A DNA stretch of 39,428 nucleotides. Source: Deltaproteobacteria bacterium (GTDB lineage Bacteria; Myxococcota_A; Polyangia; Polyangiales; Polyangiaceae). A program made the position numbers and the translations under genes. Below, piece by piece: positions 1 to 39,428 of the stretch (positions within the stretch are counted from its first letter, which is position 1; each line of letters begins with the position of its first letter). The stretch covers positions 1 to 39,428 of the forward strand of contig VGRJ01000036.1 in NCBI GenBank assembly GCA_016875405.1, in the 5' to 3' direction. The notes beneath the pieces are model-generated. The model was not told where the DNA came from, ran no database searches, and worked only from the letters and a program-made list of their open reading frames with translations.

Positions 1-1
1 G

Positions 2-302
2 CCGTCGAACCAGCTCTGCTGGAATCGTTACGGTGACGGCCGCACCTACCCTAACTCCACCTGCGCCGTCGGCTCCTACCCCAACGGCCGCTCGCCGTTC
101 GGGGTTGACGATATGTCAGGAAACGTCTCGGACGTGGACTTCATCGCTCGACGACTCCGATTCTACACGCGTCGAACGCGGCGGCGGCTGGGACAACGGC
201 GAACCGCGAGCCTTCCCCGCCGCCCTCCGCTGGCGCTGGCGCGCCGAGCAGTGGATCGGCAACCTCGGCTTTCGCTGCGCCGGCTCTGCCGCTCTCCCTT
301 GA
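2..302 (+). pseudogene. FGE-sulfatase-domain protein, C-terminal part, frameshifted
   Basis: This is the C-terminal end of a formylglycine-generating-enzyme-like (FGE-sulfatase, SUMF1-type) domain, cut by the left edge of the window. Frame 2 reads CAVGSYPNGRSPFGVDDMSGNV, which matches the family's GS.PNxxGLYDMxGNV block. The next conserved block, WTSS followed by RGGGWDN and the terminal GFRCA, lies in frame 3 and stops at 300-302. Reading GNV-SD-WTSS needs one base (about position 134) removed, so the frames are separated by a single-base insertion between 128 and 137. The gene is either a young pseudogene or contains a sequencing error. Myxobacteria carry many such domains, often in kinase-linked or lipoprotein contexts, but the fused partner is outside the window. 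The family is clear; its activity cannot be judged because the catalytic core is upstream. Confidence 0.65.
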
Positions 303-581
303 CTCTCGAGGGTTGGACCCTCGATCACTCGCCCTCGTCGTCCGTCGCCTCGGTTCGCTCGTACGGCGCGGCGCCCTGGGCACCCATCGCGGACCAGCGG
401 CGAAAGCCTCTCGTCCAACGTCGTTGCTTCCAGACACGCGCGCTTGCGGACGACGTTGGCAAGCCCTGGCTCGAGGTAGCGGGCGCTCCGTGGGCTCACG
501 GCCCTCGTCCCGGCGGCGGAGGTCCGGCGGCTTCCGCAGCGCGGCGATGGGCTCGACCGGGCCTCTCGGCCACGGCCGCGG
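303..581. other. Gene-free stretch between converging FGE remnant and hutF-like gene
   Basis: I find no convincing gene in these 279 bp; the ORFs crossing them have poor codon character. The stretch holds the hairpin at 306-324 and a second perfect 10-bp inverted repeat, CCAACGTCGT (415-424) and ACGACGTTGG (450-459), around a 25-nt loop. No transposase remnant is visible. Confidence 0.5.
306..324. terminator. Short perfect hairpin after the FGE-domain gene
   Basis: TCGAGGGT (306-313) and ACCCTCGA (317-324) form a perfect 8-bp stem with a 3-nt TGG loop, starting 3 nt after the stop codon at 302. The position suits a transcription-end or mRNA-stabilising hairpin. No T-tract follows, so intrinsic termination is uncertain. 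Confidence 0.4.
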
Positions 582-1718
582 TCACGCGACGACGTCGAGG
601 CAGGCCGCGTCGCCGCCGAAGACGAGCGCGTCGAGCAGCCGCTCCTCGGGCACGAGCTCGAGCGCCGGCGCGCCCGTCACGAGCCGCACGAGGCCGCCGT
701 CGTCGTGAAAGCCGCACGCCTCGGCCCCCTGTCGCGAGCCGATCCGCCAGAGGGCTTCGGCCGGCGTCCCGTCGGTGAACGGGACGACCGCGCGCTTGCC
801 GGTGCGAAGCCGCTCGCCAAGCTCGATCCCGCGCAGCTCCTCGAGCGGCGCGGTGACGACGTGGCTGTCGATCCCGACCGAGAGCCGCACGCCGGCCTGC
901 ACGAGCGCCGTCACGTCCGGCAGGCCGTCGCCGAGATCGCGCTCGGTGGTCGGACACAGGCACACGCCCGCGCGCGCCTCGCCGAGCAGGCGAGCCTCGT
1001 GCGCGGCGAGGTGGGTCGCGTGCACGGCGACGAACCGCGACGACAGCGCGCCCGAGTCCGCGAGGAGCTCCACCGGCGCCCGAGACGTCTCGCTGAGACA
1101 AGCCTCGAGCTCGGCGGGCTGCTCGGCGACGTGCATGTGGAGCGGCAGCGCGTGGCGCGCCGCGAACGCACCGAGCTCGCCGAGCCAAGCCGGAGGGACC
1201 GCGCGCACGCTGTGAGGCGCGAGGCCGATCCGTACATCCGCGGCGCCCGCGTAGCGCGCGAGCAGCGCCTCGACGTCGGCGAGCCCGGCGTCGAGCGACG
1301 CGTCGGCGAAGCGGCGCTGGGCTCCCTCCGGGGGCCTGCCCTCGCCGGCGCGCGCGTACACCACCCGCAGGAGCGCGATGCGGAGCCCCTCGGCCCGCGC
1401 GGCCTCGATCACGGCGTCGGCCATCGCGAGCCTGTCGGCGTAGGGGGCGCCGTCGGGCTGGTGGTGGACGTAATGAAACTCGCCCACGGTGAGCACGCCG
1501 GCGGCGCGGAGCTCGCGGTAGGCGACGCGCGAGATGCGGTGGATCGACTCGGGCGTCAGCGACGCGGCGAGCTCGTACATCGCGGCGCGCCAGCTCCAGA
1601 AGTCATCCCGCTCACCGCTCGCGCGCTGGGCCGCGCCGCGCATTCCTCGCTGAAAGGCGTGCGAGTGCGCGGTCGTCAGCGCGGGAAGGACGAGTTCGCC
1701 GTCGAGGCGTCGCAGCAT
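582..1718 (-). CDS. HutF-like formimidoylglutamate deiminase (amidohydrolase), short form
   Basis: This 378-aa amidohydrolase-superfamily protein most resembles formimidoylglutamate deiminase (HutF), which converts N-formimino-L-glutamate to N-formylglutamate and ammonia in histidine breakdown. Visible marks are the metal pair HxH at residues 18-20 within HSHAFQRGMRG, FWSWRAAMY at 40-48, H194/H196 in LPLHMHVAE, HATH at 233-236, and D284 in GIDSH. HutF proteins are usually about 450 aa. Here the HxH motif lies only 18 residues from the start, and the C-terminus stops soon after LVFGGD, so most of the N- and C-terminal strands of the composite beta-sandwich domain are missing. A TAG stop lies four codons upstream of the ATG and an AGGA Shine-Dalgarno sits 7 nt before it, so no longer start is available. 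No other hut gene is nearby. A related chlorohydrolase/deaminase activity cannot be excluded. Confidence 0.8.
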   Translation of the reverse strand: MLRRLDGELVLPALTTAHSHAFQRGMRGAAQRASGERDDFWSWRAAMYELAASLTPESIHRISRVAYRELRAAGVLTVGEFHYVHHQPDGAPYADRLAMADAVIEAARAEGLRIALLRVVYARAGEGRPPEGAQRRFADASLDAGLADVEALLARYAGAADVRIGLAPHSVRAVPPAWLGELGAFAARHALPLHMHVAEQPAELEACLSETSRAPVELLADSGALSSRFVAVHATHLAAHEARLLGEARAGVCLCPTTERDLGDGLPDVTALVQAGVRLSVGIDSHVVTAPLEELRGIELGERLRTGKRAVVPFTDGTPAEALWRIGSRQGAEACGFHDDGGLVRLVTGAPALELVPEERLLDALVFGGDAACLDVVA

Positions 1719-1755
1719 GCGCGAATCCTACCCGCTCACGCGAGCCGGCGGGCGC

Positions 1756-3729
1756 TCACTTCGCCGCGGCGCTCGCGCTCGGCCCGTAGAGGACGTCCTT
1801 GTGGCGCGGCCAGGCGGCGGCCGGCATGTCGCCGAACCACGCGCGCCCCAGCTCCGCGAGCGGCGCGCAGGCTCGCTCGCCGAGATCGCGGGCCTCCTCG
1901 GGATCGCGCGAGAGATCGAAGCAGTGGAAATCGTGATCCCACTCGCGCGCCTCGAGCTTCAGCGGGCCCTGCATCATCCCCCAGTTGCGGAACCCGCACT
2001 CCCAGAGCCAGGAGCAGTTCGAGAGCGGGACCGGCGTCGTCGTGCGCTCCGGGCGCGTCAGCGGGTGACCGAGCATCCGACGGCGAAACGGCGCGACGCC
2101 GGGCGCATCCCAGACGCCGAGGAGATCGAGCACCGTCGCGTGGACGTCATAGTGCCAGACGTACTGCTTCCGCGCGGTCGCGAGCGACGTCTTCTCGTCG
2201 TCGGAGAGCGTGCCCTCGGGCGCGTCGATCCAACCCGGCACCTTGATTTCCTCGTCGTAGAGGGCGCTCGTGTGGCCCATCTCCCAGTGCTCGCGGAAGG
2301 ACTCGCCGTGATCCGAGGTGTAGACGATCACGGTGCGCGAGCTCTTGTCGCTCTCACGCACGTGCTCGAGGAGCCTCCCGACCGCACGATCGGAGAGGTA
2401 GGCCACGTTCTTGTAGTAGTTGAAGAAGTGTTCGTTCTTGTCCGCCGCCTTGGTGAACTCCGACGGCTGGAACGGCGCGTGCGCGGGGTCGTAGACGTAG
2501 GGGAAGTGCACGTTCGAGTAGTGCACGACCGCGAAGAAGGGCTCGGGCAGCGCGTCCCAGTCCGCGATCACGCGATCGGTGAGGAGAGCGTCGTTCGCGC
2601 CAGCGTCGAAGTCGGCCTTCTTGTCGAGCTGCGTCGCGACGGCGAAGCGCACGGTCGGCACGTCTTGCACGTAGAGGCGCATGCTCCCGAACATCACGTG
2701 CTGGCTCGTCCAGTAGGCGCCGTGATAGCCGGCGGCGTCGGCGAACTCCCAGAGGAGGGGCGCGCTCATGAGCGTCTCGTAGGCTTCGTTGGCGGCGATG
2801 CCGCTCCACAAGTTCGAGATGCTGATGGCGGTCGTCGACGCGTTGGCGCGCAGCTGATCGAACGGATAGCGGGTGGGCACCGCGGCGTTGGAGAACGGCG
2901 TCGCGCAGCGCGGCGGCTCGCCCGCGGGCGTCGCGTCGGGCTCGTAGCCGTTGCACACGACGTCGCCACGCAGGCTCTCCTGCAACACGAAGAGGACGTT
3001 GCGGGGGCGCGCCGGGGTGGGCGCAAGGGCAGGCACCGGGAGCGGCGTGCGGACCTGGACCCGAAAGTCCGGCGCGTCGTTCGCGACGCGGGCTCGCTCC
3101 TTCAGGTTCGAGACGAGGCCGTGCACGTAGATGAGGTCAGGCGTCGTCGACTGCCAGACGCGGAAGCTCGCGGGGACCTGGGTCGCGCCGTAGAGCACGG
3201 CGGGCACGAGCAGCGTCGCGAGCACCCTGACGTAGCGGCCCGGGCGAACGAGCGCGCGCGCGGCGATGACGAGCCCGAGCGCCACGACGAGCGCGACGAG
3301 GAAGCGAGCGGCGAGCGCGGGCCGCGTGAGCGGCAGGTACCCCCACACAAGCCTCGGGAACGAGCGCGCGAAGATCGCGGAGTCGTGCGAGAAGTAGATG
3401 TCGTAGAGCGAGAAGAACCCGCTCTGCACGCCGTTCGTGAGGGTGAAGCCGGTGACGAAGACGCCGGCGGCGAGCTGCCTCGCGAGGCCTCGTCGCGGCG
3501 ACGCGGCGAGCAGCAGGACGAGCCACAGGATGGCGCTCGCGGCGACGGTCGCGAGGTACGCCTTCACGTGGAGAGCGTCGAACGTCGCGAGGTGCCGCGG
3601 GCGCCGCGCGAGGTCGCAGCCCACCACCCCGAGCGCAGGAGCGACGAGCACGGCGACGCCCGCGAGCCTGCGGCGCCATCGAAGGGCGCGCCTCGCCGGG
3701 CGCTTGGCGGGAGAGAGACGAGCCGGCAA
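1756..3729 (-). CDS. Membrane sulfatase/phosphoethanolamine-transferase-like protein (copy 1)
   Basis: This 657-aa protein has about five N-terminal membrane segments (near residues 23-39, 57-76, 86-101, 137-160 and 167-182) followed by a periplasmic alkaline-phosphatase-superfamily domain (PF00884). Visible catalytic features are NVLFVLQES (E251-S252), a Thr pair at 299-300 in RANASTTAIS where EptA-type enzymes place the nucleophilic Thr, YTSDHGESF (D473, H474), and the later H486. The layout matches EptA/CptA/OpgE phosphoethanolamine transferases and LtaS-type enzymes, which move a headgroup from a phospholipid onto an envelope acceptor. Substrate and acceptor are unknown. It is the downstream member of a tandem pair with 3785-5704; the two share about 55 bp of intergenic DNA and near-identical motif order, so they are paralogues. 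The hutF-like gene begins 38 bp downstream. Confidence 0.8.
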   Translation of the reverse strand: MPARLSPAKRPARRALRWRRRLAGVAVLVAPALGVVGCDLARRPRHLATFDALHVKAYLATVAASAILWLVLLLAASPRRGLARQLAAGVFVTGFTLTNGVQSGFFSLYDIYFSHDSAIFARSFPRLVWGYLPLTRPALAARFLVALVVALGLVIAARALVRPGRYVRVLATLLVPAVLYGATQVPASFRVWQSTTPDLIYVHGLVSNLKERARVANDAPDFRVQVRTPLPVPALAPTPARPRNVLFVLQESLRGDVVCNGYEPDATPAGEPPRCATPFSNAAVPTRYPFDQLRANASTTAISISNLWSGIAANEAYETLMSAPLLWEFADAAGYHGAYWTSQHVMFGSMRLYVQDVPTVRFAVATQLDKKADFDAGANDALLTDRVIADWDALPEPFFAVVHYSNVHFPYVYDPAHAPFQPSEFTKAADKNEHFFNYYKNVAYLSDRAVGRLLEHVRESDKSSRTVIVYTSDHGESFREHWEMGHTSALYDEEIKVPGWIDAPEGTLSDDEKTSLATARKQYVWHYDVHATVLDLLGVWDAPGVAPFRRRMLGHPLTRPERTTTPVPLSNCSWLWECGFRNWGMMQGPLKLEAREWDHDFHCFDLSRDPEEARDLGERACAPLAELGRAWFGDMPAAAWPRHKDVLYGPSASAAAK

Positions 3730-3784
3730 CGGGGCGGCAAGCTAGCAGGCCAGCCCGCGGGGGTCGACGCCCGTCACCCGCGGG

Positions 3785-5704
3785 TCATCGAGCGCCGCGA
3801 CCCGGGAGGGCCCCAAAGCGCGCGAGCGCCTCGCGACGGAGGGCCGCGCACGCGGCGTCGTCGGGCGGTGATGGGCGGAGCTCGGAGGGATCGGCGACGA
3901 CGTCGTGGCACAGCCAGTCCGCGTCCCACTCACGCGCGTGGAGCTTTCGGGTGCCGCGCATCACGCCCCAGTTCTCGAACGCGCAGCCCCACACGCCCGA
4001 GCAGTTCGAGAGCGCGAGCGTCGCGAGAGGGCGCCCCGGGCGAAGCAGCGAGCCGCCGACCATGCGCGCGCGGAACGGTGCGACGCCGGGCTCGTCCCAC
4101 AGTCCGAGGAGGTCGAGCATCGTCGGCGCAAGGTCGGTGTGGAAGGTCGGCGCCTCGGCGTAGCTCGCGACCGCCGCGCGCTCCTCGCCGGTGAGCGTGC
4201 CGTCCGGTGCATCGACCCAGCCCGGGACGTGGAGCTCGACGTCGAACACCGACCCGGTGTGACCGAGCTGCCCGTGCTCTCGAAAGTGCTCGCCGTGATC
4301 GGACGTGTAGACGATCACCGTGCGCGGCCCGAGCGGGCTCTTGCGCACGCCTTCGAGGACGCGGGCGATGGCGCGGTCCTGAAGGTAGACGGCGTTTGCG
4401 TAGTAATTCTTGTAGGCGGCGTTGTCGGCCTCGGCCTTGCTTGCGAGGGCGGGCTGGAACGGCGCGTCGGCGGGGTCGATCTTGTACGGCACGTGGGTGT
4501 TGCCGAAGTGCGCGACCGCGAAGAACGGCTCCTCGAGCCCGGGGAGCTCGGAGAGCACGCGCTCGGCGAGCAGCGCATCGCTCGCGCCGTTGTCGATGTC
4601 GGCGAGCGGATCGAGGGTCGTCGCGTGGCAGTGTCGGTCGAGCGGCAGGTCCTGCACCCAGAGCCGCGAGTTCGCGAACATCATGTGGTGGCTCGTCCAG
4701 TAGGCCGTGCGAAGCCCCGCCGCGCGCGCGAAGTCGAAGAGGACCGGGGCGCTGTGGAGCGGCTCGCGCCCAGCGTCAGGCTCGAGCCCAGACCAGAGGA
4801 CGGCGAGCTCGATCGCGGTGGTGGTCGCGTTCGAGCGGAGCTGGGCCAGCGGCATGCGCGAGGGCAGCGCGCGGTTCGTGAACGGCATCGCGGGGCACGA
4901 CTCGACGTAAGCCGGGCAGCCCATGTCGGCGCGCACGCTCTCGGTGAGGACGAAGAGCACGCTGCGCGGCGCGCGCGGGCTCGCGCGGAGCCGAGGGAGC
5001 GGCGGCGGCGTCCGACGCTTGGGGCGCACGTCGGGGAGCTTCTTGATCCCCGTCATGTTCTGGAGCAGGCCGCCGATCGCGTGGAAGTAGAGAACGTCGG
5101 GTGTCGAGCCCTGGACCGCGCGGTAGGAGCACGGCAGCGTGAGGACGCCGAGGAGCGCGAGCGGCGCGACGAGCCCGCCGAGCCGAGCGGTCCGGCGTCG
5201 GAGCCGGAGCAGCCTACGCGCGAGCGCCACGAGGCCGATGGCGACGGCGGCGGTCGGGAGCATCGCGCGGAGGAAGTTCGACCGATCGGCGTCGATCTGA
5301 TCGACGACGCTGTCCGCCATCGAGGTCCCGAAGAGCGTCGCGTCGAGGTTCAGGTAGGTCGAGTACTGGCGGTAGAAGTAGATCTGTCCGCCGACCGAAG
5401 CGGTCACGAGCGCGACGAACGCCGCCGCGCCGAGCCAGCGGAGGGCACCGCGGCGCGCCGCGCCGAGCGCGAGGAGCACGCCCCAGAGCAGACCGCCCTC
5501 GAGCACGGCGAACGCATAGCTCGCGAGGTACTTCGGCGGGAACGCGGCGATCCGAGAGCCGCGCAGGACCAGGTCGATCGCGACCACCGTGCACGCCGGG
5601 ATCGCGAGCACCGCGGTGACTCGGAGCGCGCGGCCTCGGGCGAGCCGGCGGCGCTCGGCGCGTCGGGCGCTCGACGGGGAGGCGACGGGAGGAGGGGTCG
5701 GCAC
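3785..5704 (-). CDS. Membrane sulfatase/phosphoethanolamine-transferase-like protein (copy 2)
   Basis: This is a paralogue of the gene at 1756-3729. Several N-terminal hydrophobic segments precede a PF00884-type domain with SVLFVLTESVRAD, the Thr cluster SNATTTAIE, the tryptophan motif AYWTSHHMMF, and VIVYTSDHGEHF. The expected reaction is phospho-headgroup transfer or phosphoester hydrolysis on the outer face of the inner membrane. The second copy has HGEHF where the first has HGESF, and its linker is richer in proline. Two GTG starts are possible. The one at 5773 overlaps the upstream gene by 55 nt. The one at 5704 lies 15 nt after that gene's TAG and leaves a short basic N-terminus before the first membrane segment; I prefer 5704. 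Both enzymes and the aminopeptidase lipoprotein upstream probably share one minus-strand operon. Confidence 0.8.
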   Translation of the reverse strand: MPTPPPVASPSSARRAERRRLARGRALRVTAVLAIPACTVVAIDLVLRGSRIAAFPPKYLASYAFAVLEGGLLWGVLLALGAARRGALRWLGAAAFVALVTASVGGQIYFYRQYSTYLNLDATLFGTSMADSVVDQIDADRSNFLRAMLPTAAVAIGLVALARRLLRLRRRTARLGGLVAPLALLGVLTLPCSYRAVQGSTPDVLYFHAIGGLLQNMTGIKKLPDVRPKRRTPPPLPRLRASPRAPRSVLFVLTESVRADMGCPAYVESCPAMPFTNRALPSRMPLAQLRSNATTTAIELAVLWSGLEPDAGREPLHSAPVLFDFARAAGLRTAYWTSHHMMFANSRLWVQDLPLDRHCHATTLDPLADIDNGASDALLAERVLSELPGLEEPFFAVAHFGNTHVPYKIDPADAPFQPALASKAEADNAAYKNYYANAVYLQDRAIARVLEGVRKSPLGPRTVIVYTSDHGEHFREHGQLGHTGSVFDVELHVPGWVDAPDGTLTGEERAAVASYAEAPTFHTDLAPTMLDLLGLWDEPGVAPFRARMVGGSLLRPGRPLATLALSNCSGVWGCAFENWGVMRGTRKLHAREWDADWLCHDVVADPSELRPSPPDDAACAALRREALARFGALPGRGAR

Positions 5705-5718
5705 GGCGGGCTCGCGGT

Positions 5719-6858
5719 CTATGGCAGAGCGGCCGCGGGGCGTAAAACCGGACCTGTCGGCGCGGGTTCGCACCCGACGCGCGCGCGGGCCGCGAGCAGG
5801 TCGTCGAGCGCGGGCTCGTCGCGACGAGCAAAGGCGCGTCCGTCGATGCGACGAACGGTCGAAAGGAAGCGGCGGAAGTCACCGCCGCAGGCGTCGAGGA
5901 GCGTCGCGAAGCCCGCCTCGCCGGAGCCGTAGGCGCGCGCCTGCAAAAGGACCGCGTGGTTCAGCTCGAGCCCGAGGGCGAGCTCGCGCCGCAGCGCCTC
6001 GAGGATGCGACGCTTCTCGGAGAGCTTCTCGGCGGGGGGGCGGTCGGTGGCGTACAGGGCCTCGAGCGTCGCGAGCGTCTCGCGGAACCGCCGGACGCGC
6101 CGGTCGCGGGTGTGCTCGCGCTCGGCGTGATCGTGGAGCTCGAGCGGCGAGAGGCGGAGCTCCTCGGCGAGGAAGCGTGCGGTGAGGCGCCGCGCGACGA
6201 AGCTCGCGAGGCTCTCGTTGAAGACCGTCTGGCTCGCGACGTAGTGGGTCGCGTGCGTCGACTCGTGGAGCACCACGTCGACGAGGTCGGCCGCGCCATC
6301 GCGGAGCATCGTCGAGAGGACGGGATCGCGGAACCAGCCGAGCGTCGAGTACGCCCGCGCCTCGCGCACCGAGACGTCGAGGCCGCGTGCCTCGAGCTCG
6401 CGGCCGAGGTCCTGCGCGTCGGCCTTGTCGAACCAGCCCAGGTACGGGACCTCGCCCACGATGGGGAAGCGCCAGGTCGTCGGCACGAGCCGCAGCGGCT
6501 CGGCTGCAGACACGACCCACACCGCGGCCTCGCGCTCGAGATCGGCGTACTCCTCGTAGCTCTTCGTCGGAGCGAGACCGTGGCGCTCGCCGAAGCGCTT
6601 GACGCGGGCGACGAGACCGAGCTGCCGCCTCACCTCGGGCGCGACGCGCGGGTCGGCGATGGCCTCGTCAAGCGGTCGCGCGCGCGCGAAGAGATCGTCT
6701 TGGCCGGCGGCCGCCTGACCGAGGTAGCAGACCTCGAGGCAGCCCCCGACGAGCGGGGTCGCCATCAGGAGCGCGAGGAGCCGGAGCCGCGGTCGCACCT
6801 CGACACGATAGCGCGAGCGGCGCGCGCGGCGGGGGATCTCGCTCGCGGGGCTGGTCAC
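5719..6858 (-). CDS. PF10023-type aminopeptidase, lipoprotein
   Basis: This 379-aa protein matches the putative aminopeptidase family PF10023 (DUF2265) along its length. It has a lipoprotein signal [14 protein letters not shown] (lipobox Cys at residue 40), YLGQAAAGQ, the block [17 protein letters not shown], a zinc-metallopeptidase motif HESTH at 198-202, and FNES at 213-216, whose Glu could be the third zinc ligand. It is probably anchored in the inner or outer membrane facing the periplasm. The GTG at 6858 gives a long basic stretch before the signal peptide. A GTG at 6798 would give a textbook lipoprotein leader starting [11 protein letters not shown], so the true start may be there. It is the first gene of a minus-strand group with the two sulfatase-like enzymes and is divergent from the TauE-like gene. 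Function beyond metallopeptidase is not established. Confidence 0.8.
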
Positions 6859-6890
6859 CGCGCCCGCGCCGGTGCAGCTTCCGCCGCACG

Positions 6891-7670
6891 ATGGACACGC
6901 TCTCGGCGACGCACCTCTTGCTCGCGTGCGTCGCGCTCGCCGCCGGCTTCATCGACGCGGTCGCGGGCGGCGGCGGCATGCTCACGGTGCCGTCGCTGAT
7001 GCTCGCCCTCGGCGACCCGCGCGTGGTCCTCGGCACCAACAAGGGCCAGAGCGTGTGGGGCACGGCCGCCGCGACGCTCGCCTTCGCGCGCGCGGGCAAG
7101 CTCGATCGCGTGCGCGCCCCGATCACCTTCGTCGCTGCAGCGTCGGGGTCGCTCGTCGGAGCGATGCTCGTCGCGCGGCTGCGACCCGAGGTGGTGCGCC
7201 CGCTGGTCGTCGGACTCCTGGTGGGCGCGGCGGCGTTCGTGTTTGCGCGCGGCCTCTCGAGCGCTCGCGCCGAGGCGGCGCCAGCGGGCAAGCCGTTCGC
7301 GAGGAGCTGGCCTCGCCTCACCGTCGCGGCGATCGCCTTCGGGCTCGGCGCCTACGACGGCTTCTTCGGTCCGGGCACGGGCACGTTCCTCATCGTGGCG
7401 TTCTCGTGGGCCTTCGGAGACGCGCTCGACGTCGCGACGGCGAACGCGAAGGTCGCGAACCTCGCGTCGAACCTCGCGGCGCTGGTGGCGTTCGCGCACG
7501 CCGGGCGGGTCGACTGGCGCTACGCCGCGCCGATGGCGGTGGCGCAGGTCGCGGGCGGAGCCCTCGGGGCGCGGGCCACCTTGCGCGGCGGCGAGCGGCT
7601 CGTGCGCGTCGGCGTCCTGCTCGTGACCGCCGCGCTGACGGTGCGGCTCGTCCTGCAGATGGTGGGCTGA
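6891..7670 (+). CDS. TauE/SafE family (sulfite exporter-like) permease
   Basis: This 259-aa integral membrane protein belongs to the TauE/SafE family (PF01925). The diagnostic first repeat [18 protein letters not shown] is followed by [11 protein letters not shown]. The second half contains [16 protein letters not shown] and [10 protein letters not shown], the repeated half of this duplicated fold. Family members export sulfite, sulfoacetate or other organosulfur anions, but most are uncharacterised, so the substrate is open. About eight hydrophobic segments can be traced. The gene is divergent from the aminopeptidase gene and leads a probable four-gene operon: its TGA overlaps the next ATG (TGATG at 7668-7672). 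Confidence 0.9.
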
Positions 7671-8254
7671 TGCTCGACCCGAGGCGCGTCGGGACGGTCG
7701 GGTGCGCGGCCTGCCCCTCGGCCCTCGGCGTGCTCGCGGCCGCGTGGTCGGAGCTCGGCGTCGCGCGGATCCTCGTCGGGGAGCCCTCCGTCGAGGCGGC
7801 TCTTCAGCGGCTCGCGGCCGAGCACGCGGCGGTCCGCGTGGCACCGCCGCCCGAGCACGCGGCGCTCCTCGCGGCGCTCGCACGCGAGGCACGAGGAGAG
7901 CCCGTCGCGTACGCCGAGGTGGTGCTCGACGAGCGCGGCCTGTCGGCGTTTCGTCGGGAGGTAGGACGCGCGCTCCGCGAGCTTCCGCGTGGGTGCACGG
8001 TGACGTACGGCGAGCTCGCGCGGCGGCTCGGGCGCCCGGGAGCCGCGCGCGCGGTCGGGCACGCGCTCGCGCGGAACCCCTTCCCGCTCGTCGTGCCGTG
8101 CCACCGCGTCGTGGGCGCGGCCGGAAACCTCGGCGGGTTCTCGCTGCCGGGAGGGCCCGCGACGAAGCGGCGCTTGCTGTCGGCGGAGAGCCGCACAGGC
8201 GACGGCGAGGCCGCTCCGCGAACGTGCCTCGAGGCCGCGCTGCCGCTACACTGA
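7670..8254 (+). CDS. ogt: Methylated-DNA--protein-cysteine methyltransferase (Ogt/MGMT type)
   Basis: This 194-aa suicide DNA-repair protein transfers the alkyl group of O6-alkylguanine (and O4-alkylthymine) to its own cysteine. The active site PCHRVVG places the acceptor Cys at residue 144. It is preceded by the helix-turn-helix region [27 protein letters not shown], which holds the family's Arg finger and Asn hinge, and is followed by GNLGGFS. The N-terminal half is the degenerate RNase-H-like domain. There is no AraC/Ada regulatory domain, so this is the Ogt rather than the Ada form. The ATG overlaps the stop of the TauE-like gene, giving translational coupling. The final 25 residues are a poorly conserved tail. 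Confidence 0.92.
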
Positions 8255-8260
8255 GCGTCG

Positions 8261-9397
8261 ATGGGCAAGGTCTTTGACATCGTCATCGCGATCCTCGGGC
8301 TCGCGGTGCTCATGATCGTGCACGAGGCGGGACACTTCTTCGCCGCGCGGGCCCACGGCATGCGGGTGAACACGTTCTCGATCGGCTTCGGGCCGACGCT
8401 GTTTCGCGTCGAGCCCGAGGACGGGTATTTCTGGTTCACGACCCTCGCCGGAAAGGTGCGCCTGCGCCTCGGCAAGCACGATCCGGCGCGTCACGGCCCG
8501 ACCGTCTACCAGGCCGCGATCATCCCGTTCCTCGCGTACGTGCAGATCGCCGGGATGAACCCGTTCGAAGATCACGACCCCGAGGATCGAGGCAGCTACG
8601 CGAACGCGAGCCTCTCCGGTCGCATCGTCACGATCTTTGGCGGGCCGCTCGCCAACTACCTCTTCGCGTCGGTCTTCTTCTTCGTGAGCTATTTCTACGG
8701 CGGCCTCACGGTGTTCCCGCAGGCGAACGAGGCCGGCAGCAACACCATCGAGGTGATGCCTGGAGAGCCCGCAGAGCGCGCGGGGCTGCGCGACGGCGAC
8801 CTCGTCGTCGAGGTGGCAGGCACGCGCGTCGGGACCTGGGAAGAGCTCGCCAAGAACGTCGCGGCGCACCCGGCCGAGGAGGTCCGCGTGGTGGTGTCGC
8901 GCGACGGCGCCGAGGTGCCGGTGGTGGTCACCCCGCGACGCGACGAGCGCAACGACAAGAAGGGCATCATCGGGGTGCGACCCCGCGGTCGCCGGGAGGC
9001 GGTCACCGCGAGCCAAGCGGCGAAGCTCGCCGTGACGAGCCCGGCGGCTGTGGTGCGTAACCTGGTGGTCGGCCTCGGCGAGATGATCACCGGCAAGGCC
9101 AAGCCCGACGTGCACGGTCCGGTGACGATCATCAGCGAGGGCGCGAAGATGGTGCGCCGCTCGTTCACCGACTGGCTGCACCTGATGGGCGTCCTGTCGG
9201 CCTACCTCGGCGCCTTCAACCTGATCCCCTTCCCCGCGCTCGACGGCGGGCGGCTGATGTTCCTCGGCTACGAGCTCGCGACCCGCCGAAAGCCGAACGC
9301 CCGCGTCGAGGCCCACATCCACGTCGTGGGCCTGATGATGCTGCTCGGCCTCATGCTCTACGTGACACTGTTCAACGACCTAAAGCTCGGCCGATGA
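8261..9397 (+). CDS. rseP: RseP-type site-2 membrane metalloprotease
   Basis: This 378-aa intramembrane zinc protease cuts transmembrane anti-sigma factors and remnant signal peptides. HEAGH at residues 21-25 lies in the first membrane helix. One PDZ domain spans about residues 160-230 (VMPGEPAERAGLRDGDLVVEV). The second zinc/active-site motif NLIPFPALDGGRL (N320, D328) is in the third helix, and a final hydrophobic helix follows. E. coli RseP has two PDZ domains; a single PDZ and about 380 aa fit the shorter RIP/S2P forms. The gene starts 6 nt after ogt and ends 7 nt before the outer-membrane gene. In myxobacteria such proteases can feed ECF sigma regulation, but no sigma/anti-sigma pair is visible here. 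Confidence 0.93.
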   Translation: MGKVFDIVIAILGLAVLMIVHEAGHFFAARAHGMRVNTFSIGFGPTLFRVEPEDGYFWFTTLAGKVRLRLGKHDPARHGPTVYQAAIIPFLAYVQIAGMNPFEDHDPEDRGSYANASLSGRIVTIFGGPLANYLFASVFFFVSYFYGGLTVFPQANEAGSNTIEVMPGEPAERAGLRDGDLVVEVAGTRVGTWEELAKNVAAHPAEEVRVVVSRDGAEVPVVVTPRRDERNDKKGIIGVRPRGRREAVTASQAAKLAVTSPAAVVRNLVVGLGEMITGKAKPDVHGPVTIISEGAKMVRRSFTDWLHLMGVLSAYLGAFNLIPFPALDGGRLMFLGYELATRRKPNARVEAHIHVVGLMMLLGLMLYVTLFNDLKLGR

Positions 9398-9404
9398 CTC
9401 GCCG

Positions 9405-10349
9405 ATGGTCCGCACTCCCCTAGCCGCCCTCGCGCTGGTCGCACTCTCGCCCTTCGCGGCGCAGGGCTCCGAGCGTAGGCCTGGCATCGATGAGGAGGGG
9501 CCGCCTCCGTCGCCGGGGCTCTCGCACGCCGGCCTCGCCGTCGACGTCGATCACACCATCGCATCGGCCGCGCCGACCGATCTCGGCACGAGCTCGCCGG
9601 TCGGCTCGGAGCGCGCCTACGCCCACTCCGTACGCCTGGCGATCGAGTGGGCGGTCGCCGACCGCCGCTGGTTCCTCGGCGTCGCGAGCGAGGCGGGCGC
9701 CGCCGCCGTCCCGCCCGGCACCGAGCCGTCGAGCGGGGCGCGCGCGGCCGTGTTCGGCAACCCGGAGGTGTGGGCGCGCGCGCTGTGGACGAGCCGCGTC
9801 GGGCTGGCCGCCGGAGGCGGGCTCGGCGCCGTCCTGCCGCTGCCACGCTCGTTCGACGCCGACGAGGCCTCCGCGGTCCGCGCGATCCGCGTCGTACGAC
9901 CGTGGGCCGATCCGGCCTACCAGGACCTGGCACTGACGCTCCGCCCGTTTCTTGACATGCGTCATGTCGCGGGTCCGGTAAACCTCCAGCTGCGCCAGGG
10001 GCTCGACGTCACGGCGCGGCTCGGCGGGCTCGATGCCGGCGACAACCGGCTCGACCTCGCCGCGCGCACCAGCATTTACGCGGGCGTGCGAGTCGCGCGG
10101 CCGCTGATGCTCGGCCTCGAGCTGCACGAGGTCTACCAGCTGACCGGAGACGTCGCGACCCCGACCTGCCCGCCACCCTGCGACCGCCTGCGAGTCCAGT
10201 TCACCCTGGCGCCGAGCGTGCGCCTCGTGTTTCGCCACGTGACCCCGACGGTGAGCCTGCTCCTGCCGCTCTCGACGCCGCTCCGCGCCGACGTCGCGTC
10301 GTACGTCGCCGCGCGCATCCACCTCGGCGCGCGCGTCCCGCTGCCCTGA
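9405..10349 (+). CDS. Exported, predicted outer-membrane beta-barrel protein, unknown function
   Basis: I do not recognise a named family. The 314-aa product has a Sec signal peptide (MVRTPLAALALVALSPFAAQ), a proline-rich linker, and then alternating hydrophobic/polar strands rich in Gly, Arg and Leu (for example LRQGLDVTARL, RTSIYAGVRVARPLMLGLELHEVYQL, VRLVFRHVTPTVSLLLPL). That is the pattern of an outer-membrane beta-barrel of roughly 10-12 strands. One Cys pair, CPPPC, lies in a predicted loop near residue 260. The gene follows rseP by 7 nt and is probably the last gene of the operon. Its neighbour on the other strand ends 30 bp away. Confidence 0.75.
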   Translation: MVRTPLAALALVALSPFAAQGSERRPGIDEEGPPPSPGLSHAGLAVDVDHTIASAAPTDLGTSSPVGSERAYAHSVRLAIEWAVADRRWFLGVASEAGAAAVPPGTEPSSGARAAVFGNPEVWARALWTSRVGLAAGGGLGAVLPLPRSFDADEASAVRAIRVVRPWADPAYQDLALTLRPFLDMRHVAGPVNLQLRQGLDVTARLGGLDAGDNRLDLAARTSIYAGVRVARPLMLGLELHEVYQLTGDVATPTCPPPCDRLRVQFTLAPSVRLVFRHVTPTVSLLLPLSTPLRADVASYVAARIHLGARVPLP

Positions 10350-10379
10350 CCGTGGACCGGCCGAGTCCAGCGTCGTCGC

Positions 10380-11336
10380 TCAGCCCGTCGTCCAGCCGTG
10401 AGGGGCCGAGCGCGCGCGGAGCTCGAGCAGCGGCTCGGCGACCACGCGGCTGTCTTGCTCGACGTCGACCGCGCGCAGTGCCCGCGCGAGGATCCGCGAC
10501 ATCTGGTGGGCGCTCTCGTATCGGTCGGAGGGATCGAAGGCGAGCGCTCGCTCGATCACCTTCGCGACCTCGTCGGGCAGCTCGTGCCGAACCTCCGCGA
10601 GCGGCGGGATCTCGCCGCGCCGCGCCGCGAGGAAGATTTCGACGTCGTCCTTGCCCTCGAAGAGCTTCCGCCCCGCGAACGCTTGCCACAACACGACGCC
10701 GAGCGCGTAGAGATCCGTCTGCGGCGTCGGTTCAGGCGACAGGGTAAGCTCGGGCGCAAGGTAGCCGACCTTGCCCTTCACGATGTCGGGCGCCGTCATG
10801 CGCGCTCGGTCGCTCGCGCGGGCGAGGCCGAAATCGCTGAGTTTTACCTGACCGTTCGAGCCGACGAGGATGTTCTGGGGCGTGACGTCGCGATGGAAGA
10901 CGGGCATCGGGCGGCCGTAGGGGTCGCGGTGCTCGTGGGCGGCAGTGAGCCCGCGGAGCGCCTCGAGCCCGACCAGCGCGACGAACGTCCAGGGCACCGA
11001 GAGCCCCTGCTCGGCGAACTGCTTCAGAAGCTGCGACAGCGACAGGCCGTCGACCCACTCCATGACGAGGAGCTGCCGCGCGCCGTCCTCGACGAAGTCG
11101 TGCACCTGCACCACGTTCGGGTGCTGAAGCTGCGCCGAGACGCGCGCCTCCTCGACGAACATCGCGACGAAGGTGGCGTCGTGCACGAGGTGCTCTCGGA
11201 TCGCCTTCACGGCGACGAAGCGCTCGAAGGTGCCCGGGCCGCGCTGCACCGCGCGCCAGACCGTGGCCATACCGCCAGTGCCGGCGATGTCCACGAGCTG
11301 GTACTTGCCCGCGAGGATCGTCCCCGGACTGTCCAT
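10380..11336 (-). CDS. Cytoplasmic Ser/Thr protein kinase (Hanks type)
   Basis: This 318-aa single-domain eukaryotic-like kinase has all catalytic motifs: glycine loop GTGGMATVW at 19-27, VAVK with K44, alpha-C Glu near E63, catalytic HRD at 148-150 followed by VTPQN (N155), DFG at 168-170, and APE at 194-196. It should phosphorylate Ser/Thr of unknown substrates. No transmembrane segment, PASTA or TPR domain follows the kinase fold, and the C-terminal 50 residues look like a short tail. The HRDVTPQN form is typical of the large myxobacterial kinase family. The frame stays open upstream, but the ATG at 11336 opens MDSPGTILAGKY just before the kinase domain, and the upstream codons do not resemble coding sequence. 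The gene is divergent from leucine dehydrogenase. Confidence 0.92.
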   Translation of the reverse strand: MDSPGTILAGKYQLVDIAGTGGMATVWRAVQRGPGTFERFVAVKAIREHLVHDATFVAMFVEEARVSAQLQHPNVVQVHDFVEDGARQLLVMEWVDGLSLSQLLKQFAEQGLSVPWTFVALVGLEALRGLTAAHEHRDPYGRPMPVFHRDVTPQNILVGSNGQVKLSDFGLARASDRARMTAPDIVKGKVGYLAPELTLSPEPTPQTDLYALGVVLWQAFAGRKLFEGKDDVEIFLAARRGEIPPLAEVRHELPDEVAKVIERALAFDPSDRYESAHQMSRILARALRAVDVEQDSRVVAEPLLELRARSAPHGWTTG

Positions 11337-11441
11337 GCGACGCACGTTACCGTGTTTGGAGCGGCGCGTGTCGCCCGAGGCCGAGAGATGCGCATTTGTT
11401 CCGCCCCGGGCGCCTTCGTTTCGGTGTAAGACGCGCGCTCG

Positions 11442-12488
11442 ATGGACCTCTTCCACCTCCTTGAACAGCACGATTTCGGGGCCGTGCACCTCGGCCGCGA
11501 CGCGGCGAGCGGCATGCACTGCATCGTCGCGATCCACGACACGCGGCTCGGTCCCGCGATCGGCGGATGCCGGTTCTTGCCCTACGACGACGAGCGTGAC
11601 GCCCTCGTCGACGCGCTCCGGCTCGCGCGCGGCATGACCTACAAGGCGGCGCTCGCGGGGCTACCGCACGGCGGCGGCAAGACGGTGATGCTGCGCCCGA
11701 AGAAGCTCTTCGATCGCGCCGCGCTCTTCCGCGCGTTCGGGCGCTTCCTCGAGGGGCTCGGCGGCCGCTACTTCACCGCCGAGGACTCGGGCACCGGCGT
11801 CGAGGACATGGAGGTGCTGCGCGGCGTGACGAGGCAGGTCGTCGGCACCGGCGGCGGCTCGGGCGACCCCTCGCCGTTCACCGCGCTCGGCGTGCGCCGC
11901 GGCATCGAGGCCTGCGTCGCGGTGAAGCTCGGGCGCGACACGCTCGCGGGGCTTCACGTGGCGGTGCAGGGCGTCGGCCACGTGGGCTATCACCTGTGCA
12001 AGGAGCTGCACGCGACCGGCGCGACGCTGTCGGTCGCCGACGTCGATCCGCTCAAAGCCGAGCGGGCGCAGCGCGAGTTCGGCGCCGCGGTGGTCCCGAT
12101 CGCCGACATCTTCGACGTGCCCTGCGACGTGCTCGCGCCTTGCGCGCTCGGCTCGGCGCTGAACGACAGCACCATCCCGCGCATTCGCGGCGCGATCGTC
12201 GCAGGCGCGGCGAACAACCAGCTCGCCGAGCAGCGGCACGGCGACGACTTGCACTCGCGCGGGATCCTCTACGCGCCCGACTACGCGATCAATGCGGGCG
12301 GGCTCATCAACGTCGCGCTCGAGCTCGAGGGCTACGACGCGGGCAAGGCGCGCGTGAAGACGCTCAGGGTCTACGACACCATCCGCGAGATCGCGGAGCG
12401 CTCGCAGAGCACCTTCACCCCGACCTATCGCGTCGCGGATCTGCTGGTCGAAGAGAAGCTCGGCCGCGGGGCCTCGGAGGCGTCATGA
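11442..12488 (+). CDS. Leucine dehydrogenase (Glu/Leu/Phe/Val dehydrogenase family)
   Basis: This 348-aa NAD-dependent amino-acid dehydrogenase deaminates branched-chain amino acids, typically leucine, to 2-oxo acids and ammonia. The N-terminal domain has GGCRFLPY and the catalytic region MTYKAALAGLPHGGGK, with K68 and K80 as the expected substrate-binding and catalytic lysines. The Rossmann domain has GVGHVG at 177-182 and CALGSALN further on. About 350 aa and the GLPHGGGK signature favour leucine or phenylalanine/valine dehydrogenase over glutamate dehydrogenase. The exact substrate cannot be read from sequence. Its TGA overlaps the ATG of rph (ATGA at 12485-12488). In myxobacteria leucine dehydrogenase could feed iso-branched fatty-acid precursors. 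Confidence 0.88.
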   Translation: MDLFHLLEQHDFGAVHLGRDAASGMHCIVAIHDTRLGPAIGGCRFLPYDDERDALVDALRLARGMTYKAALAGLPHGGGKTVMLRPKKLFDRAALFRAFGRFLEGLGGRYFTAEDSGTGVEDMEVLRGVTRQVVGTGGGSGDPSPFTALGVRRGIEACVAVKLGRDTLAGLHVAVQGVGHVGYHLCKELHATGATLSVADVDPLKAERAQREFGAAVVPIADIFDVPCDVLAPCALGSALNDSTIPRIRGAIVAGAANNQLAEQRHGDDLHSRGILYAPDYAINAGGLINVALELEGYDAGKARVKTLRVYDTIREIAERSQSTFTPTYRVADLLVEEKLGRGASEAS

Positions 12489-13237
12489 AGAAGCGAGCCT
12501 CCGATCGCACCGCCGATGCGCTGCGCCCGACCGACGTCGTCACCGGCTTCCACCGACTCTCGGAGGGCTCGGCCCTCTACCGCGCCGGCGGCACGCTGGT
12601 GCTCGTGACGGCGTCGCTCGAAGACGGCGTGCCGAAGTGGATGGACGAAGACGAGGGCGGCTGGCTTACCGCCGAGTACCAGATGCACCCGCGCGCGAAC
12701 CCGAAGCGCCGCGAAGAGCGCGAGGGGCGAAACAAGCCGCCGAAGGGGCGCACGCTCGAGATCCAGCGGCTCGTGGGGCGCGCGCTGCGTTCGGCCCTGG
12801 ACCTGAAGGCGCTCGGTCCGCGCACGCTCACGATCGACTGCGACGTGCTGGAGGCCGACGGCGGCACGCGCACGGCGTCGGTGACCGCCGGCTTCATCGC
12901 GACCGCGCTCGCGCTCCACTCGCGCGGGCTCGCCCGCGTGATCCGCGATCAGGTCGCGGCGGTGAGCGTCGGCTTCGTCGACGGTGAGGTGCTGGTCGAT
13001 CTTGACTACTCGGAGGACAGCCGCGCGCGCGTCGATCTCAACGTGGTCGCGACGCTCGACGGGAGGCTCATCGAGGTGCAGGGAACCGCCGAGGGGCGCG
13101 CGATCCCGCGCCCCGAGTTCGACCGGATGCTCGACGCGGCGCTCGGAGCCATCCGCGAGCTCGGTGAGCGCCAGCGCCAAGCCCTCGAGGCCGCCGGAGC
13201 CGATCTGCGCATCTTGATGAAGAAAGCCGAGGGCTGA
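12485..13237 (+). CDS. rph: Ribonuclease PH
   Basis: This 250-aa phosphorolytic 3'-5' exoribonuclease trims tRNA 3' ends using inorganic phosphate. It shows the RNase PH core throughout: GSALYRAGGTLVLVTASLEDGVP, GWLTAEYQMHPRA, RNKPPKGRTLEIQRLVGRALR, TLTIDCDVLEADGGTRTASVTAGFIA, and DLDYSEDSRARVDLN near the catalytic aspartates, then EVQGTAEG. Length is close to the usual 240. Translation is coupled to the leucine dehydrogenase gene through ATGA, and rdgB follows after 7 nt; rph-rdgB adjacency is common in bacteria. Confidence 0.95.
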   Translation: MKKRASDRTADALRPTDVVTGFHRLSEGSALYRAGGTLVLVTASLEDGVPKWMDEDEGGWLTAEYQMHPRANPKRREEREGRNKPPKGRTLEIQRLVGRALRSALDLKALGPRTLTIDCDVLEADGGTRTASVTAGFIATALALHSRGLARVIRDQVAAVSVGFVDGEVLVDLDYSEDSRARVDLNVVATLDGRLIEVQGTAEGRAIPRPEFDRMLDAALGAIRELGERQRQALEAAGADLRILMKKAEG

Positions 13238-13244
13238 CGGTCCC

Positions 13245-13901
13245 GTGGCGCGCGTAGAGGAGCCGGTCTTCTCGCTCGTCGTCGCGACGGGCAACCGAGG
13301 CAAGCTCGGCGAGCTCCGCGCGCTCCTCGCCGACCTCCCCATCGAGGTGCTCGGCGTCGCCGAGGTGGTGACGCCGCCACACGTCGTCGAAGACGCCGAC
13401 ACCTTCGCAGGAAACGCTCGCAAGAAGGCGCGCGCGGTCGCGGCGGCGTGCCGCGCGGTGACCCTAGCCGACGACTCGGGGCTCGAGGTCGACGCGCTCG
13501 GAGGACGCCCCGGAGTGCGGTCGGCGCGCTACGCGCGCGAGGGCGCGACCGACGCGGAGAACAACGCGAAGCTCCTCGTCGAGCTCGAGGGCGTCCCGGG
13601 GGAGCGACGTACGGCGCGCTTCCGGTGCGCGCTCGTGCTCGTCGACCCGTGGAGCAAGGACGGGGTGACGGGCGAGGTCGTCGTCGAAGGCGCCCTCGAG
13701 GGGCGCATCGCCACCGCGGCGCGCGGCACGAGCGGCTTCGGCTACGACCCGCTGTTCCTCGTCGGCGACCGTGGCCGGACGCTCGCGGAGCTCTCCGAGG
13801 ACGAAAAGAACGCGTGCAGCCACCGGGGACAGGCGCTGTCACGGCTCTACCCCGTCCTCGCAGGCCTCGCCTCCGCACGCGCGCGGGCGTCCCGGCGCTG
13901 A
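13245..13901 (+). CDS. rdgB: XTP/dITP diphosphatase (non-canonical purine NTP pyrophosphatase)
   Basis: This 218-aa RdgB/HAM1 family enzyme hydrolyses dITP, XTP and ITP to monophosphates, keeping deaminated purines out of nucleic acids. It opens with the family motif VVATGNRGKLGEL, followed by TFAGNARKKA, the catalytic ADDSGLEVDALGGRPGVRSARYA, GFGYDPLF, and the terminal SHRGQAL. The start is GTG at 13245, 7 nt after the rph stop. The final 20 residues are an Ala/Arg-rich tail. Confidence 0.95.
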   Translation: MARVEEPVFSLVVATGNRGKLGELRALLADLPIEVLGVAEVVTPPHVVEDADTFAGNARKKARAVAAACRAVTLADDSGLEVDALGGRPGVRSARYAREGATDAENNAKLLVELEGVPGERRTARFRCALVLVDPWSKDGVTGEVVVEGALEGRIATAARGTSGFGYDPLFLVGDRGRTLAELSEDEKNACSHRGQALSRLYPVLAGLASARARASRR

Positions 13902-13928
13902 GGCGCGCGCCCGGGCGAAGGCGGCGGT

Positions 13929-14321
13929 TTGACCGGCCGGGGGATCGCGGGTAAGCGACCGCGCGTGAGGCTCGACCGGAAGTCGCTCCGCGCCGCCAGT
14001 TACTCGACCGTCGGCCTCGAGCTCGCCCTGTCGGTCCTGGTCGGGATGCTCGGAGGACGCTGGCTCGACGGTCGCTTCGCGACCGATCCCGTGCTCACCT
14101 TCGTCGGACTCGTCTTCGGCTGCGCCGCCGGCTTCCGCTTCGTCTACCGCGCCGCAACCCGGATGCGAAAGGACGCGGACGCCGAGCCGTTCCCCAGCGC
14201 CGACGTCGGCCGCCCGGCCCGCTTTGCGATGGGCGAGCGGCATGCGGCGGGCCGAGCCCGACGCGCCGCCCGGGACGACCATCCGCCTCGTACGAAGCCA
14301 CCGGCGAAGGGGGCTTCGTGA
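13929..14321 (+). CDS. AtpZ/AtpQ-like small membrane protein of the ATP synthase locus
   Basis: This 130-aa protein has two adjacent membrane helices (YSTVGLELALSVLVGMLGGRWLDGRF and VLTFVGLVFGCAAGFRFVYRAA) typical of the PF09527 AtpZ/ATPase gene-1 family, which sits at the head of atp operons and has been linked to cation transport or F0 assembly. The C-terminal 45 residues are charged and poorly conserved. The start is uncertain: the open frame offers TTG at 13929 or GTG at 13965 (MRLDRKSLRAASYS); the second gives a more typical length. Its stop overlaps the GTG of atpI (GTGA). Placement before atpI-atpB-atpE supports the assignment. Confidence 0.75.
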   Translation: MTGRGIAGKRPRVRLDRKSLRAASYSTVGLELALSVLVGMLGGRWLDGRFATDPVLTFVGLVFGCAAGFRFVYRAATRMRKDADAEPFPSADVGRPARFAMGERHAAGRARRAARDDHPPRTKPPAKGAS

Positions 14322-14725
14322 GCGTCACCCCCGAGCCTGCCCCGCGCCCCTTCGACGCGCCGATCGTCACCTCGCTCGTCGCGGTCGGCGCGATCGCCGT
14401 CGTCTTCGCGATTGCCGCGCTCGTCCTAGGCGGCCCCGAGTCCGGGCTCGGCGTGGCCGTCGGCGGACTCGTTGCGACCCTGAATTTCTGGCTCTTCGCG
14501 CACATCGGACGCGGCGTGCTGTCAGGCGGCAAGCGGTCGCGCGCCTGGGCCCTCGTCGCGGTGGCAAAGTTCCTCCTCTTGTTCGGCGGGGCCTGGCTGC
14601 TGCTCCGAGCGGGCCTGACAGCCCCCCTCACGCTCGCCCTCGGCTACGGCGCGATGCCGCTCGGCATCACCGTCGGGATGTTCGTGCGAGGCGGCCACGA
14701 GGAGTCACCGCCGCCACCCCCCTGA
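14318..14725 (+). CDS. atpI: ATP synthase subunit I-like protein (AtpI)
   Basis: This 135-aa, four-helix membrane protein fits the AtpI/UncI family (PF03899). Helices are visible at about residues 16-39, 44-62 (with VGGLVATLNFWLFAHIGRGVL), 77-98 and 103-122. AtpI assists c-ring assembly and is dispensable in many bacteria. The GTG start overlaps the AtpZ-like stop, so the two are probably translationally coupled. The C-terminus ends in six prolines. Sequence similarity is weak; identity rests mainly on topology and position. Confidence 0.7.
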   Translation: MSVTPEPAPRPFDAPIVTSLVAVGAIAVVFAIAALVLGGPESGLGVAVGGLVATLNFWLFAHIGRGVLSGGKRSRAWALVAVAKFLLLFGGAWLLLRAGLTAPLTLALGYGAMPLGITVGMFVRGGHEESPPPPP

Positions 14726-14848
14726 GCCGGCGCGTACGGCGTCGGGGCGCTCCGCGCGGTCCATTGTTGCTGGCCTTCCCTGCCGGAACTTGGTAGGAGG
14801 CTCGCGGAATCTCTGAGCCGGGGCCACCGGCTCTCGCGGACGACGCCG
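14726..14848 (+). promoter_or_regulatory. Structured leader before atpB with distant SD-like sequence
   Basis: This 123-nt leader contains a perfect AGGAGG at 14795-14800 with no ATG, GTG or TTG within the usual downstream window. It also holds a 7-bp hairpin, GAGCCGG (14815-14821) and CCGGCTC (14827-14833), and only weak SD-like bases right before the atpB ATG at 14849. The AGGAGG is 48 nt from that ATG. Whether it acts as a ribosome standby site or is coincidental cannot be told from sequence. Confidence 0.3.
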
Positions 14849-15631
14849 ATGCCCGAGCACATCTCGCTGCTGCACTACCTCCTCTACCGCTTCGAGCTCC
14901 TGCGCGAGAGCGCGCACGGGACGAGCTTCGGCGGCCACCACCTCGGCTACAAGGACTACGAGCCGCTCGCGATGGCGATCGTGCTGATGGCGATGATCGT
15001 CTACCTCGCGAGCGAGGTCCGTGCGCTGGTGAAGCGGACGCAGGACGCGATCGAGCCCGAGCAGGAGCTGACGCTCCGCACCTTCTTCGAGGTGTTCTTC
15101 GAGACGTTCTACGGCATGGCCAAGGAGGTCATGGGTCCGAAGAACGCGAAGCGCTACTTCCCGCTCATCGGCTCGTGCGCCATCTTCATCTTCACCTCGA
15201 ACGCCATCGGGCTCATTCCCGGCATGAGCCCGCCGACGTCGAACTTGAACGTCACCTTCGGCTGCGGCCTGCTCGTCTTCCTCGCCTTCAACTACTGGGG
15301 CTTGAAGGAGAACGGCATGGACTACGTGAAGCACATGGCCGGCTGGGGCATGTTCGATAGCTTCCTGCCGAACCTGTTGCTGGCGCTCCTGATGTTCCCG
15401 ATCGAGGTGATCTCGACCTGCGTCCGGCCGCTGACGCTGGCCATCCGCCTCATGCTGAACATCGCGGTCGACCACCTCCTCGTCAGCATCTTCATGGGGC
15501 TCTTCGCGGTCCTCCTGCCGCTGCCGCTGATGCTCCTCGGCATCATCGTCATCGTCGTGCAGACGATGGTGTTCTGCCTTCTCTCGTCGATCTACATCGG
15601 CCTCGCGACCGCGCACGCGGAGCACCACTGA
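14849..15631 (+). CDS. atpB: F0F1 ATP synthase subunit a
   Basis: This 260-aa F0 stator subunit forms the ion half-channels against the c-ring. The essential arginine is R200 in RPLTLAIRLMLN, which aligns with E. coli R210 in the LRLFGN block. Also recognisable are SNAIGLIPGMSPPTSNLNVT (the conserved IPG and N/T motif of helix 3) and five to six hydrophobic helices. The N-terminal region, with HISLLHYLLYRF and a polar His-rich loop, fits the periplasmic N-terminus of this family. It is followed by atpE after 197 bp. The b, delta and F1 genes are not here. Confidence 0.95.
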   Translation: MPEHISLLHYLLYRFELLRESAHGTSFGGHHLGYKDYEPLAMAIVLMAMIVYLASEVRALVKRTQDAIEPEQELTLRTFFEVFFETFYGMAKEVMGPKNAKRYFPLIGSCAIFIFTSNAIGLIPGMSPPTSNLNVTFGCGLLVFLAFNYWGLKENGMDYVKHMAGWGMFDSFLPNLLLALLMFPIEVISTCVRPLTLAIRLMLNIAVDHLLVSIFMGLFAVLLPLPLMLLGIIVIVVQTMVFCLLSSIYIGLATAHAEHH

Positions 15632-15814
15632 GTTCAGGAAGGCGACTTCCCCCGGCGCAAGCCAAGACCTCCAACCGAACGACCCCTCGCCGCCGCCTCC
15701 CGACCCCTCCTCCCTCCGGAGTCGTCGGGAAAGCAACGAGGGACTAGGCAACGAACCAAAGACGGATTACAGGGTGCGCCAAGATTCGCGGGCCCACCCC
15801 CAAGCTAGAAATTG

Positions 15815-15820
15815 AAGGAG
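15815..15820 (+). promoter_or_regulatory. Strong ribosome binding site of atpE
   Basis: AAGGAG lies 8 nt before the atpE ATG. It is the best SD in the atp cluster and follows a 197-bp spacer without any ORF. This fits the need for many more copies of subunit c than of subunit a. I see no confident promoter in the spacer. Confidence 0.6.
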
Positions 15821-15828
15821 CCGATTCG

Positions 15829-16179
15829 ATGACTTTGAAGAAGAAGGTGTCGCTCTTTGCGGCGATTGTCACTGGCCTCGTTCTGTCGCCGGCGCTTGCC
15901 ATGGCGCAGCAGGCGGCCGCTGCGGCGCCGTCGAACAAGTTCGACGCGAACTCCTGGCTCGGCGTGGCTGCGGCCTTCGCCATCGCCGCGGCTGCCATCG
16001 GCGGCACCACGGCACAGGGCCGTGCGACCTCGGCGGCGCTCGAGGGCATCGCTCGTCAGCCGAGCGCCGCGGGCCGCATCCAGACCCCGATGATCCTCGG
16101 CCTTGCGCTCATCGAGTCGCTCGTGCTGTTCGCGTTCGTCGTGGCGTTCCTCCTCCAGGCGAAGATCGTCAACAATTGA
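15829..16179 (+). CDS. atpE: F0F1 ATP synthase subunit c with N-terminal signal peptide
   Basis: This 116-aa proteolipid forms the rotor ring. Residues 1-26 ([26 protein letters not shown]) look like a cleavable signal peptide, with cleavage likely after AMA, leaving a mature protein of about 90 aa. The first helix ends in [17 protein letters not shown], the conserved polar loop. The ion-binding carboxylate is E96 in [10 protein letters not shown]. Gln63 and Ser97 align with Q32 and S66 of the Na+-binding site of Ilyobacter tartaricus c, but the neighbouring Thr67 and Tyr70 equivalents are Leu98 and Phe101. Coupling to Na+ is therefore possible but not proven. Transcription probably ends at the terminator at 16263-16311. 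Confidence 0.95.
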
Positions 16180-16245
16180 GCTCGCTCGCTCCGGACCTCG
16201 CCTCTCGGGCGGGTCTCGCGAGCGTCCATGAGCAAAGCTCAGCCT

Positions 16246-16278
16246 ATCGAGCCACGCTCAGTCCATCGAGCCACGCTC
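16246..16278 (+). repeat. 14-bp direct repeat overlapping the atpE terminator arm
   Basis: ATCGAGCCACGCTC occurs at 16246-16259 and again at 16265-16278, a 19-bp period. The second copy supplies most of the left arm of the terminator; the first copy can pair with the same right arm (CGTGGCTCGAT), so two mutually exclusive hairpins are possible. Only the shorter-loop form sits directly before the T-tract. Confidence 0.7.
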
Positions 16279-16311
16279 GGCCCTCGCGCCGGACGTGGCT
16301 CGATGGTTTTT
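16263..16311 (+). terminator. Rho-independent terminator after atpE
   Basis: CCATCGAGCCACG (16263-16275) pairs perfectly with CGTGGCTCGATGG (16294-16306), followed at once by TTTTT (16307-16311). The inner part can extend with CGGC (16278-16281) and GCCG (16288-16291). This is a textbook intrinsic terminator for the atpB-atpE transcript, and the only one with a clear T-tract in the window. The opposite-strand gene ends at 16362. Confidence 0.88.
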
Positions 16312-16361
16312 GTGCGCTCCCCATCGTACGCCGAGCGTGGAGCGCGACCCGCGTCGAGGGC

Positions 16362-18629
16362 TTACTCCTTCGCGCCCTCGTTGTAGCCCCGCGGGCGGTA
16401 CTGCGGGTCGACGCCCTTGTTCTTCTCGTGGTTCGCGAGCGTGTCGGTGACGAGGTAGGCGATCCAGGTATTGCCGGTCGGCTTCGCGGCGATCGCGCGC
16501 AGCTCCTCTTCGTGCAGCAGGAGGATCTTCTTGTCGTACATGCACTGGAGCGCGAGCGAGATGAGCGACTTGTCGTTCGGGCCGAGCTCGAAGCCCTGGG
16601 CGTAGTGTGGCCAAGCCTCCTCGGCGCGGCCCAACCGGCACAGCGTGTCGCCGGTATAGATGTGGGCCATCGGCCACTTCGGCGCGAGCTCGCGGGCGAC
16701 GTGGCTCTCGGCCAGGCGCGTCTCGAGGTCGCCGCGCGCGCCAACCATCACCGAGTAGTTGAGGTGGGCCTTGGCGCTCCGAGTGACGACCTTCTTCGTC
16801 GCGAACCAAAACGAGACGTCGTCTCGGTAGTCCATCGCGTGCAGGTACGCGCGCGCGGCCTGAAAGCCGAAGAACGCGCCGATGGTGGCGGCGGTGAGCG
16901 AGAGCGGCAGCCGACGAGCGCGCCCCGGAGCGACCTCGAGCAGCGCGGCGGCGAGCGCCCCCAGGACGAGCGAGGTGCCGACGACCGGGAAGTACCAGAA
17001 GCGCTCCGCACGCACCGTCGGCAACGCGACGGGGATGTTCGAGTGAGGGAAATAGCTCACGACCACCCACACGAGCCCGAGCGCGACGAGCGACGCAACG
17101 ACCGCGTGCCAGGGCGCCTCGGAGCGGCGATCGAAGGTCGCTGGCCGACGCGGTCCACCCTCGACGACGAGCCCTAAGCCGAGCACGACGAGGGCGGCGC
17201 ACCAGGGCCACGTCCGCACTCCCCCCGCGTCGGACTCGGCGTGGATGTGCTCGAGCTCGACCACGATGCCGACGAGCCCGGCCACGAGCAGGACCACCGC
17301 AGCCTCGCGAGAGCCTCGTCGCGCCGGCGCAAGGACCGCCTCGGGGTCGAGCCCGAGGGCCCGGCGCGCGCGCCGCTCGAGGACGAGGCCCCGCAGCCAT
17401 AGGCCAAGCGCCACGAGCGGCGGCGACACCATCAGCGCGCCTCCGGCGAGCGTCTCCCAACCCCGCAGCGTCTCGGGGATGGGCTCCTGGGGATACGAGT
17501 AGTCGCCGCTCAGCCACAGCGGAAACAGGACCTGCCCGAGGCCGCGCACGTACACGCGCATCGCGGCCGCGATTCGGTGAGGCGTGTCGGCGTCGACGAG
17601 CGGGTTGTTCAGCGGATCCTTCGGCAGGGGAGCCTGGTGGAACCAGACGAGGAACTCGCGGAAGAGGCGTGCACCGCGCGAAGCCCCCTCGGGCAGCTCG
17701 GTGCGGAGAGCCTCGGGGAGCGGGGACGGGAACCAGCCCTTGCGGAGCTCGACGTAGAGCACGAACGCCGCGACCGCCGCGACGAACGCGAGCCCCGCGC
17801 GGGCGACGCGTGCGGGGCGCGTGCCGTGGAGCAGAGGCGCGGTCACCATCGCCGCCGCGGGGACGAGCGGGACACACACGAGCGCGCTCTCCTTCGAGAA
17901 GAGGCCGAGGAGCACCGCGGCGAAGACGCCTGCGGGCATGCCCCACGCGGGGAGCCGGAGCGCGTGGAGGGCGAGCAAGGTGCCCAGCCCACCGAGCACG
18001 TCCGCGAGCCCGACGATGCCGCTCACCGCCTCGGTGAGCACGGCGGCGGTGACGAAGGCGAGCCCCGCGAACCACGCGAGCCCCCGCCTCCGCGAGGTGG
18101 CGAACGCGAACGACGCGAGGAGCGCGCCGTTCAACGCGTGCAAGCCGACGTTGAGCAGGTGGTGGAAGAACGGGTGCTTTGGGAGGTGCTCGAGGCTCGG
18201 CGGTAAATGCGCGTGCAGGCTCCAGACCGCGCGCCAGAGGAGGTTCGGGATCGGACGGTAGCTGCCGATGCTCCCCTCGGGCGGCAGACCCCAGAAATCA
18301 CGATAGATCGCGTCCCAATAGCCGAGGCCGAGGCGACCGTTGACGTAGGGGTTGGCGAGCAAGGCCTCCTGCTCGTCGAAAATGTAGTTGGTCGCGGGGT
18401 GTCGCGTGTAGAGCACGAGCGCGACGAGGACGAACGGGACGACGGCGACGAGCGTGCGCGGGTCTTGGTCGCGGACGTAGCGCACCGCGAGCTGCGCCAG
18501 CCCTCGGAGGAGCCCGAACATGCGGCGAGGCCAAGGTAGCCGCAGCGGGAGCGTGCCCGCGCCAGCGCCGGGCTCGGGGCCGTCACCGGGAGGGCCCGGC
18601 GGCATGGAGCTCACCGGCTCGATCGTCAC
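16362..18629 (-). CDS. TMTC-like membrane glycosyltransferase with C-terminal TPRs
   Basis: This 755-aa multi-span membrane protein resembles TMTC-type (GT39/PMT-fold) O-mannosyltransferase homologues of bacteria. The first loop after helix 1 has the acidic motif IFDEQEALLANPYVNG followed by YWDAIYRDFWG and SYRPIPNLLWR, the ordering seen in TMTC proteins. About eleven helices follow, then ERFWYFPVVGTSLVLG, which parallels the conserved ERLLYLPSVG block. The last roughly 130 residues form TPR-like helices (LGRAEEAWPHYAQGFELGP). The likely role is transfer of a lipid-linked sugar to exported proteins, but donor and acceptor are unknown. The GTG start at 18629 overlaps the TGA of the SDR gene (GTGA), so it is translationally coupled. 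An internal ATG at residue 37 is a less likely start. Confidence 0.75.
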   Translation of the reverse strand: MTIEPVSSMPPGPPGDGPEPGAGAGTLPLRLPWPRRMFGLLRGLAQLAVRYVRDQDPRTLVAVVPFVLVALVLYTRHPATNYIFDEQEALLANPYVNGRLGLGYWDAIYRDFWGLPPEGSIGSYRPIPNLLWRAVWSLHAHLPPSLEHLPKHPFFHHLLNVGLHALNGALLASFAFATSRRRGLAWFAGLAFVTAAVLTEAVSGIVGLADVLGGLGTLLALHALRLPAWGMPAGVFAAVLLGLFSKESALVCVPLVPAAAMVTAPLLHGTRPARVARAGLAFVAAVAAFVLYVELRKGWFPSPLPEALRTELPEGASRGARLFREFLVWFHQAPLPKDPLNNPLVDADTPHRIAAAMRVYVRGLGQVLFPLWLSGDYSYPQEPIPETLRGWETLAGGALMVSPPLVALGLWLRGLVLERRARRALGLDPEAVLAPARRGSREAAVVLLVAGLVGIVVELEHIHAESDAGGVRTWPWCAALVVLGLGLVVEGGPRRPATFDRRSEAPWHAVVASLVALGLVWVVVSYFPHSNIPVALPTVRAERFWYFPVVGTSLVLGALAAALLEVAPGRARRLPLSLTAATIGAFFGFQAARAYLHAMDYRDDVSFWFATKKVVTRSAKAHLNYSVMVGARGDLETRLAESHVARELAPKWPMAHIYTGDTLCRLGRAEEAWPHYAQGFELGPNDKSLISLALQCMYDKKILLLHEEELRAIAAKPTGNTWIAYLVTDTLANHEKNKGVDPQYRPRGYNEGAKE

Positions 18630-19435
18630 GCGCCCTCGCGCGGCTCCTCGTCGACAGGCCAGATGTCACCCCAGATCGACTGACCGCCATCGACGCGAAA
18701 CACGCTGCCGGTGACGAAGTCGTTGCGCGCGCTCGCGAGGAACACGATCACGCGGGCCACCTCGTCGACCTGGCCGAGGCGCTTCAGCGGCGTCGCCTGT
18801 CGAGCGAGCTCGAGCGGCCCCTCACCGTACTGAGCGGTCCCGCTCGAGCGGATGTTGTTGCCGGGCGCGACCGCGTTCACGCGGATCCCGTGGCGCGCCC
18901 ACTCGACGGCGAGCGACATCGTGAGGTTCTCGACGCCGGCGCGCGCAGCCCCGGTGTGCGCCATGCCCGGAAAGCCTCGCACCACCGTCGCCGTCACGTT
19001 CACGATTCGCCCGGACCGGCGAGGGATCATGGCGCGCGTCGCGAGCTCGCGCGTGACGTAGAAGGTGCCGTTCAGGTTGTTGCGAATCACGGCCTCCCAG
19101 CCGCGCGGCGACATCACCTCGGCCGGCGCGGGGAACTGACCTCCCGCGTTGTTGACGAGCACGTCGACCCCGCCCATCCGCTCGAGGACCTGGTCGACGT
19201 AGCGGCCGACCTCTTCGGGCTCGCGAATGTCGCAACGCGCGGCGAACACCCCGTCGTCGAGCCCCGGCGCCGCGGCGAGCTCCGCGGCGGCGGCCTCGAG
19301 CTTGGCCTCGTTGCGACCGCAGATGGCGATCCGAGCGCCGAGCGACCGCAGCTCGCGGGCCGTCGCGAGGCCGATCCCGCTCCCACCGCCCGTCACGACG
19401 GCGACCTGCCCGGCGAAGAGGCCGGGCGCGAACAT
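18626..19435 (-). CDS. SDR oxidoreductase of the trans-2-enoyl/2,4-dienoyl-CoA reductase type
   Basis: This 269-aa short-chain dehydrogenase has a cofactor motif TGGGSGIG at 15-22, a basic CGRN after beta-2 (suggesting NADPH), and NNAG at 95-98. Where classical SDRs carry YxxxK, it reads AHTGAARAGVENL, putting H160 and A164 at the Tyr and Lys positions. That block, the IVNVTATVVRGFPG before it and the VAPGNNIRSSG after it closely resemble peroxisomal trans-2-enoyl-CoA reductase (PECR) and DECR relatives, so an enoyl-CoA reductase role in fatty-acid metabolism is likely. The ATG at 19435 has a GGAGAG SD 6 nt upstream and is preferred over the GTG at 19453. The TMTC-like gene follows with a GTGA overlap. 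Confidence 0.85.
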   Translation of the reverse strand: MFAPGLFAGQVAVVTGGGSGIGLATARELRSLGARIAICGRNEAKLEAAAAELAAAPGLDDGVFAARCDIREPEEVGRYVDQVLERMGGVDVLVNNAGGQFPAPAEVMSPRGWEAVIRNNLNGTFYVTRELATRAMIPRRSGRIVNVTATVVRGFPGMAHTGAARAGVENLTMSLAVEWARHGIRVNAVAPGNNIRSSGTAQYGEGPLELARQATPLKRLGQVDEVARVIVFLASARNDFVTGSVFRVDGGQSIWGDIWPVDEEPREGA

Positions 19436-19494
19436 CGAGTTCTCTCCGCTCACGGCGTCGATCTACCTCATCGCCCACGCGGCCGCATCGGTCC

Positions 19495-19527
19495 CCGCGG
19501 CCGAGCCCTCGCCCGGCTCGGCCGCGG
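19495..19527. promoter_or_regulatory. Perfect 13-bp dyad in a divergent intergenic region
   Basis: CCGCGGCCGAGCC (19495-19507) and GGCTCGGCCGCGG (19515-19527) are exact inverted complements separated by 7 nt, CTCGCCC. The element lies between the divergent SDR and S41 peptidase genes, so it cannot be a terminator of a flanking gene. It could be an operator for both promoters or a 5'-UTR hairpin of the S41 transcript. No matching regulator gene is adjacent. Confidence 0.45.
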
Positions 19528-19613
19528 CCACCGGGCGCGATGCACGGCGCGTTCGCCTGACCGCGCGGATCGTGCCACACTCCGTGGGTCGCGAAGCCTC
19601 CGCGCAAGCCCCC

Positions 19614-22600
19614 ATGAAGCCGGTCGAACGTGTCGGAAAAGTCCTCGTCGTCGCGGGAGCCCTCGGGCTCTCCGGCTTCCTCGCTCACTCCTTCGGCTCC
19701 GGGGGGCTCTGGTACGGGTTCCGCTCTCAGATCGCCGCGTCGCGGGCGGGGAGCGCACGCAAGTACGACCTCACGCGGCTCGAGGCGGTAAACCAGACGC
19801 TGAAGCTCGTGCGCGATCGCTACGTCGACCCCGACCGCGTTCGTCCGAAGGAGATGCTCCTCAGCGCGCTGAACCAGATCCAGCGCGACGTCGCCCAGGT
19901 GATCGTGCTCACCAGCGCCGACAAGCCGGGCTACGTCACCCTCCGGGTCGACACCGAGCAGACCGAGCTGCGCGTCGACGACGTGCTCGGGCCCTGGGAC
20001 GTCGCGGCGAAGCTCCGCGAGGCGTTCGCCTTCATGCAGAAGCACCTCGCGAACGCCGAGGGCGTCGATCTGCGCGAGCTCGAGTACGCGGCCTGCAACG
20101 GCATCCTGCGCACCCTCGATCCGCACAGCGTGTTCATGAGCCCCGAGGGGTACCGCGAGATGAACCTCTCGACGTCGGGCCACTTCGGCGGGCTCGGGAT
20201 CGTGATCTCGCTCCGCGATCAGCTGCTCACGGTCATCCGGCCGATGCCCGACACTCCCGCGGTGCGCGCCGGGCTCCGCAAGTACGACCGGATCGTGAAG
20301 ATCAACAACGAGTCGACGCTCAACATGCCGCTCGACGACGCGGTGAGGCGCCTGCGCGGCAAGCCCGGCTCGAAGGTGTCGGTGTGGGTCGCGCGCCCAG
20401 GAGAATGGGAGGGGACGCGCGAGTTCGTGCTCACGCGCGAGCAGATTCGAGTGCCGAGCGTCATCGGCAAGCGGCTGCCGGGCGACGTCGGCTACCTGCG
20501 CCTCAAGCAGTTCCAGCAGACCTCGGCTGACGAGCTGAAGGAGCAGCTCTCGCGCCTGCGAGCGGAGGGTCCGGTCAAGGGAGTGGTGCTGGATCTGCGC
20601 GGAAACCCGGGCGGACTCCTCGACCAAGCCGCGAAGATCGCCGACATCTGGTTGCGGAGCGGGGTGCTCGTCGCGACCGTCGGTGCCTCGGAGGGTCGCG
20701 ACGAGAAGCTCGCCACGGCGGCCGACAACGAGCCCGACTATCCGCTCGTGGTGCTCGTCAACCAGTCGAGCGCGAGCGCCAGCGAGATCGTCGCGGGCGC
20801 CCTGAAAAACCTGAAGCGCGCCGTGATCGTCGGCGAGACGACCTTTGGCAAGGGCAGCGTGCAGCTCGTGTTCCCCGACGTGACCCCCGACAAGGCTGCG
20901 CTGAAGCTCACCATCGCGCAGTACCTCACGCCGGGCGACCAGTCGATCCAGGGTGTCGGCGTAACGCCGCACGTCGAGCTCGACCCGATGACCGTGGACA
21001 CGCTCGAGATGGACCTCACGCTGCAGCACGACGGCGTGCGCGAGCGGGACCTCGAGCGGCGGCTGTCGAACGAGCGGGCCGCCAAGCCGAGCACCCCCGC
21101 GCAGGTGGTGCGCTACTACCTGCCGCAGCGCGAGCGCGAGACGATGCGTGAGCTCGCAGGAGAGCTCGACGAGGAGTTCCAGCTCGACTTCCCGATCGAG
21201 TTCGCGCGCGAGCTCGCGAGGCAGCTGCCGCAAAGCCAGGCCGCCGAGGCACAGCTGCAGAGCGCGGGGGACTTCATCGAGACGATCCGCCAGCGCGAGA
21301 TCGGCAAGGTCTCGGACGAGCTGAAGAAGCTCGAGATCGACTGGTCCGTCCCTGCGAACAAGGGCGCGGCCGGGCCGAGCAAGGACGACTTCGAGGTCAA
21401 GGTCTCGACCGACCGCCCGAACGACGTCGTCACCGCAGGCGAGCCGCTGAACCTCACCGTCTCGGTCCACAACAAGGGCAAGGAGCCGGCGTATCGGCTC
21501 CGCGCCGTGACCGACAGCGACAACGCCTACTTCAAGGAAAAGGAGCTGGTCTTCGGCAAGATCGCGCCCGGCGAGACGAAGGCCGTCACGGTGCCGCTCT
21601 CGTGGTGCGAGATCGAAGGTCGAAAGATCGCCACCATCGCACCGCTCCCCAAGGACGCGAAGCGCGTCTGCCGCTTGCCGAAAGAGGCGCTCGACCGCAG
21701 CGACGGCGTGAAGATCCACTTCGACGCCTTCGGCGGTCACACGCCCGCGAGCGCCGAGCTGCGTCCGACGATTGAGGCCCTGCCGCGTCCGCAGTTCCAG
21801 TACAGCTACCAAATCGCCGACAACCTCGAGGGCTCGAACGGGGACGGCCTCTTGCAGCGCGGCGAGATGGTGACCGTGTACCTGACGGTGAAGAACGTCG
21901 GGAAGGGCCGCTCGTACGACACGCAGGCGAACCTCGCGAACCGCTCGGGAGACGGCGTCCTCCTAAAAAACGGTCGCTTTCAGCTCGACAGCATGGACCC
22001 TGGCGAGGTGCGTGACGTGGCCTTCACCTTCGAGGTGCAGCCGCAGCTCGCCGAAGAGGAAGTCGTGCTCGGCCTGTCGGTCGGTGACCGCGAACTCCGT
22101 GAGTTCGCGAACGAGAAGCTCCGCATCCCCGTGAGGCCGAAGGTGTCGCTCGAGCGCGCGGATGGCGCCGTGACGGCGCGCGCAGGGGCGTCGCTGTTCG
22201 GGGACGTCAACCTCGAGCGAGGGGCGTTCGGGACGCTCGAGGCGGGCGCCGCGTTGCGCGTCCTCGGCCGCAGCCAGGATGCAAAGCGGGGCATGGTGAC
22301 GAAGGTCGAGCTCGGCGACGGGCGCTTCGCGTTCCTGAAGGAAGGCAGCTTCGACGCCGGAGGCCAGGCGCCCCGACGAGACAAGGCGATCGCCTACGCG
22401 CCGCTGTTCTCGCACGCGCCGCCGGCGCTCGCGATGCGGGCGGCCGAGCGCGCGACCCGGGGCGAGAAGGTGCGCATCGACGTCGAGGCAACCGACAGCG
22501 AACGCCTGCTCGACCTCTACCTCTTCGTCGGCAGCCGCAAGCTCCACTACCAATCGAACCGAAACGGCGCCGATCCAAAGCGCGCGACCTTCTCGTTCGA

Positions 22601-22766
22601 TGCGCCGCTACAGCCTGGCGTGAACTTGATCAGCGTCGTGGCGCGCGAGTCGACCGACACGTCGACCCTCCGGACCGTCGTCGTGCGGCGCGACGGGCCT
22701 GACGGCAGCATCTTGAAGACGCCAAAGCATGTCGACGACGAGCTCCTCGGCAACGAGGGCGAGTGA
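19614..22766 (+). CDS. S41-family (CtpA/Prc-like) periplasmic serine peptidase, very large
   Basis: This 1050-aa protein starts with a membrane anchor or signal (residues 9-27). An S41 N-terminal region has GILRTLDPHSVFMSPEGY; a PDZ domain covers about 190-275 (GLGIVISLRDQ, PAVRAGLRKYDRIVKINN). The protease core has GVVLDLRGNPGG, the nucleophile region NQSSASASEI (S388 as likely catalytic Ser) and ETTFGKGSVQ (K413 as general base). The core ends near residue 460 with GVGVTPHVELDP. The remaining roughly 590 residues are unusual for CtpA (usually 400-550 aa). They hold a charged helical segment, two CARDB-like beta domains (LNLTVSVHNKGKEPAYRL, VTVYLTVKNVGKGRSYDT), a possible SH3-like domain near 860-910, and a final beta domain. 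Two unknown genes follow, the first after 10 nt. Confidence 0.88.
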   Translation: MKPVERVGKVLVVAGALGLSGFLAHSFGSGGLWYGFRSQIAASRAGSARKYDLTRLEAVNQTLKLVRDRYVDPDRVRPKEMLLSALNQIQRDVAQVIVLTSADKPGYVTLRVDTEQTELRVDDVLGPWDVAAKLREAFAFMQKHLANAEGVDLRELEYAACNGILRTLDPHSVFMSPEGYREMNLSTSGHFGGLGIVISLRDQLLTVIRPMPDTPAVRAGLRKYDRIVKINNESTLNMPLDDAVRRLRGKPGSKVSVWVARPGEWEGTREFVLTREQIRVPSVIGKRLPGDVGYLRLKQFQQTSADELKEQLSRLRAEGPVKGVVLDLRGNPGGLLDQAAKIADIWLRSGVLVATVGASEGRDEKLATAADNEPDYPLVVLVNQSSASASEIVAGALKNLKRAVIVGETTFGKGSVQLVFPDVTPDKAALKLTIAQYLTPGDQSIQGVGVTPHVELDPMTVDTLEMDLTLQHDGVRERDLERRLSNERAAKPSTPAQVVRYYLPQRERETMRELAGELDEEFQLDFPIEFARELARQLPQSQAAEAQLQSAGDFIETIRQREIGKVSDELKKLEIDWSVPANKGAAGPSKDDFEVKVSTDRPNDVVTAGEPLNLTVSVHNKGKEPAYRLRAVTDSDNAYFKEKELVFGKIAPGETKAVTVPLSWCEIEGRKIATIAPLPKDAKRVCRLPKEALDRSDGVKIHFDAFGGHTPASAELRPTIEALPRPQFQYSYQIADNLEGSNGDGLLQRGEMVTVYLTVKNVGKGRSYDTQANLANRSGDGVLLKNGRFQLDSMDPGEVRDVAFTFEVQPQLAEEEVVLGLSVGDRELREFANEKLRIPVRPKVSLERADGAVTARAGASLFGDVNLERGAFGTLEAGAALRVLGRSQDAKRGMVTKVELGDGRFAFLKEGSFDAGGQAPRRDKAIAYAPLFSHAPPALAMRAAERATRGEKVRIDVEATDSERLLDLYLFVGSRKLHYQSNRNGADPKRATFSFDAPLQPGVNLISVVARESTDTSTLRTVVVRRDGPDGSILKTPKHVDDELLGNEGE

Positions 22767-22776
22767 AGGAGCCGAG

Positions 22777-23457
22777 ATGAGCTGGCTCGAGCGGCTGAAG
22801 GTCAAGCTCGGGGTCGTCGATCCCGATGTCGACGAGCCCGTCGAGGCAGGCGCCGCCGCGACCGCGGGGAGCGGGCGCGCACGAGGCGAGCGACCGCCAC
22901 TCGACGGGCTCGAGCCGGCCTCGCAACAGAGCCTCGACGACGCGCTCGCCGCACGGGAGCGTGGCGACCTCGTGGAGATGCGGCGCCTGCTCGAGGAGCT
23001 CGATCGAGGCAAGGGCCTCAGGCTCGTCTTGCGCGCCGCGGCCGCGCTCGAAGCCGGAGATGAGTCGACCGTGGAGGCGTTGCTCCCCAAGGTGCGCGCC
23101 GAGGAGCCCGCTTGGCGACTGCCGCTGCAGCTCGCGTCGGTGCTCGAGGACGCGGTGCGCGCAAGGGAGCTTCGCGCGCGCGCCGAACGCGCCGAGGCGC
23201 CGAAGTGGGCTCTCGCCTGGAGCCGCGCACTCTCGCCCGAGGCGGACGAGCAGCGCCGCGGCTTGGTCGAGCTTCTCGCGGCCGACCCGGCGCTCGCCCG
23301 AACCGTCGCCGCGCGCGATCTCGCGATCGAAGGGGCGGTCGCCGACGGTGACGCCTCGGATCGTTACGCCGCGTTCGCGCACGGGCGGCAGTGCCTGCGG
23401 CGCTTCGGTCCCGCGCTGGTGCTGCAGCTCATCGACCGCGCAGGAGCCCCGCGATGA
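22777..23457 (+). CDS. Hypothetical helical protein downstream of the S41 peptidase
   Basis: I do not recognise this 226-aa protein. It begins MSWLERLKVKLGVVDPDVDEPVEAG, then a flexible Ala/Gly/Arg stretch, then predicted helices such as LDDALAARERGDLVEMRRLLEELDRG and LRLVLRAAAALEAGDESTVEALL that look like helical hairpin (TPR-like) repeats. It has no signal peptide and no membrane segment, so it is probably cytoplasmic. A strong SD, AAGGAG, stands 5 nt before the ATG and overlaps the end of the peptidase gene. Its stop overlaps the start of the next gene (ATGA). Confidence 0.75.
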   Translation: MSWLERLKVKLGVVDPDVDEPVEAGAAATAGSGRARGERPPLDGLEPASQQSLDDALAARERGDLVEMRRLLEELDRGKGLRLVLRAAAALEAGDESTVEALLPKVRAEEPAWRLPLQLASVLEDAVRARELRARAERAEAPKWALAWSRALSPEADEQRRGLVELLAADPALARTVAARDLAIEGAVADGDASDRYAAFAHGRQCLRRFGPALVLQLIDRAGAPR

Positions 23458-23987
23458 GCCGCAGCACGCTGGTTCTCTACGAGCTCGAGCGCGCGCGCCT
23501 CAAGGCGTTCTCGACCGAGCTGGAAGCGGCGCTCGCGAACGACGACCGCGTCGCCCTCGCCGCGCTGCTCGACCTGGACGACACGGCGCTCGTGCGGCGC
23601 CCTCGGCTCGTCGATCACTTCCTCGTCCCCGAGCGAGGCTCGGACGCGCCGGTCCACGAGGCCCTGAGGCGCGCGGCGCGACGACGGGCCCTCGTCCCGC
23701 GGTGGACGAGCGACAACCCTGCGCTCGAAGGCCGCCTGCGAGCCTTCGACGCGCTTCGAGATGACGCTGCCGCTTCGGCCGCGGTCGATCGCCTGCTGAA
23801 CCCACGCCGGGTCCCGTGGTACCTGCGCCGCCCCGCCGCGACCTGCGGCTGGCTCGATGGCCCAGGCCGAGAGGAGCTCGCGCGGCGACTCGCGCGCATG
23901 AGGTCCTCGCTCACCCCCGAGCTCCGCGCCTTCGCCGATGGGCTCGATGCGGTGCGCGGCGACGTCATCGCTCACGACGCGCTGTGA
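23454..23987 (+). CDS. Hypothetical protein, coupled to the preceding gene
   Basis: This is an unrecognised 177-aa protein, mostly alpha-helical by composition, with blocks LVLYELERARLKAFSTELEAALA, LVDHFLVPERG and VPWYLRRPAATCGWLDG. Single Cys and Trp residues near 130-140 form the only distinctive motif, TCGWLDG. No signal peptide or membrane helix is visible. The ATG at 23454 overlaps the upstream TGA, suggesting coupled translation and a joint role with the 226-aa protein. Codon use matches the neighbours. Confidence 0.72.
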   Translation: MSRSTLVLYELERARLKAFSTELEAALANDDRVALAALLDLDDTALVRRPRLVDHFLVPERGSDAPVHEALRRAARRRALVPRWTSDNPALEGRLRAFDALRDDAAASAAVDRLLNPRRVPWYLRRPAATCGWLDGPGREELARRLARMRSSLTPELRAFADGLDAVRGDVIAHDAL

Positions 23988-24017
23988 GGCTCGTGCCGTC
24001 CGCGCGACGCGCTGGCG

Positions 24018-24191
24018 TCAGCGCCGCTCTTGACCCTGCAGCTCGAGGCTCCGCACGAGCGTCGTTACCATGCGATCGACCTCGCGGTAGAGCTGGGTCG
24101 CGCTCTTGGGGCGCTCGTCGCGACGGGCGTTCGACGGCGCATCGGACTCGATCATGGCAGGGATGGCGAGCGGGAGGCTGAAGCCGAACAT
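24018..24191 (-). CDS. Possible small protein, 57 aa
   Basis: This small minus-strand ORF follows the lipoprotein gene after about 70 bp. It reads MFGFSLPLAIPAMIESDAP, then a basic linker, then an amphipathic end, TQLYREVDRMVTTLVRSLELQGQERR. Nearly all third codon positions are G or C, as in real genes here. The frame stays open upstream into the lipoprotein gene but has no good earlier start, and no strong SD precedes the ATG. It is a candidate only. Confidence 0.35.
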   Translation of the reverse strand: MFGFSLPLAIPAMIESDAPSNARRDERPKSATQLYREVDRMVTTLVRSLELQGQERR

Positions 24192-24261
24192 CGGCCGAAA
24201 GAACGGCCGCTCCCGCGCGAACTTGAGCGCCGGTTGGCGCCGCGAGCCGGTGGAAACGGCT

Positions 24262-24645
24262 TCAGTCGTGCGCCTTGCGCAGCACGACCCGGCGGCCGTC
24301 GCCGAGCTGCCAGCGGAGCCGTCCGTCCTCGCCGAGCGAGAAGTCGGCGCTGTCGCGCGAGCCGTCGGGGCGCACGAACGCGACCGTGAAGGCGCTGTCC
24401 TTCGCCTGGGAGACCTCGAAGGCGCCCTCGCGCGGCGACTCGGCGGGGATCGCCACCGTGACGCGCGAGCCCTTGAACTCGAACGAGGCGCCGGTGGCCC
24501 AGCCCTCGGCGCGCTCGGCCTGGGGGCCGGAGAAATTCTCGACGGCGTCCCCGACCCATTTGCCCTGGAGCTGCTTCTTCGGGTCCTTGCCGCAACCGAC
24601 CAGCGCGAGCGCGAGCGCGACCAACCAAGTGGAGAGACGGGTCAT
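24262..24645 (-). CDS. Small lipoprotein, unknown function
   Basis: This 127-aa protein has a clear lipoprotein signal (MTRLSTWLVALALALVGC, lipobox Cys18). The mature part starts GKDPKKQLQGKWVGDAVENF, then alternating strands (ASFEFKGSRVTVAIP, GAFEVSQAKDSAFTVAFVRPDG, GRLRWQLGDGRRVVLRK). This reads as a small beta-barrel or lipocalin-like fold similar to DUF4488-style 'GxW' lipoproteins; the exact family is not assigned. It should be anchored in the envelope. It is divergent from the HAD hydrolase. Confidence 0.8.
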   Translation of the reverse strand: MTRLSTWLVALALALVGCGKDPKKQLQGKWVGDAVENFSGPQAERAEGWATGASFEFKGSRVTVAIPAESPREGAFEVSQAKDSAFTVAFVRPDGSRDSADFSLGEDGRLRWQLGDGRRVVLRKAHD

Positions 24646-24745
24646 GAGGATCGGCCTTAGCCCGCGGCCCTCGCGTGGGACAAGATTGTGGCGACGGCCG
24701 CGGTCCGCGCTTCCGCGAGCGAGTCGACTAGGCTAGACCGACGTC

Positions 24746-25498
24746 GTGTCCAGCCTTTACTCGCACCTTCGCCTCACGGCCGACGGACGCCGCGAGCTCC
24801 TCGCGGGCCTCGTCGCGCGCTCGTCCGACACCATCGACGGCCGTCGGCCGCTCCTCGTGTTCGATCTCGACGGGACGCTGCTCGACAATCGCCCGCGCGT
24901 CGTCGCGATCCTCCACGAGCTCGCGCAGTCCTGGCGGGAGTCGCATCCCGAGGCCGCGGCCAAGGTCGCGCGCGCCCGTGACGAGGACATCGGCTATGGC
25001 CTCGTCGACAACCTGATGCGGCTCGGCATCGAGGTGCCCGAGCTCCACGCCGCGGGGCAGCGCTTCTGGTTCGAGCGCTTCTTCATCGACGAGTACCTTC
25101 GGCACGACACCGCGCTCGCGGGAGCGGTCGAGTTCGCGCGGCGCTGCCACGAGGCGGGGGCGAGCATCATGTACCTGACGGGGCGTGATCTTCCGAAGAT
25201 GGCGGTCGGGACGCTCGCGAGCCTGCGGGACCTCGGCTTTCCGATCGGCGTCGTCGGCACGAGCCTCGTGACCAAGCCCGCCTTCGACATCCCGGACGAG
25301 CGCTTCAAGCGCGAGGTGGCGCGCGAGCTCGATCGCGTCGGTCCCGTGCTGGCGGTGTTCGACAACGAGCCGGGCAACTGCAATGCGCTGCTCGAAGCGC
25401 ACCCGGCCTGCGTCTCGGTGCTGCTCGACACGCAGCACGCGCCGAACCCGCCAGCGCTCCACTCCGGCGTCGTCGTGATCGACACCTTCGAGGCATGA
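24746..25498 (+). CDS. HAD-superfamily hydrolase
   Basis: This 250-aa protein has the haloacid-dehalogenase core: motif I VFDLDGTLLD (D40, D42), motif II YLTGRD, a lysine region near SLVTKPAFD, and motif IV VLAVFDNEPGNC. A large helical cap is inserted after motif I (about residues 50-120). The fold indicates a phosphatase or phosphotransferase using an aspartyl-phosphate intermediate; the substrate is unknown. The GTG start at 24746 is the first in frame. Its TGA overlaps the ATG of the next gene (ATGA), making it the head of the operon that includes the zinc-ribbon/propeller proteins. Confidence 0.85.
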   Translation: MSSLYSHLRLTADGRRELLAGLVARSSDTIDGRRPLLVFDLDGTLLDNRPRVVAILHELAQSWRESHPEAAAKVARARDEDIGYGLVDNLMRLGIEVPELHAAGQRFWFERFFIDEYLRHDTALAGAVEFARRCHEAGASIMYLTGRDLPKMAVGTLASLRDLGFPIGVVGTSLVTKPAFDIPDERFKREVARELDRVGPVLAVFDNEPGNCNALLEAHPACVSVLLDTQHAPNPPALHSGVVVIDTFEA

Positions 25499-26757
25499 GC
25501 CGCTCCGCGGGTGCGCTCGCGCTGCTGTTCGCGGCCTGCGATCCTCCCGCGTCGGCGCCGACCCCGCCGCCGACGACGGGTGACTCAGCCGAGGCGGCTT
25601 CGACGACCGTCGTCCCGCAGCCCCGCTCCGCCGGCCCGGTCGCGTCGACGTCCGTCGCGGCACCGCTCGGCAGCCCGAGCGGCAGCGCGCTGCCGCCACC
25701 CGAGCCGCTCGCCCTTCGCGAGAAGCTCCTCGCCGAAGCGTTGGCGACCGCGAAGGCGGAGCTCGCGGGGGTCGACCTCGAGGCGCGCTGGGCCTGGCCT
25801 CGAAGGTTCGAGGGCAGCGGCGACGAGGCGCGCAGCCGAAGCGCCCTCGACGTCGAGGTGAAGCTGACGGCAAACGGGCGCATGCGCTGGGTGTTCCGCG
25901 GCGGCGCGGTCATGCTCCCGGCCGGCACCGAGCTGCTCGCGCGGGCTGACCACTACGGTCACTTGCTCGTGTGGCCAGACAAGCCCGAGTATCGCGTCGT
26001 GCCAGCGGGCACGCTGCGTTCGCTGCTCGACGAGCGACGCGTCGACGCGAGCCCGCTCTCGAAGGCGACGCGAGCCACCCTGGGCGAGGGCGCGCGCCTG
26101 GGGCTACCGGTGCGGCGGGTCGAGCTGACGAGCAGCTACGGTACCGTGACGCTCGAGCTTGCGCGCGTGAAGGAGGCCGGCCTTGGCGGCGTCGTGTGGT
26201 GCCGACTGCTGGTCGAGCTCGGCGGGATTGATCCGGCCCTCGCGCCCTGCGCCGCGGAGCCTGAGCCCGAGCTCCCGCTTCAGGCGAGCTACGCTTGGGG
26301 CACGAGCGACGCCAAGGAGGCGCTCCGCCTCGAGGTGAGCCGCTTGGTCCTGCACGAGAAAGACGCGGCCCCGATCTTGGTCCCCGCGCCCGGGCAGCGC
26401 ATGCGGGCGGACGGAATCCCGGGGAGCATGAGCGCCGCCGTGGCCTCGGACGACGAGCTCCTCGTGCTGGGCGGCAAGGAGCCGACCGGCGCCAAGACCT
26501 CGCCGCGCGCCTCGCTCGCGGCGCGCAACCGCAGCGACCGCGCGATGTTCTTGATCCTGAACGGAATTCCGGTGGGGTACGTCGCGCCGCACGGCCGCCT
26601 CAAGCTCGACGGGCTCCGCGCGACGACCCATCGCGTCGCGTGGCGGAGCTTCCTCGGCGACGAGGCGACACCGCCCGGCGAAGCGGCGCCGGACTCGACG
26701 GTGCGTCATCCGGCAGACGGCGACGGCGACGACGAGGTGACCAGCGACGACCGCTGA
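25495..26757 (+). CDS. Putative lipoprotein of unknown function
   Basis: This 420-aa protein has a short hydrophobic leader ending in a possible lipobox (MSRSAGALALLFAAC, Cys15), then about 50 residues rich in Pro, Ser and Thr as a tether. The folded part is mixed alpha/beta. Near the C-terminus it reads FLILNGIPVGYVAPHGRLKLDGLRA, reminiscent of short PEGA-like surface modules. It ends in an acidic tail (GDGDDEVTSDD). No enzyme motif is seen. Coupled to the HAD gene by ATGA and followed after 24 nt by the first zinc-ribbon/propeller gene, it probably belongs to the same system. Confidence 0.7.
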   Translation: MSRSAGALALLFAACDPPASAPTPPPTTGDSAEAASTTVVPQPRSAGPVASTSVAAPLGSPSGSALPPPEPLALREKLLAEALATAKAELAGVDLEARWAWPRRFEGSGDEARSRSALDVEVKLTANGRMRWVFRGGAVMLPAGTELLARADHYGHLLVWPDKPEYRVVPAGTLRSLLDERRVDASPLSKATRATLGEGARLGLPVRRVELTSSYGTVTLELARVKEAGLGGVVWCRLLVELGGIDPALAPCAAEPEPELPLQASYAWGTSDAKEALRLEVSRLVLHEKDAAPILVPAPGQRMRADGIPGSMSAAVASDDELLVLGGKEPTGAKTSPRASLAARNRSDRAMFLILNGIPVGYVAPHGRLKLDGLRATTHRVAWRSFLGDEATPPGEAAPDSTVRHPADGDGDDEVTSDDR

Positions 26758-26781
26758 GCGTGGCGGGCGACACCGCGACGG

Positions 26782-28299
26782 ATGTTGAGTATCGACGTCC
26801 TCGAAGCTCCGGTCTACGCCCTCGAGGTCGTGTCGCAAGCTCTAGACCGAGGGCCGCTTCGCCCAGTCGCCGCGGCGGCCGTCGCGCCCCCCGAGCGCTG
26901 CGAGGCGTGCCTCGAGGCGGTGCCGCCGTCGGCGCGGATCTGCCCCGAGTGCGGCGAGCCGCTCGTCTCGGAGGCGCGGCGCAGCACCGACGAGCGGGGC
27001 GCCGTCCGACGCTGGCTCGGGGCCCACTGGCGGCCCGTGGTGACGCTGTCGGCCATCGGAGGCTTGCTCGGGTTCGGGGTGGCGCTCCGTTACCTCGCCC
27101 CGGAGGCGTTTCGTCCCGCGCGCGCGCCGAGCACCCAGAGCGTCCGGCTGATGGAGCCGACCTGCGACGTCCCCTGCTGGAACGGGGAGGCCTGCGAGCT
27201 CGGGGCGTGCGTGTTCCGCCCCTCGAACGAGGTCGGACACTTGCCCACCCGCCCGACGGTGGCCGGCCCGTTCGCCCTCCCAAGCGACATGGTCGACGTG
27301 CTCCCGCTCGACGGGGAGCGCTATGTCGTCTCGTTTCTCGCGGGCGTCCAGGTGACGAACGCGCGGAGCGGCGAGGTGTTGAGCCTCGTGAGCGACGCTC
27401 CCCAAGCTCAGCACCTGTTCCGCGTCGGCGAGAGCGTTTACGCCACCGCGCCGGAGCGCATCCACGTCCTCGACGCAGCCACCACGAACGTTCAGAAGAC
27501 CATCGAGGTCGGGCGCCCGGTCGGCGATCTCGCCCTCGGCGCCGCCGGCGCACGGGTGCTCGTGTCGCTGCCGACGGCGCGCGCGGTCGCGGTCATCGCG
27601 ACCGACTACCACGCGGAGGTGGCGCGCTTCACATTTGACGAAGATCAAGTTGGAGCGGTCGCGGTAGACGACGCTGGCAAGCGCGCGATGACCAGCAACG
27701 GCCAGGTGCCGCTCGCGGGGCTCAAGCCCGCAAGCCACGCGCTTCAGTTCGGCGCGATGTACGCCTTCGACCCGGGGCGCCTGCCGTCGCAGCAAGATCG
27801 CGTTCGAACCGGCATGGGCGGAAACCCGGTCGATCTGCTCATGGCACCGAACGCGCAAACGAGCTTCGTGGTGCTCCGAGAGCGCGACGAGGTGATCCCG
27901 CTCGAGCACCCCCCGAACGAACCGGTGCGCCAGCTGCCTTCGATCGCCACCTGCGCCCAGCCCGAGCAGATCGAGCTCGTGCGCGACGGGCGACGCGCGC
28001 TCGTGCGCTGCAACGCGGGCCACGCCGTCGAGGTGGTTGACCTCGCGCGACGGATCTCGATCCGGAGGCTCGACCTCAACGCGCGCGTGAGCGACCTGCT
28101 CGTGACCCCCGACTCGAAGCAAGCCCTCCTGGCGCTGCCGCGCGACGGCCAGGGAGCCCTCGGGCTCATCGACCTCACGACGTACGAGGTGACGCTCGTG
28201 GAGCTCGGCGCCGAGGCGCATCGCGTCCGCCTCGCGCCCGACGGCAAGACCGCGGTCGCCATCTCCGACCGCAACAAAACCGCGTGGGTGCTTCGATGA
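26782..28299 (+). CDS. Zinc-ribbon / single-TM / beta-propeller protein (copy 1)
   Basis: This 505-aa protein has an N-terminal zinc ribbon with C40-x2-C43 and C54-x2-C57 (CEAC, CPEC) and a membrane segment at about residues 84-105 (VVTLSAIGGLLGFGVALRYL). A short four-Cys module follows (CDVPC then CELGAC, residues 128-143), probably disulfide-bonded outside. The remainder is a YVTN/WD-like beta-propeller of about 350 residues (DVLPLDGERYVVSFLAG, VLDAATTNVQKTIEVGRP, LRLAPDGKTAV-type blades). The ribbon should be cytoplasmic and the propeller periplasmic. No catalytic residues are visible; a sensor or scaffold role is a guess. The ATG at 26782 has no strong SD. The next gene is a paralogue, coupled by ATGA. 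Confidence 0.75.
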   Translation: MLSIDVLEAPVYALEVVSQALDRGPLRPVAAAAVAPPERCEACLEAVPPSARICPECGEPLVSEARRSTDERGAVRRWLGAHWRPVVTLSAIGGLLGFGVALRYLAPEAFRPARAPSTQSVRLMEPTCDVPCWNGEACELGACVFRPSNEVGHLPTRPTVAGPFALPSDMVDVLPLDGERYVVSFLAGVQVTNARSGEVLSLVSDAPQAQHLFRVGESVYATAPERIHVLDAATTNVQKTIEVGRPVGDLALGAAGARVLVSLPTARAVAVIATDYHAEVARFTFDEDQVGAVAVDDAGKRAMTSNGQVPLAGLKPASHALQFGAMYAFDPGRLPSQQDRVRTGMGGNPVDLLMAPNAQTSFVVLRERDEVIPLEHPPNEPVRQLPSIATCAQPEQIELVRDGRRALVRCNAGHAVEVVDLARRISIRRLDLNARVSDLLVTPDSKQALLALPRDGQGALGLIDLTTYEVTLVELGAEAHRVRLAPDGKTAVAISDRNKTAWVLR

Positions 28300-29714
28300 C
28301 GACGGACGACGAGCGCCCCTCGGACGGCGACCCGCGCGCACCTTGCCCTCACTGCGGGACCGCGATCCTCGTCGGCGCACGCAAGTGCCGCGGCTGCAAG
28401 CGCTGGCTCGACGGACGACCCTCGGCGCGCGCTCGCTGGACAAAGCTCGGCCTCGTCGGCGCCGCGGCGATCCTGGTCGCGTCGGTCTCGCTCGCCCGAC
28501 GACCGACGACCGTCGGCGAGGCGCCGCCGCTCACGCCGATGGCACGCCCCGGCAGCGCCGAGCCTGGCGCGAACGGTGAACCCTCCCCCGCGGCCATCGG
28601 GCCCACCCCGGAGCCGAGCGCGAGCTCCGCGGTTCCGTCGGCGCCCGAGCCCGACAGTCCGTGGCGCTCGCGGACCCTGCGCGTCGACGTCCACCCGCTC
28701 GACGCAGTCTTCTCGGACGACGGCGCGACCCTCTACGTGAGCGGCGACGACGCGAAGATCCGCGCGTACGACGTCGCGACGGGCAAGGTCGTTCGCGTCG
28801 CCTCGGCGCCGGCCCAGGGCGACCGGCTCGAGCTCCTGCACGGGCGCTACCTCGCGGTGATCCGCCGCAAGGACGCCGCGCACATCCCGCTCCTCGACGT
28901 GCAGACCTGGGACCGCGACGCCACGCTGCTGCAGGTCGGCGAGGGGCCTGCCGACGTGCTCGCGCTGCCCGACGGCAAGACGCTTCTCACTGCGTCGAGC
29001 GAGGCGCGGCGGATCGGCTGGCACGACGCAGCGTCGGGGCGCCTGCTCGCCGAGCTGCGCCTGTCGCACGAGCCCGACCGACTGTTCTTCATGCAATCGA
29101 AGGGGCGCACGTTCGTGGGCGCGCTCGGCCTCTCGGCACAGAGCGATACGCCCTCGCACGCCTCGCTCGAGCTCTTCGACCCGCTCGAGCGACCGTTCGG
29201 GGCGACGCGGCGCACCGTCTCGCTCGGGCGCGATCCTCGCGGCGGGAGCGTGTCGCTCGACGGGAGGCACCTGCTCACCGCGGACCGCCTCTCGAACAGC
29301 GCGTGGCTCTTCAACGTCGAAGGGAGCCAGCGTCCGGTGTCGATCCCCGTCGGCCAGGGCCCGATCGCGGCCTTCGTGCTCGGGGGCAAGTACGGGCTCA
29401 CGCTCGACGGTCAGGCGCGAACCGCGACGGTGATCGACCTCGCCGCCGCGCGGCGTACGACGACGTTGCTCTTGCCCGAGAGCCCGAGCCGAGGCACCAC
29501 CGACGCGGCAGGGACGTGGCTGGCCGTCGCCCTTGGGGGAACCACCTGGCCTCCGAAGGGCCGGGGCGTCGTCCTAATCGCGGGCGATCCGCCGCAGATC
29601 GTCGCTCGGCACGATACCGGGGCTGGAGCCGGAGCCGTCTCGGCGTCGCGAGACGGTCGCCGCGTGGTCGTGTCCTGTTACGCCGATCGAGAGCTGACGC
29701 TCCTCGAGCGCTGA
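28296..29714 (+). CDS. Zinc-ribbon / single-TM / beta-propeller protein (copy 2)
   Basis: This 472-aa paralogue of the preceding product has a zinc ribbon C17-x2-C20, C31-x2-C34 (CPHC, CRGC) with exactly the same x10 spacing. A membrane helix at about 51-66 (LGLVGAAAILVASVSL) follows, then a Pro/Ser/Ala-rich tether to about residue 125. A beta-propeller comes next (LDAVFSDDGATLYVSGDDAKIRAYDVATGKVV, ADVLALPDGKTLLTASSEARRIGWHD, GGSVSLDGRHLLTADRLSNSAWLF). It lacks the external four-Cys module of copy 1. The ATG overlaps the stop of copy 1. The gene converges on the LNPQPLPP lipoprotein pair, whose last stop lies 8 bp away. Confidence 0.75.
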   Translation: MTTDDERPSDGDPRAPCPHCGTAILVGARKCRGCKRWLDGRPSARARWTKLGLVGAAAILVASVSLARRPTTVGEAPPLTPMARPGSAEPGANGEPSPAAIGPTPEPSASSAVPSAPEPDSPWRSRTLRVDVHPLDAVFSDDGATLYVSGDDAKIRAYDVATGKVVRVASAPAQGDRLELLHGRYLAVIRRKDAAHIPLLDVQTWDRDATLLQVGEGPADVLALPDGKTLLTASSEARRIGWHDAASGRLLAELRLSHEPDRLFFMQSKGRTFVGALGLSAQSDTPSHASLELFDPLERPFGATRRTVSLGRDPRGGSVSLDGRHLLTADRLSNSAWLFNVEGSQRPVSIPVGQGPIAAFVLGGKYGLTLDGQARTATVIDLAAARRTTTLLLPESPSRGTTDAAGTWLAVALGGTTWPPKGRGVVLIAGDPPQIVARHDTGAGAGAVSASRDGRRVVVSCYADRELTLLER

Positions 29715-29722
29715 CCCGCGGG

Positions 29723-29974
29723 TCACCTGTCGCAGCCGCCGCTACCGCCGCTACCGCCGCTACCGCCGCTACCGCCGGCACCGCCGGCACCGCCGCTGCC
29801 TGGCGCGCCGCCGCCCTTGCCACAGGGACCTCCGGTTTTGTCTAACTCCTCGGGGTCCCCCGAGGTCGAGGTGTCGTCGGGGTCCGGTGGCAGAGGCTGC
29901 GGGTTCAAGCTGCAGGCGGCGAGACCCTGAAGCGACAGCGCCGCGACGAGCACGACTCGAGGCAACGGGTTCAT
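29723..29974 (-). CDS. Small Gly-rich lipoprotein with CSLNPQPLPPD motif (copy B)
   Basis: This 83-aa lipoprotein has signal MNPLPRVVLVAALSLQGLAAC (lipobox Cys21) followed at once by SLNPQPLPPDPDD, an acidic/Thr linker, and a tail of GGS/GGA triplets ending GGCDR. The mature protein should be lipid-anchored with a flexible Gly-rich extension. The start ATG overlaps the stop of the upstream paralogue, and AGGAGG lies only 3 nt before it. Two Cys residues (in GGPCGKGG and at the end, GGCDR) could cross-link. The triplets are encoded by 9-bp DNA repeats (29736-29798), so the tail may vary in length. Function unknown. Confidence 0.75.
   Translation of the reverse strand: MNPLPRVVLVAALSLQGLAACSLNPQPLPPDPDDTSTSGDPEELDKTGGPCGKGGGAPGSGGAGGAGGSGGSGGSGGSGGCDR
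29736..29798. repeat. 9-bp tandem repeat encoding the Gly-rich tail
   Basis: Seven head-to-tail 9-mers: four CCGCCGCTA, two CCGCCGGCA and one CCGCCGCTG (plus strand). On the minus strand they encode GGS or GGA triplets of the lipoprotein tail. Units are in frame, so copy-number change alters tail length without shifting the frame. Confidence 0.85.
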
Positions 29975-30219
29975 GAGCCTCCTTGGCCTCCAGCCCCGCC
30001 GGCACCGCCTGCGCCGCCAGTATCGCTGGCACCGCCACCACCGTGCGCGCCCGCGGAGCTTCCGGTCGGACCACTGGTCTCACTGACGTTGTCAGTCTCG
30101 CCACTGGTGGATCCCGCTTCGTCCGGCGGGAGCGGCTGCGGGTTCAGGCTGCAGGCGACGGACATCGCCGCGAGAGCGACACCGAACCCCAGGCGACGAA
30201 ACGACCTTGCAAGCTTCAT
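29971..30219 (-). CDS. Small Gly-rich lipoprotein with CSLNPQPLPPD motif (copy A)
   Basis: This 82-aa lipoprotein is paralogous to the next gene. Signal MKLARSFRRLGFGVALAAMSVAC is followed by SLNPQPLPPDEAG, a Thr/Ser/Asn/Glu linker, and a Gly-rich tail (HGGGGASDTGGAGGAGGAG) ending QGGS. The 11-residue motif CSLNPQPLPPD is identical in both copies, although linker and tail differ, which implies strong selection on the motif. GGAGGGAGG lies 9 nt before the ATG. The frame remains open upstream to 30456, but those codons are not coding-like. It is first in a two-gene operon with ATGA overlap. Confidence 0.78.
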   Translation of the reverse strand: MKLARSFRRLGFGVALAAMSVACSLNPQPLPPDEAGSTSGETDNVSETSGPTGSSAGAHGGGGASDTGGAGGAGGAGGQGGS

Positions 30220-30287
30220 GAGACCCGACCTCCCTCCGCGAGCCCGACGGGATCGAGCCCGGAACCACGCAGCGGTACGAGCATGCG

Positions 30288-30304
30288 AAGCAGAAACAAT
30301 GCCA
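30288..30304 (-). promoter_or_regulatory. Candidate sigma-54 promoter for the lipoprotein pair
   Basis: On the minus strand TGGCATTGTTTCTGCTT has GG and GC exactly 10 nt apart, as in the -24/-12 consensus TGGCAC-N5-TTGC, with mismatches at one base in each half. It lies about 70 nt upstream of the ATG at 30219. A single motif match of this quality can occur by chance. Confidence 0.3.
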
Positions 30305-30355
30305 CCTTCAACCCTTCGACACAACGAGGGACACGCGTCTTCCTCGCGGCGCAGG

Positions 30356-30817
30356 TTGGCACATGACCCCCCCGCCGCGATCCCGGATCGACGCCTCTCT
30401 TGCGAGGCGCGCCGGGATGCTATCGTCGCGCGACGTGGAGAACGCCGGTCGTTCACCGAGAGAGCCGGGTCGCTTCGTCGCAGAGCGGAGCGCGAGGCTC
30501 GTCGCGCCCTCGCCGACGCGCTGACCGACCACCTCGAGGCGGTTCGCGCCTGCGGCGAGGCTCACCGGATCGGCGACCGGATGCGCGCCGCCGAGCAGCT
30601 CATCTCGCTCTGCGACCGCTTGGCGACGCTCCACTCGGCGCTCGTTGCAGCCGCCCGCGCGACGCCCGCCCTTACCGGCTACGCCGCGCTGCTCTCGGTG
30701 CTCGTGCGCGATCTCGGGGCGGCGCAGGCGAGTCGCGACGGGGTGCGGATCGCTGACCTGCTCGAGCATGAAGCGGCGACGCTCCTTGACCGTTGCCAAG
30801 CCGCGCTCTCCCCCTGA
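30356..30817 (+). CDS. Small helical protein of unknown function, start uncertain
   Basis: The last roughly 110 residues read as a real helical protein (ALADALTDHLEAVRACGEAHRIG, AAEQLISLCDRLATLHSALVAAARAT, GYAALLSVLVRDLGAAQASRDG, ADLLEHEAATLLDRCQAALSP) with GC-rich third positions. The size and all-helix pattern recall export or assembly chaperones of the FliS/FlgN type, but I cannot assign the family. The start is doubtful: the only in-frame start with reasonable position is TTG at 30356, and the first 45 codons look poor. A GTG at 30436 in another frame opens a 29-codon coding-like stretch, so an internal frameshift is possible. The gene converges on the glycosyltransferase, 4 bp apart. Confidence 0.55.
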   Translation: MAHDPPAAIPDRRLSCEARRDAIVARRGERRSFTERAGSLRRRAEREARRALADALTDHLEAVRACGEAHRIGDRMRAAEQLISLCDRLATLHSALVAAARATPALTGYAALLSVLVRDLGAAQASRDGVRIADLLEHEAATLLDRCQAALSP

Positions 30818-30820
30818 GCG

Positions 30821-32536
30821 TCAACCCGCGAACCAACCGCGAGCCTCGAGCGCCTCGACGATCGTCGAGACCCGGTGCGAGAGCAGGTGCTCCTCGAGCA
30901 CGAGGCGGCGACCTCGCTCCGCGGCGGCGCGCGCGGCGGCCGGGTGTTCGGCGAGCTCGCGCACGCGCAGGACGAGCTCGGCGTCATCGCGGTAGGTGAA
31001 GAGATGCTCGCCGTCGCGGAACATCTCCAGGATTTGCGCGCTCGGCTCGGTGAGCAGGACGCCCCCACAGGCGAGGATGTCGAAGACGCGCATGGTGGCG
31101 ATGTCGCGCTGGTAGAGCCGCGGCACGTCGAGGTTCACGGCGCTCGCCGAATAGATCGCGCTGAGCGGCTCGCCGTGCGCGGCGCGACCTCGATACGCAG
31201 GGCCGAGCGCCTCCCATCCCTCATCGCCCCAGACGTGAATCCCTTCGTCGAGGAGCGCGCGCACGCGCCGCATCCTGAGGTGGTGCGAGAGCGTCCCGTT
31301 GATGCGATCGACGAGCTCGATCGGGTCGAACCTCGGCAGCCCGCGAGCGAGCCAGTCCGGGAGGCTCGCCGGCGCGACCTCGAGTCCGCGGTAGTCGAGC
31401 GGCGCTCCGCGAAGGTGAAACTCTTCGGCGATCCACGCGAGCGTCCGCTCGACGAGCGCCGTGTCGGCGCCGTGCTCACGGAGCCGAGCGACGAGGCCCT
31501 CCCGCTCGACCGCGAGCGAGACGCCGGCGAAGCTTACGCGCGCGCGATGGGCCGTGAGCGTCGCCGGATCGGAGACGACGTGGCGACGGCGCCCCGCCGC
31601 GAGCGGGAGGAAGCCGACCGACGCGAGGCCGACGCGCGAGAGCTCGTCGACGAGATCGCGGCGGTGCGCGAAGGCGACGCAGCGCGCGACGTCGGTGCCG
31701 GGCACCACGGCGAGCCTCGACGTCGGCAGCGGATCGATCGTCCAGGACGCGTAGCCGACGCCCGAGCGCGTCGCGAGGAGCGCGAGCTCGGGGCTCCAGT
31801 TCATCGAGAAGACGGCGTGCGGCCTTACCGTGGCGACAAGCTCACGGAACGAGTCCACGCGCAGCGAGGAGGCCTCGACGACGCGAACGGCGAAGCCGCG
31901 CTCCTCGAGCTCGTCGACGATGTCTCCGAGCAGGAGCTTGTACGCGATCGCCAGCACGCGCCCGCGCTCGCCGCGACGCCGGCGCAGAAACCGGAGGTGG
32001 CGCACGCGATCGGCGTAGGTTTCGGCGAGCGACGGCAGCGCCAGGGTGAACGCCCCGCGCGGCACGAGAGGCAACACCTCGGCGTCGGACTCGTCGGCGA
32101 CGAGCAGGGTGAGCCGACCTTCCGCGAGCGCGTCACGGAGATCGAAGAGCGCGAGCATCGTGCGGAGGAGGCGTCGATCCGGCTCGACGAGCACGACCGG
32201 GCGCGCAGGGCTCTCCGACAAGAGGCGCGCGGGGAGGTAGCCGAGACCGCCCCCGACGACCTCGACCGCTGGCGCCGTCGAGGGGACGAGGCGCGCGAGC
32301 CGCTCGGCCTCGACGGACGGCTCGTAGGCCGAGTGGAGCCAGCGCTCGACGCCGCCGAGGAGGTGCTTGGCGGTCGGCTCGCCGCTCCGCGCGAGGGACA
32401 CGGCGATGGGCGAGGCCTCTGCGAGCTCGCGAGCGAGGGCAGGCTGTCGCCGCGCGAGCGCGTCGAGGTTTGCGCGGAGCCTCGCCTTGGCGAGGACCGA
32501 GTCGAGATCGTTGCGGGGGGCCGACGGAGGTTGCAC
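30821..32536 (-). CDS. CgeB-like glycosyltransferase with an N-terminal Rossmann-like domain
   Basis: In this 571-aa protein the C-terminal half matches the CgeB/spore-maturation type glycosyltransferases (DUF3880 plus Glyco_trans_1_2). LRVDSFRELVATVRPHAVFSMNWS and GVGYASWTIDPLP appear in the middle, and NLDVPRLYQRDIATMRVFDILACGGVLLTE, ILEMFRDGEHLFTYRDDAEL and the usual RGRRLVLEEHLLSHRV at the end. Residues about 55-150 form a separate alpha/beta unit (VEVVGGGLGYLPARLLSESPARPVVLVEPD) resembling the N-terminal domain of Maf-type flagellin glycosyltransferases. It is probably cytoplasmic, adding sugars to a protein or surface polymer. The start is GTG at 32536. It is divergent from yggS. Confidence 0.78.
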   Translation of the reverse strand: MQPPSAPRNDLDSVLAKARLRANLDALARRQPALARELAEASPIAVSLARSGEPTAKHLLGGVERWLHSAYEPSVEAERLARLVPSTAPAVEVVGGGLGYLPARLLSESPARPVVLVEPDRRLLRTMLALFDLRDALAEGRLTLLVADESDAEVLPLVPRGAFTLALPSLAETYADRVRHLRFLRRRRGERGRVLAIAYKLLLGDIVDELEERGFAVRVVEASSLRVDSFRELVATVRPHAVFSMNWSPELALLATRSGVGYASWTIDPLPTSRLAVVPGTDVARCVAFAHRRDLVDELSRVGLASVGFLPLAAGRRRHVVSDPATLTAHRARVSFAGVSLAVEREGLVARLREHGADTALVERTLAWIAEEFHLRGAPLDYRGLEVAPASLPDWLARGLPRFDPIELVDRINGTLSHHLRMRRVRALLDEGIHVWGDEGWEALGPAYRGRAAHGEPLSAIYSASAVNLDVPRLYQRDIATMRVFDILACGGVLLTEPSAQILEMFRDGEHLFTYRDDAELVLRVRELAEHPAAARAAAERGRRLVLEEHLLSHRVSTIVEALEARGWFAG

Positions 32537-32546
32537 CCTGTCGCGA

Positions 32547-32554
32547 TCTATAGA
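32547..32554. promoter_or_regulatory. Palindromic TCTATAGA in a divergent promoter region
   Basis: TCTATAGA reads the same on both strands, giving a TATAGA -10-like hexamer toward both the glycosyltransferase (minus) and yggS (plus). AT-rich hexamers are rare in this 70% GC DNA. No good -35 is visible at 16-18 nt for either direction. Confidence 0.25.
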
Positions 32555-32599
32555 CGATCATGCCCCGTGGGTCCCGAGACGTGCGGGGCGAGGCGAGCC

Positions 32600-33280
32600 G
32601 TGACGACCATCTTAGAGAACCTCTTGGCGGTGAGGGCGCGCATCGCCTCGGCCTGCGAGCGCTCGCGGCGCGACCCGTCGTCGGTGACGCTGGTCGCCGT
32701 CAGCAAGAAGCAGCCCCTCGCGGCGATCCGGGAGGCCTACGCCGCCGGTGCGCGCGTCTTCGGGGAGAACTACGTGCAGGAGCTCGTCGACAAGGCGGAC
32801 ACCCTCGCGCTGCCCGAGCACGCCTGGCACTTCATCGGCCACCTGCAGACGAACAAGGCCCGGCAGCTCATCGGGCGAACCGCGCTCGTGCACGGCGTCG
32901 ACCGCGTCGAGCTCGCCCGCGAACTCGACAAACGCGCCGCGGCCACGGGGCGGCGCGTCGGCATATTGATCCAGGTCAATGTCGCCGGCGAGGACACGAA
33001 GAGCGGCTGCGCCCCGGACGCGCTGCGCGAGCTCGTCGCCGAGGCCGGCGAGCGCCCGAACCTCGACGTCCGCGGCCTCATGACCATGCCCCCCGCGGTC
33101 GAGGAGCCGGAGGACGCGCGACGGTGGTTCCGCGCGCTCCGCGAGCTTCGCGACGGGCTCGGCGATGCGCGCCTCGTCGAGCTCTCGATGGGGATGAGCC
33201 ATGACTTCGAGGTCGCGATCGAAGAGGGCGCGACGCTCGTGCGGGTCGGCACCGCCATCTTCGGGGCGCGCGTCGGCTGA
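32600..33280 (+). CDS. YggS/PROSC family pyridoxal-phosphate homeostasis protein
   Basis: This 226-aa PLP-binding protein has an alanine-racemase-like TIM barrel without a second domain; the family controls free PLP and amino-acid homeostasis. The PLP lysine is K36 in LVAVSKKQP. Family blocks follow: [84 protein letters not shown]. The GTG at 32600 gives the standard N-terminus [16 protein letters not shown]. The open frame reaches far upstream, but there it is antisense to the glycosyltransferase. It converges with the 961-aa gene, 12 bp apart. Confidence 0.94.
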
Positions 33281-33292
33281 GGCGAGCGACGC

Positions 33293-36178
33293 CTACGGGC
33301 GTAGGACCTCACGCCGCACGCGCACCCGGTAGCGACCGACGTTCGGTCGGTAAAGGTCGAGCACCATCCCGTGCGAGAGCGGCCCGTCGAGGCGCGCGCG
33401 CGCGTCCGCGAGCGACTCCGTCGGATGCCCGTCGATGGCGAGGAGCTCGTCCCCGGCGAAGAGCCCAGCGCGCAGGGCCTCGCCGCCGTACGGCACGTGC
33501 TCGAGCAGGAGCGCGATTCCGCGGCGAGCCTCGTGCTCGCTCAAGGTGACGGCGAGCGTCCCCGGGGCGCTCGAGGCCGTCGACGTATCGGTGGCGAGCG
33601 CGATCCGAAGGTCGCGCACCGCATCGCCCCCTCGCACCTCGACTCCCGCGACCGAGCCGCGTCCCGAGCCGGAGCGAAAGGCCTCGATCGACGCCGCGCC
33701 AGGCTCGAGGTCCTCGAGCACGAACCGCCCTTGATCGTCGGTCAGCGTCATCCCGGGCGGCAGCGGCCCTGCCGGCAGGTAGGTCGGCACGCGGCCGAGA
33801 GCGACCCGCGCCCCCGCGACCGCGGCGCCGCGCTCGTCGACCACGAGCCCCTCGACCCGGCCGCCGCGCGCGAGCTCGATCGTCGGAAGGACGACGCGCC
33901 CTCGCGAGTCGGCCTCGAGGGTGACGTCGCGCTCATCGAAGGCGTAGCCGCGCGCGGTGACGAGCAGGCGCGCCGGTCCGGCCGCGAGCTCCCCGATGCG
34001 AAAGCGCCCGCCGCCGGACGTCTTCGCGTGCCGATCGCCCGCCGCCGTGACGAGCGTGAGCACGGCCCCGTCGAGCCAGCCGTCGCGCGACCGCACCTCG
34101 CCCTCGAGCGTAAGCTCCGGGTCGAGCGTCAGCGTGAGCTCGGCCGGCGCACGGTCGACCTCGCTGACGCGCGGCGCATACCCGCGGCGGCGCGCCACGA
34201 TGCGCAGCGGGAGCGCGCGCGCCCCGGCGAGCTCGAGCCTGCCGCCCTCGTCGGCGAACGCGGTGCGCGTGAGGGCGACGCTCGGATCCAGCGAGGCCGC
34301 CGAGACCTCCGCTCTGTCGATCGGGAATCCGCGCGCATCGACGACCCGCAGCTGAAGGGCGTCGCGTCGCTCGGGCAGCACGACGTCGACGACGCGCCGC
34401 CCCTCCGCCGGGACGTCGAGCTCGAGCCGCTCGACGATCGTCTCGGGCTCCTCGGGTCGGGCGACCGCGAGAACCACCTCGCTCGGGACCGCCGGGAAGG
34501 CGAAGGTCCCATCGTCGGCCGAGAAGGTGATGCGCTCCGTCGCGCCGTCGAGCGACAAGAGCTCGATGCGCGCCGCGGCGACCGCGCGACCGCTGCGATC
34601 GAGGACGCGCCCCTCGACCGCGCCGCCCCGCCGCATCACGAGCTCGAGCTCGCCGCGCTCTCCCGAGCGGAGCAGCACCGGCGCCGACAAACCGTCGACG
34701 AAGCGCGGGTGCCGCGCGAGGAGCTGAACGCGTCCAGGTGACACTGGGGCGAGCTCGAAGGTCCCGTCGCGACGCGTCGACCACGGCTCGAGGCCCGAAG
34801 GAGCGCGAGCGCCTAGCGCGAGCGACGGTCCGCTCGAGAGCGGCACGCCCGGCACCACCGGCATGACGCCGAGCTCACCGCGGGGGACGAGCGGCGTCGG
34901 CCCCGGCGCCGCGAGGGCGAGGTGATCGTCGCGAAGCCCGAGCAAGAGCGCGCTCTCCGCGATCGGCATACCGTCCTCGGCAACGCCGACGACCTCGAGC
35001 GTGGCGCCGTCGACGGGGTAGCCGCGCTCATCGACCACGCGACCGGTGAGCCTCGCCGCGCGCGACAGCGCGATCCGCACGCGCGCGGAGGCCTGCTCGA
35101 CCAGGACGCCGCTCCGCGGCACGAAGCCGGAGGCCTGTGCCGAGGCGGTCGCGTCTCCGCCGACGATCGGCCCGAGTCGGACCAGCCCGTCGACGCCGGT
35201 CCTCCCGTAGATCGGGAACGACGAGAGGCCGCCCTCGACGAGCGCGACGTCCGCGCCCTCGACGGGTCGCGCAGGCTCCCCCTCGCCATCGCTCACGAAC
35301 ACCTCGACGAAGGTCCCGGCGACGAGGTGGAGCTCGATCTCGCGGGTCTCGCCAGGCTCGAGCAGGACGCCCTCGTGGACCTCGCTGACGGCCTTGTCGC
35401 GCGCGGCCCGGAGCTCGTAGAAGCCGCGTCCGAGCCCGGAAAATGCGGCCCTCCCGGTGTCGTCGGCGACCACGCGTCGCGCCGGCCAGAAGGTCGAGCC
35501 CGCGACGAGGACGCTCGCGTTGCCCGCAGGAGAGCCCGCCTCGTCGACGACGTGCACCACGAGCTCGGCCTCGCGGTCGAGCTTGACGAAGAGCGGCGAG
35601 GAGTCCGCGCCGAGGTCCTCGATCACCCGGCGGCCGAAGCCCGGCGCCACGATCTCGGCGGCATACGGCGCCGCACCGAGCGCGTCGAACGCCGCGAGCC
35701 CGGTCGCGTCGGTGTAGCTCGCGTGCGGGAGGGGGTCACCGCCGTGCAGAAAGACGGTCGCATTCCGCACCGGGCGCTGCGCGGCGTCGACCACCACGAG
35801 CTCGAAGGCTTCGGCCGGCGCGAGCTCGACCAGGACCTCCTCGCTCTCCGGGCCGACCTCGACGCGACGGCTCGTGCGCGCGCGACCGGGCGCCTCGACC
35901 ACGAGCCAGGCCCCGCCGCTCGGCGCGTCGTCGAGCCGCGCCTCGCCTTCGCGCGCGACCGCCTCGAGGACGCGCCTCCCCTCGTCGACGTAGAGCCGCA
36001 CCCGAGCCTCGGGCGCGACGCCCCCATCGACGGTGACCCGCACCGCCAGCGCGACGCGAGCGGCCAGCGGCGCGGGCGCGGCCACGCGCCGAGGAGCGAC
36101 GTCGGTGAGCTGCGCCGCAAGGAGCAGCCACACGAGCGCCGCGAGCCCGACGGTCAGGCGCTCGACCAGGCCGCGCAT
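33293..36178 (-). CDS. Large exported carboxypeptidase-regulatory-like repeat protein with C-terminal PDZ
   Basis: In this 961-aa protein an N-terminal signal or anchor helix ([20 protein letters not shown]) is followed by at least eight beta-sandwich repeats of the CarboxypepD_reg/SdrD-B type. Each shows the pattern G.V.D..G.PV..A.V ([66 protein letters not shown]) and then a D..GRF....L..G block ([15 protein letters not shown]). The last 70 residues form a PDZ domain ([33 protein letters not shown]). It is probably periplasmic or surface-exposed; the PDZ would bind peptide C-termini. No peptidase residues are visible. The LeuA-like gene ends 4 bp upstream, so they may share a transcript. 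Confidence 0.8.
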
Positions 36179-36182
36179 GCCC

Positions 36183-37430
36183 TCATCCGACGGACGCGAC
36201 AGCCTCGCGGATCTCGTCGTCCGTCAGGTTCTGAGGCCGCCCCTTCGCGCGCGCCAAGATGGCGTCGACGAGCGGCTGGGTGGGCTCGATGCCGTGCTGG
36301 CGGAGCCAGAAATTCACGTTGGAGGCGCCCGACATGAAGCCTATCCCGATCTCTTGCGAGCGCCCGAACATGCCCGCGGGGACGCCCGAGTACACGCGAT
36401 CGGCGAGCCACTCGTCGCCTTTGTTCTTCGCCTTGATGATCGCGGCGGCGTGGACCCCGGTCGCGGTTCGGAAGGCGTCGCGTCCGATGAGCGGGTAGTT
36501 GATCGGAACCTCCCAGCCGACGGCGTCGGCCGCCTTCACGCAGTAGGTCATCAGGTGGTCGAGGCTCTGCTCTTCGAGCAACCCGAGGAGCTTCAGGTTG
36601 AGCAGGATGAGCTCCATTGCGGCGTTGCCGACGCGCTCGCCGATGCCGAGGGCGGTGCCGTGAACGCGGTGGGCCCCACACTCGAGCGCCCAGATCGCGT
36701 TGACGAGCGCGAGCCCGCGATCGTTGTGGCCGTGCCAGTCGATCTTCACGGTCGAGCCCGCGCCGGCGATGACGCTCTTCGTGAACGAGATGAGGTTGCG
36801 GACGCCGTCGGGGGTCGAGTGCCCGACGGTGTCGCAGAGGCACAGCCGCGCGGCGCCGTGCTCGATCGCCATCTTGAACAGCGCCGCGAGCACCTCGGGC
36901 CGCGAGCGCGTGGTGTCCTCGGTGACGTACGCGAGCTCGAGGCCGCCCTTCACGCCGACGTCGATCGCCTCGGCGCTGCGCTTCAGGATGAGATCGAGAT
37001 CCCAGTCCTCGGCGAACTGCCGGATCGGGCTCGAGCCGATGAAGGTGTAGGCCTCGATGAGCATGCCGGCGCGCTGCGAGATCTCGATCATCGGCACGAT
37101 GTCGGCCGCGACCGTGCGGCCCGCGAAGGCGACCTTGATCGGCAGGCGGTGATCGCTGATCTCTCGGCACATGCGCAGGCAGTCGTCGAAGGCGCGCTGC
37201 GAGCTCCCGGGCAAGCCGATGTCGGCGGCGTGGATGCCGATCGCCGCCATCTCGTGGAGCAGCTCGAGCTTCTTCTCGATCGGCGGATCGGCGACCGACG
37301 GGTTCTGCAGGCCGTCTCGCAGCGTCTCGTCGAAGAACTCGACGCCCTTCGGGATGACGCGACCGCGTCGATCGAACTCGTTCCAGTCGAAGATGAGGTC
37401 GTCGTGCGGCAGGCTCGAGGACTCGGACAT
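36183..37430 (-). CDS. LeuA-family acyltransferase (isopropylmalate/homocitrate/citramalate synthase-like)
   Basis: This 415-aa protein of the HMGL-like family has the core motifs [12 protein letters not shown] (35-46), the metal-binding HGHND at 233-237, and [12 protein letters not shown] (262-273). It would condense acetyl-CoA with a 2-oxo acid. It lacks the roughly 130-aa LeuA regulatory domain of classical 2-isopropylmalate synthase; the C-terminal region after residue 300 is an accessory helical domain. No leu or lys genes adjoin, so the substrate stays open. The ATG at 37430 gives [11 protein letters not shown]; the frame is open further upstream only antisense to thyA. A TATACT hexamer is nearby. 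Confidence 0.82.
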
Positions 37431-37439
37431 GGCGTGCGA

Positions 37440-37445
37440 AGTATA
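37440..37445 (-). promoter_or_regulatory. Candidate -10 element of the LeuA-like gene
   Basis: TATACT on the minus strand matches the sigma-70 -10 consensus at five of six positions, 9 nt before the ATG at 37430. Transcription from it would give a leaderless or nearly leaderless mRNA. No clear -35 stands 16-18 nt upstream. Confidence 0.33.
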
Positions 37446-37514
37446 GCGCCCTTCGCAGAGGCGCAGCGGCCCGTTGTGTCGCCCGCGGGGATCGACGAAG
37501 CTCCCGCCCCGTCG

Positions 37515-38312
37515 ATGAAGGCTTACCTGGATCTCGTGCGCCACGTCCTCGACCACGGCGAGGAGCGTCGCGACCGCACCGGCACCGGCACGCTGAGCGT
37601 GTTCGGGACGCAGTCGCGCTACGATCTGCGCGAGGGGTTCCCGCTCGTCACCACGAAGAAGGTGCTCTTCGACGCGGTGGTGCGCGAGCTCCTCTGGTTC
37701 TTGCGCGGGTCGACGAACATCCACGACGAGCTCACCCAGCACACGCCGATCTGGAACGCCTGGGCCGACGAGCGGGGTGACCTCGGGCCTATCTACGGCT
37801 TCCAGTGGCGGAACTGGGGCGGCGAGGAGCCGCGCGACGGCAAGGGCGTCGACCAGATCCGCGACGCCATCGAGCTCATCCGTCGGGATCCGACCTCGCG
37901 CCGAATCCTGGTGAGCGCGTGGAACGTGGCGGACGTGCCGCGCATGAAGCTCCCGCCCTGCCACCTCTTGTTTCAGTTCTATGTGAGCGGGCGGCGGCTC
38001 GATCTGCAGCTCTACCAGCGCTCGGCGGATCTCGCGCTCGGCGTACCCTTCAACATCGCGAGCTACGCGCTCCTGCTCACGATGGTGGCGGCCGAGTGTG
38101 AGCTCGAGCCCGGGGTGTTCGTGCACACGATCGGCGACGCGCACCTTTACCTGAACCACCTCGACGGGATCCGCGCGCAGCTCGAGCGCGAGCCCCACCC
38201 GCTGCCGCGCGTCGAGCTCGCGAAGAAGCCGCTCGACGAGCTCACCTTCGAGGACGTGCGGCTCGTCGACTACCGGCACCACCCGTTCATCCGCTTCCCG
38301 GTGGCGGTGTGA
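37515..38312 (+). CDS. thyA: Thymidylate synthase
   Basis: This 265-aa ThyA methylates dUMP to dTMP using 5,10-methylenetetrahydrofolate. Catalytic Cys149 is in [13 protein letters not shown], aligned with E. coli C146. Other family blocks are [66 protein letters not shown], and [12 protein letters not shown]. Length equals the E. coli enzyme within one residue. Its TGA overlaps the GTG of folA. It is divergent from the LeuA-like gene, 84 bp apart. Confidence 0.97.
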
Positions 38313-38848
38313 CGTTCGAGCTCGTGGTCGCCGCCGACGCGTCGAACGGGATCGGCCGCGATGGCGCGCTGCCCTGGCACCTCCCGGGCGATCTCGCTCA
38401 TTTTCGCGCGCTCACCGGGCGCGCCCGCGAGGCCGGTCGGCGCAACGCGGTCGTGATGGGTCGGCGCACGTGGGCGTCGCTGCCGCCGCGGTTCCGGCCG
38501 CTGCCCGGGCGCCTGAACGTCGTGGTGACGCGCGACGCGAGCTTCGTGGCGGAGGGCGCGCGGGTCGTCCACGGGCTCGACGAGGCCCTCGCGGAGACCG
38601 CGGCCGAACCCGACGTGGAGGGCGTCTTCGTGATCGGCGGCGGCGAGCTCTACCGCGCCGCGCTTGCGCACGCCGCGTGCGGCGACGTCCACCTGACGCG
38701 GGTTGACGGCGACCACGGCTGCGACGTGTTCTTCCCCGGGCTCGAGCCCACGCACACCCTCGTCGAGCGCTCGGGCCCGCGACGGGACGGCGACGGCCCC
38801 TCGTACGAGCTGCAGCGCTGGGCGAGGCGCTCGCCGAGCCGCGGCTGA
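38309..38848 (+). CDS. folA: Dihydrofolate reductase
   Basis: This 179-aa protein regenerates tetrahydrofolate from the dihydrofolate made by ThyA. The N-terminus [34 protein letters not shown] includes the substrate-site acidic residue after [37 protein letters not shown] and [14 protein letters not shown] are the NADPH-binding blocks, and [16 protein letters not shown] is the usual C-terminal strand pair. The GTG start overlaps the thyA stop (GTGA), so the two are translationally coupled. Confidence 0.96.
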
Positions 38849-38890
38849 GCCTTCGCGGCACCGTCCCCTCGCGCGCGCAGAGCGGCGAGT

Positions 38891-39428
38891 TCAGCGCGGC
38901 GCCGCGGCGTTCGTCGCGTCGAAGTCCATCGGCACGCCAAGGGCCTCGAGCGGGCTGCCACGGCGCACGAGCACGAAATTCGTCTCGATGAAGCGATCGA
39001 GCTCGGGGTGCCAGGCGTCGTAGAGCTCGAGCCGCGGACCCGCGAGCTTGCCCAAGCGATAGGGCACGGTCGCGAGGAGCTCGAAGAGATCGCGCAGCGA
39101 CAGGCGCGTCTCGAGCCAGCGCCAGTTGTACTCGAACTGCAGCGCCTCGATCGCGCCCGACCGGAGGCTCGCGGCCGCACCCCGCAGGACGAAGAGATCG
39201 TGGCCCTCGGTGTCGATCTTCACGAAGCGAACCGGCCCCCCCGGGTGTGCCTCGAGGAACGCGTCGAGCGTGGTCACCGTCACGCGCTCTTCGACGGCGC
39301 CGGGGATGGCGCTGAGCGAGTTCGAGCCCCCGCCCTCGCAGAGCGCGTAGAAGGTGCTCTCGCCCGACTCGGCGCCGAGGGCGACGGCGTGAACCGTCGC
39401 GTCACGACCGAGCTGCTCGGCGCAGAGG
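38891..39428 (-). CDS. FkbM-family methyltransferase, partial
   Basis: This is the C-terminal 178 residues of an FkbM-type S-adenosylmethionine-dependent methyltransferase, cut by the right edge of the window. It reads AVALGAESGESTFYAL, EERVTVTTLDAFL and the signature VRFVKIDTEGHDLFVLRGA, the motif that ends the SAM-binding fold. A C-terminal segment follows (LQFEYNWRWLETRLSLRDLF, ETNFVLVRR). FkbM enzymes O-methylate sugars or polyketide hydroxyls, or modify surface glycans. It converges with folA, 42 bp apart. The upstream part and genomic context are outside the window. Confidence 0.88.
   Translation of the reverse strand, partial: LCAEQLGRDATVHAVALGAESGESTFYALCEGGGSNSLSAIPGAVEERVTVTTLDAFLEAHPGGPVRFVKIDTEGHDLFVLRGAAASLRSGAIEALQFEYNWRWLETRLSLRDLFELLATVPYRLGKLAGPRLELYDAWHPELDRFIETNFVLVRRGSPLEALGVPMDFDATNAAAPR

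Follow-up and report, generated by a model that had tools for sequence, protein, structure and literature searches.

In Myxococcus xanthus, a lysine at position +2 of a lipoprotein stands for the inner membrane and an alanine at +7 for the extracellular matrix, and what is reported there on the sorting of myxobacterial lipoproteins to the surface or the matrix rests on these few residues (PMC3222651). In Bacteroidota, the lipoprotein export signal (LES) is K-(D/E)2 or Q-A-(D/E)2 close behind the lipidated cysteine (PMC5080379). Myxobacteria also possess the MYXO-CTERM/myxosortase system, in which proteins reach the cell surface by way of a tripartite C-terminal tag that contains an invariant cysteine (PMC11980579).

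The window studied here, i.e., the whole stretch of 39,428 nucleotides that was analyzed, encodes twin small lipoproteins with a common peptide of the form C-x-[LFI]-N-P-Q-P-x-x-P, called the tag below. The LES is likewise a short peptide near the lipidated cysteine that decides the destination of a lipoprotein and is portable between proteins; yet the tag consists of other residues without the K-D/E core, is found in one to four genes per matching genome, and falls outside the LES definition (PMC5080379). As in M. xanthus, where cysteine-adjacent residues steer lipoproteins in a myxobacterium, the residues in question adjoin the cysteine, but the NPQP tag is longer and tolerates various residues at position +2 (S, T, G, D, V, A, and others). 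By the M. xanthus rules, the inner membrane would not hold the twins back, as the lysine at +2 occurs in 0 of 141 tag proteins with a one-residue gap, and the matrix alanine at +7 is replaced by proline in both twins (in the 141 proteins this proline results from the construction of the search) (PMC3222651). MYXO-CTERM is also a short cysteine-bearing peptide tag of myxobacteria, whereas the tag of the twins is N-terminal and they lack the C-terminal hydrophobic segment (PMC11980579). Judged by their sequences, the twins fit none of the three definitions.

The twin genes and their common peptide

Genes B and A lie in tandem on the reverse strand, with a 4-bp overlap (ATGA) in which the ATG of gene A covers the stop codon of gene B. 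The features of the region are:

29971..30219, reverse strand: gene B, first of the tandem, 82-aa small-lipoprotein precursor with the putative lipobox ...SVAC and the tail end GGAGGAGGQGGS
29723..29974, reverse strand: gene A, second of the tandem, 83-aa precursor with the putative lipobox ...LAAC and a tail of GGS/GGA triplets ending in GGCDR
30124..30153, reverse strand: gene B tag C-S-L-N-P-Q-P-L-P-P (pattern match G000:C36:30125-30153)
29885..29914, reverse strand: gene A tag C-S-L-N-P-Q-P-L-P-P (pattern match G000:C36:29886-29914)
29978..29984, reverse strand: Shine-Dalgarno-like stretch AAGGAGG of gene A, within the last codons of gene B (sequence inspection)
30229..30237, reverse strand: Shine-Dalgarno-like stretch GGAGGGAGG of gene B (sequence inspection)
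28284..29714, forward strand: convergent neighbor, 476 aa, weak, below-cut-off similarity to a beta-propeller and a zinc ribbon
30821..32536, reverse strand: upstream neighbor, 571 aa, glycosyltransferase-like by domain match (PF13524)

A preliminary description of this DNA reported two overlapping genes of 82–83 aa with 11 identical residues after the lipobox, a diverged linker and tail, and tails built of GGx triplets, all of which we could confirm. Both precursors have, on inspection, a predicted lipobox-type signal peptide with its cysteine, and both meet the tag consensus: the 11 of 11 identical residues (CSLNPQPLPPD) start at the lipobox cysteine (VAC followed by S in one, AAC followed by S in the other). 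Outside this stretch the signal peptide, the linker, and the GGx-rich tail have all diverged. The tag codons of the two genes, a pair found independently of any search pattern, differ by four synonymous and no non-synonymous changes, which indicates that the identity of the tag is maintained at the protein level.

LNPQPLPP occurs twice in the 5.02-Mb genome of the window (218 contigs), exclusively in genes A and B, and its reversed form is absent. Pfam returned no family for either twin at E values up to 10, a tblastn search of plasmids with gene B gave no match, and a literature search for NPQPLPP or NPQPEPP, in which few subscription journals were covered, found no mention of them; beyond these peptides the papers yielded nothing but analogues and background. 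The NCBIfam model SinM (NF037948) matched 4 of 20 relatives at 9.7–14 bits against a cut-off of 250, covering no more than model positions 1–76 of 387; SinM, VlpA, PA1414, MIGRI, and other NCBIfam matches were rejected, as their scores lay far under the cut-offs. Entericidins EcnA and EcnB are very small lipoproteins encoded by tandem genes. The twins are alike in this arrangement, but they lack any Pfam match and differ from EcnA/EcnB in sequence and size.

Spread, form, and constraint of the tag

Of 108 genomes from the same family, 24 have exact LNPQPLPP and 33 have [LIVMF]NPQP[LIVMF]PP (64 matches), both with reversed controls of 0. A search for the motif next to lipobox cysteines elsewhere had been proposed in the preliminary description, and its outcome was uniform: all 64 matches in the 33 genomes stand behind a cysteine, from which a single residue separates the motif in 50 of them. 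In 63 of the 64 the cysteine is preceded by a start codon and a hydrophobic stretch; the remaining gene, in G013, is truncated. The genes are arranged in tandem in 25 of the 33 genomes. None of the 75 other genomes of the order matched this pattern. In a sample of the class LNPQPLPP was present in 23 of 289 genomes, every one in the family (reversed control 1), and in a sample of the phylum in 11 of 377, namely nine of the family and two others with non-lipoproteins (reversed control 2). When a genome-contig collection was scanned, C-x-LNPQPLPP was found in 26 stretches, one contig contributing two. The 23 from records with Myxococcales, Polyangiaceae, Labilithrix, Sorangium, or 'delta proteobacterium' in the title all follow a hydrophobic stretch, while the three from other bacteria are non-lipoproteins.

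The position at the lipobox is thus conserved, but LNPQPLPP as the conserved unit, as it had been presented, proved too narrow. With C-x-[FLIMV]-N-P-Q-P-x-x-P, 77 of 102 family genomes matched vs. 2 of 75 from the rest of the order; since the reversed controls were 2 and 2, the pattern outside the family is at control level. In a class sample the same search gave 12 of 14 family genomes vs. 1 of 120 others (reversed controls 0 and 2), and the sole non-family match (L292) is not a lipoprotein. No match was obtained in 25 of the 102 family genomes; matching genomes have one to four tag genes. We conclude from these sequences that the functional core is probably C-x-[LFI]-N-P-Q-P-x-x-P, with LNPQPLPP as one version.

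We collected 160 distinct proteins by pattern, one of them the non-family L245, so that the positions fixed by the pattern are uninformative for conservation; the family matches G026:C187, G043:C6, G050, G051, G088, and G103 were left out of the reading of sequences. One residue separates the cysteine from the motif in 141 of the 160, but the spacing ranges from 0 to 14 residues and the register with the lipid is therefore not strict. Within the 141, N is retained in 137 and Q in 139, where the pattern allowed N/D/Q and Q/H/R, respectively. Immediately after the motif conservation drops to about 1–1.6 bits. The tails, those of domain-bearing proteins included, consist of 31% G, 17% A, 10.5% D, and 10.4% S, with D+E at 14% vs. 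K+R at 2%. The glycine tail, for which the preliminary description had proposed a flexible or self-associating role, is not constant: depending on the genus, the low-complexity tails are rich in either G or D/A. An AlphaFold2 model of the gene B product predicts a signal-peptide helix at residues 3–25 and nothing structured beyond; a fold assignment for the twin was abandoned, as the model is confident for the signal helix alone.

The tag is also portable, as it heads larger lipoproteins: in G027 one protein combines the tag and a linker with DUF4397 (2e-16) and another with Lcl_C (1.9e-10), and longer Cys-rich tag proteins are present in G014, G015, G021, G022, and G023. By eye, a larger tag-bearing lipoprotein of G026 resembles the Lcl_C protein of G027.

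Next to each other, tag genes change their codons far more than their residues. In 57 tandem neighbor pairs, the eight motif codons showed 221 synonymous vs. 14 non-synonymous differences at 456 positions, the latter number being biased low because a pair was counted only if each of its genes fitted the search pattern; this pattern fixed three prolines and limited three further positions, which biases the conservation figures as well. Arrays of three to four genes contribute several pairs, and degenerate neighbors in G013, G029, G039, and G068 were set aside. The same octapeptide, rare variants included, stands in both neighbors in 48 of the 57 pairs. With one pair per genus (genus labels entered by hand), a mean of 25.8 of 29 were identical vs. 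3.3 after shuffling (2000 shuffles, maximum 9). The nine non-identical pairs differ by changes such as E/D, G/D, DL/EV, V/A, I/L, and one N/D. A start/stop overlap of 4 bp is available in 23 and of 1 bp in 8 of the 57 pairs, as counted by a script that favors starts giving such overlaps. In genus g37, the residues between cysteine and motif are more numerous in the first gene than in the second in six of eight pairs, indicating that the duplication there is older than the species and that the motif remained unchanged meanwhile. The matched variants fit the earlier proposal of a binding or sorting signal for a common partner, of which the partner, the binding, and the sorting are what we infer; they could also have arisen if single lineages duplicated the gene repeatedly and strong constraint then acted on the copies.

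A decayed twin pair was seen in G013 (L155, about 9850–10360), with CGLNPRPEDP in one gene and the other truncated shortly past CGLNPQPVPP.

Neighborhoods of the tag genes and possible roles of the tag

Tag genes occupy loci that are conserved across genera, where they are often tandem and overlapping and have mostly housekeeping neighbors. In the window the arrangement (locus B) comprises two propeller-like genes, the tag genes, the glycosyltransferase, and a 961-aa protein, and it is wholly or partly common to the four other genomes of the window's genus and to G052. Homologs of 28284..29714 and of 26782..28299 adjoin tag genes also in G093, G094, G095, and G052, and those of 30821..32536 in G094, G095, and G096. 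The 961-aa protein (33293–36178) has ten carboxypeptidase-regulatory-like stretches and a near-cut-off, PDZ-like match at its C-terminus.

Locus A, found in many genera, has genes for OmpA-domain, Ppx/GppA-like, and CarD-like proteins, which in some genomes are joined by those for NosL, a membrane protein, and an ABC ATPase; then come the tag genes, a convergent cNMP-binding protein, a GNAT protein, Rpe, and CinA. The Ppx/GppA, CarD, Rpe, and CinA identities are tentative assignments from sequence. A single copy of the cNMP gene was located in 86 of 108 genomes (E up to 1e-45). The stretch beyond it was read in 52 genomes (51 without an LNPQPLPP-type match, plus G005; G066 and G088 left out), and at least one broad-motif lipoprotein was present in 35 of them, with variants such as FNPQPEPP, FNPQPDPP, LNPQPEVP, LNPQPDLP, and FDPQPDPP. 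The other 17 stretches, several of them short, showed no pattern-fitting tag gene; among the 17, those of G039 (with LNPQSEPP), G029, and G068 have near-matching or degenerate versions of the motif. In G045, read separately, both twins have IQPQPLPP. In G026 and G027 (L264, L265, L285) the region past the cNMP gene showed no tag lipoprotein, but larger tag-bearing lipoproteins occur in both genomes. Genus g37 has a second, single-gene locus with neighbors presumably resembling, judged by their sequences, an RseP-type protease, an RsmB-type methyltransferase, and a dihydrolipoamide acyltransferase; as these are not suggestive, the locus was dropped as a clue to a partner.

For the role of the tag, we give roughly even weight to its being a short docking or sorting peptide behind the lipobox for a common envelope partner. 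The two small lipoproteins would be made as a translationally coupled pair, in which the N-terminal C-x-[LFI]-N-P-Q-P-x-x-P would be the sole conserved mature part and the tail behind it disordered and of low complexity. After lipidation and removal of the signal peptide, a stiff proline-rich segment would be left beside the membrane, to be gripped by a family-specific envelope partner. Such binding may hold both twins, and in some species the larger tagged lipoproteins, at a defined envelope site, with the tail as a tether or hydrophilic brush. We infer in this way an outer-membrane location, a partner, and an effect of routing. No partner gene was found among the neighbors of tag genes in the loci examined, and one to four tag genes per matching genome are few for a general sorting signal. 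A bolder version, which we put forward tentatively, regards the tag as the N-terminal lipoprotein address of this myxobacterial family, by which a dedicated, co-evolving receptor or exporter would route the disordered pair and a few domain-bearing lipoproteins to the cell surface or another envelope site; it would be LES-like but of independent origin. Under either version, a ten-residue tag, present in most of the family, with matched variants in neighbors and in front of different domains, would make a defined bait for the missing envelope receptor, and proteins that look like featureless filler may bear a strongly selected address.

Some features of the tag would suit a simple polyproline-II stalk that raises the tail off the membrane with no specific partner: its prolines vary least (in part because of how the search was built), the tails are of low complexity, and the spacing from the cysteine varies. 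A spacer, however, would need neither the retention of Asn and Gln nor the matching between neighbors at the first and sixth motif positions, and we consider it doubtful. Recognition sites, e.g., sortase-type signals, are typically short near-invariant motifs with a featureless remainder. This plan, in a fixed place, is also that of the tag, at which a protease or modifying enzyme might trim or decorate the N-terminus of the lipoprotein; but no enzyme gene common to the different loci examined was noticed, and such a processing or modification site seems unlikely.

The adjoining block of ABC ATPase, eight-helix membrane protein, and NosL lies next to the twins in many genomes, and the twins might be its dedicated substrate, with the transporter reading the tag. 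In 108 genomes, the membrane protein occurred with an LNPQPLPP-type tag in 21, alone in 6, and the tag alone in 12, with neither in 69. Against this, the single-contig genomes G083 and G084 have the twins in the same locus and the block gone, which led us to reject it as an obligatory partner. The search with the membrane protein gave no match in the window's genome, the broad tag is far more widespread (77 of 102 family genomes vs. 27 of 108 for the membrane protein), and the model of this protein resembles no PDB entry convincingly (best E 0.11). We therefore regard this role as very unlikely. Least credible of all is a functionless relic of a recent duplication: the twins within one genome are indeed alike in plan, yet the tag is spread through the family, stands next to the lipobox in relatives as well, and has undergone much synonymous and little amino-acid change.

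The membrane protein, of about 340 aa and helical, sits between the ABC ATPase and the NosL lipoprotein and has no Pfam match; its fold could not be assigned from the model. A representative (L077:11096-12133, alignment A2) has the cysteine motifs CSVxLD and CPFCLL.

LNPQPLPP outside the family

Non-family matches to the tag were read individually (L033, L034, L040, L042, L048, L292, and G293; G266 was left out). The first six were rejected as tag lipoproteins, as on reading they are not lipoproteins. G293, from another family of the order, holds a real lipoprotein with CAINPQPTPP (L245) and a non-repetitive mature part of approximately 200 aa, which may be due to chance or transfer.

The preliminary description also mentioned LNPQPLPP in other bacterial hypothetical proteins. 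Such proteins do exist: in 398 genomes from the phylum of a Phyllobacterium match (taken as Pseudomonadota; this genome entered the sample on account of its own match), the peptide pattern was present in 13 (reversed control 5), and viral contigs gave 16 matches in 15 contigs. None of the 13 and 16 matches is at a lipobox cysteine, and for this reason they look like unrelated uses of the peptide. Three of the Pseudomonadota proteins (L181, L182, and L183) have in common a VALNPQPLPP(G)H-like sequence with no lipobox and are perhaps the ones meant there; in these VALNPQPLPPGH-like hypothetical proteins LNPQPLPP is common with the twins, but it is internal. In one viral contig, an ORF (L165:1669-1745) has ALNPQPLPPEPPERW repeated twice.
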